From: Demequina silvatica
GTDB taxonomy: Bacteria > Actinomycetota > Actinomycetes > Actinomycetales > Demequinaceae
Assembly (NCBI RefSeq): GCF_000971215.1
Contig: NZ_BBMA01000004.1
Location: 62,001-126,000 of the forward strand
Reading direction: 5' to 3'
Length of the DNA stretch: 64,000 nucleotides
Under the pieces are notes generated by a model. That model saw only the letters and a list, made by a program, of their open reading frames with translations. It was not told the origin of the DNA and did no database searches. The position numbers and the translations under genes were made by a program. Shown here one piece after another: positions 1-64,000 of the stretch (position 1 is its first letter; each line of letters starts with the position of its first letter).

Positions 1-1024
1 AGGCGACGCCCACGATCCTGCCGTCGGCCGCCATGCCGCCCTCGGTCGCCGGGTCGAGCAGCACGGCGTTGATGCGCATCTCCGCCGCGAGGTTCACGTC
101 GAGCACCGAGGCCCAGCGCGCCGCGTCGGTGTTGACCAGCATCTTGTCCCGCGTGATCCCTGCGTTGTGCACCATCGCGTGGATCCTGGCCCCGCGCGCG
201 GCGACGTGCTCCGCGATCCTGGCCCCCGCATCGTCCCCCGTGATGTCGAGCTGCAGCGCGGTGCCGCCCACCTCGTTGGCCACCGCGGCGAGCGCCTCGC
301 CGGCGGCCGGGATGTCGACGGCGACGATGGTCGCCCCGTCGCGCGCGAGCGTCCGGGCGATCGCGGCGCCGATGCCGCGTGCGGCGCCCGTCACCACGCA
401 GATGCGGCCCTCGAGCGGTCGCTCCTCGAGGCGGGACGCGGGCGCGCCGCCGGGGGCCACGCGCCACGTCTGGCCGTCCACGAACGCGGACCGGCCCTGG
501 AGCAGGAAGCCGAGCGTCGAGACCAGGTCGCCGGGCGCGACGCCGGGCCCCGCGTACACGAGGTTGGCGGTCGCACCGCCGCGCAGCTCCTTGCCGACGG
601 TGCGGTTGATGCCGTCGAGGGCGCGCGCGACGGCGTCCGCCTCCCAATCCGAGCCGGTCGCGGGGCGGGCGACCACCACGATGCGCCCCGACCGCTCGAT
701 GCCGCGCACGGCCGGTCGCAGCACGGCGCGCAGTGCCTCGAGCTCGGCGACGGTGCGCACATCGGTCGCGTCGACCACGAGCGCGCCGATCCGGTCGCCG
801 TAGCCGGGCGCGTCCTCGCCGGAGTCGACCACGGGCGCCTCGTGGGCGCGGCCCAGGAGCGCGAGCGTGTCCGCGACCAGCGTCGACGTGCCGAGCGGCG
901 CGAGCACGATCGCTCCGGCGGGAAACTCGCGGCCCCGGCGCAGGCGCGGCGGCTCGTGGAGACCGGCCTTGGCGGCCACCTTGCGGCCGACGGGTGAGTA
1001 GAAGGCCTTCTCGAGCGCGCTCAT
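1..1024 (-). CDS. fabG: Two-domain FabG-type 3-oxoacyl reductase (SDR), truncated by window edge
   Basis: About 341 N-terminal residues are visible; the C-terminus lies outside the window. The first ~200 residues form a weakly conserved domain. A short-chain dehydrogenase domain follows, with the NAD(P) loop TGAARGIG near residue 210 and HNAGITRDKM near 285. The catalytic Tyr-Lys part is not included. This architecture is that of high-molecular-weight FabG reductases, which reduce 3-oxoacyl-CoA or -ACP. The ATG overlaps the thiolase stop (ATGA), so it is translationally coupled and probably acts with the thiolase in fatty-acid oxidation or chain elongation. Family assignment is firm; the direction of the reaction in vivo is inferred. 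Confidence 0.85.
   Translation of the reverse strand, partial: MSALEKAFYSPVGRKVAAKAGLHEPPRLRRGREFPAGAIVLAPLGTSTLVADTLALLGRAHEAPVVDSGEDAPGYGDRIGALVVDATDVRTVAELEALRAVLRPAVRGIERSGRIVVVARPATGSDWEADAVARALDGINRTVGKELRGGATANLVYAGPGVAPGDLVSTLGFLLQGRSAFVDGQTWRVAPGGAPASRLEERPLEGRICVVTGAARGIGAAIARTLARDGATIVAVDIPAAGEALAAVANEVGGTALQLDITGDDAGARIAEHVAARGARIHAMVHNAGITRDKMLVNTDAARWASVLDVNLAAEMRINAVLLDPATEGGMAADGRIVGVA
227..236 (-). repeat. 10-mer GGACGATGCG, in fabG
   Basis: Read as GDDA on the coding strand. Confidence 0.95.
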
Positions 1025-2292
1025 CACACGGCCTCGAGGATCGCGACCACGCCCTGCCCGCCGGCGGCGCACACGGAGATCAGGCCGCGGGTGCCGGGGC
1101 CTCTCTCGTGCAGCAGCTTGGCGAGGGTGGGGACGATGCGGGCGCCGGTGGCGGCGAACGGGTGGCCGGCGGCGAGGGACGAGCCGGTGACGTTCAGCTT
1201 CTCGGGCGGGCACTCGCCGATGGGCCCGTCGAGGTCGAGGCTCGCGCAGTACTCGGGGTCCTGCCAGGCCTTGAGCGTCGCGAGCACGGTGGAGGCGAAC
1301 GCCTCGTGAATCTCGAACAGGTCGATGTCCTCGACGGTGAGGCCCTGGCGGGCGAGCAGCCGGCCGGTCGCGCCCACCGGGGCGAGCAGCAGGTCCGCGC
1401 CGCCGGGGTGGTCCACGGCGGCGACCTCGGCGTCGACCACCTTGGCCCACGGGGTGAGGTGGTGCGCGGCGGCCCACTCCTCGCTGGCGAGCAGCACGGC
1501 GGCGGCGCCGTCGGACAGCGGCGTCGAGTTGCCCGCGGTCATGGTGCCGTCGGGGCCGCCGAACGCGGGCCTGAGCGTCGCGAGCCTCTCCACCGACGTG
1601 TCGGGTCGCAGCACGGCGTCGCGAGTCACGCCCAGGTACGGCGTGACCAGGTCGTCGAAGAACCCGCGGTCCCACGCCGCGGCGAGCCGGTGGTGGCTGG
1701 CGGCCGCGAGCTCGTCCTGCGACGTGCGGTCGATCTCCCAGCGGACGGTGGTGAGCGCCTGGTGCTCGCCCATCGACAGGCCGGTGCGGGGCTCCGCGAC
1801 GCTAGGCGCCTGGGGGGCCAGGTGGCCGGGGCGGATCTTCGCGAAGGCCGCGATGCGCTCCTGAGCCGAGCGGGCGCGGGACGCCTTGAGGAGGATCCGG
1901 CGCAGCGGGTCGCTCACGGAGATGGGGGCGTCGGAGGTCGAGTCGACGCCGGCGGCGATGCCGTTGGTGAGCTGACCCAGCGCGATCTTGTTCGCGAGGT
2001 ACATGGTGGTCTCGAGGCCCGTGGCGCAGGCCTGCTGGAGGTCGCACGCCGGGGTCTCGGGCGCGAGCGCCGAGCTCAGCACCGCCTCGCGCGTGAGGTT
2101 GAAGTCTCCCGGGTGCTTGAGGACGGCGCCGCCGGCGACCTCCCCGAGACGCTCGCCAGCGAGCCCCGCGCGGGCCACCAGACCGTCGATGGCGGCGGTC
2201 AGCATGTCATGGTTGGAGGCCCGTGCGTAGGGGCCTCCCGCCTTGGCGAAGGGGATGCGATTCCCGCCGACGACCACGACCGTGTGGCTCAT
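1024..2292 (-). CDS. Acetyl-CoA C-acyltransferase (thiolase, FadI-like)
   Basis: The 422-residue product is a full-length thiolase. It has the nucleophilic Cys89 in CDLQQACATGLE, the GHPFAATG motif (His377) and the second active-site Cys408 in CAAGGQG. It cleaves 3-ketoacyl-CoA to acetyl-CoA and a shortened acyl-CoA in beta-oxidation. It starts 75 bp from a divergent TetR gene, and that gap carries three dyad elements, so repression by the TetR protein is likely. The downstream FabG-type reductase overlaps it by 4 bp. The reverse, biosynthetic condensation cannot be excluded from sequence. Confidence 0.92.
   Translation of the reverse strand: MSHTVVVVGGNRIPFAKAGGPYARASNHDMLTAAIDGLVARAGLAGERLGEVAGGAVLKHPGDFNLTREAVLSSALAPETPACDLQQACATGLETTMYLANKIALGQLTNGIAAGVDSTSDAPISVSDPLRRILLKASRARSAQERIAAFAKIRPGHLAPQAPSVAEPRTGLSMGEHQALTTVRWEIDRTSQDELAAASHHRLAAAWDRGFFDDLVTPYLGVTRDAVLRPDTSVERLATLRPAFGGPDGTMTAGNSTPLSDGAAAVLLASEEWAAAHHLTPWAKVVDAEVAAVDHPGGADLLLAPVGATGRLLARQGLTVEDIDLFEIHEAFASTVLATLKAWQDPEYCASLDLDGPIGECPPEKLNVTGSSLAAGHPFAATGARIVPTLAKLLHERGPGTRGLISVCAAGGQGVVAILEAV
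1131..1140 (+). repeat. 10-mer, in thiolase gene
   Basis: Coding strand reads ARIVPT. Confidence 0.95.
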
Positions 2293-2306
2293 AGCTCCTC
2301 CGTTGG

Positions 2307-2323
2307 ATCGGTGATTAACCGAT
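2307..2323. promoter_or_regulatory. Operator dyad ATCGGT-N5-ACCGAT
   Basis: Perfect 6-bp inverted repeat with a 5-bp spacer, 15 bp from the thiolase start on the divergent side. It is probably a binding site for the adjacent TetR regulator. Confidence 0.6.
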
Positions 2324-2349
2324 ACCGACGGTAGCAGATACCGCCGGTA
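2323..2349. promoter_or_regulatory. Tandem operators TACCGNCGGTA x2
   Basis: Two 11-bp palindromes, TACCGACGGTA at 2323-2333 and TACCGCCGGTA at 2339-2349, lie 16 bp apart centre to centre in the divergent thiolase/TetR gap. The second lies just upstream of a -10-like TATGGT (2355-2360) that is 6 bp from the tetR ATG. Binding there would block both promoters. Confidence 0.7.
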
Positions 2350-2366
2350 CTGGGTATGGTGGGGCT

Positions 2367-2990
2367 ATGTCATCCGATGGCCGGGACACCCGCTGGGAGC
2401 AGCACCGCGTCGACAGGCGCCGCGAGCTGGTCTCCCACGCGCTGCGCGCCATCCGCGCCCACGGCCCGGGTGTGGCTATGGAGGACATCGCCGCGCGCGC
2501 CGGCACCTCGAAGACCGTGATCTACCGGCACTTCGGTGACCGCGCGGGCCTCTACGGCGCGATCGTGGACGCGGTCCACGACTACATCCACGCGGGCCTC
2601 ACCAACGCGCTCGAGCTCACCGACCCCGCGGACCTCGGGCGCATGGCGGGGGACCTCGCGGACGCGTACCTCGGGCTGGTCGAGCGGGACCCCCACATCT
2701 ACCGCTTCGTGCTCGCCGCTCCGGCCGTCCAGGGTCAGCCCGACTCGGACCCGGCGGGACCGCTGCCCGGCATCATGGGCCGCCACGTGTCCGCCGCGAT
2801 CGGCGAGCGCCTCGAGCTGTCGGGGCTCGACGCCTCGTCGGCCCCGATCTGGGGACACGGCCTGGTGGGTTTCATCCGCGCCGCCGCGGACCAATGGATG
2901 GAGGCCGACCCCCGGCCGCCGCGCGCCGAGGTGGTCGCGCACATCACCGCCCTGTTCACCCCCGGGTTCAAGGGCGCCCTCGCGCACTGA
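2367..2990 (+). CDS. TetR-family regulator of fatty-acid genes
   Basis: 207 residues. The N-terminal helix-turn-helix is typical (IAARAGTSKTVIYRHFGDRAGLY, written here in part, residues ~40-62), followed by a ligand-binding domain of usual size. It is divergent from the thiolase and 25 bp upstream of the acyl-CoA oxidase-like gene, so the ligand is probably an acyl-CoA (inferred). No ribosome-binding site precedes the ATG; TATGGT lies 6 bp upstream, so the message is probably leaderless and autoregulated through the TACCGNCGGTA pair. Confidence 0.88.
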   Translation: MSSDGRDTRWEQHRVDRRRELVSHALRAIRAHGPGVAMEDIAARAGTSKTVIYRHFGDRAGLYGAIVDAVHDYIHAGLTNALELTDPADLGRMAGDLADAYLGLVERDPHIYRFVLAAPAVQGQPDSDPAGPLPGIMGRHVSAAIGERLELSGLDASSAPIWGHGLVGFIRAAADQWMEADPRPPRAEVVAHITALFTPGFKGALAH

Positions 2991-3015
2991 GCCCACCCTC
3001 ATCGAAGGAGCAACG

Positions 3016-4965
3016 ATGACGTTGACCGACGAGCCCACCGCCCCCGCCACGGACGAGCGCCTCACCACGCTCGGCGCCGCGCTGCGCACCGCCCTCGACG
3101 GGCCGTACGCGCGGGAGAGGGCGGTCGCCCTCGCGACCTTCCCGGCGGACGATGCGCTGCGTCCGGTCGCGTACGACGTCGAGCAGTCTCGGGACTGGTG
3201 CCTCGCGCGGCTGCGCGCCCTGGACGCGGCGGGCTTCGGCTCGGCGGGGGTCCCCGAGCGCGCCGGCGGCCACGCCGACCCGCTCGAGGCGGTGCTCACG
3301 TTCGAGACCCTCGCCAAGGCGGACCTGTCCGTCACCATCAAGTCGGGGGTCCAGTTCGGGCTGTTCGGCGGCGCCATCGCCAACCTCGGAACGGCGTGGC
3401 ACCACGACGCCTTCCTGCCCGGCGTCACGTCGATGGAGCTGCTGGGCTGCTTCGCCATGACGGAGCTGGGGCACGGCTCGGATGTCGCGAGCCTCGAGAC
3501 CACGATCACCTACCTGCCCGAGACCGACGAGTTCGAGGTGCACTCGCCCACGCTGGCCGCGACCAAGGCGTACATCGGCAACGCCGCCCGCGACGGCCGC
3601 ATGGCCGCGGTGTTCGGCCAGCTGGTGGTGGCGGGGGAGCGCCACGGCGTCCACACCATCCTGGTGCCGATCCGCGACGAGTCCGGCCGCACCCTGCCCG
3701 GCGTGACCGCAGGCGACCACGGCCACAAGGGCGGCCTGCTGGGCATCGACAACGGCACGCTCACCTTCGACCACGTGCGCGTGCCGCGCCGCATGCTGCT
3801 CGACCGCTACGGCGGCGTGGACGCCGACGGCACCTACGGCTCCCCGATCGAGGACCCGACCCGCCGGTTCTTCACCATGCTGGGCACCTTGGTCCGCGGG
3901 CGCGTCTGCGTCGGCGGCGGCGGGGCGATGGCCGCGCGCCGCGCGCTGTCGATCGCGACCCGTCACGCGCTGCGCCGGCGCCAGTTCCCCGCCCCGGGGC
4001 GACCGGACGGTGTGCTGCTGCTCGACTACGTGGTGCACCAGCGGCGGCTGCTTCCGCTCATCGCCCAGGCCTACGCCCTCGGCGCCGCCCAGAACGAGCT
4101 CATCGCCGCCCTGGTGCACGTCCAGGGCGATGACGCGAGCACCGAGCGCGATCAGCGCGAGCTCGAGACCTTCGCCGCGGGCATGAAGGCCATGCAGACA
4201 TGGTTCGCGAACCGGGCGGTGCATGAGGCGCGCGAGGCCTGCGGCGGCGCGGGCTACATCAGCGAGAACGAGCTCACCGCCCTGCGCGGCGACGTCGACA
4301 TCTTCGCCACCTTCGAGGGCGACAACACCGTCCTCATGCAGCTGGTGACCAAGGCGCTGCTGGGCGACTTCCGCCACGCGTGGAGCGCTCTCGACCGCTC
4401 CGGGGTGGTGCAGGCGACCACCCGGGCGGTCGGGGAGATGGTGATGGAGCGCACCGCCGCGGGGCTCATGCTCGACCGGCTGGCGAGCACCGCCCGGCGC
4501 CGCCCCGAGGAGACCACCCTGGTGGACCGCGGCTGGCACGCGCTCATGTTCGAGGACCGCGAGCGGCACTCGCTCGAATCGCTCGCGCGCCGCATGCGCG
4601 CCGCCGCCAAGTCCGGCGGGGACACGTTCGAGGCGTTCAACCGGCTCGGCCCGCACGTGCAGTTCGTGGCCCGCGCCCACATGGAGCGCGTCACCCTCGC
4701 CGCGTTCGTCAAGGCCATCGACACCTGCGCCGACCGCGAGGCCAGGGACGTGCTCGAGCGCGTGTGCAGCCTGTACGCGCTGTCGAGCATCGCCGGCGAC
4801 CGCGCCTGGTACCTCGAGCACAACCGGGTGACCGCGGGGCGGTCCAAGGCGATCGGCGACCAGATCGACGCGCTGTGCCGCGAGCTGCGTCCCCATGCGC
4901 TCGCCCTGGTCGAGGGCCTGGGCATCCCGCGCGGCTGGCTGACCGCGGCGGTGCTCGCGGACTGA
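3016..4965 (+). CDS. Acyl-CoA dehydrogenase/oxidase family flavoenzyme
   Basis: 649 residues, much longer than a classical ~380-residue acyl-CoA dehydrogenase and close to the acyl-CoA oxidase (ACOX) size. The pieces ELGHGSDV, HKGGLLGIDNG, RRQF and ACGGAGY match ACOX-type enzymes, and the catalytic base is probably Glu434 in TFEGDNTV. It introduces the 2,3 double bond in fatty acyl-CoA with FAD. The start was chosen at the ATG after GAAGGAG; the frame is open upstream but without a better signal. It follows the TetR gene by 25 bp, forming a beta-oxidation locus with the divergent thiolase. Electron acceptor (oxygen or ETF) is undecided. Confidence 0.85.
   Translation: MTLTDEPTAPATDERLTTLGAALRTALDGPYARERAVALATFPADDALRPVAYDVEQSRDWCLARLRALDAAGFGSAGVPERAGGHADPLEAVLTFETLAKADLSVTIKSGVQFGLFGGAIANLGTAWHHDAFLPGVTSMELLGCFAMTELGHGSDVASLETTITYLPETDEFEVHSPTLAATKAYIGNAARDGRMAAVFGQLVVAGERHGVHTILVPIRDESGRTLPGVTAGDHGHKGGLLGIDNGTLTFDHVRVPRRMLLDRYGGVDADGTYGSPIEDPTRRFFTMLGTLVRGRVCVGGGGAMAARRALSIATRHALRRRQFPAPGRPDGVLLLDYVVHQRRLLPLIAQAYALGAAQNELIAALVHVQGDDASTERDQRELETFAAGMKAMQTWFANRAVHEAREACGGAGYISENELTALRGDVDIFATFEGDNTVLMQLVTKALLGDFRHAWSALDRSGVVQATTRAVGEMVMERTAAGLMLDRLASTARRRPEETTLVDRGWHALMFEDRERHSLESLARRMRAAAKSGGDTFEAFNRLGPHVQFVARAHMERVTLAAFVKAIDTCADREARDVLERVCSLYALSSIAGDRAWYLEHNRVTAGRSKAIGDQIDALCRELRPHALALVEGLGIPRGWLTAAVLAD
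3147..3156 (+). repeat. 10-mer, in acyl-CoA oxidase-like gene
   Basis: Read as PADDALR. Confidence 0.95.
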
Positions 4966-5074
4966 CCCGTACGGGAGAGCGCTTCCCGGAATCCCTGGGG
5001 CGCCGGCGTGGTTGACTGGTCATCCGCGCGCTCGACGATGAGCGGACCCTCCCCTCATCACAGATCGGCGCCCC

Positions 5075-6334
5075 ATGTCCTCACTGAGCCCCGCCCGCAC
5101 GCGCTGGGCGCTCTTCGCGCTCGCGCTCGGCGGCTTCGGCATCGGCACCACCGAGTTCGTCGCGATGGGCCTGCTGCCCGACATCGCGCGCGACCTGCTC
5201 CCCACGCTGTACGCGCAGGACCCCGACGCCGCGATCGCCAAGGCGGGGATCGTCATCTCCGCCTACGCGATCGGCGTGGTGATCGGCGCCCCGACCATCG
5301 CGGCGGTGGCGGCGCGCTTCCCGCGCAAGGGGCTGCTCATGGTGCTCGCCGCCGGCTTCACCCTCGGCACCATCGCGTCCGCGCTCGCCCCCACGTTCGA
5401 GACCGTGGTGGCCGCGCGCGTGCTCGCGGGCCTGCCGCACGGCGCGTACTTCGGCGTCGCCGCCCTGGCGGCCGCCGACCTCATGGGCGCGGGCAAGCGG
5501 GGCCGCGCGGTCGCGTTCGTGCTGTCGGGGCTCACCATCGCCAACGTCATCGGCGTGCCGGTGGTCACGTGGGTGGGCCAGCAGTCGGGCTGGCGGATCG
5601 CCTACCTGGGTGTCGCCGCGATCTTCGCGCTCACCACCCTCGCCATCGCGCTGCTCGTCCCCAAGGCGCCGGGCGACCCGCACGCCACCGTGCGCCGCGA
5701 GCTCTCCGCGTTCACGCGCCCCGCCGTCTGGTTCGCGCTTGCGACCGGAGCGCTCGGCTTCGGCGGCTTCTTCGCCGTCTACTCGTACGTGTCGCCCCTC
5801 GCGACCGAGGTCACCGGCACCACCGAGGCGTTCGTTCCGCTCGCGCTGATCGTGCTCGGCCTGGGCATGACCGCGGGCAACATCGTGGGCGGCCGCATGG
5901 CCGACGGCGGCGCGATGCGCGCGGTGTTCCAGCTGTTCGGCGCCTTCGCGGCCTCCCTGCTGCTCCTCGGGCTCGCCGCGGGCACCGTCCCCGGCCTGCT
6001 GCTGGGCCTGTTCCTGGTGGGCGCGACCGCCGCCGCGATCTCTCCCGCGATCCAGACCCGCCTCATGGACGTCGCGGGCGACAGCCAGACCATCGCCGCC
6101 GCGGTCAACCACTCCGCGCTCAACATGGGCAACAGCCTGGGAGCCTTCCTGGGCGGCGCCGTGATCGCGGCCGGCTGGGGCTACCTCGCGCCCACGTGGG
6201 TGGGCCTCGCGCTGTGCGTGCCCGGCGTCCTCGCCGCGGTCGCCGGATGGGCGGTCACGCGGGTCCCGGTGGACGATGCGGTAGCCTCCTTGGCGGCCGA
6301 AGGCGACCGGGTCGCCGCGAGCCCGGGACGCTGA
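5075..6334 (+). CDS. MFS transporter, AraJ-like drug/sugar efflux family
   Basis: 419 residues with about 12 hydrophobic segments. The N-terminal GIGTTEFVAMGLLPDIA is characteristic of the AraJ/YdhP-like DHA1 efflux group. Substrate cannot be told from sequence. It stands alone, 109 bp after the acyl-CoA oxidase-like gene. The upstream gap holds an imperfect LacI-like dyad around AGCGCT (4973-4987). The ribosome-binding site is weak. One copy of GGACGATGCG is inside the 3' end (coding PVDDAV) and another begins 10 bp after the stop codon. Confidence 0.85.
   Translation: MSSLSPARTRWALFALALGGFGIGTTEFVAMGLLPDIARDLLPTLYAQDPDAAIAKAGIVISAYAIGVVIGAPTIAAVAARFPRKGLLMVLAAGFTLGTIASALAPTFETVVAARVLAGLPHGAYFGVAALAAADLMGAGKRGRAVAFVLSGLTIANVIGVPVVTWVGQQSGWRIAYLGVAAIFALTTLAIALLVPKAPGDPHATVRRELSAFTRPAVWFALATGALGFGGFFAVYSYVSPLATEVTGTTEAFVPLALIVLGLGMTAGNIVGGRMADGGAMRAVFQLFGAFAASLLLLGLAAGTVPGLLLGLFLVGATAAAISPAIQTRLMDVAGDSQTIAAAVNHSALNMGNSLGAFLGGAVIAAGWGYLAPTWVGLALCVPGVLAAVAGWAVTRVPVDDAVASLAAEGDRVAASPGR
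6271..6280 (+). repeat. 10-mer, in MFS gene
   Basis: Read as PVDDAVA. Confidence 0.95.
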
Positions 6335-6354
6335 CCCGGCCCGCGCATCGTCCC
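6329..6354 (-). repeat. 26-bp stop-linked repeat containing 10-mer (6344-6353)
   Basis: Identical to 36527-36552; spans the MFS stop codon. Confidence 0.95.
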
Positions 6355-6392
6355 TCCGGACGGCGCGCCACCCGCAGCCTGGAGGACCCGCC

Positions 6393-7010
6393 GTGACCGT
6401 GATCGAGCCGCCCGTCGACGTGAAGAGGCACGCGCTGTGGGAGGACGTGCTCGCGGTGCTGATCGGCGCGTTCCTCATGTCGTGGGGCATGTACCTGCTC
6501 AGCGCGATCGACGGCGTCACCGGAGGGCTCGCGGGCGTGGCGTTCCTCACCAGCTACGTGAGCGGCTGGGAGCTGGGGCTCGTGTACTTCCTCATCAACG
6601 TGCCGTTCTACTGGCTCGCGCTACGCCGCATGGGATGGCAGTTCACGGTGAAGACGCTGGCGGCGGTGGGCCTCATCTCTGTGGGCGTGGGCCTGCATCC
6701 GCACTTCATCGACGTGGCGTCGCTCAGCCCGATGTACGCGGCGATCTTCGCGGGGCTCGCGGTGGGCACCGGCATGATCGTGCTGTTCCGTCACGGCGCG
6801 AGCGCCGGCGGCTTCGGGATCCTCGCGCAGTACCTGCAGAAGACCCGGGGCTGGCGCGCCGGCTATGTGCAGCTCGCGCTCGACCTGTGCGTGATCGCCG
6901 CCTCGGTGGCGCTGGTGAACCCATGGATCCTGCTGTGCTCGATCGTGGGCGGCGTGCTGCTCAACCTGGTGGTCGCGATCAACCACCGCCCGGGCCGCTA
7001 CTTCGGCTGA
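6393..7010 (+). CDS. YitT-family membrane protein
   Basis: 205 residues with about five transmembrane segments. The repeated hydrophobic pattern and GITGGLAG-like turn (here VTGGLAGVAFL) together with NVPFYWLAL are typical of the YitT/YczE membrane family, whose transport role is unknown. It starts at GTG after GGAGGA. The end overlaps the convergent glutathione peroxidase gene by 13 bp. Confidence 0.8.
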   Translation: MTVIEPPVDVKRHALWEDVLAVLIGAFLMSWGMYLLSAIDGVTGGLAGVAFLTSYVSGWELGLVYFLINVPFYWLALRRMGWQFTVKTLAAVGLISVGVGLHPHFIDVASLSPMYAAIFAGLAVGTGMIVLFRHGASAGGFGILAQYLQKTRGWRAGYVQLALDLCVIAASVALVNPWILLCSIVGGVLLNLVVAINHRPGRYFG

Positions 7011-7498
7011 GCCGCCCCCACGGCGAGCGCCTCGCGGATGTCCTCGGCTATCGCAGCGGGCTCGGTGGTGGGCGCGTAGCGGCGGATGACGTGGCCGTCG
7101 CGTCCCACCAGGAACTTGGTGAAGTTCCACTTGATCGCGCCGCCGGCGAGGCCGCGGGTCTGCGACTTCAGCCACGTGTACAGCGGGTGCGCGTCGCGGC
7201 CGTTGACGTCGATCCTCGCGAACATGGGGAACGTCACGCCGTAGTTCGCCTGGCAGAACTCTCCGATCTCCTTGGACGTGCCCGGCTCCTGGCCCGCGAA
7301 CTGATTGCAGGGGAACCCCAGCACCGCCAGGCCATGGTCGCCGAGCTCGCGGTGCAGCGCCTCGAGGCCCTCGAACTGAGGGGTCAGACCGCACTTGGAC
7401 GCCGTGTTCACCACGAGCACCACCGATCCGGCGTAGTCCGCGAGCGAGCGCTCGGTGCCGTCGAGCGCGATGGCCGTGAAGTCGTGAAGAGTGGACAT
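6998..7498 (-). CDS. Glutathione peroxidase family thiol peroxidase
   Basis: 166 residues, thioredoxin fold. Peroxidatic Cys36 lies in NTASKCGLTPQ, with the family tetrad partners in FPCNQFAGQEPG (Gln) and KWNFTKF (Trp, Asn). It uses cysteine, not selenocysteine. In actinobacteria such enzymes usually take electrons from thioredoxin or mycothiol systems rather than glutathione (family knowledge). The start is the ATG 48 bp from the divergent Nudix gene. It may be shared stress-response context with that Nudix enzyme (inference). Confidence 0.92.
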   Translation of the reverse strand: MSTLHDFTAIALDGTERSLADYAGSVVLVVNTASKCGLTPQFEGLEALHRELGDHGLAVLGFPCNQFAGQEPGTSKEIGEFCQANYGVTFPMFARIDVNGRDAHPLYTWLKSQTRGLAGGAIKWNFTKFLVGRDGHVIRRYAPTTEPAAIAEDIREALAVGAAQPK

Positions 7499-7546
7499 GT
7501 CACCATCCTCGCACCATCGCGGCGCGGCCTGTGGGAGCCTGGCGAC

Positions 7547-8446
7547 GTGACCACGCCGCCCCCGCTGCCCGCCGACCGCGACCCGGGCGACAACTGGGCG
7601 GTCGCCCCCGACGGCACCCGCTACTGGGGCGCGTTCGGCGCCGCCGGGCTGCTCGCGCACCACGCGGAGCGCGGCATCCTGCTCCAGCATCGGGCCGCGT
7701 GGAGCCATCACGGCGGGACGTGGGGCATCCCCGGCGGGGCGCGGCACCACGGCGAGGCGGCGCTCGACGCCGCGCTGCGCGAGGCCGCCGAGGAGGCGGG
7801 GGTGCCCGCCGGGTCGGTCCATCCGGAGGCCGTCCACGTCCTCGACCGCGAGATCTGGACCTACACCACCGTGGTGGCCCGGGTCACCGCGGCCTTCGAG
7901 CCCGTCGCCGCCGACCAGGAGAGCCTCGAGCTGGCCTGGGTCGCGGTCGACCGCGTCGACGAGCTCGCGCTGCACCCCGGGTTCGCCGCGTCCTGGCCCG
8001 TGCTGCGCGAGGCCCTCGCGCATCGTCCCGCGCTGGTGGTCGACGCCGCCAACGTGGTGGGCTCGGTCCCCGACGGATGGTGGCGCGACCGTGCGGGCGC
8101 CGCGACGCGGCTGATGGACCGGCTCGCGACCCTCGCGGCGGCCGGCATGCCCGCCCCCGACTGGGGCCTGCCGCTGCACGCCTGGTACCCGCGCATCGTC
8201 GCGGTGGTCGAGGGCCGCGCGCGCGGCACGGCCGCGCCGCCCGGGGTGGAGGTGGTTCACGCGCCGGGGGAGGGGGACGATGCGATCGTCGCCCAGGCGC
8301 ACGCCCTCGCCGCCGCGGGGCATCGGGTGACCGTCGCCTCCTCCGACCGCGGCCTCCAGCGGCGCGTCGCGGACGTGGCCCGCACGCGCGGCGCCGGCTG
8401 GCTGCTCGACGCCCTCGACGCCGCGGAGCGCGCTCAGCCCGGGTGA
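7547..8446 (+). CDS. Nudix hydrolase fused to a NYN/PIN-like nuclease domain
   Basis: 299 residues. Residues ~30-150 are a Nudix domain with a complete box (residues 64-86: G-x5-E-x7-RE-x2-EE-x-G). Residues ~162-299 are a second domain. It has VVDAANVVG (Asp166), GEGDDAIV (Asp244, Asp245) and ASSDRGL (Asp267), an acidic-residue order like NYN/YacP-type PIN nucleases. The Nudix part should hydrolyse a nucleoside-diphosphate derivative; the second part may cut RNA (inference). GTG start follows GGGAG. The 3' end overlaps the convergent methyltransferase gene by 13 bp. A GGACGATGCG copy encodes the GDDA of the putative second active site. Confidence 0.82.
   Translation: MTTPPPLPADRDPGDNWAVAPDGTRYWGAFGAAGLLAHHAERGILLQHRAAWSHHGGTWGIPGGARHHGEAALDAALREAAEEAGVPAGSVHPEAVHVLDREIWTYTTVVARVTAAFEPVAADQESLELAWVAVDRVDELALHPGFAASWPVLREALAHRPALVVDAANVVGSVPDGWWRDRAGAATRLMDRLATLAAAGMPAPDWGLPLHAWYPRIVAVVEGRARGTAAPPGVEVVHAPGEGDDAIVAQAHALAAAGHRVTVASSDRGLQRRVADVARTRGAGWLLDALDAAERAQPG
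8275..8284 (+). repeat. 10-mer, in Nudix-nuclease gene
   Basis: Read as GDDAIV in the putative second active site. Confidence 0.95.
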
Positions 8447-9510
8447 TGCAGCCGGTAGAACCGGAAGAACGCGAAGTCCTCGATGGGCAGCACGCTGACG
8501 TCGGCGAAGCCGGCGCTCTCCGCGTAGCCGCGCAGCACGCCGGGCCGCATGACCGTGCCGGTCGCGACGCTCGGCGACGCGGACATGCTGTCCGGCAGGC
8601 ACACCAGGATGCTGTAGCCGTACATGAGCCGCTCCACCATGTCGCCCGGCTCCGCGTACCGCTCCGCGACGGCCTCGTCCATGATGATGACGGCGCCGTC
8701 GGGCCGCACCGCGCGGCGGATCGCGTCGAGCACCTCGACGGGCTGCGGCATGTCGTGCAGCGCCTCGAGCACGAACGCCGCGTCGTAGTCGCCCTCGAGC
8801 GCGCCCGCGTCGGCGTGCAGGAACTCGACGCGGTCCGCGAGGCCCGCCTCGATCGCGTTCGCGCGCGCCCGCAGCACCGAGGGCTCGTCGACGTCCACGC
8901 CGGTCACTCGCGCCGTCGGGTAGGCGCGGGCGAGCGCGAGGGCCGACCAGCCGGCGCCGCACGCGATGTCCGCGATGCGCGCGCCGGGGCGCGACAGGAT
9001 CGCGTCGAGCTCGGGCACTGCCGCCAGCGCCGGAGCGAGCATGGTCTCGAACCAGGGGCGGTTGACGTCCGCCTGCGCCCAGCGGGCGTCGTCGCCGAGG
9101 TCAGCCCAGCTCACCCCGCCGCCCGAGCGGTACGCCTCGAGCAGCGCGGGGATCTGGACGCCCGCCGCGGCGACCATGCGGGCCAGCGGCGCGACGTACG
9201 CGAGCGACGAGCCGTCGGTGAGGGCCTCGGCGGCGCCCGGCGGGAGCGCGTAGGTCCGCACGCAGTCGACCTCCGACGCGGTCACCATGCCCGCCGCGGC
9301 CTGATGCTCGAGCCACTCGCGCGCGTACCGGGCGTGCGTGCCCGTGGCCTGGGCCAACGACTCGGGGGTGTGCGGCCCGCCCGTGGCGAGCTCGCGATAC
9401 CAGCCGAGCCGGTCGCCCAGGTGGATCGCGAGGGTGTCCATCGCGCCCATCGCGGACACCAGGACGTGCTCCGCCCAGGCATCCGCGTCGGCCTGCGCAT
9501 GCGGGGACAT
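8434..9510 (-). CDS. SAM-dependent methyltransferase with N-terminal winged helix
   Basis: 358 residues. Residues ~1-100 form a winged-helix dimerisation domain like that of small-molecule O-methyltransferases. Residues ~170-300 are a class I methyltransferase with the SAM motif ADIACGAGWS and acidic loop VTGVDVDE. Similar proteins methylate small molecules; some are annotated as regulators. The ATG follows GGGGAGGAG. It overlaps the Nudix gene at the convergent end, and a GC hairpin (9525-9544) lies upstream between it and the hydrolase. Substrate unknown. Confidence 0.82.
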   Translation of the reverse strand: MSPHAQADADAWAEHVLVSAMGAMDTLAIHLGDRLGWYRELATGGPHTPESLAQATGTHARYAREWLEHQAAAGMVTASEVDCVRTYALPPGAAEALTDGSSLAYVAPLARMVAAAGVQIPALLEAYRSGGGVSWADLGDDARWAQADVNRPWFETMLAPALAAVPELDAILSRPGARIADIACGAGWSALALARAYPTARVTGVDVDEPSVLRARANAIEAGLADRVEFLHADAGALEGDYDAAFVLEALHDMPQPVEVLDAIRRAVRPDGAVIIMDEAVAERYAEPGDMVERLMYGYSILVCLPDSMSASPSVATGTVMRPGVLRGYAESAGFADVSVLPIEDFAFFRFYRLHHPG

Positions 9511-9524
9511 GCCGGCTCCTCCCC

Positions 9525-9544
9525 GTCGCCCCCGGGCGGGCGAC
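9525..9544. repeat. Short GC hairpin GTCGCCC-N6-GGGCGAC
   Basis: Perfect 7-bp stem after the hydrolase gene (minus strand) and before the methyltransferase. There is no U-tract, so it may only mark transcript 3' ends or be incidental. Confidence 0.4.
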
Positions 9545-9580
9545 CGCCACCCTCCATGGCACCGCGCGCGCGGCGTCCCG

Positions 9581-10207
9581 TCAAACGGAGAGGCGCGTCG
9601 CGAGGAAGGCGCGGACGTCCTCCATCTCCTCCTCGGTGATGGAGTGGCCCAGTCCGGGGTAGATCCGCGTCTCCACGTCGGCGTGGTCGCGCAGGAACGC
9701 TCGGGTGCGGTCGATCGCGCGCGGCCAGATCACCGGGTCGGACCCGCCGCGACCCCAGAACACGGCGGGCCGGATGGCGGCGAGGGTCGGGTCGGCCGCC
9801 TGGGCGCCCTCGGGCACGAACCCGGCGAGCACCACGGGCGCGACCACGCGCTCCGGGCGGGTGCGCAGCAGTTGCAGGGCCATGAGCCCGCCCTGGGAGA
9901 ACCCGAGGGGGACGATGCGCGGGTCGGGTCCCAGCGTCGCGTCCACCCAGTCCCACACGGCGGCGGTGGCCGCGTCGATCGCGTCCTGGTCCATCGCGCC
10001 GTCGGGGGACAGCGGGAACCAGGCGGCACCCCCGTACCCCGTGTCGAGCGGCGCGCGCAGCGACGCCCAGGGGAGCCCGGCGGGCAGCCAGTGCGCGAGC
10101 GACACCAGGTCCTGCTCGTGCGAGCCGAAGCCGTGCAGCAGCAGCGCGACGGTGTCGGAGTCGGAGCCGGGCGGGACGGGGGAGAGGACGGAGCGCAGGA
10201 CGGTCAC
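9581..10207 (-). CDS. Phospholipase/carboxylesterase family alpha/beta hydrolase
   Basis: 208 residues. LLLHGFGSHEQD starts the fold, the nucleophile Ser104 sits in GFSQGG, then Asp in GGSDPV (~156) and His in GLGHSI (~188). This is the small serine esterase group (YpfH-like). The frame is open further upstream, but GTG at 10207 is favoured because GATACT, a -10-like box, ends 7 bp before it and nothing resembling a ribosome-binding site fits upstream. Substrate is unknown, probably a short acyl ester. Confidence 0.82.
   Translation of the reverse strand: MTVLRSVLSPVPPGSDSDTVALLLHGFGSHEQDLVSLAHWLPAGLPWASLRAPLDTGYGGAAWFPLSPDGAMDQDAIDAATAAVWDWVDATLGPDPRIVPLGFSQGGLMALQLLRTRPERVVAPVVLAGFVPEGAQAADPTLAAIRPAVFWGRGGSDPVIWPRAIDRTRAFLRDHADVETRIYPGLGHSITEEEMEDVRAFLATRLSV
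9910..9919 (+). repeat. 10-mer, in esterase gene
   Basis: Coding strand reads PRIVPL. Confidence 0.95.
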
Positions 10208-10265
10208 GCTCCCCAGTATCGCGGGTCCGCCGGCGCGGGCGGGTCCGCGCGTACGATGCGGAGGC

Positions 10266-10478
10266 ATGAGCGATCCCACGCCCGACACCGGCGACGGCGG
10301 AGCGGCCGAGCGCGCCCGCATCGTCGCGTACCTGGCGTTCCACGAGCGCAGCGCCCGGACCAAGGCGACCGCCGCCACGAGCGACGAGTCGCGGATCTAC
10401 CAGACCACCATCGCGAACGCGATGCAGGCGATGCGCGAGGCGATCGACGGCGGCTTCCACTGGAAGGCCGACCTCTAG
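10266..10478 (+). CDS. Conserved-looking small protein of unknown function
   Basis: 70 residues, charged and probably all-helical, soluble, without membrane segment. I do not recognise a family. The start is the ATG preceded at 8 bp by TACGAT, which suggests a leaderless message. It is divergent from the esterase gene (58 bp) and 49 bp before the PfkB kinase. Codon use matches neighbours, so it is likely real. Confidence 0.65.
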   Translation: MSDPTPDTGDGGAAERARIVAYLAFHERSARTKATAATSDESRIYQTTIANAMQAMREAIDGGFHWKADL

Positions 10479-10527
10479 ACTCCCCTCAGGGCGCGCAACG
10501 GCGCGCGCCACGACGACAGGAGGCCCC

Positions 10528-11439
10528 GTGCAGCGCGACGTCACGGTGTTCGGCAGCGCGAACGCGGACCTCAGGGTCCTGGTCGACGAGCTCCCGCGGC
10601 GCGGGCAGGTGACGCTGGGGCACGACCTCGAGATGGGGCCGGGCGGCCGGGGCCTCAACCAGGCCGTCGCCGCGGCACGCATGGGGGCGCGGACGGCCTT
10701 CGTCGGCGCGGTCGGCTCCGACGACCACGGCACCATGCTGCTGCGCTGCCTCGCCGAGTCCGGCGTCGAGGCCTGCGTCGACGAGGTCGACGGGCGCGCC
10801 ACCGGCGCCGCCATGATCGCGGTCGACGAGCACGGCGAGATCACGGTGATCGAGCTGCCCGGCGCGAACGCGACACTCGACACGGTCTCCGACCGCGCCG
10901 CCCACGCGATCCGCGGGTCGGCCGTGCTCCTGCTGCAGCTCGAGACCCCGGTCACCGGTTCACGCGCCGCCGCCGCGCTCGCCCGCGCGGCCGGCGCGAC
11001 GGTGATCCTCGACGCTGGACCCCAGCTGGGGGAGATGGACGCGATGCTCGACGAGGTCGACGTGCTCGTGGTCGACCTCGAGGAGGCGGGAGACGCCGCG
11101 GGGATGCCGGGCGCGGCACCGCAGCAGGCCGCTCGCGCCCTCGCGGCACGCGTGCCCACCGCGATCGTGTTCGGCGGCCTGCGCGGATCGCTGCTCGCCG
11201 ACTCCGACGGCGTCCTCGAGCTCCCGCGCTACGTCGCGCACGCGCTCGACTCGTCCGCCGTGACCGACACGTTCTGCGGGGCGCTCGCCGCGGGCGTGTC
11301 GGTCGGTGCGCCGGTCCGGGCGGCGGCGGAGGTCGCCGTGGCGGCCGCGGCGCTCGCGGTGCAGCGGCCCGGCTCCGCGGACTCGATCCCCACGCGCTCC
11401 GACGTCGACGACTACCGCGCGCTGCCGCACGCCGGCTGA
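10528..11439 (+). CDS. PfkB-family carbohydrate kinase, ribokinase-like with altered motifs
   Basis: 303 residues. The N-terminal signature GPGGRGLNQAVAAARMGA is intact and substrate-contacting residues are ribokinase-like. The ATP/anion-hole motif usually reading GAGDTF is here AVTDTFCGAL: the catalytic Asp is kept but both glycines are lost. The usual NxxE magnesium motif reads DLEE. The enzyme could therefore be slow, altered in specificity or regulatory. GTG start follows CAGGAGG. It lies 38 bp before purine nucleoside phosphorylase, so ribose or nucleoside salvage would fit (inference). Confidence 0.82.
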   Translation: MQRDVTVFGSANADLRVLVDELPRRGQVTLGHDLEMGPGGRGLNQAVAAARMGARTAFVGAVGSDDHGTMLLRCLAESGVEACVDEVDGRATGAAMIAVDEHGEITVIELPGANATLDTVSDRAAHAIRGSAVLLLQLETPVTGSRAAAALARAAGATVILDAGPQLGEMDAMLDEVDVLVVDLEEAGDAAGMPGAAPQQAARALAARVPTAIVFGGLRGSLLADSDGVLELPRYVAHALDSSAVTDTFCGALAAGVSVGAPVRAAAEVAVAAAALAVQRPGSADSIPTRSDVDDYRALPHAG

Positions 11440-11477
11440 GGGACCCGCCGGCCCCGCCGCGTCGATAGGGTGGCGCC

Positions 11478-12182
11478 ATGCCTACCCCTCACATCCGCGC
11501 CGAGCGCGGCCAGATCGCCGAGCGCGTCATCATGCCGGGCGACCCGCGCCGCGCCGAGCGCATCGCCACCGACTACCTCGAGGACGCCGAGCTCGTGACC
11601 GACGTGCGCGGCATCCTGGGCTTCACGGGCTCTTGGGAGGGGCGCCGGGTCACCGCGATGGCGTCGGGCATGGGCGCGCCCTCCATCACCATCTACGCGA
11701 CCGAGCTGGCGCGCGAGTACGGCGTGAAGCAGATCGTCAGGGTCGGCACGTGCGGCGGCATGAGCACCGACGTCGCGGTGCGTGACGTCATCATCGCGAC
11801 GGGCGCGCACAGCGACTCCGCCATGACCGCCAGCCGGATCCCCGGCGTGCAGTTCAGCCACGTCGCGGACTTCTCGCTCGCGCGTGCCGCGGCCGAGCGG
11901 GCCGAGGCGGCCGGGCTGGACGCGCGGGTGCACGCCGGCGTGGTGTTCACCTCGGACCACTTCTACCTCGAGCGCCCCGCGCTCACGGAGGCGCTCACCG
12001 CGCACGGCACGCTTGCGGTCGAGATGGAGGCCGCCGCGCTCTACGCGGTCGGCGCCGCGGAGGGGGTCCGTACCCTCGCGATCGTCACGGTCTCCGATCA
12101 CCTGGTCACGGGGGAGAGCATGACGTCCGAGGAGCGCGAGACGCAGTTCGACGCCGCAGCGCGGATCGCGCTGGCGCTGTAG
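11478..12182 (+). CDS. deoD: Purine nucleoside phosphorylase, DeoD type
   Basis: 234 residues, the usual size for the hexameric trimer-of-dimers enzyme. MPGDPRRAE binds phosphate, VGTCGGM and the VEMEAAALY segment bind ribose, and Asp in SDHLVTGE is the catalytic acid. It splits purine nucleosides with phosphate into base and ribose-1-phosphate. TAGGGT lies 6 bp before the ATG and no ribosome-binding site is present, so it is probably leaderless. Convergent with the amidotransferase-like gene, 4 bp apart. Confidence 0.95.
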   Translation: MPTPHIRAERGQIAERVIMPGDPRRAERIATDYLEDAELVTDVRGILGFTGSWEGRRVTAMASGMGAPSITIYATELAREYGVKQIVRVGTCGGMSTDVAVRDVIIATGAHSDSAMTASRIPGVQFSHVADFSLARAAAERAEAAGLDARVHAGVVFTSDHFYLERPALTEALTAHGTLAVEMEAAALYAVGAAEGVRTLAIVTVSDHLVTGESMTSEERETQFDAAARIALAL

Positions 12183-12186
12183 GGCG

Positions 12187-12897
12187 TCAGCGCCTCGCGC
12201 GCTCCCGCGCGGCCGCCACGAAGGCGTCCCACACGGCGGTGAGCTCGTCGTGCTCGGGATGCCACTGCAGCGCGAGGCAGAACACCTGCGCGGGGTCCTC
12301 GACCGCCTCCACGAGCCCGTGGACGCTGCGGGCGGAGACCACCAGGCCCTCGCCCACCCGGTCGATCGCCTGGTGGTGGTACATGGGCACGTCCCGCTCG
12401 AGCGGGTGCAGGCGCGCGAGCAGCGTGTCCGGCAGCACCGACACGCCGAGCTCGCGGAAGATCGCGTCGCCCTTCTGGTAGTCGTCGTGACCCACCACGT
12501 CGGGCACGTGCTGGTGCAGCGTGCCGCCGCGGGCCACGTTGAGCACCTGCGCGCCTCGGCAGACGCCCAGGATCGGCTTGCCCGCGGCGAGCGCGGCCCG
12601 GACCAGCGCGAGCTCCCACGCGTCGCGTCCCGCGCGCGGCTCGTCGCACGCCGCGTGCGGCTCGGCGCCGTAGGCGGCGGGGTCCACGTCGTAGCCGCCC
12701 GTGAGGTACAAGGCGTCGACGCGGGCGAGCACGTCCTCGGCGAGCGCCGGGTCCTGCTCGGGGAGCACCGCGATCACTGCGCCCGCGTCGCGCAGCGGCG
12801 CCACGTAGGCGTCGGGGAGCCAGACTGCACGCTCGTGCCAGATGCCCGTGCTCGCATCCTCGACGTAGGACGTGGCGCCGATCACCGGTGCGGCCAT
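12187..12897 (-). CDS. Gamma-glutamyl-GABA hydrolase-like class I amidotransferase (peptidase C26)
   Basis: 236 residues. Nucleophile Cys lies in GVCRGAQVLNVA, and the His-Glu pair in QWHPEHDE, so the triad is complete. The family (PuuD-like) hydrolyses gamma-glutamyl amides in polyamine catabolism, among others. No other put/puu genes are adjacent, so the true substrate is open. Its start has GGGGGAA upstream; a TAGATT box lies further up in the 167-bp gap shared with the HAD gene. Confidence 0.85.
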   Translation of the reverse strand: MAAPVIGATSYVEDASTGIWHERAVWLPDAYVAPLRDAGAVIAVLPEQDPALAEDVLARVDALYLTGGYDVDPAAYGAEPHAACDEPRAGRDAWELALVRAALAAGKPILGVCRGAQVLNVARGGTLHQHVPDVVGHDDYQKGDAIFRELGVSVLPDTLLARLHPLERDVPMYHHQAIDRVGEGLVVSARSVHGLVEAVEDPAQVFCLALQWHPEHDELTAVWDAFVAAARERARR

Positions 12898-12982
12898 GGT
12901 TCCCCCGAATCCCGGGACGCGTCCGCCCCTTGGTCGAGGAATCTAGCGCCCCCCGCACGGACCGGTTGACCACGGCGACCCC

Positions 12983-13015
12983 GCGCCCGCCCGGCTGGGA
13001 CGCCCGGGCGGGCGC
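12983..13015. repeat. 12-bp GC hairpin in HAD leader
   Basis: Perfect 12-bp inverted repeat (arms 12983-12994 and 13004-13015, 9-base loop), directly followed by a GGACGATGCG-complement copy at 13016-13025, all inside the gap between divergent genes. It could end leftward transcription or be part of the repeat element. Confidence 0.55.
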
Positions 13016-13025
13016 CGCATCGTCC
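13016..13025 (-). repeat. 10-mer, intergenic, next to HAD-leader hairpin
   Basis: Touches the 12-bp hairpin at 12983-13015. Confidence 0.95.
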
Positions 13026-13064
13026 CCCCACTAGGCTGGACACGCCCCGACCCCAGGAGGATCG

Positions 13065-13916
13065 ATGACCCAGCCCGACGCGTTCCACGTGCCGGAGGGA
13101 CCGCACGACATCCGGCTGGTGGTGTGCGACATGGACGGCACGCTGCTGGACGCCGCGAAGCGCATCCCGGACGCGATCTGGCCGCTGGTCGAGCGCATGC
13201 ACGAGCGCGGGGCGCTGTTCGCGCCCGCCTCGGGCCGCCAGTACGCGACCCTCGCGCGGCAGTTCGAGCGGCTCGGCGAGGACCTCGTGGTGATCGCGGA
13301 GAACGGCGCTTACGTGCGTCGCGGCCAGGTCGAGGTGTCCGCCTCGCCGCTGCCGCGCGACGCGATGCCCGAGATCGTGGGCGTGCTGCGCGCGCACGCG
13401 GCGGCGGGCTACGACGTGGGCGCGGTGGTGTGCGGCAAGCGGTCGGCGTACGTCGAGCGCGCCGACGAGGCGTTCCTCGCGAAGGCGCGCCCGTACTACG
13501 CCGCGCTCGAGGTGGTCGAGGACGTCACGGCGGTCGAGGACGACATCCTCAAGGTCGCCGTCTACGACTTCGGCGACGCGGCCCACGACACGGCGCCGGC
13601 CCTCGCGGGCTTCGACGGCGACGCGCTGCGCGTGGTGGTCTCGGACCGCCACTGGATCGACATCATGGCGATCGGCGTGGACAAGGGCGTCGCGGTGCGG
13701 GCGCTGCAGGAGGCGCTCGGGGTCACGCCCGCGCAGACGGTGGTGTTCGGCGACTACCTCAACGACCTCGAGATGATGGACGCGTCCGAGCTGTCGTTCG
13801 CGATGGCGAACGCGCACCCCCAGGTCGCGGAGCGCGCGCGGTTCATGGCACCCGCGAATACCGAGGCGGGTGTGGTCACCACGCTGCGGCGGTTGCTGGA
13901 CCACCCCGTCGGCTAG
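13065..13916 (+). CDS. HAD-superfamily phosphatase, Cof type
   Basis: 283 residues. Motif I is CDMDGTLLD (Asp22, Asp24), followed by the large C2B cap, and motif IV is GDYLNDLEM near the C-terminus, with the conserved NAHP after it. Cof-type enzymes dephosphorylate sugar phosphates, flavin or pyridoxal phosphates. ATG follows CAGGAGGA; TAGGCT lies ~30 bp upstream. The stop codon overlaps the stop of the convergent MFS gene (CTAG). Confidence 0.9.
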   Translation: MTQPDAFHVPEGPHDIRLVVCDMDGTLLDAAKRIPDAIWPLVERMHERGALFAPASGRQYATLARQFERLGEDLVVIAENGAYVRRGQVEVSASPLPRDAMPEIVGVLRAHAAAGYDVGAVVCGKRSAYVERADEAFLAKARPYYAALEVVEDVTAVEDDILKVAVYDFGDAAHDTAPALAGFDGDALRVVVSDRHWIDIMAIGVDKGVAVRALQEALGVTPAQTVVFGDYLNDLEMMDASELSFAMANAHPQVAERARFMAPANTEAGVVTTLRRLLDHPVG

Positions 13917-15094
13917 GCCGCCCTGGCCTCGCCGCGCGCCCGGAAGTGCCGCACCGCTCCGAGCGCGGGCAGCAGCAGCACGGCCGCGAGCAGGAACGAC
14001 GCGCCCATGCCGGTGCCGGCCGCGAGGAGGCCGGGCAGGACGGCGCCGATCAGGGATCCGGGGTACGTGAAGAGGTTGACGCGCGCCACGATCTCGTCGG
14101 AGCGGCGCGGGTCCAGGTCGCCCGCGGCGGCGTACGCGAGCGGCACCAGCGCCCCCACCCCGAGCCCCGCCAGGGCGAAGCCGAGCAGCGCCGCCCACAC
14201 CGCGGGCACCAGCCCCGCGAGCACCAGGCCGGCGATCGCGACGGCGACCGTCGCCACCGCGAGGTGCGCGCGCCCGTAGCGGCGCACCACCAGGTCCGAG
14301 GTGAGCCGCGTGATCAGCGTGAAGCCGGCGTACACGGCGTATCCCAGCGGCGCGACCGTGGCCGTCGCCCCCACGCCGTCGGTCATGTGCACGGTGGACC
14401 ACGTCGACACGGTCGAGTCCGCCGTGAACGCGGCGAAGACCACCATGCCGACCACGAACAGCCCGCGCAGCGGTAGCGCGGGCCGCTCGCCGCCCGCCTC
14501 GGCCGCCCTCTCGCGCGCGGGATCGAGCACGCGCCGCCCGGCCACCGCGACGGCCGCCGCGCCCAGCCCGGCCACCGTGAGGCCGAGGCTCGCCCCGAGC
14601 GCCGTGCCGGCCCCGGCGGACATCACCAGCGCGCCCACGATCGACGCGGCCGTGTTGGCCGCGAAGAACGACGCCATCACGGCCAGCCCGATCCGCCGCT
14701 GCACGATCACGCCCTGCATCGCGGCCGAGGCGTCCACGCATCCCAGCCCGACGCCGTAGACCCCGAACAGCGCCCAGAACACGGGCAGCGGGACCGGCGT
14801 GGCGACCGCGAGCAGCGCGGCGGCCTGGAGCGCGAGCCCCAGGATCACGGCCGCGCGCGAGCCGAGCCGCACGGCGACGCGGTCCGCCACCATGGAGCCC
14901 GCGGCCGCGCCGATCACCACGGTGAGCGTGATGAGCGACACCGTGTCGTCGTCGATCGCGTACCGGTCCTTGAGCTGCGGCAGGGCGGTCACCACCGTCG
15001 CGTAGCCGAGGCCCTGCGCGGCGTACGCCGCGTACACGCCCAGACGCGCGGTACGGACGGGCAGGGACGATGCGGTGGCGGGGGACGCGCTCAC
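13913..15094 (-). CDS. MFS transporter, last gene of the aminotransferase operon
   Basis: 393 residues, about 12 membrane segments, with GVGLGCVDASAAMQG and RLTSDLVVRRYGR as cytoplasmic loop motifs of sugar/drug MFS proteins (FucP/YbjJ-like). The start is GTG 15094, seven bases after the aminotransferase stop and preceded by GGAGAG; the open frame further upstream runs antiphase through the aminotransferase gene. Probably exports or imports the product handled by the three genes before it (inference). Confidence 0.82.
   Translation of the reverse strand: MSASPATASSLPVRTARLGVYAAYAAQGLGYATVVTALPQLKDRYAIDDDTVSLITLTVVIGAAAGSMVADRVAVRLGSRAAVILGLALQAAALLAVATPVPLPVFWALFGVYGVGLGCVDASAAMQGVIVQRRIGLAVMASFFAANTAASIVGALVMSAGAGTALGASLGLTVAGLGAAAVAVAGRRVLDPARERAAEAGGERPALPLRGLFVVGMVVFAAFTADSTVSTWSTVHMTDGVGATATVAPLGYAVYAGFTLITRLTSDLVVRRYGRAHLAVATVAVAIAGLVLAGLVPAVWAALLGFALAGLGVGALVPLAYAAAGDLDPRRSDEIVARVNLFTYPGSLIGAVLPGLLAAGTGMGASFLLAAVLLLPALGAVRHFRARGEARAA
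15065..15074 (+). repeat. 10-mer, at MFS start
   Basis: Coding strand reads TASSLP. Confidence 0.95.
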
Positions 15095-15101
15095 GGCTCT
15101 C

Positions 15102-16358
15102 CTATCCGGCGGCGACGGCGGCGAAGGCCTCGTCGGCGATCTCGAGCGTACGGGCGATGTCGTACGAGGTGAGGGAGGCGTTGAGGAAGTGGTTGTGGTG
15201 GGACGTGAACCACACGCCGCGGCGCACGCACTCGGCGACCCACCGCTGGTGGAGCATGAGCGAGTCGTCATCGGCGAGCCGCAGGTAGAACAGCGCGGGC
15301 TCGCCGGAGGCGACCAGGGTGAGGCCGTGGCCCGCGGCCGCCTCGACCAGCCCCGTGGTGAGCTCGGTGCCGCGACGCCGGAACAGCGCGGGCGCGTCCA
15401 GCTCCTTGAGCCGTGTGATGGTCGCGATCGACGCGGCGAAGGGCACCGCGCTCATCCAGTACGAGCCCGTGTAGGTGAGCGACGCCACCGTCTCCCGGAG
15501 CGCCTCCCGGCCGGTGAGCGCCGCCAGGTTGTAGCCGTTGCCGATCGCCTTGCAGAAGCAGACCAGGTCCGCCTCGATGCCGTAGTGGTGGTCCGACCCG
15601 GCGAGGTCCAGACGCCACCCGGCCCGCACATCGTCCATGATGAGGACCACCCCGTGCTCGTCGCACAGGCGCCGCACGCCCTGCCAATAGCCCTCCGCGG
15701 GGAGCTCGTTGTCCACGAAGTTGCCGTGCATGTACGGCGTCGAGATGAACGCCGCGATCTCGCCGCGGTGCTCCCGGAACATCGCCTCGAGCGCCGCGAC
15801 GTCGTTCCACGGGACGTACAGGTTGTGCGCGACGTCCTCCTCGAGCACGCCGGGGTAGTCGAGCTTCTGGGTCCACGGCGCGACGCCGTGGTAGTACCCC
15901 TTCACGAAGACGACCTTCTTGCGGCGGGTCGCGGCGCGCGCGGTCATGACCGCGAGGGTGGTGGTGTCGCCGCCGTTCTTCGCGAAGAACGCCCAGTCGG
16001 CGCTGGCGACGGTGTCCACCAGCAGCTCGGCCAGGTCGACCATGGTGGTCGACGGGATGGTCACCACGTCCTCCAGCGCGGCCTGCCGGCGCGCGGCGGC
16101 GTCGACCACCGGGTCGCCGTAGCCGAGCACGTTGGGCCCGTAGCCGCACATGTAGTCGAGGTACTCGTTGCCGTCGACGTCCCAGAACCGCGAGCCCTCG
16201 GCGCGCTCGCTGAACAGCGGGTAGGCGGACTGCGGGATGTAGCACCCCTCGGAGGGCCCCTGGTGGCCGGGGATACCGGCGGGGATCACGCGCTGGGCGC
16301 GGGCGAACGCCTCGCGGCTCCTGGTGTACGTGTACGGGGTGGTGGCGGTGGCGGTCAT
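15102..16358 (-). CDS. Class III PLP aminotransferase (glutamate-1-semialdehyde mutase-like)
   Basis: 418 residues. PLP-binding Lys270 lies in CFCKAIGNGYN, and the cofactor-nitrogen Asp in LIMDDVRAGWR. FAKNGGDTTTLAVMTARA is the phosphate-binding region; the N-terminal IPAGIPGHQGP also fits glutamate-1-semialdehyde-like enzymes. It is unlikely to be HemL because HemL's neighbours and typical GTFSGNP-like segment are missing; secondary-metabolite or omega-transaminase roles fit better. Starts in an ATGA overlap with the SCP2-like gene. Confidence 0.85.
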   Translation of the reverse strand: MTATATTPYTYTRSREAFARAQRVIPAGIPGHQGPSEGCYIPQSAYPLFSERAEGSRFWDVDGNEYLDYMCGYGPNVLGYGDPVVDAAARRQAALEDVVTIPSTTMVDLAELLVDTVASADWAFFAKNGGDTTTLAVMTARAATRRKKVVFVKGYYHGVAPWTQKLDYPGVLEEDVAHNLYVPWNDVAALEAMFREHRGEIAAFISTPYMHGNFVDNELPAEGYWQGVRRLCDEHGVVLIMDDVRAGWRLDLAGSDHHYGIEADLVCFCKAIGNGYNLAALTGREALRETVASLTYTGSYWMSAVPFAASIATITRLKELDAPALFRRRGTELTTGLVEAAAGHGLTLVASGEPALFYLRLADDDSLMLHQRWVAECVRRGVWFTSHHNHFLNASLTSYDIARTLEIADEAFAAVAAG

Positions 16359-17137
16359 GGCTGCTCTCCGAGGTAGTGGCCCACGCGGTCGAGGATCCGG
16401 CTCACGTTGTCGATCATGGGGATGAAGCCTCGCATCGCCATCGAGCCGTCCCCCAGGCAGGCGAGCGCGCTGGCGCGCCCGGCGAGCACGTCGCCGGCGA
16501 CGTCGAGGTCGCGGAAGGTCAGGGCGGCCCTCGCGGGGGACGATGCGGGGGCCGGGTCGAACGTGAGCGCGTGGTCCCGCGCGTGGAGACGCAGGTCCAG
16601 CGAGTCGCCCACCTCGAGGGCGATCTGGCCGTCGGGGATGAGCCCCGCGGAGAAGCGCCCCGAGCGGTCCGTGTTGGCGACCTGCGCGATCGCAGCCACC
16701 GCCACGTGCAGCGTGATGACGGCGCTCGCCTCGGAGAAGGCGGCGTCCGCGAGGTCCTCCTCGGACGGACGGAGGTAGCGGCCCAGCAGGTCCGCGAGCG
16801 GCGCGAACACCTGGGTGAGGAAGCGCAGCCCCGCGGGTCGGGCGAGGGGGACCGGCTGCGCCGCGCCGTCGATCATCGCGTTGAGGTGCGCGGGGGAGCG
16901 CAGCACCAGCGTGACCGTGCGCTCGCCATGGGCGCCCTCGGCGATCCCGTCGCGATCGAAGGTGAGCGCGCGGTCGGGAAGCCCGCGCACGCGGAAGCGC
17001 ACGGTGGTGGGACGGTCGACCGCTGCGAGGAGAGGTCGAGCCTCCGGGGCGTGCTCCGCGAGGCTCGGCAGCGCGCCGAGCACGGCGAACAGGTTGATGT
17101 GCGCGAGGACGCGCGGGTCGGTGTCGGTGAGCATCAC
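16355..17137 (-). CDS. SCP2-like sterol/lipid-carrier domain protein
   Basis: 260 residues, not clearly assigned. The C-terminal ~90 residues (AALTFRDLDVAGDVLAGR...LGDGSMAMRGF) follow the pattern of SCP2 sterol-transfer domains, which bind acyl chains or hydrophobic ligands; the N-terminal part has a second similar-looking half (VRFRVRGLPDRALTF). No catalytic motif is visible. It overlaps the TetR gene and the aminotransferase gene by 4 bp each, so its role must belong with them. Confidence 0.6.
   Translation of the reverse strand: MMLTDTDPRVLAHINLFAVLGALPSLAEHAPEARPLLAAVDRPTTVRFRVRGLPDRALTFDRDGIAEGAHGERTVTLVLRSPAHLNAMIDGAAQPVPLARPAGLRFLTQVFAPLADLLGRYLRPSEEDLADAAFSEASAVITLHVAVAAIAQVANTDRSGRFSAGLIPDGQIALEVGDSLDLRLHARDHALTFDPAPASSPARAALTFRDLDVAGDVLAGRASALACLGDGSMAMRGFIPMIDNVSRILDRVGHYLGEQP
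16538..16547 (+). repeat. 10-mer, in SCP2-like gene
   Basis: Coding strand reads PASSPA. Confidence 0.95.
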
Positions 17138-17730
17138 CCCTCCTGGTGGGCGTGGGCCGCGAGCGAGGCGGCGAGGAATCGGGCGTTCGCATGCGCCGCG
17201 GCGGTGTCGTGGTCAGCGAGCCAGGTGGTGGTGATGCCGTCGAGCATCGCGACGGTGTGGCGCGCGAGCGTGGCGGGCGCCGTGGTCCAGGTCGCCCCGG
17301 CCCGGTCCGCGGCATCCGCGAGCAGCGCCTCGACCACCGCGTAGGAGGGGGCGTAGCGTCCGGGTGCCGGCGGTTCCGCCAGGCGCGCGCGGGAGGCGTG
17401 GAGCATGAGCTCGAGGAACGCGAGCTCGCGCGCGGGCCTGGAGGTCAGGAGGTCGACGTAGGCCGCGAGGCCCGCCTCGAGCCGGTCCTCGACGGTGTCG
17501 GCGGCGGGCATGAGGTGCTCGACGGCGAGGCGCTCCTGCTCGGTGACCGCGTCGACGGCTGCGGCGAGCAGGCCGTCGAGCGAGTCGAACGCATAGTGCA
17601 ACGCCCCGAGCGGCATGCCCGCCTGCCGCACGATGGTGCGCGCCGAGGTCCCCGAGAGGCCGTCGCGCTCCACCACGGCGAGGGTGGCCTCGACCAGCGC
17701 GGCGCGGCGCTCCTCGATCGGCATCCGCAT
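17134..17730 (-). CDS. TetR-family regulator, first gene of the aminotransferase operon
   Basis: 198 residues. HTH region ARTIVRQAGMPLGALHYAFDS is at ~30-50, the ligand domain is of usual length. The start was set at 17730 with AAGGGAG upstream; the open frame further up overlaps the operator and is not used. A perfect dyad TTGGACG-TT-CGTCCAA lies 14 bp upstream, so the whole four-gene operon is probably self-regulated. Confidence 0.86.
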   Translation of the reverse strand: MRMPIEERRAALVEATLAVVERDGLSGTSARTIVRQAGMPLGALHYAFDSLDGLLAAAVDAVTEQERLAVEHLMPAADTVEDRLEAGLAAYVDLLTSRPARELAFLELMLHASRARLAEPPAPGRYAPSYAVVEALLADAADRAGATWTTAPATLARHTVAMLDGITTTWLADHDTAAAHANARFLAASLAAHAHQEG

Positions 17731-17743
17731 GGCGGCTCCCTTC

Positions 17744-17759
17744 TTGGACGTTCGTCCAA
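17744..17759. promoter_or_regulatory. TetR operator TTGGACG-TT-CGTCCAA
   Basis: Perfect 7-bp arms around TT, just upstream of the TetR-SCP2-aminotransferase-MFS operon. This is the typical size of a TetR autoregulatory site. Confidence 0.75.
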
Positions 17760-17882
17760 CCGAGGAGACGCTCCCACCCGGGCGGACGCGCCCGCAAGGG
17801 TCTGCACGAAGGTTTAACAGGGACGTAACGTGGGGGGAGGCGGCGGCCGCCGTCGACGACGTGAACAAGCAAGGGAGTGGCC

Positions 17883-18311
17883 ATGGAGGTCTCAAGCAAG
17901 GCGCATGCCGACTGGTACAGCGGGCTCACCACGGGTCAGGGCAAGGCGACGCTCGGGTCGGGCAACGGCGAGTTCGAGGTCGACTGGAACGCGCGCTCCG
18001 CGGGCCGCCAGGGTGCGACCACCCCGGAGGAGCTGCTCGCGGCGGCGCACGCCTCGTGCTTCTCGATGGCGCTGTCCTTCGCGCTCGAGCAGAACGGCAC
18101 GCCGCCCACCTGGGTGAAGGTCGACGCGGAGGTGAAGTTCGAGGCGGGCGTGGGCGTGAAGTCGAGCATGCTCACGGTCCACGGCAAGGTGTCCGGGATC
18201 GACCAGCTCGAGTTCGGCCGCTTCGCGGAGGACGCGAAGGCGAACTGCCCCGTGTCGAAGGCCCTCGCGGGCGTCGACATCTCGCTCGAGAGCGCGACGC
18301 TCGTCGAGTAG
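17883..18311 (+). CDS. OsmC/Ohr-family peroxiredoxin
   Basis: 142 residues. The two redox cysteines are Cys59 in AHASCFSMAL and the Cys in KANCPVSKAL, at the spacing of OsmC proteins that reduce organic hydroperoxides. The ATG at 17883 was chosen because AAGGGAG ends 5 bp before it; a GTG six bases earlier overlaps that site. Single gene, convergent with the amidohydrolase (adjacent stops). Confidence 0.92.
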   Translation: MEVSSKAHADWYSGLTTGQGKATLGSGNGEFEVDWNARSAGRQGATTPEELLAAAHASCFSMALSFALEQNGTPPTWVKVDAEVKFEAGVGVKSSMLTVHGKVSGIDQLEFGRFAEDAKANCPVSKALAGVDISLESATLVE

Positions 18312-19718
18312 CTACAGCGAGGCGTGCGTGACGCGCCCTCCCACGAGCGTGAGCGCGACGGGGAGGGCGCGCAGCGCGTCCGGGCCCGCGGTCCAGGGGT
18401 CGTCGTCGAGCACGGCAAGGTCCGCGACCTCTCCGGGCGCTACCTTGGTCCGCGTGCTCGACGCGATCGCCTCGTCGACCGTGAGCGCGTGCTCGCCGTG
18501 CCAGGCCGGCCGGTGCTCGCGGGTGCGGTGCACGGCGGCGCCGATCGCGATCCACGGATCCAGGGGCGCGACCGGGGCGTCCGACCCGAGCACCACCCGG
18601 GCACCGGCGTCGAGCAGCGCGCGCAGCGGGAAGGCGCGGCCGGTGCGTCCCGCCCACAGCTCGTCCGCCACGTCGCGGTCGTCGAGCGCGTGCTCGGGCT
18701 GGACGCTCGCGACCACGCCGAGCACCGCGAACCGCGCGGCGTCGCTGTCGGCGAGCAGCTGGGCGTGCTCGACGGTGCCGCGTGCGCCGCTGGCCGCGAA
18801 CGCGTCGAGCGCGATGGTGTTGGCGGCGTCGCCGATCGCGTGGATGGCGCAGTCGATGCCCGCCGCGGTCGCGCTGCTCATGAGCGCGGTGAGCGCGGCG
18901 GCGTCCACGTTCTGCATGCCGACGCCGCCGTCGGGGTAGGGGTCGACGCAGTGCGCCGTGCGCGTGTTGAGCGACCCGTCGGTGATGACCTTGAGCGGGC
19001 CGTGGGTGAGGAGCCCGCGCGTGCCGGCGACGGCCAGCCCGGTGCGCGCACCGGCGGCGATCCGCGCGTCGAGCAGGTCCGGGTAGAAGCCCGCGGATAC
19101 CCGGAGCGCGTCGACGCCCGCGGCGATGCGCGCGGACCACTGCTCGACGGTGTCGGCGAACTCGAGGTCCACGATGCCGACGATCCCGCGGGACGCGGCG
19201 GCGCGCGCGGCGTCCGCGACCGCCGCCAGCGGCAGGGGCGCGGCGTCGAGCGCCCGCTCGGCCGCGAAGGCCTCGTCCTCGCGCAGAACCCCGGTGCGGC
19301 AACCGAGCTCCGCCGCCGCGGCGGTGTTGACCCATGCGGTGTGCAGGTCGCCCGAGAGCAGCACGGTGGGTGCGGTCCGCGCGGCGTCCAGGGCCTCCGC
19401 GGTCGGGGTGTCCGCCCAGGTCGCCCACCGGAAGCCGAACCCGATCAGCAGCCCGTCGGCGTGGGCCTCGCGCACGGTGGTGCATGCCTCCGCGACGGAT
19501 CCGGCGCGGGAGACGTCGAGGCGTCCGCGCGTGCGCGCCCACTGCCCGAAGTGCACGTGCGCGTCCCACAGCCCGGGGATCACCAGGCGGCCGTCGAGCG
19601 CGATCTCCTCGCGGCCCGCGCGGGACGGCTTCCCCGTGAGGCGGCCCGCGTCGATCGCGAGGTCGACGGGCGCGTCGCGCCCGGGAAGCCGCGCGGCGCG
19701 CAGGATCAGGTCATGCAT
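18312..19718 (-). CDS. YtcJ-like metal-dependent amidohydrolase (amidohydrolase 3)
   Basis: 468 residues. DAHVHFGQW supplies the HxH metal ligands, IHAIGDAAN another His, and LGSDAPV the catalytic Asp; GDLHTAW and LWDAHVH are typical of the family. Such enzymes hydrolyse amides or imidazole-type rings; the specific substrate is unknown. The start has GAGGAG seven bases upstream. Adjacent on the minus strand to the convergent OsmC gene; divergent from the EI24-like gene by 67 bp. Confidence 0.86.
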   Translation of the reverse strand: MHDLILRAARLPGRDAPVDLAIDAGRLTGKPSRAGREEIALDGRLVIPGLWDAHVHFGQWARTRGRLDVSRAGSVAEACTTVREAHADGLLIGFGFRWATWADTPTAEALDAARTAPTVLLSGDLHTAWVNTAAAAELGCRTGVLREDEAFAAERALDAAPLPLAAVADAARAAASRGIVGIVDLEFADTVEQWSARIAAGVDALRVSAGFYPDLLDARIAAGARTGLAVAGTRGLLTHGPLKVITDGSLNTRTAHCVDPYPDGGVGMQNVDAAALTALMSSATAAGIDCAIHAIGDAANTIALDAFAASGARGTVEHAQLLADSDAARFAVLGVVASVQPEHALDDRDVADELWAGRTGRAFPLRALLDAGARVVLGSDAPVAPLDPWIAIGAAVHRTREHRPAWHGEHALTVDEAIASSTRTKVAPGEVADLAVLDDDPWTAGPDALRALPVALTLVGGRVTHASL

Positions 19719-19785
19719 CAGATCTCCTCGGGTGGGCCGCGCGTCACTGTACCCGCGCGCCGGGGCCGCCGATAGCATCGGCGCC

Positions 19786-20562
19786 ATGCCCGCCGCCCGC
19801 GCCGTGTCCCGCCCCGCCGCCGAGGTGATCGAGGGCATCCGCACCGCCATCGACGGGCTGCGCGGGTGGGCCCGCGCGCCGCGCCTCATGCTGCTCGGCG
19901 TGATCCCCGGCGCGATCGTCGCGGTGCTGTTCGGCGCCGCGCTCACGGTGCTGGTGGTGAATCTCGGTGCGATCGGGGAGGCGGTGGCGGAGGCGCTCGG
20001 CGCCAGGGACGGCTGGCTGGCGTCCCTCGTCTCGGTGACGGCATCCGTGGCCGTCCTCGCCGCATCGTCCCTGGTGGCCGTCGCGTTGTTCGCTACGCTC
20101 ACCCTCGCGATCGGCGGCCCGTTCTTCGAGGCGATGTCGCGCCGGGTCGACGGGGACCTCGAGGCCGCGCCCGAGGAGCCGTGGTGGCCCGCGCTGCGCC
20201 GCGGCCTGGCCGAGGCGCTCGTCACGGTCGCGATCTCGCTCGGGGTGTCGCTGGTGCTGCTGCTCGTGGGCCTCCTGCCGGTGGTCGGGTCCGCGACGGC
20301 CTTCACGGTCGGCGCGCTCGTGGGCGGGCGCCTGCTCGCGATCGAGCTGACGGCCTACCCGATGGCCCGGCGCGGCGTGGTCGCCCGCCGTGACCGCGTG
20401 CGCGCGCTCAAGCCGTACCGGCTGCGGGTGATCGCGTTCGGCGCGCTGATCTTCCTGCTGTTCCTGCTGCCGCTGGGCGCGGTGCTCGCGATGCCCGCCG
20501 CCGTGGTGGGGGCGACCCTGCTGGTCCGCCGCCTCCCCGACGATTCGCTGCGCACGGTCTGA
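19786..20562 (+). CDS. EI24/CysZ-like membrane protein
   Basis: 258 residues with about four to five membrane segments. AIGGPFFEAMSRRVDGDLE and the paired hydrophobic domains match EI24-domain proteins; CysZ members carry sulfate, but nothing here points to sulfur metabolism. TAGCAT sits 7 bp before the ATG and there is no ribosome-binding site, so it is probably leaderless. Confidence 0.78.
   Translation: MPAARAVSRPAAEVIEGIRTAIDGLRGWARAPRLMLLGVIPGAIVAVLFGAALTVLVVNLGAIGEAVAEALGARDGWLASLVSVTASVAVLAASSLVAVALFATLTLAIGGPFFEAMSRRVDGDLEAAPEEPWWPALRRGLAEALVTVAISLGVSLVLLLVGLLPVVGSATAFTVGALVGGRLLAIELTAYPMARRGVVARRDRVRALKPYRLRVIAFGALIFLLFLLPLGAVLAMPAAVVGATLLVRRLPDDSLRTV
20061..20070 (-). repeat. 10-mer, in EI24-like gene
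   Basis: Read as LAASSL. Confidence 0.95.
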
Positions 20563-20642
20563 GCCCCGACGCGCGGCGGCGGCCGGCCTCCGCTTCCGGC
20601 CCACGCGGCGTGTCGCCCGCCGGACCGTGCCCAGCGAACGGG

Positions 20643-21536
20643 TCAGGCCCCGGCGGGGGTGCCCTCCGCCTCGAGCGCGAGCCGCACGGCCTCGACCGCG
20701 GGGTCCAGGCGCGAGGTCGCGCGCATCGCCGCGAACACGGTCCGGCGCGGCCCGCCCTCCAGCGGCATGAGGCGCGCGTCGATCCCGGAGTAGGCGACCA
20801 TGAGGCCGGGCAGGATCGCGACAGCGAGGCCCTTCTCGACCAGCTGCACGTGCGCCTGGAGGTCCGAGCTCGCGAAGCGCACGTCGGGCTCGAAGCCCGC
20901 GAGGCGGCACGTCTGCTCCGCGAAGTGGCGGGTGGCGGTGCCGTGCGGCTCCATCACCCAGGCGGCGCCGGCCAGGTCGCGGACGGACGATGCGCCGGCC
21001 CAGTCCCCGCCCACGGCCAGCAGCAGCTCGTCGCGCACCAGCGGGCGCCGCACCACGCCGGGGTAGTGGGGCGCGGAGTGCTGCGGGTACTCCTCGGCGA
21101 CCACCAGGTCGTACTCGCGGGCCCACGTGTCCGCGAACGCCTCCTCGGGCTCGGTCTGGGTCACCACCACCCGCACTCCGGGGTGGCTCTCGCGCAGCCG
21201 CAGCAGCGCGCCCGTGACCAGCGTGAGGGCGGCGGACTGGAACACCGCGAGCCGCACGGTGCCGGTGAGCCGGGCGGAGTCCGCGTGGAGCTCGGCCTCG
21301 GCGACCTCCATGGTGTCGAGCAGCTCGTGGGTGCGGGCCACCAGGCGCTCGCCGGCGGGCGTGAGGACCACTCCGCGCCCCGCGCGGATGGTGAGCGGCA
21401 CGCCGGCCTCGCGTTCCAGGGCGGCGAGCTGCTGGGACACGGCAGACGCGGTGTAGCCGAGCGCGTCCGCGGCGGCTGCGATGGTGCCGCGCAGCGCGAG
21501 CTCGCGGAGCGCTACCAGGCGGGTGAGGTCGAGCAC
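20643..21536 (-). CDS. LysR-family regulator, probably of putA
   Basis: 297 residues. The N-terminal HTH is clear (AAADALGYTASAVSQQLAALE, residues ~15-36), followed by a periplasmic-binding-like effector domain. GTG 21536 is taken as start because TATGCT lies 6 bp before it. It is divergent from putA with a 100-bp gap carrying a LysR-like palindrome, so it likely controls proline catabolism (inference). Confidence 0.86.
   Translation of the reverse strand: MLDLTRLVALRELALRGTIAAAADALGYTASAVSQQLAALEREAGVPLTIRAGRGVVLTPAGERLVARTHELLDTMEVAEAELHADSARLTGTVRLAVFQSAALTLVTGALLRLRESHPGVRVVVTQTEPEEAFADTWAREYDLVVAEEYPQHSAPHYPGVVRRPLVRDELLLAVGGDWAGASSVRDLAGAAWVMEPHGTATRHFAEQTCRLAGFEPDVRFASSDLQAHVQLVEKGLAVAILPGLMVAYSGIDARLMPLEGGPRRTVFAAMRATSRLDPAVEAVRLALEAEGTPAGA
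20985..20994 (+). repeat. 10-mer, in LysR gene
   Basis: Coding strand reads GASSVR. Confidence 0.95.
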
Positions 21537-21546
21537 CTCACAAGCA

Positions 21547-21559
21547 TAAGCAGCGCTTA
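21547..21559. promoter_or_regulatory. LysR-type operator TAAGCAGCGCTTA
   Basis: 13-bp dyad TAAGC-AGC-GCTTA overlapping the -10 box of the leftward LysR gene and upstream of putA. A half-site-like CGTAAG follows at 21568-21573. Confidence 0.6.
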
Positions 21560-21636
21560 CGAATATGCGTAAGTCCACCGCGATGGTGCTGTGGGGTCGC
21601 GGGGGTCCACACTGTCTCGTCACCGTAAGGAGGCCC

Positions 21637-24600
21637 ATGACAACGTCCCCCGTCGCTCCTGAGCGCACGCACACCGCCGACGACACCGTCGCGCAGGTCC
21701 GCGCCTGGCTCGAGGCCGCCCGCCATCACCGGATCGACGGCTCGGCACGCCTGCTCGCGCGCATGCTGCGCGACCCCGAGGGGCTGCCGTTCCTCACCGA
21801 CTTCGTCGACGGGATCGTGCGGCCCGAGGACACGGACGTCGCCGCCGCGAGCCTGCGACGCATGGTGCGCAGGGGTCACGGCTTCCTGCCCGCGTACCAG
21901 CGGGTCGCGCTGCGGGCCGGAGCGCTGGCCTCGCACGTCGCGCCCGGCCTGGTGGTCGCGACCTGCCGCCGCGTGGTGCGCGGCATGGTGGGCCACCTGG
22001 TGGTGGACGCGTCCGAGGAGCGCCTGGGCGCGGCGCTGGCCCGCCTGCGGAGCCGGGGGAGCAGGCTCAACCTCAACCTGCTGGGCGAGGCCGTGCTCGG
22101 CGCCGCGGAGGCCGACAGGCGCCTCGAGCGCACGCACGCGCTGCTGCGACGCGAGGACGTGGACTACGTCTCGCTGAAGGTCTCCGCCGCCGTCGCCCCG
22201 CACAGCCCGTGGGCCTTCGACACCACCGTCGACGCGGTGGTCGAGCGCCTCGCGCCGCTCTACGAGCTCGCGGCCGTCAAGGACGGCGCGTTCGTGAACC
22301 TCGACATGGAGGAGTTCCGCGACCTCGACCTCACCGTCGCGGTCTTCACCCGGCTGCTCGAGCGCCCGGGTCTCGAGCGGCTCACCGCTGGGATCGTGCT
22401 GCAGGCGTACCTGCCCGACTCGCTGGGCGCGATGCACCGCCTGCAGGAGTGGGCGGCCGCGCGCGTGGCCCGTGGCGGGGCTCCCATCAAGGTGCGCCTG
22501 GTCAAGGGCGCGAACCTGTCGATGGAGCGCGTGGACGCGGAGCTGCACGGCTGGCCGCTCGCCACGTGGGGCTCCAAGGAGGAGTCCGACGCGCACTACA
22601 AGCGCATCCTCGACTACGCCCTCACGCCGGAGCGCGTCGCGCACGTGCGGCTCGGTGTCGCCGGCCATAACCTGTTCGACATCGCGCACGCGCTGCTGAC
22701 CGCGCGCGACCGCGGCGTCGACCACGGTCTCGACTTCGAGATGCTGCTGGGCATGGGCGAGCACGTCGCCGCGGCCGTCGCCCAGGACACCGGCCCGCTC
22801 CGCCTCTACACGCCCGTGGTCCACCCCGGCGAGTTCGACGTCGCGCTCGCCTACCTGGTGCGACGCCTCGAGGAGGTCGCCAGCCCCGCGAACTTCATGT
22901 CCGCGCTGTTCGACCTGGACGACGCCGCGACCTTCGCCCGCGAGGAGGGCCGCTTCCGCGCCTCGCTCGCTCGGGTCCCCCACGACGTCCCGGCGTCCCA
23001 CCGCTCCACGCCGCGTCCCGTCCCCGCCGACGGCTTCGTCAACGCCGCCGACACGGACCCGTCCCTTCCCGCCAGCCGCGCCTGGGCGCGCGACGTGCGC
23101 CTGCGGGCGTTCACCTCGGACGCAGGCCTCGCGACGCTGCGCGCGGCACGTGCGGGGGACGATGCGGCGGTCGCCTCCCACGTCGAAGCCGCCAAGACTG
23201 GGGCGAGGTCCTGGCAGTCGCTGCACCCCGACTCACGCGCCCGGATCCTCCACGCCGCGGGACGGGCGCTCGAGGCCCGGCGCGCGGACCTCGTCGCCGT
23301 CATGATGGCCGAGGCGGGCAAGACCATCGACCAGGCCGACCCCGAGGTCTCCGAGGCCGTCGACTTCGCCCACTACTACGCCGAGCGGTCGCTGGACCTG
23401 CAGCGATACGAGGGCGCGCGGCCCGTCCCGCGCGACGTCACCGTGGTGACCCCGCCATGGAACTTCCCGGTCGCCATCCCCGCCGGTTCCGTCCTCGCCG
23501 CCCTGGCCGCCGCATCGTCCGTGGTGCTCAAGCCGGCCGAGCAGTCCGCCCGGTGCGGCGCCCTGCTCGCCGAGATCCTTTGGGACGCCGGCGTGCCGCG
23601 CGACGCGCTGCGCCTGGTCGACATCGACGAGACCGGGCTCGCCGCGGGGCTCGGCGACACGCTGCTGCGCCACCCCGCCGTCGACCAGGTGATCCTCACC
23701 GGCGCGTACGAGACGGGGGAGCTGTTCCACCGCGTGCGCCCCGGGCTGCGGCTGTTCGCGGAGACTTCGGGCAAGAACGCGATCGTGGTGACGCCCAGCG
23801 CGGACCTGGACCTCGCGGCGCGGGACGTGGCGCAGTCGGCGTTCGGGCACGCGGGCCAGAAGTGCTCGGCGGCGTCGCTCGTCATCCTCGTGGGATCCGC
23901 GGGCACGTCGCGCCGGTTCCTCACGCAACTCGAGGACGCCGTCCGCTCCCTCACCGTGGGGCCGGCCCTCGACGAGGACACGCAGATGGGCCCCGTCATC
24001 GAGCCCGCCGGCGGCAAGCTGCTGCGCGCGCTCACCACGCTGGAGCCGGGGGAGCAGTGGCTCGTGGAGCCGCGCCGCCTCGACCGTGACGGCCGCGCGT
24101 GGACGCCGGGCGTCCGCACGGGCGTCGCGCCCGGGTCGTGGTTCCACCTCACCGAGTGCTTCGGTCCCGTGCTGGGCGTGATGACCGCGGACACGCTCGA
24201 GGACGCGATCGCGCTGCAGAACGGCGTCGCGTACGGCCTCACCGCCGGCATCCACTCCCTCGACGGCGCGGAGGTGGGGCGCTGGCTCGACGCCGTCGAG
24301 GCGGGCAACCTCTACGTCAACCGCGGCATCACCGGGGCGATCGTGCAGCGCCAGCCCTTCGGCGGTTGGAAGCGCTCGGTGGTGGGTCCGACCGCGAAGG
24401 CGGGCGGCCCGTCCTACCTGGTGGGCCTCACCGGCTGGGAGCGGACGCATGTCGAGCGGGACGAGGCGCCCGTGCTCGCGATCGTGCGCGACGCACCTGC
24501 GTGGGTGCGTACCGCCGCGGCCGCGGACGCTCGCGCGTGGCGCGAGATGTTCGGCGTCGCGACGGACCGCAGCGGGCTGCGCGCCGAGCGCAACGCGCTC

Positions 24601-25002
24601 CGGTACGCGCCCGCCGCGACGGAGATCCGCTGGGACGGCGTGGACAAGTGGGCCCTGGTGCGCACCGTCGCCGCGCGCGTCCGCGCCGGAGGGACGGGCG
24701 GCGTGTCGAGCGCCGTCGAGCTCACGCCCGCGTTCAGCCGCCGCCTCGACGAGGCGGGCGTGCCCTGGCGCGTCGAGACCGAGGAGCAGCTGGTCGCCCG
24801 GGTCGCCGGCGACGGCGCCCGCGTGCGCGCCGTCGGGGCGGCACCCGAGCAGCGCCCGGACCTCGCGGTCTACGACGCCCCGGTGACGGGCGCCCCCGAG
24901 GTCGAGCTCCTGCCTTTCGTGCGCGAGCAGGCGGTCGCGGTGACGATGCACCGGTTCGGGACCGCGTGGCCCGTCGCCGAGTCGGTGGTCGCCGGCCTGT
25001 AG
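21637..25002 (+). CDS. putA: Bifunctional proline dehydrogenase / glutamate-semialdehyde dehydrogenase PutA
   Basis: 1121 residues. Residues ~50-480 are FAD proline dehydrogenase (LKVSAAVAPHS, LVKGANLSMERVDAELHGW). Residues ~500-980 are aldehyde dehydrogenase with TPPWNFPVAIPAG, LFAETSGKNA and nucleophile Cys743 in GQKCSAAS. A ~140-residue C-terminal extension follows. There is no N-terminal ribbon-helix-helix, so unlike E. coli PutA it is not its own repressor. It converts proline to glutamate in two channelled steps. ATG 21637 has AAGGAGG upstream. The divergent LysR protein is the likely activator. Confidence 0.95.
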   Translation: MTTSPVAPERTHTADDTVAQVRAWLEAARHHRIDGSARLLARMLRDPEGLPFLTDFVDGIVRPEDTDVAAASLRRMVRRGHGFLPAYQRVALRAGALASHVAPGLVVATCRRVVRGMVGHLVVDASEERLGAALARLRSRGSRLNLNLLGEAVLGAAEADRRLERTHALLRREDVDYVSLKVSAAVAPHSPWAFDTTVDAVVERLAPLYELAAVKDGAFVNLDMEEFRDLDLTVAVFTRLLERPGLERLTAGIVLQAYLPDSLGAMHRLQEWAAARVARGGAPIKVRLVKGANLSMERVDAELHGWPLATWGSKEESDAHYKRILDYALTPERVAHVRLGVAGHNLFDIAHALLTARDRGVDHGLDFEMLLGMGEHVAAAVAQDTGPLRLYTPVVHPGEFDVALAYLVRRLEEVASPANFMSALFDLDDAATFAREEGRFRASLARVPHDVPASHRSTPRPVPADGFVNAADTDPSLPASRAWARDVRLRAFTSDAGLATLRAARAGDDAAVASHVEAAKTGARSWQSLHPDSRARILHAAGRALEARRADLVAVMMAEAGKTIDQADPEVSEAVDFAHYYAERSLDLQRYEGARPVPRDVTVVTPPWNFPVAIPAGSVLAALAAASSVVLKPAEQSARCGALLAEILWDAGVPRDALRLVDIDETGLAAGLGDTLLRHPAVDQVILTGAYETGELFHRVRPGLRLFAETSGKNAIVVTPSADLDLAARDVAQSAFGHAGQKCSAASLVILVGSAGTSRRFLTQLEDAVRSLTVGPALDEDTQMGPVIEPAGGKLLRALTTLEPGEQWLVEPRRLDRDGRAWTPGVRTGVAPGSWFHLTECFGPVLGVMTADTLEDAIALQNGVAYGLTAGIHSLDGAEVGRWLDAVEAGNLYVNRGITGAIVQRQPFGGWKRSVVGPTAKAGGPSYLVGLTGWERTHVERDEAPVLAIVRDAPAWVRTAAAADARAWREMFGVATDRSGLRAERNALRYAPAATEIRWDGVDKWALVRTVAARVRAGGTGGVSSAVELTPAFSRRLDEAGVPWRVETEEQLVARVAGDGARVRAVGAAPEQRPDLAVYDAPVTGAPEVELLPFVREQAVAVTMHRFGTAWPVAESVVAGL
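23157..23166 (+). repeat. 10-mer, in putA
   Basis: Read as AGDDAAV. Confidence 0.95.
23511..23520 (-). repeat. 10-mer, in putA
   Basis: Read as AAASSVV. Confidence 0.95.
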
Positions 25003-25008
25003 GCGGTC

Positions 25009-26106
25009 CTAGCGGCCGAGCAGCTCCGTGATCGCCTTCGCTGTGACGCGGGCGGCGCGGTTGGAGGAGATGGTCGAGGCCTGCGGGCCGTAGCCGGCGA
25101 GGAACAGGCCCGGCTCGCCGCGGACCTGGCCGTCCTCGACCGCGATGCCCCCCGCATCGTTCACCACGCCCAGCGGCCGCAGGTGCGCGACCTCGGGGCG
25201 GAAGCCCGTGGCCCAGATGACCGCGTCGAGCTCGATCGCGACGTCCTCGCGGGTGATGACGCCGGTGGGGGTCATCTCCGCGAACATGGGCAGCCTCTCG
25301 AGGCGTCCGGCGGACTCGAGCCGCCGCACCAGCGCCGAGCGGGGCAGCCCGGTGACCGAGACGATCGACGGCAGGGGCCGACCGGCGCGCGCCGCCTCGT
25401 CCTGGATCGCCACCGCAACGCGGCCACGCTCGGGCGACAGCTCGTCCTCCTCGTCGTGGAAGGTGGGGTTGCGGCGGGTGAACCACAGCACGTCGGCGGC
25501 GACCTCGCCCACCTCGTCGAGGAAGGTGAGCGCGGAGGTGCCACCGCCGACCACGGCGACGCGCTTGCCGGCGAAGGCCGCCGCGCCCGGGTAGTCGGCG
25601 GTGGTGGTCTGCAGCCCCCGGAACAGCTCGCGCCCCGGCATGAACGGCACCCGCGGGCTGGTCCAGGTGCCGGCGGCGGACACCACCACGCGGGCGGTGA
25701 CGGACGCGACGGCGGATCCGGTGGCGGTGTCGATCCGGTAGCGGTCGCCCCAGCGCGAGACGCGGGTCACGGTGACGGGCCGCAGCACCTCGATGCGGTG
25801 GCGCTCCTCGTAGCTGCCGTAGTACTCGGAGACCACCTCGCGGGCCGGCCGGTCGCCCGGCGCCGTCGAGAAGGACAGCCCGGTGTCCGACATGCCGGGG
25901 AGGTCGTGGAGGTGGTGCGTGCCGCCGAGGGTCAGCGAGCTCCAGCGGTGCTGCCAGGCGCCGCCCGGACCGGGACCCCGGTCGAGCACCACCACGTCGC
26001 GGCCGCTCTGCAGGCCTCGCCGCCCCAGGTGGTACGCCACGGCGAGACCGGCCTGGCCGGCCCCGATCACGACGACGTCGGTGGACAGGTTCGACGGGTC
26101 GGGCAT
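25009..26106 (-). CDS. Flavin-containing NAD(P)H oxidoreductase/monooxygenase-like
   Basis: 365 residues. FAD Rossmann motif VVVIGAGQAGLA at ~12-23 and a second one AVVGGGTSALTF at ~170, with FATGFRPE-type ATG loop (WATGFRPEV). This is the small FMO/TrkA-like group that oxidises sulfur or nitrogen compounds or acts as thiol oxidoreductase; no specific substrate. TACTGT lies 6 bp before the ATG, so probably leaderless. Stops 6 bp from the putA stop. Confidence 0.84.
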   Translation of the reverse strand: MPDPSNLSTDVVVIGAGQAGLAVAYHLGRRGLQSGRDVVVLDRGPGPGGAWQHRWSSLTLGGTHHLHDLPGMSDTGLSFSTAPGDRPAREVVSEYYGSYEERHRIEVLRPVTVTRVSRWGDRYRIDTATGSAVASVTARVVVSAAGTWTSPRVPFMPGRELFRGLQTTTADYPGAAAFAGKRVAVVGGGTSALTFLDEVGEVAADVLWFTRRNPTFHDEEDELSPERGRVAVAIQDEAARAGRPLPSIVSVTGLPRSALVRRLESAGRLERLPMFAEMTPTGVITREDVAIELDAVIWATGFRPEVAHLRPLGVVNDAGGIAVEDGQVRGEPGLFLAGYGPQASTISSNRAARVTAKAITELLGR

Positions 26107-26154
26107 GGGTTCACAGTACGGGTTCGCGCGACCGGTCCGGTGAGGCGCGCAGGG

Positions 26155-26685
26155 TCACGATGCGGTGGTCGCGGGGGTGCCGGCGCGCAGGCCCAGCTCG
26201 ACGCCCAGACGGTCGATCTCCGCCTGGCAGCTGGTCGCGGGGGAGGCGTCCAGGACCCGCAGGGCGACGCGGCCGAACGCCTCCGCCTCCTCGCCGGGCA
26301 CCACGTCGACCAGGCTGGTCTTGAGGTGGTCGGCGAAGACGGGGAGGGCGGCGTCGAGGGCGCCGCGCCCTTGGTCGCCCATCTCGACCCACGTGCCGCG
26401 GTGGTCCTCGGCGCAGGTCACCCTGCGCACCAGGGCACGCGACTCCATGCGCGACACGTGGTGCGAGATGCGGGACTTCTCCCAGCCGAGCATCTCGCCC
26501 AGCTCGCCGGCCCGCAGGCGTCCCTCGGGGGACGCGTCCAGCGCCATGAGGATGTCGAGGTCGGGCACCGAGATGCCGACGGCGGACTGCAGCCGCTGCT
26601 CGAGGCCCATGACGAGCCGGCGCCCCATGAGAGCGAGGGCGCGCCACAGCGCGAGGTCGCGGGGTTCCGGGGCGGTGCTGCTCAC
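26155..26685 (-). CDS. MarR-family regulator
   Basis: 176 residues, winged helix with LGEMLGWEKSRISHHVSRMESR as recognition helix region (~68-89) and the wing ATCAEDHRGTWVEM-like. GTG start with TACCAT 6 bp upstream, so probably leaderless. It lies 48 bp upstream of the flavin oxidoreductase on the same strand and may regulate it. Confidence 0.86.
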   Translation of the reverse strand: MSSTAPEPRDLALWRALALMGRRLVMGLEQRLQSAVGISVPDLDILMALDASPEGRLRAGELGEMLGWEKSRISHHVSRMESRALVRRVTCAEDHRGTWVEMGDQGRGALDAALPVFADHLKTSLVDVVPGEEAEAFGRVALRVLDASPATSCQAEIDRLGVELGLRAGTPATTAS

Positions 26686-26801
26686 GCCCCCATGGTAGAG
26701 GCGGGTGCAGACGGTGTCACGGAGGCCCGCGGTGCGCTCGCCACCGCGCGCGTCCCCGCCTAGGCTGGAAGCGTCCCCTGGACCAGCGACGGAGGTGGAT
26801 G

Positions 26802-26951
26802 ATGAACGACGAGAGCGTCCTCGACACTCGCCACTACAAGTTCGAGCAGATCAAGGCCAAGGAGCTCGCGCGGGGCGCGAGCGAGGACGAGGCCACGCGG
26901 ATCGCCGCGGAGACCGTGGACAAGGTGATGGAGCAGGAGTCGTCGTCCTGA
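26802..26951 (+). CDS. Small charged protein of unknown function (49 aa)
   Basis: 49 residues, helical and strongly charged; I see DTRHYKFEQIKAKELARGAS and an acidic tail, without known domain. The second of two in-frame ATGs (26799, 26802) is chosen because GGAGG at 26791-26795 then has a 6-bp spacing. TAGGCT at 26761-26766 is a likely -10. Coding pattern and context suggest a real gene. Confidence 0.65.
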   Translation: MNDESVLDTRHYKFEQIKAKELARGASEDEATRIAAETVDKVMEQESSS

Positions 26952-27001
26952 CCCGGGTCTAGCAGGATCCACCGTCCGCGCATCCCCCTAGACTGAGCCG
27001 C

Positions 27002-27646
27002 GTGGAAGCCGCCGAACACCCCCGGCACGGGCACGTGCACCCGGTCCCGTCGACCGCGGTCTGGACGATCCCGAACGCCATCAGCGCCGTTCGCCTGATC
27101 CTGATCGCCGTGTTCGGCGCCCTCCTCGGCGCGGAGAAGGACGGCTGGGCCATCGTGGCGCTCGCCGCGGCGGGCATCAGCGACTTCCTCGACGGCTTCC
27201 TCGCGCGTCGCTGGGGCCAGGTGACCCGGCTGGGCCGCCTGCTCGACCCCGCCGCGGACCGGCTGCTCACCATCGCGGTGGTGCTGGGGCTCGCGTTCCG
27301 CGACATCATCCCGTGGTGGCTGGTCGCGGTGCTGCTCGCGCGCGACCTCATGGTGGGAGCGTTCCTGCTGATCGCGCACCACCATCACCTCGAGTCCCCG
27401 CAGGTGACGTACGTCGGCAAGGTCGCCACCGCGCTGCTCTACGTGTTCCTGCCCATGGCCTACCTGGTGCGCGTCGCGTTCCCCGAGTGGGGCTCGCTGC
27501 ACGGGCTCGCGATCATCGGCGCCGCGTGCGCCGCGGTCCTCTACTGGTACGCAGGGATCGGGTACGTGAGGGACATCCGTGCCCGTACGGCCGCGGTTCG
27601 CGGGCGTGGCGAGGTGTCGGATGAGGGCCCGGCGGGCCTAGGATGA
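27002..27646 (+). CDS. CDP-alcohol phosphatidyltransferase
   Basis: 214 residues, about five membrane segments. The catalytic motif D-x2-DG-x2-AR-x8-G-x3-D-x3-D is complete (SDFLDGFLARR ... GRLLDPAADRL). It joins a CDP-activated lipid to an alcohol, phosphatidylglycerophosphate or inositol phosphate types being possible; PgsA-like by size. TAGACT lies 7 bp before the GTG start, so leaderless. Followed 30 bp later by garA. Confidence 0.88.
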   Translation: MEAAEHPRHGHVHPVPSTAVWTIPNAISAVRLILIAVFGALLGAEKDGWAIVALAAAGISDFLDGFLARRWGQVTRLGRLLDPAADRLLTIAVVLGLAFRDIIPWWLVAVLLARDLMVGAFLLIAHHHHLESPQVTYVGKVATALLYVFLPMAYLVRVAFPEWGSLHGLAIIGAACAAVLYWYAGIGYVRDIRARTAAVRGRGEVSDEGPAGLG

Positions 27647-27676
27647 ACAGCGACCGATCGACCCGAAGGAGGCGTC

Positions 27677-28099
27677 ATGACGTATGACGAGAGCCCCGTC
27701 GAGCGGACCATGTCGCTCGACTCCGCGGTACCCCTCGCCGAGTCCGCCCCCGCCGCACCGAGCGGGCAGGACGAGGCCGCCATCCAGGCCCTCGGCCCCG
27801 ACCACGCGCTGCTGATCGTGCACCACGGACCCAACCTGGGCGCGCGTTTCCTGCTCGACGTCGACGTCACCACGGCGGGCCGTTCCGTGAAGTCCGACAT
27901 CTTCCTCGACGACGTCACGGTGAGCCGCGAGCACGCCCAGTTCGTCCGCGACGGGCACGACTTCTTCGTGCGCGACCAGGGCTCGCTCAACGGCACCTAC
28001 GTCAACCGCGAGAACGTCTCCGAGCGCAAGCTCGCCGCCGGCGACGAGGTCCAGATCGGCAAGTACCGTCTCACGTTCCACCCCGGCACGCAGGCCTGA
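27677..28099 (+). CDS. garA: FHA-domain signalling protein GarA
   Basis: 140 residues with an FHA domain at ~60-130 (GRSVKSDIFLDDVTVSREH, and GSLNGTYVN). GarA controls 2-oxoglutarate and glutamate metabolism in mycobacteria and is phosphorylated by PknB/PknG on an N-terminal Thr; here SPVERTMSLDS carries a candidate Thr11, differing from the usual ETTS. RBS AAGGAGG. It is followed 3 bp later by ftsR, a standard actinobacterial pair. Confidence 0.93.
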   Translation: MTYDESPVERTMSLDSAVPLAESAPAAPSGQDEAAIQALGPDHALLIVHHGPNLGARFLLDVDVTTAGRSVKSDIFLDDVTVSREHAQFVRDGHDFFVRDQGSLNGTYVNRENVSERKLAAGDEVQIGKYRLTFHPGTQA

Positions 28100-28102
28100 C
28101 GC

Positions 28103-28849
28103 ATGCCGCAGGCCGCGCGTCGCACGGCGGCGTCCCCCTCTGCTGCGGGCGCGGGCGGTGACGCCCGTCCCGTCGAGCCGCTCTCCGGCACCTGGCCGCA
28201 CGCGCTCTCGCACGAGCCGATGCTGCGCGTCAGCGACGTGCTGCAGCTGGTGCAGCCGCAGTTCCCCACGCTGACGCCGTCCAAGCTGAGGTTCCTCGAC
28301 TCCCACGGGCTGGTGACGCCCGAGCGCACAGCCTCGGGCTACCGGCAGTACTCGCCAGCCGACGTGGAGCGCCTGAGGTTCGTGCTGCGTCAGCAGCGCG
28401 ACCACTACCGACCGCTCACGGTGATCCGTGAGCAGCTCGACGCGCTCGACTCGGGGCGCCTGCACGAGCCGGTCACGCTGACCGAGATCGGCGAGGCGCC
28501 CGACGACTACCTCACCGCGACCGCCGTGGCGGAGCGCGGGGGAGTGACGCCCGAGGTGCTCGGCGCGCTCGAGGAGGCCGGAATCGTCGCGCGCACCGTG
28601 CCCGATGGCTTCGAGCCCGCGGTGCTGCCGACCGTGGTCGCGGCCGGGGCCTACCTGGACGCCGGCGGCGACGTGCGCGGGCTGCGCACCCTGGTCCTCG
28701 CGGCGCGCCGCGAGGCGGACCGCGCCCAGGCGGCCGCGGCGCCGCTGCGCCGCAAGGGCGGGGGAGAGGCGGAGGCCGCCGCGGGCGACTTCGGCGAGGC
28801 CGCGATCGCCGCGTTCTCCGCCGTGGTGCGCCATCAGGTGGGAGGATAG
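28103..28849 (+). CDS. ftsR: MerR-family regulator FtsR
   Basis: 248 residues. The N-terminal MerR-type HTH reads LTPSKLRFLDSHGLVTPERT...GYRQYSPADVERL, preceded by a ~40-residue Ala-rich tail. This is the Rv1828/FtsR group that activates ftsZ in corynebacteria. It is 3 bp after garA and followed by a second MerR gene, as in other actinobacteria. Confidence 0.9.
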   Translation: MPQAARRTAASPSAAGAGGDARPVEPLSGTWPHALSHEPMLRVSDVLQLVQPQFPTLTPSKLRFLDSHGLVTPERTASGYRQYSPADVERLRFVLRQQRDHYRPLTVIREQLDALDSGRLHEPVTLTEIGEAPDDYLTATAVAERGGVTPEVLGALEEAGIVARTVPDGFEPAVLPTVVAAGAYLDAGGDVRGLRTLVLAARREADRAQAAAAPLRRKGGGEAEAAAGDFGEAAIAAFSAVVRHQVGG

Positions 28850-28881
28850 GGACGGCGTCGCGCGACACGTGCGCGCGGTCG

Positions 28882-28910
28882 TTGACCCGGCCCCTCAGCA
28901 TCCCTAACGT
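28882..28910 (+). promoter_or_regulatory. Sigma-70-type promoter of the second MerR gene
   Basis: TTGACC at 28882-28887, exactly 17 bp spacer, TAACGT at 28905-28910, in the 92-bp gap before the gene, which also has GGAGGAG. Confidence 0.7.
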
Positions 28911-28941
28911 TTGAGTGAAGGTTGAACCTAGGAGGAGTTTG

Positions 28942-29511
28942 ATGACCGACGGACCCGGCCACCGCATGCCTCCCCGGCTCGATCAGGGCGTGCTGTTCGA
29001 TGACGGCCTTCCGCCGCTCGACGAGAACGCGGGCTATCGCGGTCCCACCGCGTGCAAGGCCGCCGGCATCACCTACCGTCAGCTCGACTACTGGGCCCGC
29101 ACCGGCCTGGTGGAGCCCACCGTGCGCTCCGCCACCGGCTCCGGCACGCAGCGCCTCTACGGCTTCCGCGACATCCTGGTCCTGCGCGTGGTGAAGCGCC
29201 TGCTCGACTCGGGCGTGTCGCTCCAGCAGATCCGCACCGCGGTGGAGCATCTGCGCGAGCGCGGCGTCGAGGACCTCGCGAACATCACGCTCATGTCCGA
29301 CGGCGCGTCCGTGTACGAGTGCACGTCCGACGACCAGGTGATCGACCTGGTGCAGGGCGGCCAGGGCGTGTTCGGCATCGCGCTGGGCAAGGTGTGGCGC
29401 GAGCTCGAGGGCTCGCTGTCCTCGCTGCCCGCCGACCGCGCTGACGACGTCGCCGTCACGAGCGTCGACGACCTCGCCGAGCGTCGCGCGCGCCGCAGCC
29501 AGGCGGGCTGA
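28942..29511 (+). CDS. MerR-family regulator, Rv1830-like
   Basis: 189 residues. HTH KAAGITYRQLDYWARTGLVEPT is clear, followed by a helical dimer region and DQVIDLVQGGQGVFGIA. It belongs to the HspR-like actinobacterial regulators found after garA-ftsR; the target genes are unknown. ATG chosen with GGAGGAG 7 bp upstream. In mycobacteria a nuclease gene lies between the two MerR genes; here it is missing. Confidence 0.9.
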   Translation: MTDGPGHRMPPRLDQGVLFDDGLPPLDENAGYRGPTACKAAGITYRQLDYWARTGLVEPTVRSATGSGTQRLYGFRDILVLRVVKRLLDSGVSLQQIRTAVEHLRERGVEDLANITLMSDGASVYECTSDDQVIDLVQGGQGVFGIALGKVWRELEGSLSSLPADRADDVAVTSVDDLAERRARRSQAG

Positions 29512-29784
29512 GCGCGCGGGCCGGCCCACGCATCGTCCCTCCGCGTCGCCTTCCCGGCCCCTGGCGTCCCAGTCGCGACCGCGCTCCACACGGAATCTGC
29601 AGGTCGCGTCCCGCGTCTAGTGAGACGCGCGCCGTGTGGCGCCATTTGAACGATTCATCGACGCCTGCGTGTGGAATCCGGCAGGGGCACGACGTGCCGC
29701 AACGCCTCACGTCTCACCTGGTGGACGGCGGCTGACTGCCGTCCCGAAACCTGGCAGGATGTCCCCAACGACGAAGGGAAGCAG
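29512..29784. other. Intergenic region before pyruvate carboxylase (273 bp)
   Basis: No gene seen. It contains one exact GGACGATGCG-complement copy (29529-29538) and the pyc ribosome-binding site GAAGGGA; no obvious -35/-10 pair or riboswitch fold could be recognised by eye. Confidence 0.5.
29529..29538 (-). repeat. 10-mer, intergenic before pyc
   Basis: 18 bp after the MerR gene stop. Confidence 0.95.
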
Positions 29785-33192
<3,408 letters not shown>

Positions 33193-33206
33193 ACGCATGG
33201 CCGGGG

Positions 33207-33249
33207 ACCATCGTCCCGTCGGTGCGACCCCGCGCCACGGGACGATGGT
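33207..33249. terminator. 13-bp inverted repeat after pyc, repeat-like hairpin
   Basis: Arms ACCATCGTCCCGT (33207-33219) and ACGGGACGATGGT (33237-33249) pair perfectly across 17 bases. The stem centre CCATCGTCC/GGACGATGG is a one-base variant of the dispersed 10-mer. There is no U-tract, so it may act as a terminator, attenuator or repeat element for the gene 25 bp downstream. Confidence 0.6.
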
Positions 33250-33274
33250 GCCGTTCACCCCGGAGGAGGTCACC

Positions 33275-33772
33275 ATGAAGGTGCTGGTAGCGGTCGGTTC
33301 GAAGTACGGTGCGACGCGTGAGGTCGCGCAGCATGTGGCGGAGCAGATCCGCTCCCACGGCTTCGAGGTGGACCTCGAGGATGCGTGCGACGTGCACGGC
33401 ATCCACTACTACGAGGCCGTGGTGATCGGCTCCGCGGTGTATGGCGGCCTGTGGCGCCGCGATGCCTCCGAGCTGGTGCGCGAGCACCGCGACGAGCTCC
33501 GCGGCAAGGACGTGTGGATGTTCTCCGTGGGCATGGAGACCGTGGTCCAGCCCGGCCAGCCGCTCGACGAGGCGGACGGCTTCGCGGCCGAGATCGAGGC
33601 CCGCGACCACGCGCGGTTCCCCGGCGCCCTCGACTGGGACAAGCTCAACGTGGGCGAGAAGGCCCTCATCCGCGTCCTCAACCCGCCCAAGGGCGACTTC
33701 CGCGACTTCGCGGCCGTGCGCGAATGGGCGGAGGGCGTCGCCAACGAGCTGGAGTCGATCGCGGCGGCATAG
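33275..33772 (+). CDS. Flavodoxin-domain protein (HemG-like)
   Basis: 165 residues. The flavodoxin start MKVLVAVGSKYGATREVA binds FMN phosphate, and VVIGSAVYGGLWRR is the second FMN loop. The group contains menaquinone-dependent protoporphyrinogen oxidase (HemG) and related quinone or flavodoxin reductases. No heme genes are adjacent, so the function stays open. Strong GGAGGAGG site; the pyc-distal hairpin lies just upstream. Confidence 0.86.
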   Translation: MKVLVAVGSKYGATREVAQHVAEQIRSHGFEVDLEDACDVHGIHYYEAVVIGSAVYGGLWRRDASELVREHRDELRGKDVWMFSVGMETVVQPGQPLDEADGFAAEIEARDHARFPGALDWDKLNVGEKALIRVLNPPKGDFRDFAAVREWAEGVANELESIAAA

Positions 33773-33787
33773 CCGCCCCGTACGGAG

Positions 33788-33823
33788 GGACGATGCGGCG
33801 GCCGGGCGTGGCGCGCATCGTCC
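33788..33823. repeat. Inverted pair of the 10-mer, hairpin-forming
   Basis: GGGACGATGCG (33787-33797) and CGCATCGTCCC (33814-33824) face each other across 16 bases, 15 bp after the flavodoxin gene stop. The 11-bp stem has no U-tract. It shows how two copies of the dispersed element can be arranged as a hairpin. Confidence 0.85.
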
Positions 33824-33917
33824 CCCTCGCCCGGGGGTAGGTTGGGATCAGGTCCCCGCCTGGCAGCGAGGCCGGCGCGATCCGTCGGTCCTCGCAGAAC
33901 GACTCGATGGAGAGTTC

Positions 33918-34082
33918 ATGTTCACCGCAACCGCGGCGGCCGTCACCCTCAGCGCCGCCTCCAGCTCCACCTCCGCCGACGGCCTCGGGCCCGGCTTCTT
34001 CTTCATGATCCTCGTGCTGCTGGGCGGCGTGGTGGGGACCGTCACGGTGGGCTGGCAGAACTACCGCCAGCGTCACCGCTGA
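33918..34082 (+). CDS. Small single-membrane-segment protein (54 aa)
   Basis: 54 residues, with one hydrophobic helix (GFFFMILVLLGGVVGTVTVGW) preceded by a Ser/Thr/Ala-rich stretch and ending in a basic NYRQRHR. Function unknown. It has a GGAGA-type site at 5 bp. The stop abuts the convergent flavoprotein gene at 34083. Confidence 0.7.
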   Translation: MFTATAAAVTLSAASSSTSADGLGPGFFFMILVLLGGVVGTVTVGWQNYRQRHR

Positions 34083-35387
34083 TCAGCAGCAGCCGCCGCC
34101 GTCGGTCGAGCACACGCCCGTCGCGGGCAGCACCAGCTCGATCGCCTGAGCGGACGCGATGTCGCCGGCGATCCACGCGACCACGGAGCGGACCTGCTCG
34201 TAGCCGGTCTTGAGCAGGAACGTGGGCGCGCGGCCGTAGGACTTCATGCCGACCAGGAACACGCCCTGGTCGGGGTGCGCCAGCTCGCGGTACCCGTGGG
34301 GCTCGACCGTGCCGCACGAGTGCAGGTTCGGGTCGATCAGCGGGGCGAGCCGTCGCGGCGCCTCCACCACGTCGTCGAGGTCCAGGCGGATCTCGCGGTA
34401 GAGGCTGAGGTCGGGGCGGAAGCCGGTCGCGTTCACCAGGACGTCGGTGCGGTGGGTGGTGAGCCCGCCGCCGCGGCGGCCGGTGAGCGCGATCGCGGCG
34501 CCATCCCACCGGGCCCCCACCGTCTCGAAGCCGTCGAGCAGCGTGACGCGACCGTCGGCCACCGCGCGGCGCGCCCGCACTCCCAGCGATGCGCGCCCGG
34601 GCAGGCCGTCCGTCTCCGCGTCGGTCACGCGGTCGGGGGACGCCGAGCGGATCGCCCAGGTGACCCGCGTGCCCGGCACGTCGCGTGCGAGAGACGCCAG
34701 CGCGAGCACGGTGTTCGCGGCCGAGTGGCCGGCGCCCACCACCGTGGTGTGACGCCCCGCGAACACCGCACGGTCGCGGCCCAGCACGTCGGGCAGCGCG
34801 GGAAGGACCCGGTCCGTGACCTCGGCCAGGCCCGGGAGGGTGAGGCCGTTGCTCGCGAGCGAGTTGGAGGAGAGGTAGGTGCCCGAGGCGTCGATCACCG
34901 CGCGGAAGGCGCGATCCTCGACCTCGCCGGACGCGGACCGCGTACGGACCACCAGGGGCGCGGCGTTGCGGCCGGCGGTCCGGGTGCGGTCCATGCCCTC
35001 CCGCGTGACGTCGGTCACCGCGAGGCCGAAGCGGATCCGCGAGGCGATCCCGTCGAGCGCGGCAAGAGGCTCGAGGTAGAGCTCGACCAGCTCGGCGCCG
35101 GTGGGCGCGCGGTCGGGGCTCGGGAGCGTCCAGCCGGTCGCCTCGAGGAGCGCCTGCGCGGCGGGGTCGACCAGGTGCTTCCACGGAGAGAACAGCCGCG
35201 TGTGCCCCCACGACCGCACGCTCGCGGCCACCTGGGAGCCGGACTCGAGCACCACGAAGTCGATGCCCCGCCCCAGCAGGTGGGCGGCGGCGGCGAGCCC
35301 CACCGGGCCCGCGCCGATGATGGCGACGGGGAGGTGGGCGTTCACGGGACGGGCGACGGGGGCCGCCGTCAGGTCGATCAGTGTCAT
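34083..35387 (-). CDS. FAD/NAD(P) oxidoreductase with Cys tail, arsenic cluster type
   Basis: 434 residues. FAD motif VAIIGAGPVGLAAA at ~23-36, NAD(P) motif VVGAGHSAANT at ~225. The C-terminus reads GVCSTDGGGCC (Cys426, Cys433, Cys434), a soft-metal-type tail. Similar flavoproteins occur next to arsR genes, and a role in oxidising or reducing arsenicals is plausible; exact reaction unproven. AGGAGCTC precedes ATG 35387. Divergent from arsR across the 63-bp operator region. Confidence 0.82.
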   Translation of the reverse strand: MTLIDLTAAPVARPVNAHLPVAIIGAGPVGLAAAAHLLGRGIDFVVLESGSQVAASVRSWGHTRLFSPWKHLVDPAAQALLEATGWTLPSPDRAPTGAELVELYLEPLAALDGIASRIRFGLAVTDVTREGMDRTRTAGRNAAPLVVRTRSASGEVEDRAFRAVIDASGTYLSSNSLASNGLTLPGLAEVTDRVLPALPDVLGRDRAVFAGRHTTVVGAGHSAANTVLALASLARDVPGTRVTWAIRSASPDRVTDAETDGLPGRASLGVRARRAVADGRVTLLDGFETVGARWDGAAIALTGRRGGGLTTHRTDVLVNATGFRPDLSLYREIRLDLDDVVEAPRRLAPLIDPNLHSCGTVEPHGYRELAHPDQGVFLVGMKSYGRAPTFLLKTGYEQVRSVVAWIAGDIASAQAIELVLPATGVCSTDGGGCC

Positions 35388-35416
35388 GGGGAGCTCCTGG
35401 GTTGTGCCTGCCTCTA

Positions 35417-35436
35417 TCGATACTCGTCTATATCGA
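35417..35436. promoter_or_regulatory. ArsR-type operator TCGATA-N8-TATCGA
   Basis: Perfect 6-bp arms with 8-bp spacer between the divergent flavoprotein and arsR genes; the left arm is also part of an 8-bp palindrome TATCGATA (35415-35422). This A+T-rich dyad is the usual ArsR/SmtB site. Confidence 0.75.
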
Positions 35437-35450
35437 CTATTGTCAATGTC

Positions 35451-35804
35451 ATGACGGAGATCACCGGCCTCGAGCTCACGGACATCAGCGCGTCCTGCGC
35501 GACCTCGCTGGTGGGCGAGCCGCTGACGGCGGAGGACGCCGAGGAGCTCGCGCACACCATGAAGGCCCTCGCGGACCCGGCGCGGCTGCGGTTGCTGTCG
35601 ATCGTCGCCGCGTCCGCTGGGGGAGAGGCGTGCGTGTGCGACCTCACCGAGCCGGTCGGGCTCAGCCAGCCGACCGTGTCGCACCACCTCAAGGTGCTCA
35701 CCGAGGCGGGCTTCCTCAGCCGCACCAAGCGCGGGACGTGGGCCTACTACGCATTGATCCCCGGCGCCCTCGACCGAGTGTCGCGCGCGCTGGGCGCCGC
35801 GTGA
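35451..35804 (+). CDS. arsR: ArsR-family metalloid-responsive repressor
   Basis: 117 residues. Winged-helix HTH LSQPTVSHHLKVL at ~71-83 and the metal motif ACVCDL with Cys61 and Cys63; Cys16 in SASCAT could be a third ligand. It should lose DNA on binding As(III) or Sb(III). ATG 35451 lies 15 bp after the operator. It overlaps the aquaporin gene start by 4 bp (GTGA). Confidence 0.92.
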   Translation: MTEITGLELTDISASCATSLVGEPLTAEDAEELAHTMKALADPARLRLLSIVAASAGGEACVCDLTEPVGLSQPTVSHHLKVLTEAGFLSRTKRGTWAYYALIPGALDRVSRALGAA

Positions 35805-36532
35805 ACGCCGCGCGCGCCCGGGCGCTCGGCGCCGAGCTGCTCGGCACCGCCCTGCTGGTCACCGTCGTGGTGGGCTCCGGCATCGCCGCCGCGGCGCTCT
35901 CGCCAGAGGACGTGGGCCTCCAGCTCCTGGAGAACGCGATCGCGACGGCGCTCGGTCTCACGGTGCTCATCCTCATGTTCGGCCCGGTGTCGGGCGCGCA
36001 CTTCAACCCGGTGGTGTCGCTGGCCGACTGGTTCCTGGGGCGCCGCACCGGTCACGGGCTGTCGCTCGGGGAGGCGGGCGCGTACTCCGCGGCGCAGGTT
36101 GCGGGCGGCATCGCGGGCGCGATCCTCGCGAACCTCATGTTCGACGTGCCCACCGCGCTGTCGACCACCGACAGGGCCACGGGCCCCCACCTGCTCGCGG
36201 AGGTGGTGGCGACGTCGGGCCTGGTGCTCATCATCTTCGCGCTCGCCCGCTCGGGCCGCGGCGCGCTCGCCGCGCCCGCCGTGGGCGCGTACATCGGCGC
36301 CGCGTACTGGTTCACCAGCTCGACGTCCTTCGCGAACCCGGCTGTCACCATCGGCCGCGTGTTCTCCGACACGTTCGCCGGCATCGCGCCGTCCTCGGTC
36401 GCGCCGTTCGTCGGGGCGCAGCTGGTGGGGCTCGTCGTCGGCGTATCCCTGGTGCTCGCGTTCTACCCGCGCGCGGGCGAGTCCGCCGACGCCGTGGTGG
36501 TGCCCCACGGGGAGGCCGCCGGCGCGCGCTGA
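35801..36532 (+). CDS. Aquaporin-family channel in ars cluster (AqpS-like)
   Basis: 243 residues, six membrane segments and two half-helices with HFNPVVSL (NPV) and SFANPAVTIGRVF (NPA). The protein is in the MIP family; in ars operons such channels let trivalent metalloids or methylated arsenicals leave the cell. GTG start overlaps the arsR stop. No arsenate reductase or ArsB/Acr3 pump is adjacent. Confidence 0.88.
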   Translation: MNAARARALGAELLGTALLVTVVVGSGIAAAALSPEDVGLQLLENAIATALGLTVLILMFGPVSGAHFNPVVSLADWFLGRRTGHGLSLGEAGAYSAAQVAGGIAGAILANLMFDVPTALSTTDRATGPHLLAEVVATSGLVLIIFALARSGRGALAAPAVGAYIGAAYWFTSSTSFANPAVTIGRVFSDTFAGIAPSSVAPFVGAQLVGLVVGVSLVLAFYPRAGESADAVVVPHGEAAGAR

Positions 36533-36552
36533 CCCGGCCCGCGCATCGTCCC
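36527..36552 (-). repeat. 26-bp segment identical to 6329-6354, stop-linked repeat
   Basis: The 26 bases across the aquaporin stop codon and beyond are identical to those across the MFS stop codon at 6329-6354, including the TGA and a GGACGATGCG-complement copy at 36542-36551. Confidence 0.9.
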
Positions 36553-36557
36553 GCGCG

Positions 36558-37652
36558 CTACCGCCCTCGCAGGTGCTCGCGCAGGTAGGGCAGCGCGAAG
36601 TCCACCTGCCCGCGTCCCACCTGCTCGATCACGCCCGCGTCGAGGAGGCGCCGGCGGTAGGTGTCCGCGTTCTGACGCGACATGCCGGTCCGGGCGCCCA
36701 GGTCGACCATGCGCGACGGGCCGTCGTCGCGGGCCATGGCGCGCAGCATCTCGAGGTCGCGCGGCGACAGGTCCGCGAGGGCCGTCTCCGTCACGAGCGT
36801 GCCGAGCCGTTCGCGCGCCGCCTCGACGCCGGCCGTCACATCCGCGAGGGTGATCGCGTCGCCCGTGGCAGCGCGCCACACGTGGAAGCCCACCAGCTGG
36901 ATGAGGAACGGGTAGCCGTGGGTCGCCTCCGCCGCGGCGCGGGCGGCGTCGGGGGCGATGGTGCGTCCGTTGTCGGTGACGGTCTGGACCAGGGCGTCGT
37001 GGACCTCGTCGACGGAGACGTCGGCGAGCACGTGCTTATCGGCGCGCCGCAGGAAGGTCAGGACGCGGCCCTGCGCGTCGGAGCGCAGCAGGTCGGAGAC
37101 CGCGGACGGCAGCCCCGCCATGACGATCGCGAACTCGCGGTTCTCGCGCACCAGGTGCTGCGTGATGAGGGCGAGCTCGCGCAGGTCGTCGGACCGGGCG
37201 TGGACCTCGTCCACCGTGATCAGCAGCCCGGTCCCGTCAGCCTCCAGCGTGTCCAGCAGGCGGCCGATCCGGTGGCGCACCCCCTCCGCGAGCTGCGGCG
37301 TGAGCTCGGTGTCGATGCTCCCGAGCGCGCCGATCGACACGCCCGTGACGCGGCGTCTGGCTCGTGGGCTGACGCCCTCCAGCAGGCGGTCGACCGCCTC
37401 GCCGATGCGCGCGAGCATCCCAGGGGAGGCGGACTCGTCGATGACGAGCCACCCGTGGGACATCGCGCGGTCGCCCGACTCGGTCAGCATGACGGTCTTA
37501 CCGGTGCCGCGCGCGCCGGTGAAGATCGTGATGCGCGCGGGGTGGCCCGGTCCCGACTGGATGCCCTCGTCGACCTCGGCGAGGAGCGCGTCGCGGCCCA
37601 CCAGCAGGGGAGGGACCGCGCCCGCCGTGGGCTTGAACGGGTTGACCGTCAT
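36558..37652 (-). CDS. Orphan AAA+ ATPase with C-terminal winged helix
   Basis: 364 residues. Walker A FTGARGTGKT (~50), Walker B LLITVDEVHA (~155), a sensor region and a winged-helix end (GMSRQNADTYRRRLLDAGV) give an ORC1/Cdc6-like or STAND-like regulator architecture. It starts at ATG 37652 after AAGGAGG. No obvious partner is adjacent. The upstream region has the direct repeats TTGGTAC x2 at 10-bp spacing. A role in DNA binding or stress sensing is inferred only. Confidence 0.8.
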   Translation of the reverse strand: MTVNPFKPTAGAVPPLLVGRDALLAEVDEGIQSGPGHPARITIFTGARGTGKTVMLTESGDRAMSHGWLVIDESASPGMLARIGEAVDRLLEGVSPRARRRVTGVSIGALGSIDTELTPQLAEGVRHRIGRLLDTLEADGTGLLITVDEVHARSDDLRELALITQHLVRENREFAIVMAGLPSAVSDLLRSDAQGRVLTFLRRADKHVLADVSVDEVHDALVQTVTDNGRTIAPDAARAAAEATHGYPFLIQLVGFHVWRAATGDAITLADVTAGVEAARERLGTLVTETALADLSPRDLEMLRAMARDDGPSRMVDLGARTGMSRQNADTYRRRLLDAGVIEQVGRGQVDFALPYLREHLRGR

Positions 37653-37672
37653 CAGTGCCTCCTTGGGACGCT

Positions 37673-37689
37673 TTGGTACATCTTGGTAC
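37673..37689. promoter_or_regulatory. Tandem TTGGTAC repeats before the AAA+ ATPase gene
   Basis: TTGGTAC at 37673-37679 and 37683-37689, ten bases apart, so on one face of the helix; ~20 bp upstream of the leftward ATG. It may be the ATPase's own binding site. Confidence 0.55.
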
Positions 37690-37712
37690 TTTCGCACGGG
37701 GGTGCGACAGCG

Positions 37713-37722
37713 GGACGATGCG
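37713..37722 (+). repeat. 10-mer, intergenic after lipoprotein gene
   Basis: 9 bp beyond the lipoprotein stop codon. Confidence 0.95.
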
Positions 37723-37731
37723 CCGCGCGGG

Positions 37732-38307
37732 TCAGGCGCCGAGGACGCAGCTGTCGTAGGCGTAGGTGGAGGCGTCGAGGTGAAGGCGCGCGTGGCCGGC
37801 GTACTCGAGCGCGGTGTCGAGGCTGTCGGAGGCGAGCGTCAGCGTCGCCCACCCCACGATGCGCTGCGGGTGCGACTCGAGCGACGGGAACGTGTTCGCC
37901 GTCACCTCCCAGGCGTCGATCGCGGCCGTGACCTGGTCCCACCGCTCCGCGGGCGTCTCCCAGCTGCCGCCGAGCACATCGGCCTCCACGCACGGGTTCA
38001 CCGCCGGGTCGTGCACCAGTCCCGGCTCGCCGCCGTATCCGGGGAGCAGGCCGACCGGTGAGGATCCCGCGATCTCGCCGTCGCCGTCGCCGTCCCCGTA
38101 GAGCGGGCCGTCGACGCCGGTGATGAGGTTCCGGGCGGCCTCGGCGTTGGCGTGGGCCTCCTCGATCGAGGCGGCGTCCTCCCATCCGGCGAGCGCGGTC
38201 TCGAGCTGATCGAAGCGCTCGGCCACCTCGGGCGGCATGTCCGTGGAGGCGGCGGGGGAGCATGCGGCGAGGGCCAGCAGGGGGATCGCCAGCAGGGCTC
38301 GTCGCAT
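37732..38307 (-). CDS. Putative lipoprotein of unknown function
   Basis: 191 residues. Signal with lipobox LLALAAC (Cys16). Mature part is acidic, with a GDGDGDGE stretch that could bind calcium, and two Cys (VNPCVEAD, DSCVLG) which could form a disulfide. The start ATG 38307 has TAGGGT 7 bp before it, so probably leaderless. No family recognised. Confidence 0.72.
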   Translation of the reverse strand: MRRALLAIPLLALAACSPAASTDMPPEVAERFDQLETALAGWEDAASIEEAHANAEAARNLITGVDGPLYGDGDGDGEIAGSSPVGLLPGYGGEPGLVHDPAVNPCVEADVLGGSWETPAERWDQVTAAIDAWEVTANTFPSLESHPQRIVGWATLTLASDSLDTALEYAGHARLHLDASTYAYDSCVLGA

Positions 38308-38317
38308 GGGCCTCACC

Positions 38318-38971
38318 CTACCGAGCGGGCACGTCGACCACGCGGCCATCCCCGGTCCGTGGGACGACGGCGCCGGCCGTGAGGGCGGCGACGTCCGCGT
38401 CCAGGGCCGCGACATCCGCCGGTGCCACCCAGACGGTGAGCGTCGCGAAGGCGCCGTAGGCGGGGGAGTCCAGCACCGCATCGTGCCCCTCGACCCACTG
38501 GTGGAGGAACGCGAGCACGCGGCCCGCGTCGGCGTGCGGGACGTCCAGCAGGACCTGGGTGCGGACGGTGCGGCGCACCATCGGCGCCCGATCGAGAGTA
38601 TCGGCGACCGCGCTCCCGTACGCGCGCACCAGGCCGCCGGCGCCGAGCTTGACGCCGCCGAACCAGCGGCTCACCACGGCGACCACGTCGGTGACGTCGC
38701 GGCGGCGCAGCACCTCGAGCATCGGGACACCCGCGGTACCGGCGGGCTCGCCGTCGTCGTTCGAGCGCTGACGGTCCGCGTGGGCGCCTACGACAAGCGC
38801 CGTGCAGTGGTGGCGCGCATCCCAGCGCTGCTTGCGGATCCGCGCGATGACGGCGTCCGCCTCCTCCATGGTCGCGACCGGCGCGAGGTGGGTGAGGAAG
38901 ATCGACCGCTTGATCTCGAGCGTGTGCTCGACGGGCTCCGCGATGGTGCTCGGGAGGTCGCTGGCGGTCAC
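38318..38971 (-). CDS. YigZ/IMPACT-family protein
   Basis: 217 residues. GEPAGTAGVPMLEVLR and VSRWFGGVKLGAGGLVRAY are the hallmark of the IMPACT/YigZ family, which acts in translation control or ribosome-associated quality roles. GTG start with TACCCT 6 bp upstream, so leaderless. Downstream lipoprotein promoter overlaps its 3' end. Confidence 0.9.
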   Translation of the reverse strand: MTASDLPSTIAEPVEHTLEIKRSIFLTHLAPVATMEEADAVIARIRKQRWDARHHCTALVVGAHADRQRSNDDGEPAGTAGVPMLEVLRRRDVTDVVAVVSRWFGGVKLGAGGLVRAYGSAVADTLDRAPMVRRTVRTQVLLDVPHADAGRVLAFLHQWVEGHDAVLDSPAYGAFATLTVWVAPADVAALDADVAALTAGAVVPRTGDGRVVDVPAR

Positions 38972-38993
38972 GGGGGCAGGGTAGCGCGGCCCC

Positions 38994-39701
38994 TCACGCA
39001 GCGTCGCGCAGCCGCTCCTCGACCACGGTCAGCGCCGCGGACAGGGCCGCGGCCGCGGGGGTCGCTGTGTCATCGTGAGGGCTGCGCCACCGCGCGGCGA
39101 CCTCGATCTGGAGACCCGCAAGGCCCAGCTGGCGCTGCGCCAGGCTGGTCACTGTGTAGTGGGGGCGCGCGTTGAACGGCGCGTTGACGGCGACGTCGAA
39201 GGGCTCGAGCTCGGCGCGCAGGATCTCGACGGCGAGCGCCTCGAGCGGCCCGGGGCGCGGACCGGTACCCAGGCAGAAGTCCGGGCCGTGGTGGTCGCCC
39301 ATGCCGTGGATGTCGATGAGCATGCGGGCGGGCTCGCGGAGGTCGCGCAGGTGGCGGGCGAACTCGTCGTCACGCTCGTCCCAGGTGTCCCACTCGGCGC
39401 GGGCGCCCGCGGACACGACGGTGGAGACGTTCGCGACCTCGCCTGCGAGCAGCGTGAGTGAGCCCGTGTGGAGGTCCGCGGCCTTCATCGCTCCGGCGCG
39501 GTAGTGCCGCGTGCCGTGCGGTGCGGTCAGCACCACGGCGCTGCCGCGATCCGTGACCAGGGCAGGGTCGCCCTGCTCGACACGCTTGCGTGCGCGCTTG
39601 CGGGCCTTGCCGAACCGCGCGTCGAGCTCGCGCCAGCGGGTGGACAGGTCGATCACGTCGGCCGCGGTCGGCTCTTTCTCGGTGTCGAGTCCAGGGGTCA
39701 T
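38994..39701 (-). CDS. N-formylglutamate amidohydrolase-like protein
   Basis: 235 residues. TAPHGTRHYR, IDIHGMGD and a C-terminal segment of the zinc amidohydrolase fold match the N-formylglutamate deformylase (HutG-like) family distantly. Metal ligands His and Asp are present in the first two. No histidine degradation genes are near, so it may be a cell-wall or phage-like amidase relative. GGAGG lies 11 bp upstream. Confidence 0.65.
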   Translation of the reverse strand: MTPGLDTEKEPTAADVIDLSTRWRELDARFGKARKRARKRVEQGDPALVTDRGSAVVLTAPHGTRHYRAGAMKAADLHTGSLTLLAGEVANVSTVVSAGARAEWDTWDERDDEFARHLRDLREPARMLIDIHGMGDHHGPDFCLGTGPRPGPLEALAVEILRAELEPFDVAVNAPFNARPHYTVTSLAQRQLGLAGLQIEVAARWRSPHDDTATPAAAALSAALTVVEERLRDAA

Positions 39702-39820
39702 CGCAGGGTCCTCCAGCCTTCTCAGGGTGGTGTGCGCGGTGCGCCGGTGGGACGAGACTACCGGGTGCTCGCGCGGCGCGGCTGCGGGCGCGCCGGGGGA
39801 GAGGGTGCCACCATGGGCGC

Positions 39821-40072
39821 ATGACCAGGCAGAACACTGTCACCGTGCGGTGGGGTTGGATGCTGGTCGCGCTCGGGATCGCAGCGCTCGGCGCCGTGGT
39901 GTTCGGGTTCGCGTCCGTTCAGAGCTGCGCGTCCGGCGGCTCTTGCTCCGGTGGATCGGTGGTCGACGTCGTGCAGACGGCGGTGATCGCGATCGCGACG
40001 CTGGGCGGTGTGGCGTGGGCGGTGCGGCGGGGGATCAGGCCAGCGCGAACGCGATCGCAAGGGCAGGCGTGA
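39821..40072 (+). CDS. Small membrane protein, unknown function
   Basis: 83 residues with two predicted membrane helices (MLVALGIAALGAVVFGFA and a C-terminal one) and a Cys-Ser-Gly loop (SCASGGSCSGG). No family recognised. Its 3' end overlaps the convergent DUF1304 gene by 38 bp. Confidence 0.55.
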   Translation: MTRQNTVTVRWGWMLVALGIAALGAVVFGFASVQSCASGGSCSGGSVVDVVQTAVIAIATLGGVAWAVRRGIRPARTRSQGQA

Positions 40073-40412
40073 GCGCCTGACCGATCGCGCTGGTGAGCAG
40101 GCGACGTTCCGTGACCCACAGCCAGAACCCGAGGAACACCTGCGCGGCGCACAACGCGATCACGATCGCCGTGCCGCCCGCGACGTTGCCCGAGAGGTGC
40201 ACCATGCAGAGGCCCACGACGATGCCGATGGCGGTGGTGATGTTGTAGGCGCCGATGTTCATGGCCCACATCCGCACCGCGGGGACGTCCTCGAGTGCGA
40301 TGAGCAGGATGCGATGGAAGCGCTGGTCGCCGTGGCGGAGGATCTCGATGAGCCCGACGACGATGAGAGCCAGCGCCGTGGCGCCGGCGAAGACCTGGCT
40401 GAGCACGCTCAT
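40035..40412 (-). CDS. DUF1304-family membrane protein
   Basis: 125 residues, four membrane helices. MNIGAYNITTAIGIVVG recalls the NQGLYNG core of DUF1304 proteins, whose function is unknown. ATG with GGGAGG upstream (at ~6 bp). Lies between two small-gene neighbours in the accessory part. Confidence 0.75.
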   Translation of the reverse strand: MSVLSQVFAGATALALIVVGLIEILRHGDQRFHRILLIALEDVPAVRMWAMNIGAYNITTAIGIVVGLCMVHLSGNVAGGTAIVIALCAAQVFLGFWLWVTERRLLTSAIGQALTPALAIAFALA

Positions 40413-40523
40413 GCCGCCTCCCGTCCGATGCACCAGGTGGGTGGGTCGCCCTTCGAGGCTACGCCGATGCAGCCGATTCGCGTGCGCGATCGCGTCGCGG
40501 GGACTGGTCGAGGACGACCGTGC

Positions 40524-40554
40524 GTCATACCATCATTCATATGACTGATATGAC
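40524..40554. promoter_or_regulatory. Antitoxin operator overlapping a leaderless start
   Basis: GTCATA (40524-40529) faces TATGAC (40540-40545), with a third half-site TATGAC at 40549-40554. The -10-like TACCAT (40528-40533) is inside. The ATG 40541 lies in the operator itself. Confidence 0.65.
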
Positions 40555-40780
40555 GACCATCAAGGTCCGTCGCTCGACACGGGCGCGTGTCAGCGAGTTG
40601 GCGGGGGAGCGCGGAGTCACGCAATCGGAGCTCCTCGACCAGCTGCTCGACCATGAGGCCGAGCGTGAGTTCTGGGTGGGCCTTTCGAGGTTGACGCCCG
40701 AGGCATACAGGGCGGCTCTCGCCGAGGACGACGACCACGTGGACATGGGATTCGGACTCGAGGATTCGCCGACGCGATGA
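40541..40780 (+). CDS. Ribbon-helix-helix antitoxin
   Basis: 79 residues. An N-terminal RHH DNA-binding segment (TTIKVRRSTRARVSELAGERG) and a C-terminal toxin-binding tail fit type II antitoxins. ATG 40541 chosen with TACCAT 7 bp before it (leaderless); GTG 40520 is possible but lies in the operator. It overlaps the MazF-like toxin gene by 4 bp (ATGA). Confidence 0.84.
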   Translation: MTDMTTIKVRRSTRARVSELAGERGVTQSELLDQLLDHEAEREFWVGLSRLTPEAYRAALAEDDDHVDMGFGLEDSPTR

Positions 40781-41106
40781 CCGGTGAGCTGTCGATCGCG
40801 CGCGGAGACATCGTCTGGGCATCGATGGATCCCACCAAGGGTCGGGAGCAGGCGAAGGACCGTCCGCACCTGGTGCTGTCCGTGCCTGCCCTGCACGACG
40901 CGACGGAGATGGTGATCGCAGTGCCTCTCACGACGGCGATGCGGCCGTGGCCAACTCGCGTCCGCGTGACGGAGCGCTCGTTCGCGATCTGCGAGCAGCC
41001 GCGGACGCTGTCATTCGCACGGATCCGCAAGGTGGAGGCGGGTGCAGCGCCGCCGGAGGTCGCCGACGAGGTCGCGCGCGTGGTCGCGCGCCTCATCGGG
41101 TTCTGA
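40777..41106 (+). CDS. MazF/PemK-family endoribonuclease toxin
   Basis: 109 residues, usual for MazF. The N-terminal RGDIVWASMDPTKGREQAKDR loop with Arg and the AVPLTTAMRPWP and ICEQPRTLSFARI segments match the family, which cuts mRNA at short motifs. Toxicity is held by the RHH protein encoded just upstream. The pair lies in a lower-GC, gene-poor stretch, a sign of mobility. Confidence 0.88.
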   Translation: MTGELSIARGDIVWASMDPTKGREQAKDRPHLVLSVPALHDATEMVIAVPLTTAMRPWPTRVRVTERSFAICEQPRTLSFARIRKVEAGAAPPEVADEVARVVARLIGF

Positions 41107-41150
41107 GCGGCAGGGAGGCCCCTTCCCGGTCGCTCCGCACCTGTAATGTC

Positions 41151-41164
41151 ATAATGCGCATTAT
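41151..41164. promoter_or_regulatory. 14-bp palindrome ATAATGCGCATTAT
   Basis: Perfect dyad downstream of the toxin gene with no divergent regulator next to it. The shape is like operators of HTH antitoxins; it might be the remnant of a second toxin-antitoxin promoter. Confidence 0.55.
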
Positions 41165-41182
41165 CGGCGCTCTATCAACCGT

Positions 41183-41192
41183 GGACGATGCG
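41183..41192 (+). repeat. 10-mer, intergenic after toxin gene
   Basis: 18 bp after the ATAATGCGCATTAT palindrome. Confidence 0.95.
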
Positions 41193-41291
41193 CGTGTCGG
41201 GATGGCTGTCGGCCGGCGCCTCAGTAGGTTTCAACCATCCCTCGCTGAGGACGCGACCACGCAGTAAGGCGCGTCTCGCTATCGGAAGGCG

Positions 41292-41633
41292 GTGCACCAC
41301 GTGGCAAGCCGTCTTACGTGGGTCTTGATCGCAGCCGGCGTCTTCACGCTTGGAGCGGGCGCGTCCGCCACGTGGTGGGCCGCGAATCCGCATCGCGGGC
41401 ACGTCGATTTCGTGGTGTCAGATGAATCCTCCGACAGCGCCACCTTGTGGATCTCCACCCAGACATGTGGTGGCGGACCCGAGGTCACCGTGCACGAGAC
41501 GGACACCACGGTCGAGCTCGCAGTTGCCGCCTGGCACGGCGGATGGGGCGATCGACTGGCGTGCAGTGACGCGGTGCGGGTCGAGCTCGAGGACGTCCTC
41601 GGCAACCGCGTCATCGTCGACGCCGGTGGCTGA
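41292..41633 (+). CDS. Putative secreted or membrane-anchored small protein
   Basis: 113 residues, one N-terminal membrane helix (RLTWVLIAAGVFTLGAG) followed by an extracytoplasmic domain with two Cys (TQTCGGG and LACSD) that may pair. No family recognised. GTG 41292 or GTG 41301 could be the start; GGAAGG lies upstream. Confidence 0.6.
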   Translation: MHHVASRLTWVLIAAGVFTLGAGASATWWAANPHRGHVDFVVSDESSDSATLWISTQTCGGGPEVTVHETDTTVELAVAAWHGGWGDRLACSDAVRVELEDVLGNRVIVDAGG

Positions 41634-41645
41634 CCGACCTGGCCG

Positions 41646-41879
41646 CTAGGAAGCCCGTCCGCGCTCAACTCGCATCGTGCGGTCCGGCGCGAACTCGATG
41701 TCGTCATCGGCGGTCAATTGGCGCGCCAGCGAGCGGCCGCGTGCCACGAAGTGCTCGTACCTCGACAGCACATACGCGGGTCGGCCTCGGTCTGTGATGA
41801 CCACGGGACCGGCGACGTCGGCGGCACGCAGAGCCGCCGACGGATCCCGTCGGAAGTCGCGCGCGTCGATCGGCGTCAC
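41646..41879 (-). CDS. Orphan Phd/YefM-family antitoxin
   Basis: 77 residues. DARDFRRDPSAALRAAD and VVITDRGRPAYVLSRYE is the Phd/YefM pattern. A toxin gene (Doc or YoeB) would be expected downstream, but the region 41633-41106 holds only other genes, so it is an orphan. GTG start with GGAGGGAGG. It may work as a plain repressor or antidote to a remote toxin. Confidence 0.8.
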   Translation of the reverse strand: MTPIDARDFRRDPSAALRAADVAGPVVITDRGRPAYVLSRYEHFVARGRSLARQLTADDDIEFAPDRTMRVERGRAS

Positions 41880-41960
41880 AGGCCCCTCCCTCCGCGAGCT
41901 CTGGCCGCCTCCACGCTACGTCACCGCGTGGCTGAGCGCGCCCAGGCGTTCGGTGCTTCC

Positions 41961-42418
41961 ATGGGAAAGGTGCGTTTCGACCTGGAGACCACCGCGACGC
42001 CCGCGCAGGCGCTCGGCGCCCTCACGGACTTCACGGCGCGCCGTGAAGTCCGGAGATCTGGTCGAGCTCGCTCAGCCCCAAGACGTTCGAGGTGCGCGGC
42101 CAGGGCGCGCACTGGGCCGAGGCGCTCGAGAGCACTCCCGGCTCCCCTTTCTGGATAGTCTCCCGCTACGACTGGTCGGATCCCACCACCGTCCGGTGGG
42201 TGGTGACCGAGTGCAGCTACGGTGGCGGCGGCGCCGGCTTCGCGCACATCTCCCCTGGTAAAAATGGCGGGAGCCGCATGCACGTCGAGTGGACTCTCGA
42301 CGACCCGACCCGTCAGAAGGCGCTGCTGTGGCTCTACCGGCACGCGCCCATGCGGCCGCTCATCCGCAGGCTCTGGGTCTCCGCGCTCGACCGCTACGCG
42401 GCCGAGAACGCCGCATAG
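41961..42418 (+). pseudogene. SRPBCC-family protein gene with +5 frameshift in a palindrome
   Basis: Frame one encodes MGKVRFDLETTATPAQALGAL...TDFTARR up to ~42045, then the frame that fits the family (PEIWSSSLSPKTFEV...WIVSRYDWSDP) continues from ~42050 to 42418. Removing GAAGT between them restores one open frame of about 150 residues. Such domains bind hydrophobic ligands (polyketide cyclase/START-like). The extra bases are one half of a perfect 28-bp palindrome. If the sequence is correct, the gene is inactive. Confidence 0.75.
42025..42052. repeat. Perfect 28-bp palindrome at the frameshift
   Basis: Bases 42025-42052 read the same on both strands; the dyad centre is between 42038 and 42039. 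Without 5 bases it would be a 10-bp core palindrome CGGCGCGCCG with unequal flanks, the typical precursor of template-switch insertion. Confidence 0.9.
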
Positions 42419-42424
42419 CGCCCC

Positions 42425-42922
42425 TCAGTCCGGCAGCGTGTCGCCCAGGACGCGGCCGAGCGCCTTGAGACCGCCGAGCAGCTCGGCGCGCTCGCCCTCG
42501 CTCAGCCCCGCGAGGATCCGCGTCTCGTTATCCGCGTGCGCGGCGTGTGCGGCCTCGTGGGCCGCGCGGCCCGTCACGGTGAGCCGCACGCGCACCACCC
42601 GGCGGTCGTCCTCATCGCGTCGACGTGTGACGAACCCTCGCGACTCGAGCCGCTGCACGCGGTGCGTGGTGGTGCCCGACGTGATGAGCAGCGCGCGGTC
42701 CAGCTCGCCGGGCGTCAGCTCGTACGGATCGCCGGCGCGTCTCAGCGCCGACAGCACATCGAACTCCCAGCTCTGCAGCCCGTGCTCCGCGAACACCGCG
42801 TCCAGCCTCGCCTGCACCAGGTCCGCGTACCGCGACAACCGACCGATCACCGCCAGCGCGCTCACGTCCAGGTCGGGACGCTCCCTCTCCCACTCGCCGA
42901 GGATCCGATCCAGCGTGTCCAT
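42425..42922 (-). CDS. MarR-family regulator of the EamA transporter
   Basis: 165 residues. Winged helix with TPGELDRALLITSGTTTHRVQRLESRGF-like HTH (~72-100) and wing RRDEDDRRVVRVRL. Divergent from the EamA gene (72 bp). Two MarR-type dyads lie in the gap, so it probably represses itself and the transporter. Start at ATG 42922; ligand unknown. Confidence 0.86.
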   Translation of the reverse strand: MDTLDRILGEWERERPDLDVSALAVIGRLSRYADLVQARLDAVFAEHGLQSWEFDVLSALRRAGDPYELTPGELDRALLITSGTTTHRVQRLESRGFVTRRRDEDDRRVVRVRLTVTGRAAHEAAHAAHADNETRILAGLSEGERAELLGGLKALGRVLGDTLPD

Positions 42923-42944
42923 GCGCCCATCTTGCCAGCGGAAT

Positions 42945-42985
42945 ATCTTGACGTCGAGATTTGTCTGATATCTTGATATCAAGAT
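42945..42985. promoter_or_regulatory. Two MarR boxes, ATCTTGA-type
   Basis: A perfect 16-bp palindrome ATCTTGATATCAAGAT (42970-42985) and an imperfect copy ATCTTGACGTCGAGAT (42945-42960), centres 25 bp apart, in the MarR/EamA divergent gap. Confidence 0.75.
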
Positions 42986-42994
42986 GTTTGGACC

Positions 42995-43909
42995 GTGCTC
43001 ATGAATCCCACCCGTACCCTCGCCCTCACGGCGCTCGCCCCGATCACCTGGGGAACCTCCTACCTGGTCACCACGGAGCTGCTCCCCGCAGATCGACCGC
43101 TGCTCACCGCGACGCTGCGCGCCCTGCCCGCCGGGCTCATCCTGCTCGCCATCACCCGGGTCCTCCCCCGCGGTGCATGGTGGTGGAAGGCCGCGATCCT
43201 CGGCACGCTCAACATCGGCGCGTTCTTCGCGCTGATGTTCGTCGCCGCCTACCGCCTCCCGGGCGGGGTGGCCGCGACGCTCGCCGCCGTCCACCCGTTG
43301 CTCGTCACCATGCTCGCCTCGCGCACGCTCGGCGAGCGCGTCGCTCCCCTGGCGCGCGCCGCCGCGGGCGCGGGAGTGGTGGGCGTCGCTCTCCTGGTGC
43401 TCACGCCCGGCGCACGCCTCGACGCGTGGGGCGTCGTTGCAGGCCTCGGTTCCGCCGCCGCGACCGCCGCGGGGGTGCTCCTCACCAAGCGGTGGGGCCG
43501 CCCTGTCCCGATCCTCGCGTTCACCGGCTGGCAGCTGCTCGCGGGAGGCCTGGTGCTGCTGGTCCCGATGCTCCTCATCGAGGGCGCCCCGCCGCACCTC
43601 ACCACCGCGAACGTCCTCGGCTACGCCTGGCTCGCCGTCCCCGGCACCGCGCTCGCCTATCTCGCCTGGTTCTCCGGCGTCCTGCGGCTTCCGGCCAGCC
43701 GCGTGAGCCTGCTCAGCTTCCTCACCCCGCTCACCGCGGGCGCGCTCGGATGGGCGGTCCTCGGCCAGTCCCTCGCGCCGCTTCAGCTCGCCGGGGGCGC
43801 CCTCATCCTCGTCGCCGTAGGCGCGGGCGCGTACGCGGGCCGGCCCGCGCATCGTCCCCCCGCACCGGTACCCGCGGACACCTCCGCACGGGAGCTGGTG
43901 AACGCCTGA
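42995..43909 (+). CDS. EamA/DMT-family transporter
   Basis: 304 residues, about ten membrane segments with two EamA halves (TWGTSYLVTTELLPADRP and GVLLTKRWGRP starts). The group exports amino acids or metabolites. GTG 42995 lies 6 bp after GATGTT and could be leaderless; the ATG at 43001 is two codons later. Likely controlled by the divergent MarR protein. Confidence 0.84.
   Translation: MLMNPTRTLALTALAPITWGTSYLVTTELLPADRPLLTATLRALPAGLILLAITRVLPRGAWWWKAAILGTLNIGAFFALMFVAAYRLPGGVAATLAAVHPLLVTMLASRTLGERVAPLARAAAGAGVVGVALLVLTPGARLDAWGVVAGLGSAAATAAGVLLTKRWGRPVPILAFTGWQLLAGGLVLLVPMLLIEGAPPHLTTANVLGYAWLAVPGTALAYLAWFSGVLRLPASRVSLLSFLTPLTAGALGWAVLGQSLAPLQLAGGALILVAVGAGAYAGRPAHRPPAPVPADTSARELVNA
43848..43857 (-). 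repeat. 10-mer, in EamA gene
   Basis: Read as PAHRPP; the long form CGGCCCGCGCATCGTCCC is shared with 6344 and 36542. Confidence 0.95.
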
Positions 43910-43925
43910 TTTCCGGCAGGAACCA

Positions 43926-43951
43926 GGAACAACTCAGGCGCTACGCTCGTT
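43926..43951 (+). promoter_or_regulatory. Sigma-R-like promoter of rbpA (GGAAC-N18-GTT)
   Basis: GGAAC at 43926-43930, 18 bases, then GTT at 43949-43951. This matches the thiol-stress ECF sigma (SigR/SigH) consensus known to drive rbpA in Streptomyces. Confidence 0.65.
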
Positions 43952-43993
43952 ATGTCCCAGTGCAGGCGCCCGCCTGCCGGAAGGAGGACGCCC

Positions 43994-44326
43994 ATGGCCG
44001 ATCGCGCGCTTCGAGGAATGCGACTGGGGACCCAGTCGATGGAATCGATCCACAACGCCGAGCTCGCCGAGCGCGTCGAGGTGCACTACGACTGCCCCAA
44101 CGGTCACGTGCTCGCGATGCCGTTCTCGGTCGAGGCCGACGTCCCCCTCTCGTGGGAATGCCACTGCGGAGCCCTCGCGCTCCTGCGGGACGGCGACCGC
44201 CCCGAGCCCAAGGACGTCAAGCCGCAGCGCACCCACTGGGACATGCTGCTCGAGCGTCGGACCATCCCCGAGCTGGAGGAGCTGCTGGAGGAGCGTCTCG
44301 AGCTGCTCCGCGCCAGCCGCCGCTAG
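43994..44326 (+). CDS. rbpA: RNA polymerase-binding protein RbpA
   Basis: 110 residues. YDCPNGHVLAMPF and ECHCG form the core fold, RLGTQSMES at the N-terminus and the C-terminal helix with RRTIPELEELLEERL bind RNA polymerase and the housekeeping sigma. It stabilises the promoter complex in actinobacteria. ATG 43994 after AAGGAGG. Followed by an intrinsic terminator. Confidence 0.96.
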   Translation: MADRALRGMRLGTQSMESIHNAELAERVEVHYDCPNGHVLAMPFSVEADVPLSWECHCGALALLRDGDRPEPKDVKPQRTHWDMLLERRTIPELEELLEERLELLRASRR

Positions 44327-44337
44327 AGCTCGAACGG

Positions 44338-44375
44338 AAGGCACCCTCGCCACGACGGCGGGGGTGCCTTTCTCA
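44338..44375 (+). terminator. Intrinsic terminator after rbpA
   Basis: 14-bp stem (44338-44351 with 44357-44370, one T-G pair), 5-base loop, then a T-rich run. It separates rbpA from the convergent mannosyltransferase gene. Confidence 0.9.
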
Positions 44376-45119
44376 TGCCCGCGTGCGTCCGGGGAGCAGC
44401 TGAGCGACCTGACGCAGCCGGTGCGCGACGCCCCAGGCCGTCACCTTGACCAGGGCCTCACGGATGATCGCGCCGCTCATCTTCGAGGTGCCGGCCTCGC
44501 GCTCGACGAACGTGATGGGCACCTCGACCACCGTCCCTCCCGCACGGATCACGCGCCACGCCATGTCGACCTGGAAGCAGTAGCCCTGCGACTCGACGTC
44601 GGCCAGCGCGAGGCGCCGCAGCATCGAGGCGCGGTAGACGCGGAACCCGGCCGTCGCATCGTGCACCCCGATCCCCAGCGCGAGCCTCACGTACGTGTTC
44701 GCCCCGGTCGACAGCACCAGCCGGTGGCGTGGCCAGTTGACCACCTCTCCCCCGGGCACCCAGCGCGACCCGATCACCAGGTCGGCGGACGATGCGCGGG
44801 CGAGCAGGGCGGGAAGGTCGGCTCCGCGGTGGGAACCGTCCGCGTCCATCTCGCACAGGAGGTCGTAGCCGCGTTCGAGGCCCCATGCGAAGCCCGCGAG
44901 GTACGCGGCTCCCAGGCCGTTCTTGGCGGTGCGGCGCAGCAGGTGGACCCGCGGGTCCCGCTCCGTGCGGGCCTGCGCCCAGTCGCCGGTGCCGTCGGGC
45001 GAGCCGTCGTCGACCACCAGGACGTCGACGTCGGGAGCGGCGGCGTGCACGGCGTCGAGCTGGCGCGGCAGCGACTCCCGCTCGTTGTAGGTCGGGATGA
45101 TGACGAGCGTCCGGGTCAC
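44373..45119 (-). CDS. Polyprenol-phosphate mannosyltransferase (Ppm1-like GT2)
   Basis: 248 residues. GT-A start [20 protein letters not shown] and MDADGSH (DxD) with the later IGSRWVPGG match dolichol-phosphate mannose synthases; there is no C-terminal membrane domain. It makes polyprenyl-phosphomannose for cell-wall glycans or lipoglycans. GTG start overlaps lnt by 4 bp. Confidence 0.92.
44787..44796 (+). repeat. 10-mer, in mannosyltransferase gene
   Basis: Coding strand reads RASSAD. Confidence 0.95.
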
Positions 45120-46648
45120 CAGTCGTACCTCTCGGCGACCCGGCGGCGCACCGCGAGCAGCGCCACCACGGTGGGGACGATGAGGAACGCCCAGCCGATG
45201 AACCAGCCCAGGCGCACCGCGGGGGTGATGTCGCTGCGGAGGCCGACGCGCTCGACCAGGTGGTCGGCGGTGAACAGCTCGGCGCCGTCGATCACGCGGC
45301 CGGCGGGGTCGATGACCGCGCTCACGCCCACGGTGGAGATCTGGATGGCCCAGCGGCCCGACTCGATCGCGCGCATGCGGGTCATCTGGAGCTGCTGCGT
45401 GCTCTCGGCGGTGTGACCGAACGAGGCGTTGTTGGTGGGGACGATGATGAGCTCGGCGCCCTTGGCGACGGCCTCGCGCACGATCGAGTCGTAGGCGACC
45501 TCGAAGCAGATGGGCGTCGCGACGGGGACGGTGCGGTCGAGCGAGGCGACCGGCACGTTCATCACCGCCGCGCCGGTGCCGGGGAGCATGTCCGTGACGT
45601 CGTCGACGATGGGCGCCACCTCGCGCGCGAGGCTGCGCAGCGGGACGTACTCCGCGAACGGCGCCGGCCGCTGCTTGGAGTAGGTGTCGAGGATGGCGCC
45701 GTTGCCGCCGAACAGCAGCATCGTGTTGTAGCGGCCCTCGGGCGGCGTGTAGTCGACCGTGCCGAGGAGCAGCGGCGCGCCGGTCGCGGCCTGCGCCTCC
45801 TCGACGGCGGCGAGCGTCTGGGAGTCGACACGCGGGTCGATGTCGGCCGCGTTCTCGGGCCACACGACCAGGTCGACGGGGTTGTCCGCCGTCTCCTCCG
45901 CCATGCGGAGGGTCTCGGCGAGGTGGTTCTCCGTCACCAGACGTGCCTGGGAAAACGCCTCGAGGCCCAGGTCCGGGACGTTGCCCTGGACCGCACCCAC
46001 GCGCATGGTGCCCTCCTGGGCCTCGTTGTCGATCGGGATGAGGTAGCCGGCGCCCAGGACCGCGATCGCCAGGACGGGCGCGAAGGCTGCCGTGAGGGCG
46101 CGGCGCGTGCGTGCGCACTCCCACGCGAGACCCAGCAGCGCTCCCGCGAGCACCACGGCGAAGGACACGAGCGGCACGCCGCCCAGCCACGCGAGACGCG
46201 CGACGGGCGCGTCGACCAGCGCGTAGCCCACGCGCCCCCACGGGAAGCCTCCGAACGGCACCATGCCGCGCAGCTGCTCCGCCGCGACCCAGAGGCCGGC
46301 GAACACGACCGTCTCGGCCCAGCGGTGGGCGTCGAGGATCCCGGAGCGGCGCACGTGCGCCCACGCGACCGCGATCAGGGCCCACGCGAGGCCCTCCGCG
46401 ACGCTGAGCGCCACCCAGGGGATGGGCCCCACGGCCACGTCCGCCCACCACAGGTGCGGGAGCATGAACGCGACGCCGTATGCCCAGCCGGTGAGGAAGG
46501 CCGCGCGCGCGGTGGCCACCTCGAGCGACCACCACAGCAGCGCCACGGAGACCGGGGCGAGGAACCACCAGCCGGTGTCGGGGAACGCGAGGTTGAGCCC
46601 GACCCCGCCGAGGATCGCGATCGCGAGGTTCCTCAGTCCGGTCAGCAC
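45116..46648 (-). CDS. lnt: Apolipoprotein N-acyltransferase
   Basis: 510 residues. About seven N-terminal membrane helices, then a CN-hydrolase domain with Glu in VVWPENAAD, Lys in [10 protein letters not shown] and Cys in [10 protein letters not shown]. It adds the third acyl chain to lipoproteins. In mycobacteria this protein is joined to Ppm1; here they are separate but overlap. GTG start with TACAGT 6 bp before it suggests leaderless transcription. Confidence 0.94.
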
Positions 46649-46697
46649 CCCGCAACTGTATGCGAGCCGCGGGGGCCCGCCGTGCAGGCGCTCCGCG

Positions 46698-49109
46698 CTA
46701 CGGGCGTGCCGTCACCTCCAGCGCGATGGTGACGGGCGCGAGCCCCTCGGAGGTCACGGTGACGGTCGCGGGGCCCGTGCCGGCGGGACGGACCACGGCG
46801 AGCGCGCGGCCGTCGAACGTCCGCCACGTGGGGGCGGCGAAGCGCTCCTCGGTGCGAGGGTTCGCGCTGCACATGCCCGCCAGGGCCGCGGCGCCGTCGA
46901 TGGAGACGGTGACGTCACGGTCGGCGTCCGTCACCAGGACGCCCGCAGCGTCGCGCAGCTCGATCGCGACGTACGCGAGGTCGGCGTCGGTGTCCACCAG
47001 CGCGGTCCGGTCGGCCGTCGCGGTCAGGGTCGCCTCGCCGGCCGTCGCGAGGCTGGCGCGACCGGTCTCGACGCCGCCTCGGTACGCGATCGCGACGAGC
47101 GTGCCGGGCCGGTAGGTGGTCTCCAGCACCGCGAGCATCGGACGCTCCTCCCCCACCGTCGCGCGGGCGACCTCGTCGCCGTCGAGCATGAGTGCGACCT
47201 CGTCGGCGTCGGCGTACACCTCCACCGTGGCGGGCCGGCCCTCGAAGCCGTGCCACGTCCACGAGGCGACCGAGTCGCTCCACGCCCACATGGACGGATT
47301 GACGATCTCGACTCCGTGGCGGTCGGGGCGGCGCACCGCGATGTACGGCTCGCTGCGCAGCCCGAACACGATCTCGCGGTAGTAGGACAGCGGCCGGCGC
47401 GCGCCCGTGATGTCGAGGTCCGCGCACCAGGCGGTGAGGTAGGGGAACTCGCGCTCGAGCTTGCCCGAGGCCTGATCGTCGCCCGCGTACATGGTGGAGC
47501 CGATGCCGACCTCGCCCAGGTAGTCCCAGCCCGTCCACGTGAAGTCGCCGATGACGTTGGGGCTGTCGAGCACGAGCGGCCAGAGGCGCCCGATCTCGGG
47601 CCCGAAGGTCTCCGACCCCACCACCACGCGGTGCGGATAGGCATCGCGATCCGCGGCGTAGCGGGACTCGGCGTAGTTGAGGCCCAGCACGTCGAGCACG
47701 GCCGAAGACTCCTCGATGCGGGCGGTCGCGGTGTCGGTGGCGCCCACGGTCGCCATGGCGTTCCTGTCCGCCATCAGGGCGTTGAGTCCGCCGAGCTGCT
47801 CGACGATCCGCGGCATCTCGTCGATGACCGCGAGGAGCGCGTTCACGCCGTTGGTGACCGGCCGCGTCGGGTCGAGCGAGCGGACCTTGTCCGCGAGGCG
47901 CCGCGCCCAGCGTGCGCCGTGGGGAGTGCCGACCTCGACGATCTCGTTGCCGATCGAGTACATGATCACGCTCGGGTGGTTGCGGTCCTTGGCGACGAGC
48001 GCCTCGAGGTCGGCCTCCCACCACACGGGGAAGTCTGCCGCGTAGTCGTAGGGCGTCTTGAAGCGGGTCCACATGTCGAAGGCCTCGTCCATGACGAGCA
48101 TGCCGAGCCGGTCGCACGCGTCGAGCATCGCCGGGGACAGCGGGTTGTGCGCGGCGCGGATCGCGTTGAAGCCCGCGTCCTTGAGCAGCTCGATGCGGCG
48201 CTCCTCGGCGCGGCCGACCGCGGCGGCACCCAGGGGGCCGTTGTCGTGGTGGATGCAGGCGCCCCGGAGCTTCACCGGCTCCCCGTTGATCCGCAGGCCC
48301 TTGCGCGGGTCGACCGTGACGGTGCGGATGCCGAACGTCGTGACGACGGGCTCGGACTCATCGAGCTCGACCGATGCGGTGTGCAGGCGCGGGCTGTCGG
48401 GGCCCCACAGCGCGGGGTCCGCGATGTAGAACAGCTGGCGGGCGTCGGCCTGCTCGCCCGGGGCGAGCGTCACCCGGGTGACGTCGGACTCGACGGTGAC
48501 CCCCGCATCGTCCCTGATCACAGTTCCGACGCGGACGGTGCGTGTGACGCGCTCGTCGTTGCGGACGGTGGTGACCACCTCCACGACGGCCTGGTCCTCC
48601 TCGATGCGCTCCGTGCGAATGCGGATGCCGTCCTCGAGGATCCGGACGGGCTCGTCCACGTGGAGCAGCACCGGCCGGTGGAGGCCCGCGCCGGAGTACC
48701 ACCGCGAGTCCTCGCCGGAGCGCACCTCGATGCGGAGGCGGTTCGGCTCGCCGTGCCGCAGGTAGGGCGTGAGGTCCGCGAAGAATCGGGCGTAGCCGTC
48801 CGCGCGCACTCCCGCGAGCTCGTCGTTGAGGAAGATCTGCGCGCGGCGGAACGCGCCCTGCACCTCGAGCCGCACCGACCGGCCGTGCCACTCCTCGGGC
48901 ACGTCGAGGGCGCGCTCGTAGGTGTAGGCGCCGTTCGGGTAGTAGGCCGCGGCGCCCTTGGCGGGGACGTCGGGGCGGCGCTGCTCGTCGCGCAGGGCGT
49001 CGTGCGGCAGGCGCACGGTGCCGAGCACCTCGGGCCCGCCGGACACCGCGGCGAACGGGCCGGAGGGGCGGCGGTAGGTCCACGCGTCGTTGAGAGGAAC
49101 GATGGTCAT
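46698..49109 (-). CDS. Family 2 glycoside hydrolase (beta-galactosidase/glucuronidase type)
   Basis: 803 residues in the GH2 order: sugar-binding, immunoglobulin-like, TIM barrel with acid/base Glu389 in YSIGNEIVE and nucleophile Glu500 in VGSETFGPE, then a C-terminal DUF4982-like and Big-like part (SWTWHGFEG onward). No signal peptide, so intracellular. Substrate may be galactosides or glucuronides. ATG 49109 with AGAAGGA; the TetR gene ends 32 bp upstream, same strand. Confidence 0.9.
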   Translation of the reverse strand: MTIVPLNDAWTYRRPSGPFAAVSGGPEVLGTVRLPHDALRDEQRRPDVPAKGAAAYYPNGAYTYERALDVPEEWHGRSVRLEVQGAFRRAQIFLNDELAGVRADGYARFFADLTPYLRHGEPNRLRIEVRSGEDSRWYSGAGLHRPVLLHVDEPVRILEDGIRIRTERIEEDQAVVEVVTTVRNDERVTRTVRVGTVIRDDAGVTVESDVTRVTLAPGEQADARQLFYIADPALWGPDSPRLHTASVELDESEPVVTTFGIRTVTVDPRKGLRINGEPVKLRGACIHHDNGPLGAAAVGRAEERRIELLKDAGFNAIRAAHNPLSPAMLDACDRLGMLVMDEAFDMWTRFKTPYDYAADFPVWWEADLEALVAKDRNHPSVIMYSIGNEIVEVGTPHGARWARRLADKVRSLDPTRPVTNGVNALLAVIDEMPRIVEQLGGLNALMADRNAMATVGATDTATARIEESSAVLDVLGLNYAESRYAADRDAYPHRVVVGSETFGPEIGRLWPLVLDSPNVIGDFTWTGWDYLGEVGIGSTMYAGDDQASGKLEREFPYLTAWCADLDITGARRPLSYYREIVFGLRSEPYIAVRRPDRHGVEIVNPSMWAWSDSVASWTWHGFEGRPATVEVYADADEVALMLDGDEVARATVGEERPMLAVLETTYRPGTLVAIAYRGGVETGRASLATAGEATLTATADRTALVDTDADLAYVAIELRDAAGVLVTDADRDVTVSIDGAAALAGMCSANPRTEERFAAPTWRTFDGRALAVVRPAGTGPATVTVTSEGLAPVTIALEVTARP
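48504..48513 (-). repeat. 10-mer, in family 2 glycosidase gene
   Basis: Coding strand reads RDDAGV. Confidence 0.95.
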
Positions 49110-49141
49110 GAGCGGATCCTTCTGGTTGGAGCGGGTGCGCG

Positions 49142-49831
49142 TCAGCGCAGGATGAGGCGGAGGTGGTCCTCGAGGAGGGCGACCACGTCGACGCCGTCGC
49201 GGTCGAGCAGCCAGTGGAGCTGGGCACCCTCCCACAGCGCGAAGAACGAGGCCGCCGCGAACGCGGGCGTGACGCCGTCACGGAGCATGCCGGCCTCCCC
49301 GAGCGCGGCGAACCAGTCCTGGAAGCCGGCGCGGACGCGCACCACGCGCTCGTGGAAGAACTCCTCCAGCGGGTGGTCCGCGGTCACGGACTCGGCGGCG
49401 AGGAGCGTGTACAGAGCGATCACGTCGGGCTGGCCGGCGTTGCTCCGCGCGAGCGCGAGCATCGCCGCGGGGACATCGGCGGCGGTCGCGGGATGCTCCG
49501 CGGCGATCAGCGCGTCGGCGCGGGTGTCGCGCTCGCGCATGAGCGCGAGCAGCAGCGAGGACTTGTGCGGGAAGTGGTGGAGCACCGTCGACTGGTCCAC
49601 GCCGGAACGTCGCGCGATCTCGCGCATCGACGCGGCCCGGGACCCCTGCTCCACGAAGACGTCCATGGCGGCGGCCAGGATGGCCGCGCGGGTGGTCTCG
49701 GACCGCTTGTACGGACCGCGGACGCCGGCGACGCGCGCGGGATCAGCAGCCGTCTCCGTGCTCCCCGCGAGGGGGAAACTCGCCAGGGCGGACGCGCCCA
49801 ACGATGCGTCACGCGAGTCCTCGTCGACCAT
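49142..49831 (-). CDS. TetR-family regulator of the family 2 glycosidase
   Basis: 229 residues. HTH ARRSGVDQSTVLHHFPHKSS is at ~75-95 after a variable tail. ATG 49831 is chosen because GAGGGAG lies before it and the other candidate (49858) is inside a 34-bp operator, so it cannot be reached by a promoter controlled there. Controls the glycosidase gene in the same operon (inference). Confidence 0.84.
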   Translation of the reverse strand: MVDEDSRDASLGASALASFPLAGSTETAADPARVAGVRGPYKRSETTRAAILAAAMDVFVEQGSRAASMREIARRSGVDQSTVLHHFPHKSSLLLALMRERDTRADALIAAEHPATAADVPAAMLALARSNAGQPDVIALYTLLAAESVTADHPLEEFFHERVVRVRAGFQDWFAALGEAGMLRDGVTPAFAAASFFALWEGAQLHWLLDRDGVDVVALLEDHLRLILR

Positions 49832-49848
49832 CGCATGCTCCCTCTCGC

Positions 49849-49882
49849 CATTGAACATCCATCAGGTGATGGAGATTCAATG
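49849..49882. promoter_or_regulatory. 34-bp TetR operator CATTGAA..CCATCA-GG-TGATGG..TTCAATG
   Basis: Nested dyad: outer arms CATTGAA/TTCAATG, inner arms CCATCA/TGATGG, centre GG. Lies just upstream of the tetR start at 49831; a TTGACA-like -35 on the minus strand is at 49903-49908, so the operator covers the -10. Confidence 0.8.
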
Positions 49883-50051
49883 GTGTGGGCTGTCTAGGCA
49901 CATGTCAAATGACTGCGCGGGCAAGGCAACGCGGCGTGAAGTCCCAATGACGACTGTGACGGGAGCGTTCTCACGTGGAGGATGTGACAGCCCCACGCGC
50001 CCCATCGGACACACCAGCAACATGTGCCATGGGGAATCTCCAAGCGGCCGC
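49883..50051. other. Intergenic region between helY and the TetR gene (169 bp)
   Basis: No gene seen. It contains the minus-strand -35 (TTGACA, 49903-49908) for tetR and two spaced inverted repeats (GGCACATG at 49897-49904 with CATGTGCC near 50020; GGGCTGTC near 49887 with GACAGCCC near 49987). These may fold into an RNA, which could not be shown here. Confidence 0.5.
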
Positions 50052-52784
50052 CTAGTACGCGACCACTCCCCTGCGCATGGACGTGATCGCCTGCACAGCG
50101 GCGGCCCGCACCGAGGCGGACGGTGCCACCTCGGCGATCTGGTCGAGCGAGTCGATCACCTGCTTGCACCAGCGCACCATGTCGCCCGGAGCCAGCTCCG
50201 CGCCCTTGAGCACGGTGTCGAGGCTCTTGCCCTGCGCCCAGCCGTGGATGGGCGCGACGATCCCCCAGTGGGGCGCGGGCAGGTCCGGCAGCCCGCGCTC
50301 GCGCTGCATGTCGTCGACTTTGGACCACAGGCGCACCGTCTCCTTGAGCGCGGTCCCGAGCACGCCTCCCGGCCCGCCAGGAAGGCGGGGGGTGCGTGAC
50401 TCGTCGTCGCGTCGCCCCTGGTAGAGGAGTGTGGAAACGGCGGCGGCGAGCGCCGGCGCGTGCAGCCCCTCCCACGCGCCGGTGCGCAGCGCCTCGGCGA
50501 TCACGATGTCGTTCTCCGCGAAGAGCCGCCGCATCATCCGTCCCGCCGCGGTGAGCTCGGGCCGGCCGTCGACCATGTCGAGGTAGCCGAGCGCGTCGAG
50601 GATCTGCAGCCGCTTGTCGAACACCCGCGCGATCGATCCGGTGGCGCGCTGGATCTCGCCGACGATGCGGTCCTTGTCGCGCAGGGTGCGGTGGTAGCGC
50701 TCGGCCCAGCGGGCGTGCGCCTCGCGGTCCGGGCACTGGTGGCAAGGGTGCTCGCGCATGAGACGCCGCACGTCGAGCTCCTCCGCGGCGTTGGTGTCCG
50801 CCGCCGGACCGCGACGCCTGGCCCGCGTGGCCTCGTAGGAGCCCCGGCCGTCGGCGATCAGCTGCGCGAGCTCCCGCCGGCTGCGGGCGTTGCGGGAGTC
50901 GAACCGGCGCGGCACCTTCACCACGCCCACGGTCTCGAGCCCGTGGTGCAGCTCGGAGATCGCGAGCCGGTGGACGCGCGCATGCTCGGTGACCACGAGG
51001 GGTCGGGGCGCCACGGGGTTGTCGTCGGACTCGACCACGGCCGCGAGCCCGGCGCGCCTGCCGCCGCCCACGCGCACCACGTCCCCGCGGCGGAGCGCCG
51101 CCAGCGTCGACGCGGTGGCCTCCTGGCGCGCCCGCGACGTGTCGCGCGCGGCCTGCTTCTGCAGGCGCGCGAGCTTCTCGCGCAGCGCCGCGTACTCCAT
51201 GAAGTCGCCCTTGTCGCACCGGGCGGCCTCGGCGTAGCCGCGCAGCGTCGAGTCGAACTCGCGCGCCTTGCGCGCCTTACCCACCACGGACTGGTCGGCC
51301 TGGTACTGCGCGAAGGACATCTCGAGCACCTCGCGCGCCCGCTCGAGGCCGAGCTGCGAGACCAGGTTCACGGCCATGTTGTAGGAGGGCTGGAAGGAGC
51401 TGATGAGGGGGTATGTACGCCGCGACGCGAGGCGCCCCAGCTGCGGGGCGTCGAAGCCGGGGTGCTCGACCACCACCGCGTGGCCCTCGATGTCGATCCC
51501 CCGCCGTCCGGCCCGGCCGGTGAGCTGCGTGTACTCCCCCGCGGTGAGGTCCTTGTGGCCCTGCCCGTCCCACTTCACGAGCTTCTCGAGCACCACGGAG
51601 CGCGCGGGCATGTTGATGCCGAGCGCGAGCGTCTCGGTCGCGTAGACCACCTTGATGAGGCCGGCCGCGAACAGCTGCTCGACCACCTCCTTGAACAGCG
51701 GGATCATGCCCGCGTGGTGCGCCGCGAGACCCGCCTCGAGGTGGTCGCGCCACCGGTGGTAACCCAAAGCCGAGAGGTCCTCGGTGGGCACGCCCGCGCA
51801 TCGTTCCTCGATGATCGCCGCGATCTCGCGGCGCTCCGCCTCGGTGGTGAGCACCATCCCGGCCGCGCGCACCTGGTCGACCGCGTCCTCGCAGCCGGCC
51901 CGCGAGAACACGAACACGATCGCGGGCAGCAGCCCCTGCTGGTCGAGGACGTCCACCACCGCGAAGCGCGGCGGCGCGCGGCGGCCCTGAGGCCGGCGAC
52001 CGCCGCGGGTGGGACGGCCGCCGCGCGGGTCCTCGTAGCGGGAGCGCTTGGTGATGGCCTCGAGCTCGGGGTTGAGGCGGGGCGTGATGCCCGGGTCCTG
52101 CGGGTCGACGCCGGGCGCGTAGAGGTCGAAGATCCCCTCGCGGAGCAGCACGTGCGGCCACAGCGGCACGGGACGGTGCTCGGACACCACCACGCGCGTG
52201 TCGCCCCGCACCTCCGCCAGCCATGCGCCGAACTCCTCCGCGTTGGACACGGTCGCGGACAGCGACACGATCGACGTGCGCTCGGGCAGATGGATGATGA
52301 CCTCCTCCCACACCGAGCCGCGGAAGCGGTCCGCGAGGTAGTGCACCTCGTCGAGGATCACCACGCCGAGGCTCTCGAGGCTCTCGGAGTCCGCGTAGAT
52401 CATGTTGCGGAGCACCTCGGTGGTCATCACGATGATGTCCGCCTCGTGGTTGAGCGTGGTGTCGCCCGTGAGCAGGCCGACGTTCTCGGGCCCGTACACC
52501 TTCGCGAGGTCGTGGAACTTCTGGTTCGACAGCGCCTTGATGGGCGTCGTGTAGAACGCCTTCTCGCCGCGCCGGTAGGCATGGCGTACCGCGTACTCGC
52601 CCACCAGGGTCTTGCCGGCGCCGGTCGGGGCGGCGACCAGGACGCTGCGCCCCTCGGCCACCGCCTCGCACGCCTCGCGCTGGAACGGGTCGAGCGGGAA
52701 GGACAGCTCGCCCTCGAACTCGGCGAGGTCGGCGTGGTGGGCACGCGCGCGTGCCGCGGCGTACCTCTCGGCAGGGCTGGTCAT
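50052..52784 (-). CDS. helY: Ski2-like DEVH-box RNA helicase HelY
   Basis: 910 residues. Walker A APTGAGKT, motif II DEVH, motif III SATVSN, VI QLTGRAGRRG. A ~200-residue arch/beta domain with RNA-binding features and the winged end follow. Acts in RNA turnover. ATG 52784 has TAGCCT 6 bp before it, so probably leaderless; the -10 overlaps the dgk 3' end. Confidence 0.95.
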   Translation of the reverse strand: MTSPAERYAAARARAHHADLAEFEGELSFPLDPFQREACEAVAEGRSVLVAAPTGAGKTLVGEYAVRHAYRRGEKAFYTTPIKALSNQKFHDLAKVYGPENVGLLTGDTTLNHEADIIVMTTEVLRNMIYADSESLESLGVVILDEVHYLADRFRGSVWEEVIIHLPERTSIVSLSATVSNAEEFGAWLAEVRGDTRVVVSEHRPVPLWPHVLLREGIFDLYAPGVDPQDPGITPRLNPELEAITKRSRYEDPRGGRPTRGGRRPQGRRAPPRFAVVDVLDQQGLLPAIVFVFSRAGCEDAVDQVRAAGMVLTTEAERREIAAIIEERCAGVPTEDLSALGYHRWRDHLEAGLAAHHAGMIPLFKEVVEQLFAAGLIKVVYATETLALGINMPARSVVLEKLVKWDGQGHKDLTAGEYTQLTGRAGRRGIDIEGHAVVVEHPGFDAPQLGRLASRRTYPLISSFQPSYNMAVNLVSQLGLERAREVLEMSFAQYQADQSVVGKARKAREFDSTLRGYAEAARCDKGDFMEYAALREKLARLQKQAARDTSRARQEATASTLAALRRGDVVRVGGGRRAGLAAVVESDDNPVAPRPLVVTEHARVHRLAISELHHGLETVGVVKVPRRFDSRNARSRRELAQLIADGRGSYEATRARRRGPAADTNAAEELDVRRLMREHPCHQCPDREAHARWAERYHRTLRDKDRIVGEIQRATGSIARVFDKRLQILDALGYLDMVDGRPELTAAGRMMRRLFAENDIVIAEALRTGAWEGLHAPALAAAVSTLLYQGRRDDESRTPRLPGGPGGVLGTALKETVRLWSKVDDMQRERGLPDLPAPHWGIVAPIHGWAQGKSLDTVLKGAELAPGDMVRWCKQVIDSLDQIAEVAPSASVRAAAVQAITSMRRGVVAY

Positions 52785-52793
52785 GCCGCCAGG

Positions 52794-53726
52794 CTACTGT
52801 GCGCGACCCCCGAGGACGGTGAGCGCCCCTGGCGCCACCGTGACCGTGAGCGGGGTGGCCCCGACCAGCTCGCCGTCCGCGAAGGCCGGCGGCAGCGGCG
52901 CCCCCTCGGAGGCCTCGGGCACGATCGTGACGGACTCGACCTGCTCGATCCGCACCCGCGGATCCGCGGTGTGGCCGCCGTCCTTGAGCTTCGGGAACAG
53001 GCCCAGGATGTCGCGCCTCGACATGCCGTCCGCGGTGACCAGCTCGAGGCGCCCGTCGGTCATGCGCGAGTCCGGCGAGACCACCAGACCCCCGCCGAAG
53101 ACCGGGCCGTTCGCCACCGCGACCAGGGTGCAGCGCATCGTCCGTTCACGGCCGTCGGCCGTCAGCCGCACGCCGTAAGGGCGGAACCGCGGGACCTCGC
53201 GCATGGTCGCGACCTTGTACTTGAGGGGCCCGCGCGGGAAGGTGATCGCGCGCGCGTAGGACGCGACCGCGGCGTCGAGGCCGGCGGACAGCACCGCGCC
53301 GAAGTAGCGCGGGCTCGCGGGCTCCTCGACCGCGCCGCCGGTGACCCTGCCGAGGTCGACGCGCACGGTGTCGCCGCGAAGGCCCGCCTCGATCCGCGCG
53401 ACGGCGGCGGGGATGTCGTGGCGCGGCAGGCCCAGCGAGGACGCGATGTCGTCGCCCGAGCCCGCGGCGACGATTCCGAGGGGCAGTGCCGTCTCCGCGC
53501 ACACCTGGATCCCCAGGTGCGCCATGCCGTCGCCGCCGACCACCACGAGCGCGTCGAGGGAGGGACGATGCGCGACGGCGGCCTCGTACGAGGCCGCCCA
53601 GGATCCTCGGGACAGGTCGATGAGGTGGTGACCTCCGGCGGCGAGCGTCGCCTTCGCCTCCGCGCCCCTGCGCGCTCCCCGACCCGACCCCGATGTCGGA
53701 TTGGTGATGATGCCGATGGTCCTCAT
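52794..53726 (-). CDS. Diacylglycerol kinase-family lipid kinase
   Basis: 310 residues, DGK catalytic fold with VVVGGDGMAHLG (~63) and GSGDDIASSLGL. It phosphorylates diacylglycerol or a related lipid; family gives no more. Overlaps tatC by 4 bp. Two GGACGATGCG copies lie inside. Confidence 0.9.
   Translation of the reverse strand: MRTIGIITNPTSGSGRGARRGAEAKATLAAGGHHLIDLSRGSWAASYEAAVAHRPSLDALVVVGGDGMAHLGIQVCAETALPLGIVAAGSGDDIASSLGLPRHDIPAAVARIEAGLRGDTVRVDLGRVTGGAVEEPASPRYFGAVLSAGLDAAVASYARAITFPRGPLKYKVATMREVPRFRPYGVRLTADGRERTMRCTLVAVANGPVFGGGLVVSPDSRMTDGRLELVTADGMSRRDILGLFPKLKDGGHTADPRVRIEQVESVTIVPEASEGAPLPPAFADGELVGATPLTVTVAPGALTVLGGRAQ
53134..53143 (-). repeat. 10-mer, in lipid kinase gene
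   Basis: Coding strand reads RTMRCT, yet another phase. Confidence 0.95.
53563..53572 (+). repeat. 10-mer, in lipid kinase gene
   Basis: Coding strand reads AHRPSL. Confidence 0.95.
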
Positions 53727-54502
53727 TCCGCGGGAACGCGCCTTCGGGCCACGCGCTCGCGCAGCACCCCCACGCCGACGGCGAGGAAGTACAGCAGCAC
53801 CATGGGGCCGGCCATGAACAGCATGGTCACCGCGTCAGGCGTGGGCGTGAGCACGGCGGCGGCCACGAAGATGATGAACACCGCCCACCGCCAGCCGCGC
53901 AGCCACGTGCGCGCTGGCACCAGGCCCGTCCAGGTGAGCGCGACCATCACCACGGGGAACACGAACGCGATGCCGAACGCGAGGATCAGCCGCATGGCGA
54001 ACGTCATGAACGTCTGCGCGTCGAGGAAGTTCGCGGCCCCCTCCGGGGTGAAGCCGGTGAGGATGGTGATGGCGCGCGGGAACACCCACGCGCCGAACGC
54101 CACCCCCGCGGCGAACAGCGGGATCGCGGCGCCCAGGAAGCCGAACGTGTAGCGCCGCTCGCGCCGGTGCAGGCCGGGGGCGATGAAGGCCCACAGCTGA
54201 TAGAGCCACCACGGCGCGCTCACGATCAGCCCGATCAGCAGCGACATCTTGATCTGCATGTCGAGCGCGGTCGCGACGCCGGCGAAGTTCACCGTCACCA
54301 TCGCGTCGTCGCGCTCGGCGGCCTCGAGCACAGGGCGCTGGATGGCCTCGAACACCGGGGTGTAGAGGAACCAGCCCACGACCATGCCGACGGCGATGCC
54401 GGCGGCGGCGAGGACCAGCCGCTTGCGGAACTCCCTCAGATGCTCGGCCAGCGGCATCTGAGCGTCGGGATTGCTCCCGCGCGCGCTACTTCTGGCCGTC
54501 AC
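53723..54502 (-). CDS. tatC: Twin-arginine translocase subunit TatC
   Basis: 259 residues, six membrane helices. MPLAEHLREFRKRL and FIAPGLHRRERR are the signature parts. It recognises twin-arginine signals. GTG start 17 bp inside the tatA end, so co-translated with tatA. Confidence 0.96.
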   Translation of the reverse strand: MTARSSARGSNPDAQMPLAEHLREFRKRLVLAAAGIAVGMVVGWFLYTPVFEAIQRPVLEAAERDDAMVTVNFAGVATALDMQIKMSLLIGLIVSAPWWLYQLWAFIAPGLHRRERRYTFGFLGAAIPLFAAGVAFGAWVFPRAITILTGFTPEGAANFLDAQTFMTFAMRLILAFGIAFVFPVVMVALTWTGLVPARTWLRGWRWAVFIIFVAAAVLTPTPDAVTMLFMAGPMVLLYFLAVGVGVLRERVARRRVPAE

Positions 54503-54689
54503 GCGGCTCGTCCGAGGACGACGTCGCGGTGGTGTCGGTGTCCGGCTTCTTGTCGTCCGTCAGCGAGCTGGTCTCGTCCTTGAGGATGCGGAGCGACTGG
54601 CCGAGCGAGCGGGCGAGCTGCGGCAGCTTGGGCGCGCCGAACAGCAGCAGCACGATGACCAGGATGATGAGGATCTCGCGGGGTCCCAT
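54486..54689 (-). CDS. tatA: Sec-independent translocase subunit TatA
   Basis: 67 residues. N-terminal helix REILIILVIVLLLFGAPKLP and amphipathic SLGQSLRILKDE are the TatA pattern; the acidic tail is usual. AAGGAG precedes ATG. Confidence 0.94.
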   Translation of the reverse strand: MGPREILIILVIVLLLFGAPKLPQLARSLGQSLRILKDETSSLTDDKKPDTDTTATSSSDEPRDGQK

Positions 54690-54722
54690 GAGAAGTGCTC
54701 CTTAGGAAGGCTGGCGCACAGT

Positions 54723-55631
54723 CTAGCGCTGGACGTCCAGCACGGACTGCGCCTGGCGGTGCAGCTCGGCGACGAGTCGCGGCGGCGTCACGGACCGCAG
54801 GTGCGGCGCGACCGCGAGCAGCCGTCCGGCCACGAACGCCGCGTCGGCGACGTCGAACGTCGCGATCACGTCCTCGTCGGCGTCCTCGATCTCCACGCCG
54901 GGGATGTCCTCGAGCGCGTAGCGGCCGGTGCGCGCGATGCGGACGGTGGCGCGGAACGCGGGCGTGAGCGTGAAGCCCGCCGTGTCCGTGGGCGGGTGCT
55001 CCACGGCCCCGTCGAGCACCGTGACGGACGCGATGCGGTCGAGGCGCAGCACGCGGTAGTCCTGCGCGCGACGGCAGAAGCACTCGAGATAGCCGTGACC
55101 GTCGATCACCACCAGGCGGTGGGGGTCCACGGTGCGGGTGGTGCGGCGGTCCTGCGCGTCGACGTACTCGACCTCGGCGAGCCGGTAGCGGGCGATCGCC
55201 TCGAGCAGGGCCTCGCGGATCTCGGGTGCGACCTGGTCGTCCCCCAGCACCGTGACGGGCTCGGCGAGCGCGTCACGCAGCTTCGCGAGCACCTGGGTGC
55301 CCGCCTCGGGCAGGGCGCCCGCGGCGCCCATGGTGGACAGCGCGCCCACGAGAGCGACGGCCTCGCGCGGCGAGAGCCGCACCTGGGAGACGCCGTCGTT
55401 GCGCACCAGCGCCGCGACGTCCGCGTCGAAGTCGTCCGCGGAGAAGTCGATGGGCGACCACGAGTCGCCCGGCTCCGAGGCGACCCACAGCGCGTCGATG
55501 TCCTTGCGGACCTGGTCGACGCTCACGCCGAAGTGCTCGGCGAGCTCCGCGAACGGCGTGTCGCCGTTCCGCTCGACGTATGTGAGGATGCCGAGCATCC
55601 GCACCAGCCGGTCCGTCGCCTGCTCAGCCAC
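54723..55631 (-). CDS. pafC: WYL-domain regulator PafC
   Basis: 302 residues. A winged helix (PFAELAEHFGVSVDQVRKDIDAL, partly shown) and a WYL domain (LVVIDGHGYLECFCRRAQDYRVLRLDRI, partly). PafBC activates the mitomycin-type, RecA-independent DNA-damage response. GTG start 8 bp inside pafB's end. Confidence 0.93.
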   Translation of the reverse strand: MAEQATDRLVRMLGILTYVERNGDTPFAELAEHFGVSVDQVRKDIDALWVASEPGDSWSPIDFSADDFDADVAALVRNDGVSQVRLSPREAVALVGALSTMGAAGALPEAGTQVLAKLRDALAEPVTVLGDDQVAPEIREALLEAIARYRLAEVEYVDAQDRRTTRTVDPHRLVVIDGHGYLECFCRRAQDYRVLRLDRIASVTVLDGAVEHPPTDTAGFTLTPAFRATVRIARTGRYALEDIPGVEIEDADEDVIATFDVADAAFVAGRLLAVAPHLRSVTPPRLVAELHRQAQSVLDVQR

Positions 55632-56595
55632 GCTCCACCTCCAGCGCCGCCGTGGCGGCCTTCGCGACGGACTGGGCGAGCTCCGCGGGGGCGACGATGC
55701 GCGCCCCGCCGGCGAGCGCGAGCACCTCCGCCACCACGGCGTCGCCGTGGGCGTACTCGACGTCGTAGAGGTCCCAGCCGCCGTCGACGCCGGCCGCGCT
55801 GCCGCGCCGGCGCAGGGCGTGACCGGACTCGGGTCGCAGCGCGACACGTGCCGTGCGGACGTCCGCGCTCGCGGCGAGGGCGCCCAGGGGGATCTCCTCG
55901 GGCACCTCCTCCACCGCGGGGCCCACGGGCGTGACGGGCCCGCCGATGCGCTGCACGCGGAACGTGCGCGGCGCCTCGCGGTCGCGGTCGAACCCGATGA
56001 CGTACGCGACGCCCGCGCGGAGCACCACGCGCCACGGCTCGACGGTGCGGGTGCCGGCGCCGGAGCTCACCGAGGAGTACTCGAAGCGCACGGCCTGGCG
56101 ATCGGCCACGGCCTCCACCAGGGTCGCGAATGCGTCCGTCGCGACCGCGGGAAGCGCGGCGAACGGCAGCTCGACCCGCGGCCCGTGCTCGGCGGAGGAG
56201 GCGAGCTTCATGACGGCCTGCGTGGCGTCGGAGCCCAGCACGGCGCCGCGCCAGTAGTCGGTGGCGATGCCCAGCACCGCCAGCTCGGCGGCGGTGAGGT
56301 CCAGCGCCGGCATGGCCGCCTCGGCGGGGCGGATCCGGTAGCCGATCTCGTCGCCGTGCACCGGGTCCTCGACCGTCTCGACGGGGACGCCCAGGTCGCG
56401 CAGCTCCTTCTTGTCGCGCTCGAACATGCGCTCGAAGCTGGCCTCGGCCTTGCGGACCTCCTCCTCGGAGGCGCCGTGCGGCAGGGGCTCGTAGCCCTCG
56501 ATGGTGTCGCGGATCTGGTCGCGCGTGAGGCGATGACGGGTGGAGGACAGCCCGATGATGAGGTTGAGCAGCCGCTGCGACTTCTCGACCGGCAT
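55624..56595 (-). CDS. pafB: WYL-domain regulator PafB
   Basis: 323 residues, same order as PafC: HTH at the N-terminus (RLLNLIIGLSSTRH), WYL domain in the middle (AYVIGFDRDREAPRTFRVQRI). Its partner is the next gene. The usual proteasome genes are not in this window. Starts 1 bp inside hisG's stop. Confidence 0.93.
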   Translation of the reverse strand: MPVEKSQRLLNLIIGLSSTRHRLTRDQIRDTIEGYEPLPHGASEEEVRKAEASFERMFERDKKELRDLGVPVETVEDPVHGDEIGYRIRPAEAAMPALDLTAAELAVLGIATDYWRGAVLGSDATQAVMKLASSAEHGPRVELPFAALPAVATDAFATLVEAVADRQAVRFEYSSVSSGAGTRTVEPWRVVLRAGVAYVIGFDRDREAPRTFRVQRIGGPVTPVGPAVEEVPEEIPLGALAASADVRTARVALRPESGHALRRRGSAAGVDGGWDLYDVEYAHGDAVVAEVLALAGGARIVAPAELAQSVAKAATAALEVERG

Positions 56596-57437
56596 CAGAC
56601 CCTGACCGCGAGCAGCTCGGTGGTGAGGATCGCGCGGGCGCCCACGGCGTAGAGAGCGTCCATCACCTGGTTCATCTCCGCACGCGGCACCATGACGCGC
56701 ACCGCGTGCCAGTCGGAGCCGTGCAGCGGGGTCACGGTGGGCGCCTCGAAGCCGGGGCTCACCGCGATGGCCGCGTCGAGGCGGTCCGAGGGGACGTCGT
56801 AGTCGACCAGCACGAAGCGACGTGCCGTCAGCACGCCGCGCAGGCGGCCGGTGAGGATCGCGATGTCCTCCACCGGGGCGTCCTGCGCGCGGATGAGGAT
56901 CGCCTCGGACGTGAGGATCGGGTCACCGAAGATCTCGAGGCCGGCGGCCTTGAGCGTGGTGCCGGTGGAGACCACGTCCGCGACCACGTCCGCGACGCCC
57001 AGGCGCACCGAGGACTCCACGGCGCCGTCGAGGCGCACCACGCTCGCGGTCACGCCGTGCGTCGCGAGGTGCTCCTGGACCAGCAGCGGGTAGGACGTGG
57101 CGACGCGCTTGTCCTGGATGTCCGCCACGGACGCGGCGACGCCGGGGGCGGCCGCGAACCGGAACGTCGAGCCGCCGAAGCCCAACTCGAGGTGCTCGAC
57201 CGCGTCGGCGCCCGAGTCGATGAGCAGGTCGCGACCGGTGATGCCCGCGTGCACGGTGCCGGCGCCCACGTACACCGCGACGTCGCGCGGGCGCAGGAAG
57301 AAGAACTCGACGTTGTTGCGCTCGTCGACCAGCACCAGCTCGCGCGGGTCGCGGCGCTGCTTGTAGCCGGCCTCCTTGAGGAGCTGCACGGCGGGGTCGG
57401 ACAGGGAGCCCTTGTTGGGCACGGCGATGCGGAGCAC
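56595..57437 (-). CDS. hisG: ATP phosphoribosyltransferase
   Basis: 280 residues, long form with a C-terminal ACT-like regulatory part. VPNKGSL at the start, AGITGRDLLIDSG and DVVSTGTTLKAAGL are signature parts. First step of histidine synthesis; feedback-inhibited by histidine in the long form. Follows hisE by 9 bp. Confidence 0.96.
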   Translation of the reverse strand: MLRIAVPNKGSLSDPAVQLLKEAGYKQRRDPRELVLVDERNNVEFFFLRPRDVAVYVGAGTVHAGITGRDLLIDSGADAVEHLELGFGGSTFRFAAAPGVAASVADIQDKRVATSYPLLVQEHLATHGVTASVVRLDGAVESSVRLGVADVVADVVSTGTTLKAAGLEIFGDPILTSEAILIRAQDAPVEDIAILTGRLRGVLTARRFVLVDYDVPSDRLDAAIAVSPGFEAPTVTPLHGSDWHAVRVMVPRAEMNQVMDALYAVGARAILTTELLAVRV

Positions 57438-57446
57438 TTCTCTCCC

Positions 57447-57710
57447 CTAGAGGTTCTTGTAGACGTCGTCGAGCGTGAGCCCCTTGGCGACCATCATCAC
57501 CTGGGCCCAGTAGAGCAGCTGCGAGATCTCCTCGGCAGCCTCCTCGCCGGACTGGAACTCGCAGGCCATCCAGGACTCCGCGGCCTCCTCGACCAGCTTC
57601 TTGCCGATGGCATGGACGCCCTTGTCGAGCATCACCACGGTGCTCGATCCCTCGGGCCGCTCCACGGCGCGGCGCTGCAGCTCCTCGAACAGGCTCTCGA
57701 ACGTCTTCAC
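57447..57710 (-). CDS. hisE: Phosphoribosyl-ATP pyrophosphatase
   Basis: 87 residues. [13 protein letters not shown] and [13 protein letters not shown] carry the acidic metal-binding helices of the HisE/MazG-like fold. Second step of histidine synthesis. GTG start with TAGGCT 7 bp before it (leaderless). Confidence 0.95.
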
Positions 57711-57733
57711 GCCCGCCAGCCTAGTGGGAAACG

Positions 57734-59884
57734 TCAGACCCGGACTGCGTGGAGCAGCACCGCGTCCTCCGGCGCCAGCACAGGAACCTGCACGCCGCGC
57801 ACCGCCAGCGCGCGGCCGGTGAGTCGCACCGGTCCGGGCCACCACGCGGGCAGCGCGCGACCGGGAGCGTCACCGGATCCGGGCGGGGCGACGGGTGCCA
57901 CCGAGTACGTCGCGTCCGGGTCGAGGCCCTCGAGCCGGACCAGGCCCACCTCCCCCACCAGCGGCAGCGCGAGCGACGCCACCGAGTACAGCGCCTCCGC
58001 GCCGTCGAGCCCCACCACGCCGTGGATCGCGTACGCGTCCTCGGGCAGGTCGGAGTTCACCACCGTGCCCGAGTGCAGCAGAGGCCGGAACGTCTTGTGC
58101 AGCGCCACCCACCCGGCGATCTCCTCCCGGGCGACCACCGCATCATCCGACGTCACGTCCCATTCGATACCCAGGTGACCGAAGAGCGCGGTCGCCGCGC
58201 GGAACGTGAGCCGCGCGGTGCGGTGCGTGGTGTGCGCGGTGGGCGGCCCCATGTGGGCGCCCATCATCTCCGGCGGGACCAGCAGCTGCGTCCACCGATG
58301 GATGGACTGGCGCTCGAGAGGGTCGTTGCAGTCGGAGGCCCAGACGCGGTCGGTGCGGGACAGCACCTCGAGGTCCACGCGCGCGCCGCCGCCCGAGCAG
58401 GACTCGATCTCGAGGCCCGGGAACGCCGCCTTCAACCCGTCGACCAGGCGGTAGAACGCGAGCGTCTGCTCGTGCACGATCCCCCGGCCCGTCGCCGTGG
58501 ACTGCGCCTCGACCAGCACGCGGTTGTGGTCCCACTTGAGGTAGCCGGGGCGCAGCTCGCCCACGAGCGCGTGGAGGCGCTCCTCGATGTACGCGTACGC
58601 CTCGGGGTGCGTGAGGTCCAGCACCTGCTGGTGGCGCGCGGACACCGGCAGGTGGCCGGCGGGCCGCGCGATCCACTCCGGGTGGGCTCGCGCGAGGTCG
58701 GAGTCGGGGTTGATCATCTCCGGCTCGACCCACAGCCCGAACTCGAGGCCCAGCGACCGCACGTGGTCCGCGAGGAAGCCCAGGCCGTCGGGGTAGACGC
58801 CCTCGTCGACGTACCAGTCGCCCAGGCCGGCGTTGTCGGCGCGGCGGTGGCGGAACCAGCCGTCGTCGAGCACGAACCGCTCGGCACCCACGGCCGCCGC
58901 GGCGTCCGCGAGGGCGAGCAGCTTGCCGTGGTCGTGGTCGAAGTACACGGCCTCCCACGTGTTCACGGTGACGGGGCGCGGGCCCAGCGCGCGGGTGGCG
59001 CGCAGGTGGCGGTGGAAGCGGGACGATGCGGCGTCGAGTCCCGCTGCCGAGTACGCCCCGTAGACCCACGGGGACTCGTAGGACTCGCCTGCCGCGAGGG
59101 AGACCTCGCCGTGCGCGAGGAGCTCGCCGCCGCCGATGACCGAGTCGCCCATCCGGCCGCGCTCCGCAAGCGTGCGCACGTTGCCCGACCACGCGACGTG
59201 GGTGGCCCACACCTCGCCCGAGCGGAAACCGAAACCCCGCGTGCCGGCGGCGAGCACGAACGCGCTGTCGTGGTCGGGCTTACCGCCGCGCGACTCGCGC
59301 AGGCGGGTTCCGACGGTGAAGTCGGTGCGCTGCGGGGTGCGCTCGCGGATCCAGCGGCCGGTGAAGTCGAGCAGCTCCTGCGCCTCGCGCGGGACCGGGA
59401 GCATGAGCGACAGCGCGCCCACCTGGAACGGCGCCTCGCCGCCCAGCGAGGCGAGCCGCGCGCGGGCGCGCACCAGGCCGGTCCCCAGCAGCTGGACGGT
59501 GACCGTGAGCTCGAGCGCGGCGTCGTGGTCGACCGCGGTGGTCACCACGGACTGGATGCGGGCGTCGCCCTCGCCCTCCGCGGAGGCCTCGACGGACCGC
59601 GTCACGAACCTCGTAGACGGGTGCGCGCCCTCACGCGAGCCCTCGAGCCCGGGCGTGCCGAGCCAGCCCCACGTGTGCTCGGGCACCACCGCGAGGGCGT
59701 GGCCCTCGTCGGCGCCGCCGAACGCGAAACCCCCCTGGCCCGTGCGGACCAGGGCGACCAGCGCATCGTCCGGAAGGTCGCCCAGGTCGGCGCCCCAGTG
59801 GGCGATCCGCGGCAGCCGCCCGTCACCGGCGGAGAGCAGGAGGGACACGCCGGAGGCGCGGAGGTGGAAGACGTCGTCGGCCAT
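57734..59884 (-). CDS. Alpha-galactosidase, GH36
   Basis: 716 residues. Nucleophile Asp452 in YLKWDHNR and acid/base Asp518 in [12 protein letters not shown], with the N-terminal sandwich domain. Splits alpha-galactosides such as raffinose or melibiose. It sits alone between hisE and ribH with its own TAGGCT 7 bp before ATG, so it looks inserted in a conserved block. Confidence 0.95.
59021..59030 (+). repeat. 10-mer, in alpha-galactosidase gene
   Basis: Coding strand reads AASSRF. Confidence 0.95.
59762..59771 (-). repeat. 10-mer, in alpha-galactosidase gene
   Basis: Coding strand reads PDDALV. Confidence 0.95.
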
Positions 59885-59903
59885 ACCGACGAGCCTAGGG
59901 CCG

Positions 59904-60368
59904 CTACAGCGAGCGGATCACCACCGCGGTGGCGAGCGCCGCCTCGACTGCCTCGGCGCCCTTGTCCTCCTTGGAGCCGGGCAGGCCGGCACGGTCGAGC
60001 GCCTGGGCGTCGTCGTCGGTGGTGAGGATGCCGAAGCCCACGGGAATGGCGTGGACCCGGGCGACGTCGGTGAGGCCGCGCGTGACGGCGTCGCACACGT
60101 ACTCGAAGTGCGGGGTGCCGCCGCGGATGACCACGCCGAGGCACGCGATGGCGTCCGCGCCACGCCGGGCGAGGGCCTCCGCGACCACGGGCAGCTCGAA
60201 CGCGCCGGGCACGCGGGTGACGCGGTAGCCCGCGCCGGCGGCCTCGGCGGCACGGATCGCGCCCGCGACCAGCCCGTCCATGACCTCGGTGTGCCACTGG
60301 CTCGCGACGATCTCGACCGTCAATCCGCTCGCGTCGACCTCGACGGCCGGTGCTCCGGCTCCGCTCAT
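59904..60368 (-). CDS. ribH: 6,7-dimethyl-8-ribityllumazine synthase
   Basis: 154 residues. [31 protein letters not shown] and [11 protein letters not shown] are signature. Joins the ribitylamino-uracil to dihydroxybutanone phosphate. Overlaps ribBA by 4 bp. Confidence 0.96.
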
Positions 60369-61606
60369 GCGTTGTCTCCCAACAGGTGTCCCATCCGCTC
60401 GACCTTGGTGCGGATGTAGTGCTCGTTCTCGGGGTGGGCGCCGACGCGGTGCGGGATGCGCTCGATGCACTCGACGCCCGACGCGCGCAGGCCCTCGACC
60501 TTGGCGGGGTTGTTGGTGAGCAGACGGATCTGCGTCAGCCCCAGGTCATGCAGGATCGCGGCGGCGGCACCGTACTCGCGGCGGTCCACCGGCAGCCCCA
60601 GGTGGGTGTTGGCGTCGACGGTGTCGAGGCCCTGGTCCTGCAGCGCGTAGGCCTGGATCTTCGCGGCGATGCCGATGCCGCGACCCTCGTGGCCGCGCAG
60701 GTAGATCACGGCGCCGCCGTCCTCGACGATCCGCGCGATGGCGGCGTCGAGCTGCGGGCCGCAGTCGCAGCGCAGCGACCCGAACGCGTCGCCCGTGAGG
60801 CACTCGGAGTGCACCCGGACCACGGGCACGATCCCGTCCTTGGGCGGCACCACCAGCGCGACGTGCTCGTCGCCGGTGCGCGCGTCGCGGTAGCCGTGGA
60901 CGGTGACCTCGCCGTGCGCGGTGGGCAGGCGGGCCTCGCCGCGGTGCAGCACCCGCTCGGGGCGCGCCGCGACCGGCGGCGGCTGGTCGCCCACGGCGCG
61001 CCGGTACTCGATGAGGTCCTGGATGGTGAGGAACGTCAGGCCGTCGCGCTCGGCGATCTCGGAGGTGTCGCCCTGACGCATCATGGTGCCGTCGTCGTTG
61101 ACCATCTCGCCGATCACGCCCACGGGCTCGAGGCCCGCGAGGCGGCACAGGTCCACGCAGGCCTCGGTGTGGCCGGGACGATGCAGCACTCCCCCGGGCA
61201 CGGCCCGCAGGGGAAGCACGTGGCCGGGTCGGATCAGGTCCTCCGCGGTCGCGTCCGGGTTCGCGAGCACCTTGAGCGTGGCGGTGCGGTCCGCGGCGGA
61301 GATGCCGGTGGACACGCCCACGGCCGCGTCGACCGAGACGGTGTACGCGGTGCGGCGCGGGTCCTGGCTCGAGGGAACCATGAGCGGCAGGTTGAGCGCG
61401 TCGGCACGCTCGGTGGGCATGGGGGCGCACAGGTAGCCGCTCGAGTGGCGGATGCCCCACGCCACCCAGTCGGCGGTGGTGGTCTGTGCGGCCATGATGA
61501 AGTCGGCCTCGTCCTCGCGATCCCGCGAGTCCGACACCAGCACCGGCTTACCCTGGCGAAGGTCCTCGAGCGCCTGCTCGACCAGCGCGATCACGTCGAC
61601 GCTCAT
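60365..61606 (-). CDS. ribBA: Bifunctional DHBP synthase / GTP cyclohydrolase II
   Basis: 413 residues. N-terminal RibB half with [13 protein letters not shown]-terminal RibA half with [21 protein letters not shown] (zinc Cys) and GHEGRGIG. Makes both precursors of the riboflavin pathway. Starts inside ribE's end by 4 bp. Confidence 0.96.
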
Positions 61607-62193
61607 GCGTGGGCCCCCACCAGCTTCTCGACGTACTTGGCGACCACGTCGACCTCGACGTTGACGCGCTCGCCCACGGCGATCGCGCCGAACGTGGTCT
61701 CCGCGAGGGTGGTAGGGATGAGCGACACCGTGACCCGCGCCTCGTCGATCTCCGCGACGGTGAGCGAGACGCCGCCCAGCGCGATGGATCCCTTGCGCAC
61801 CACGTAGCGCGTGAGCGCCTCGGGGATCTCGAAGGTGAGGTCGGTCCACTCGGGCTGCGAGTCGCGCGCCACCAACGTGGCGACGCCGTCGACGTGGCCC
61901 TGCATGATGTGCCCGCCCAGGCGTCCGCCCGCGGGGGTCGCGCGCTCGAGGTTGACGCGCGCGCCCTGGTCGAGGTCGCCCAGCGCGGTGGTCTCGAGCG
62001 AGACGCGCATGACGTCCGCCACCCAGGTGGAGCCCTCGTGCGAGGCGACGGTCAGGCAGACGCCGTTGACCGCGATGGACTCGCCGTGGACAAGGTCGGT
62101 GAAGCCGGGGGCCTCGATGGTGAGCCGAGCGCTCGCCTCGGAACGGGCCACCTCGGTGACCGTGCCGAGGGACTCGACGATGCCGGTGAACAT
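61603..62193 (-). CDS. ribE: Riboflavin synthase, alpha chain
   Basis: 196 residues, two similar halves (MFTGIVESLG..., then GHIMQGHVDGVA...) as usual for the trimer. Final step of riboflavin formation. Abuts ribD's stop. Confidence 0.95.
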   Translation of the reverse strand: MFTGIVESLGTVTEVARSEASARLTIEAPGFTDLVHGESIAVNGVCLTVASHEGSTWVADVMRVSLETTALGDLDQGARVNLERATPAGGRLGGHIMQGHVDGVATLVARDSQPEWTDLTFEIPEALTRYVVRKGSIALGGVSLTVAEIDEARVTVSLIPTTLAETTFGAIAVGERVNVEVDVVAKYVEKLVGAHA

Positions 62194-63189
62194 CTACTGC
62201 TGTCCTCTCTGGAAGAAGGCGGTGACCAGCGTATCGACGCCCAGGGCGGTCGCCGTCACATCCTGGCCTCTCAACGCGCCCCCCATCGTGGCGATTCCCA
62301 GGTCTCCCACCGCGGACGTGCCCGCGCCCAGCAGCGCGGGCGCGATGTAGGCGTGGACCTCGTCGACCAGCCCCGCGCGCAGGAACGCGGTGGTGATGGT
62401 GCCGCCGCCCTCGACCACCACCGTACGCACCTCGCGGGCCTCGAGCGCGGCGAGGGCGGCGTGGGGGTCACGGCTGCGGATCGCGATCGCGTTCTGGTCG
62501 CGCCACACCTTCGCGCCGAACGTGTCCGACAGCCCCATGACCGCGCGCAGCGGCTGGTGCGGATCGGCGACGCCGGCGGGGCGGGCGGACAGCGCCGGGT
62601 CGTCCGCCGTGACGGTGCCGGTGCCCACCAGGATCGCGCCGACCTCGGCGCGGACGGTGTGGGCGTGGGCGCGCGCCTCCTCGCCGGTGATCCAGAAGCT
62701 GGTGCCGTCCGCCGCTGCGGTGCGGCCGTCGAGCGTCTGCGCCCACTTGGCGATCACCCACGGCCTGCCATGCGCGACCGCGCCCAGCCAGCGGCGGTTG
62801 ACCTCCCACGCGCCGTGGTGCGGCACGTGGACCGCGTCGATGCCGCGCGAGCGCAGCACCTCTCCCCCGCGCGACGCCACGGGGTTGGGGTCCTCCACGG
62901 CGTAGCGGACCCGCGCGATCCCGGCGCGCGTGAGCGCGTCCGTGCAGGGGCCGGTGCGGCCGGTGTGGGAGCACGGCTCGAGCGTGACGTACGCCGTCGC
63001 CCCGGCGACGTCGGCATGGCCCCTGGCCCGCGCATCGTCCAGCGCGGTGGGCTCGGCGTGCGGGGTGCCGGCGCCGTGGTGCCAGCCCTCCCCGAGCACG
63101 CGGCCGTCCTGGGCGACGATCACGCAGCCGACGCGAGGGTTGGGGCCGTGCGCCGGGCCGCGCAGGGCGAGCTCGACGGCGCGGTCCAT
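62194..63189 (-). CDS. ribD: Bifunctional deaminase/reductase RibD
   Basis: 331 residues. Zn deaminase with HAEP and EPCSHTGRTGPC, reductase with WAQTLDGRTA and VVEGGGTITTAF. Two middle steps of riboflavin synthesis. It follows rpe by 4 bp, so no riboswitch leader can sit between. Confidence 0.95.
   Translation of the reverse strand: MDRAVELALRGPAHGPNPRVGCVIVAQDGRVLGEGWHHGAGTPHAEPTALDDARARGHADVAGATAYVTLEPCSHTGRTGPCTDALTRAGIARVRYAVEDPNPVASRGGEVLRSRGIDAVHVPHHGAWEVNRRWLGAVAHGRPWVIAKWAQTLDGRTAAADGTSFWITGEEARAHAHTVRAEVGAILVGTGTVTADDPALSARPAGVADPHQPLRAVMGLSDTFGAKVWRDQNAIAIRSRDPHAALAALEAREVRTVVVEGGGTITTAFLRAGLVDEVHAYIAPALLGAGTSAVGDLGIATMGGALRGQDVTATALGVDTLVTAFFQRGQQ
63031..63040 (-). repeat. 10-mer, in ribD
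   Basis: Coding strand reads LDDARA. Confidence 0.95.
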
Positions 63190-63193
63190 GGGC

Positions 63194-63859
63194 TCAGCGA
63201 TGGTGCACCGCCTGCGCCAGGGCGCGCAGCGCGCCGATCTCCGCGCCGCGGTCCTTCGCGCCGTACACCGCGGACCCCGCGACCAGGACGTCGCCGCCCG
63301 CCTCCACCACGGTCGCGATGGTGTCGCGCGCGACTCCGCCGTCGGCCTGGAGCCACAGGTCGCGTCCGGCGGCCTCGGCGGCCTCGCGCAGGCGCGTGAG
63401 CTTGGGCATCATGTCGGCCATGAAGGCCTGGCCGCCGAACCCGGGCTCGACGGTCATCACCAGCACCATGTCGAGCGTGTCGAGCAGCGGCAGCACGTCC
63501 TCGACGGGGGTGCCGGGCTTGATCGCGCACGACGCGCGGGCGCCCAGGGAGCGCAGGTCCTTGGCGATGGTGCGCGGGTCGCGGGCCGCCTCGAGGTGGA
63601 ACGTCACCGACGCGGCGCCGATCTCCGCGTAGCGCGGCGCCCACCGGTCGGGGTCCTCGATCATGAGGTGCGCGTCGATGGGCAGCGGCGAAACCTGCGC
63701 GATGCGCTCGACCACGGGCAGCCCGAGCGTGAGGTTGGGCACGAAGTGCCCGTCCATCACGTCGACGTGGAGCCAGTCGGCGTCGCTGACCGCGAGGATG
63801 TCCCGCTCGAGGTTCGCGAAGTCGGCGGACAGGATGCTCGGCGCGATCTGGATGCCCAT
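63194..63859 (-). CDS. rpe: Ribulose-phosphate 3-epimerase
   Basis: 221 residues. [31 protein letters not shown] and QADGGV form the TIM-barrel active site. Interconverts ribulose- and xylulose-5-phosphate, feeding the ribBA substrate. TAGGCT ends 6 bp before ATG, a leaderless promoter that may drive the whole rib operon. Confidence 0.96.
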
Positions 63860-63868
63860 ACGTCGAGC

Positions 63869-64000
63869 CTAGTGGCGGTCTCGGACGTCCCTCAGCGCGG
63901 TGGCGAAGGAGGGCGCGATCGGCAGCTCGGGCAGGACCACGGCCTGGTACGCGTGGTAGACGTCGGGCTTGCCTGGCCACACCGTGCCGGCGGGCCGGTT
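63869..64000 (-). CDS. C-terminal end of an AGE-family epimerase-like protein (partial)
   Basis: Only the last 43 residues are in the window. TVWPGKPDVYHAYQAVVLP resembles the C-terminal part of N-acylglucosamine 2-epimerase/isomerase proteins. The stop overlaps the rpe promoter. Assignment is tentative. Confidence 0.55.
   Translation of the reverse strand, partial: NRPAGTVWPGKPDVYHAYQAVVLPELPIAPSFATALRDVRDRH

Follow-up and report, generated by a model that had tools for sequence, protein, structure and literature searches.

We analysed a 64,000-nucleotide stretch of Demequina DNA (hereafter, the window) and conclude that an SRPBCC-like (Polyketide_cyc2-type) gene within it has very probably been inactivated, and recently, by a quasipalindrome-correction mutation; we put the probability of this reading at about 0.86. 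A palindrome at the break, five bases that the gene carries in excess of its homologues, and the exact complementarity of those bases to the facing arm are all seen directly. The five-base change is a clear yet unremarkable case of a familiar type of mutation and is of low general interest: it adds one more case to a textbook class and reveals no new mechanism. Its value is that it preserves, in the genome of a high-GC actinobacterium, a clean natural trace of quasipalindrome template switching in which the ancestral frame and the templating arm can both be identified, and it illustrates one route by which an accessory gene may become a pseudogene.

A reading frame interrupted at a perfect palindrome

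The gene is read from the forward strand. Starting at the ATG at 41961, the first 28 codons (41961-42044) translate as MGKVRFDLETTATPAQALGALTDFTARR and form the N-terminal part of the protein; the same frame then yields unrelated residues until a stop codon at 42156-42158, giving a 65-residue product. The C-terminal part is found in a shifted frame, in which 121 codons plus TAG (42053-42418) translate as EIWSSSLSPKTFEVRGQGAHWAEAL... as far as the stop at 42416-42418. Homologues carry a match to the N-terminal part at their own N-termini, in one frame with their C-terminal half (best match, locus L005, E = 3e-11). Judged from the split frame, the gene has probably lost its function. Many putative bacterial pseudogenes have, however, been argued to be bona fide genes, in the part of PMC11017572 used here.

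The frame changes exactly at a perfect 28-bp palindrome (CGGACTTCACGGCG/CGCCGTGAAGTCCG; 42025-42052, no strand assigned), the presence of which had been reported in the first-pass annotation and is confirmed by direct reading. Its 14-bp arms (42025-42038 and 42039-42052) are 100% complementary and are separated by no spacer. No other perfect palindrome with a zero-nucleotide spacer in the 355-kb contig is as long, the next two having 13-bp arms, and in each of 12 contig-length Markov controls the longest such arm was 10-13 bp. The eight zero-spacer palindromes of the contig with arms of at least 9 bp fall inside the range of the controls (3-14), and if spacers of up to 10 nt are allowed, the contig holds 17 palindromes with arms of at least 12 bp, the longest arm being 17 bp. 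The length of the palindrome is thus by itself only mildly unusual; what is significant is its position, together with the five bases described below.

The label "SRPBCC-like" had been proposed from the sequence at first pass, and seems fair. Among five homologues scanned for PF10604 (Polyketide_cyc2), two exceed the cut-off of 27.4 bits (L026, 28.3; L011, 36.4), two match below it (L005, 24.3; L007, 21.0) and one (L012) has no match. Set beside the small proteins of the Polyketide_cyc2/SRPBCC group, homologues from the same class match the family, two of the five above the cut-off, whereas the window copy is split between two reading frames and gives no Pfam match with either half on its own; scans of both pieces against Pfam and NCBIfam returned no family. 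A PDB sequence search gave weak matches (best E = 0.47), and a scan of genome contigs with the C-terminal half gave 49 pattern matches but no relative. A plasmid search retrieved four records with relatives at <60% identity; in the one inspected, no annotated feature lay beneath the match.

Five bases in excess of the homologues

At E = 0.001 the C-terminal half matches in 2 of 44 genomes of the genus (its own included), in 2 of 47 of the family, in 9 of a sample of 396 from the order and in 13 of a sample of 394 from the class, as well as in one of nine genomes in the genus of G407; at E = 1e-15 it matches in 20 of 294 genomes drawn from the family of G752. The sample that we compared comprises 38 loci (L005-L042), and the genome draws behind them overlap.

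BLAST places both halves in one frame at 32 of the 38 loci; its half-spacing did not settle the other six (L008, L018-L022). At 27 of the 32, exactly one residue separates an RR pair from the segment aligned to EIW. The five remaining values (0 for L009 and L017, -2 for L011 and L012, and -28 for L042) arise because the local alignments are gapped or extrapolated. The 23 closest loci outside the genus, with C-terminal halves at least 42% identical to the window gene (42-56%; L005, L013, L014 and L023-L042), have both halves in one frame without exception, and all of them save L042 have exactly one residue between the segments. The deviant value for L042 is due to the loss of ~29 residues further on. 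This locus (1456 onward), a second copy in G944, lost them in frame just after its DF-x7-W segment, and its spacing is kept.

An alignment-free count led to the same spacing. The pattern D/N-F-x7-W/F, in which exactly seven codons (21 nt) part the F from the W/F, is present at about the expected position in 36 of the 38 loci; the pattern is permissive (L020 has two matches), and the two misses are a shortened record (L019) and a locus that itself contains stop codons (L022). These 36 loci have no extra length, and the nearest relative has lost the stretch by deletion. In the window, 26 nt lie between the F and W codons (42033-42058), as against 21 nt in the homologues, and 8 nt follow the RR codons where the homologues have 3 nt; the window gene therefore contains five extra bases. 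The proposal that a 5-base insertion breaks the frame, and that its removal restores one continuous protein, is accordingly upheld by the single-frame homologues.

The extra, frame-shifting bases can be written as GAAGT (42045-42049) or, equally, as TGAAG (42044-42048). GAAGT is the exact reverse complement of ACTTC at 42028-42032 in the left arm, and TGAAG is that of CTTCA at 42029-42033. The first-pass annotation was thus correct in stating that the inserted bases copy the facing arm, but it needs a small adjustment: the CTTCA that it matched with GAAGT is the partner of the equivalent placement, TGAAG. Once the five bases are removed, there remains an imperfect dyad in which ACGGCG/CGCCGT and CGG/CCG pair (6+3 bp) around a 5-nt bulge formed by ACTTC, the putative template; their addition would have turned this presumed precursor into perfect 14-bp arms, in agreement with the earlier proposal. 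The ancestral sequence is reconstructed from homologues whose C-terminal halves are at most 56% identical, the nearest relative being deleted at this place, and should be regarded as probable.

A second broken copy in the genus

The only other copy among the 44 genomes of the genus is found in Demequina sp. SYSU T00192 (G010; L004, 1463-1776), and it is a pseudogene with three indels: one base is missing from the start codon, two bases have been added in the N-terminal half, and ~145 nt have been deleted between the equivalents of ~42037 and ~42181. The ends of this deletion were read by eye and are accurate to within a few bases; two aligners differ slightly in where they set the gap. At one of its ends the deletion comes very close, to a few bases, to the centre of the dyad (42038/42039), which, being a single case, is only suggestive.

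Over the aligned part, the C-terminal part is 83% identical to that of the sister. Thirty-nine of the 77 codons left in both copies differ, 27 without and 12 with a change of amino acid, and third codon positions account for 29 of the 43 base differences (dN 0.089, dS 0.80). These values suggest that selection probably acted on the gene over most of the period after the lineages split, and, given the low dN relative to dS, that both losses may well be recent and independent.

The sister copy bears on the possibility that the five bases are an assembly or library artefact, placed there by in vitro fold-back copying at the dyad or by mis-assembly. Inverted dyads cause problems when libraries are prepared, and the genome is a 17-contig draft. 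However, the site is internal to the 355-kb contig of a genome that is 99.97% complete, a fold-back event in vitro would be expected to touch a minority of the molecules and to be outvoted, and the independently broken sister copy makes a real loss of the gene credible. We therefore consider an artefact unlikely.

It might also be supposed that the dyad is a recurrent hotspot of mutation, at which the gene was broken independently in the two lineages, by perfection of the palindrome in the one and by the deletion in the other, and could still switch between a broken and an intact state in populations. We regard this as quite improbable. The phase-like variation that had earlier been named among the possible checks finds no support here. 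The 2-nt insertion in the sister (at the equivalent of 42008-42020) changes GGCGC-TCG-GCGCC to GGCGCTC-A-GAGCGCC and thereby lengthens a small hairpin. We considered it as a second template switch (GGCGCTCGGCGCC in the window, GGCGCTCAGAGCGCC in the sister), but duplication of an AG dinucleotide explains it equally well.

The surroundings of the two copies were also inspected. Upstream of the broken gene, the window contains what we take to be a Phd-like antitoxin ORF (41646-41879), seemingly partnerless there; in the sister, the Phd-like copy is followed by what is presumably a PIN-like toxin ORF. A separate pair further upstream (40520-41106) resembles, in our judgement, an antitoxin and a MazF-like toxin. 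Downstream, the interval 42425-43909, between the broken gene and a presumed RbpA-like gene at 43952, appears to encode a MarR-like regulator and an EamA-like transporter. In the sister, the RbpA-like gene directly follows the broken gene.

Probable copying from the facing arm

Under quasipalindrome correction, the event would have started from the imperfect dyad, with its ACGGCG/CGCCGT core, its outer CGG/CCG pairs and its unpaired ACTTC. Once the core had been copied, the nascent strand may have paired back on itself (as an ACGG-CGCG-CCGT hairpin) or on the other strand; extension of the paired strand with ACTTC as template would have added GAAGT, after which the growing strand would have rejoined its normal template at CCG. 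The outcome would be a perfect dyad and a lost reading frame. As it is the right arm that appears to have been rewritten from the left, fold-back of the nascent plus strand seems to fit best. The GC skew around the site is weak, too weak to name the leading or the lagging strand.

A different view would give the palindrome a function (operator, terminator or stimulator of programmed frameshifting) and have the gene expressed in two parts or by recoding. There is indeed a strong hairpin at the junction: folded as single-stranded DNA, 42005-42072 reaches -22.7 kcal/mol (z = -3.5), and one of 200 shuffles did equally well. The C-terminal half, moreover, stays open and shows the low dN/dS against the sister given above, and a GTG at 42092 might serve as the start codon of a piece of 108 residues. 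However, a search allowing up to three mismatches found the palindrome in one of the 44 genomes of the genus and in none of the other 43, and we therefore rejected the idea of an operator shared within the genus or of a dispersed repeat. Recoding is likewise at odds with the single-frame homologues, and Rfam, at gathering thresholds, has no match in 36000-48000. A programmed -1 ribosomal frameshift was rejected because no slippery heptamer is present at the frame change; between 41961 and ~42100 a single in-frame X-XXY-YYZ string occurs, at 41963, from which the -1 frame runs into a TGA at 42044. Taken together, we find a functional palindrome or recoding very unlikely.

Small indels are common and part of the dyad was presumably there beforehand, but it is hardly credible that the palindrome was completed by coincidence through an ordinary indel, be it slippage, a tandem duplication or a random insertion, because the five bases duplicate neither neighbour and simulated random insertions did not build such an arm. 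When 30,000 random 5-nt inserts were placed at random positions in the window (half of them GC-rich in composition, with spacers of up to 4 nt), the arm containing the insert reached at least 8 bp in 49 cases, at least 10 bp in three and at least 11 bp in none, compared with the 14 bp observed. At the actual site, simple arithmetic gives one random 5-mer in 1,024 that completes the dyad; with a partial dyad already in place, chance is thus less remote than the simulation suggests. The exact copy of the arm, the lack of duplication and the outcome of the simulation together support the original suggestion of template switching in a quasipalindrome.

Quasipalindrome correction is well described in E. 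coli. In the sections of PMC7202029 used here, the process begins with a stalled polymerase, uses the nascent strand as template and leaves the repeat perfect or closer to perfect; the reporters described there combine an 18-bp quasipalindrome with a 4-bp frameshift, and the mutations are reported to show a strand bias. The copying of one arm, by which an imperfect repeat becomes perfect, is common to our case and to the thyA hotspot, the lacZ QP5 and QP6 reporters and the Ripley model (PMC7202029), as are a small frameshifting indel in a coding sequence and short arms (PMC7202029). In contrast to the E. coli reporters, where reversion is measured, ours is a fixed difference in a natural genome; and here bases were added and the gene was broken, whereas the reporters lose bases and regain the gene.

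Both intrastrand and interstrand routes, and insertions into one half of a stem, are treated in the available part of PMC8794818. An insertion in one stem half that is templated by the other is a feature shared with rRNA and microRNA stems (PMC8794818) and with coding genes of yeast (PMC8604942), as far as these two sources were drawn on, and those cases, like ours, were deduced by comparing related sequences. The stems of PMC8794818 differ in that the RNA stem is kept, whereas ours is one event in a protein gene that was probably lost. None of the papers searched mentions both Demequina and template switching.

The local frequency of such events was estimated by comparison with 40 kb from the genome of the sister (29,911 aligned columns in ten BLAST segments, with the palindrome lying outside them). 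One of the 27 other indels of at least 4 nt lies inside an inverted repeat with arms of at least 8 bp, so nothing suggests that such events are generally enriched in the vicinity. This indel is an extra 8 nt in the sister (on contig C1 of G010, within the part that aligns with G000:C14:92209-100990) and sits in a hairpin with 16-bp arms and a 6-nt loop, perhaps as the product of a template switch or as part of a terminator.
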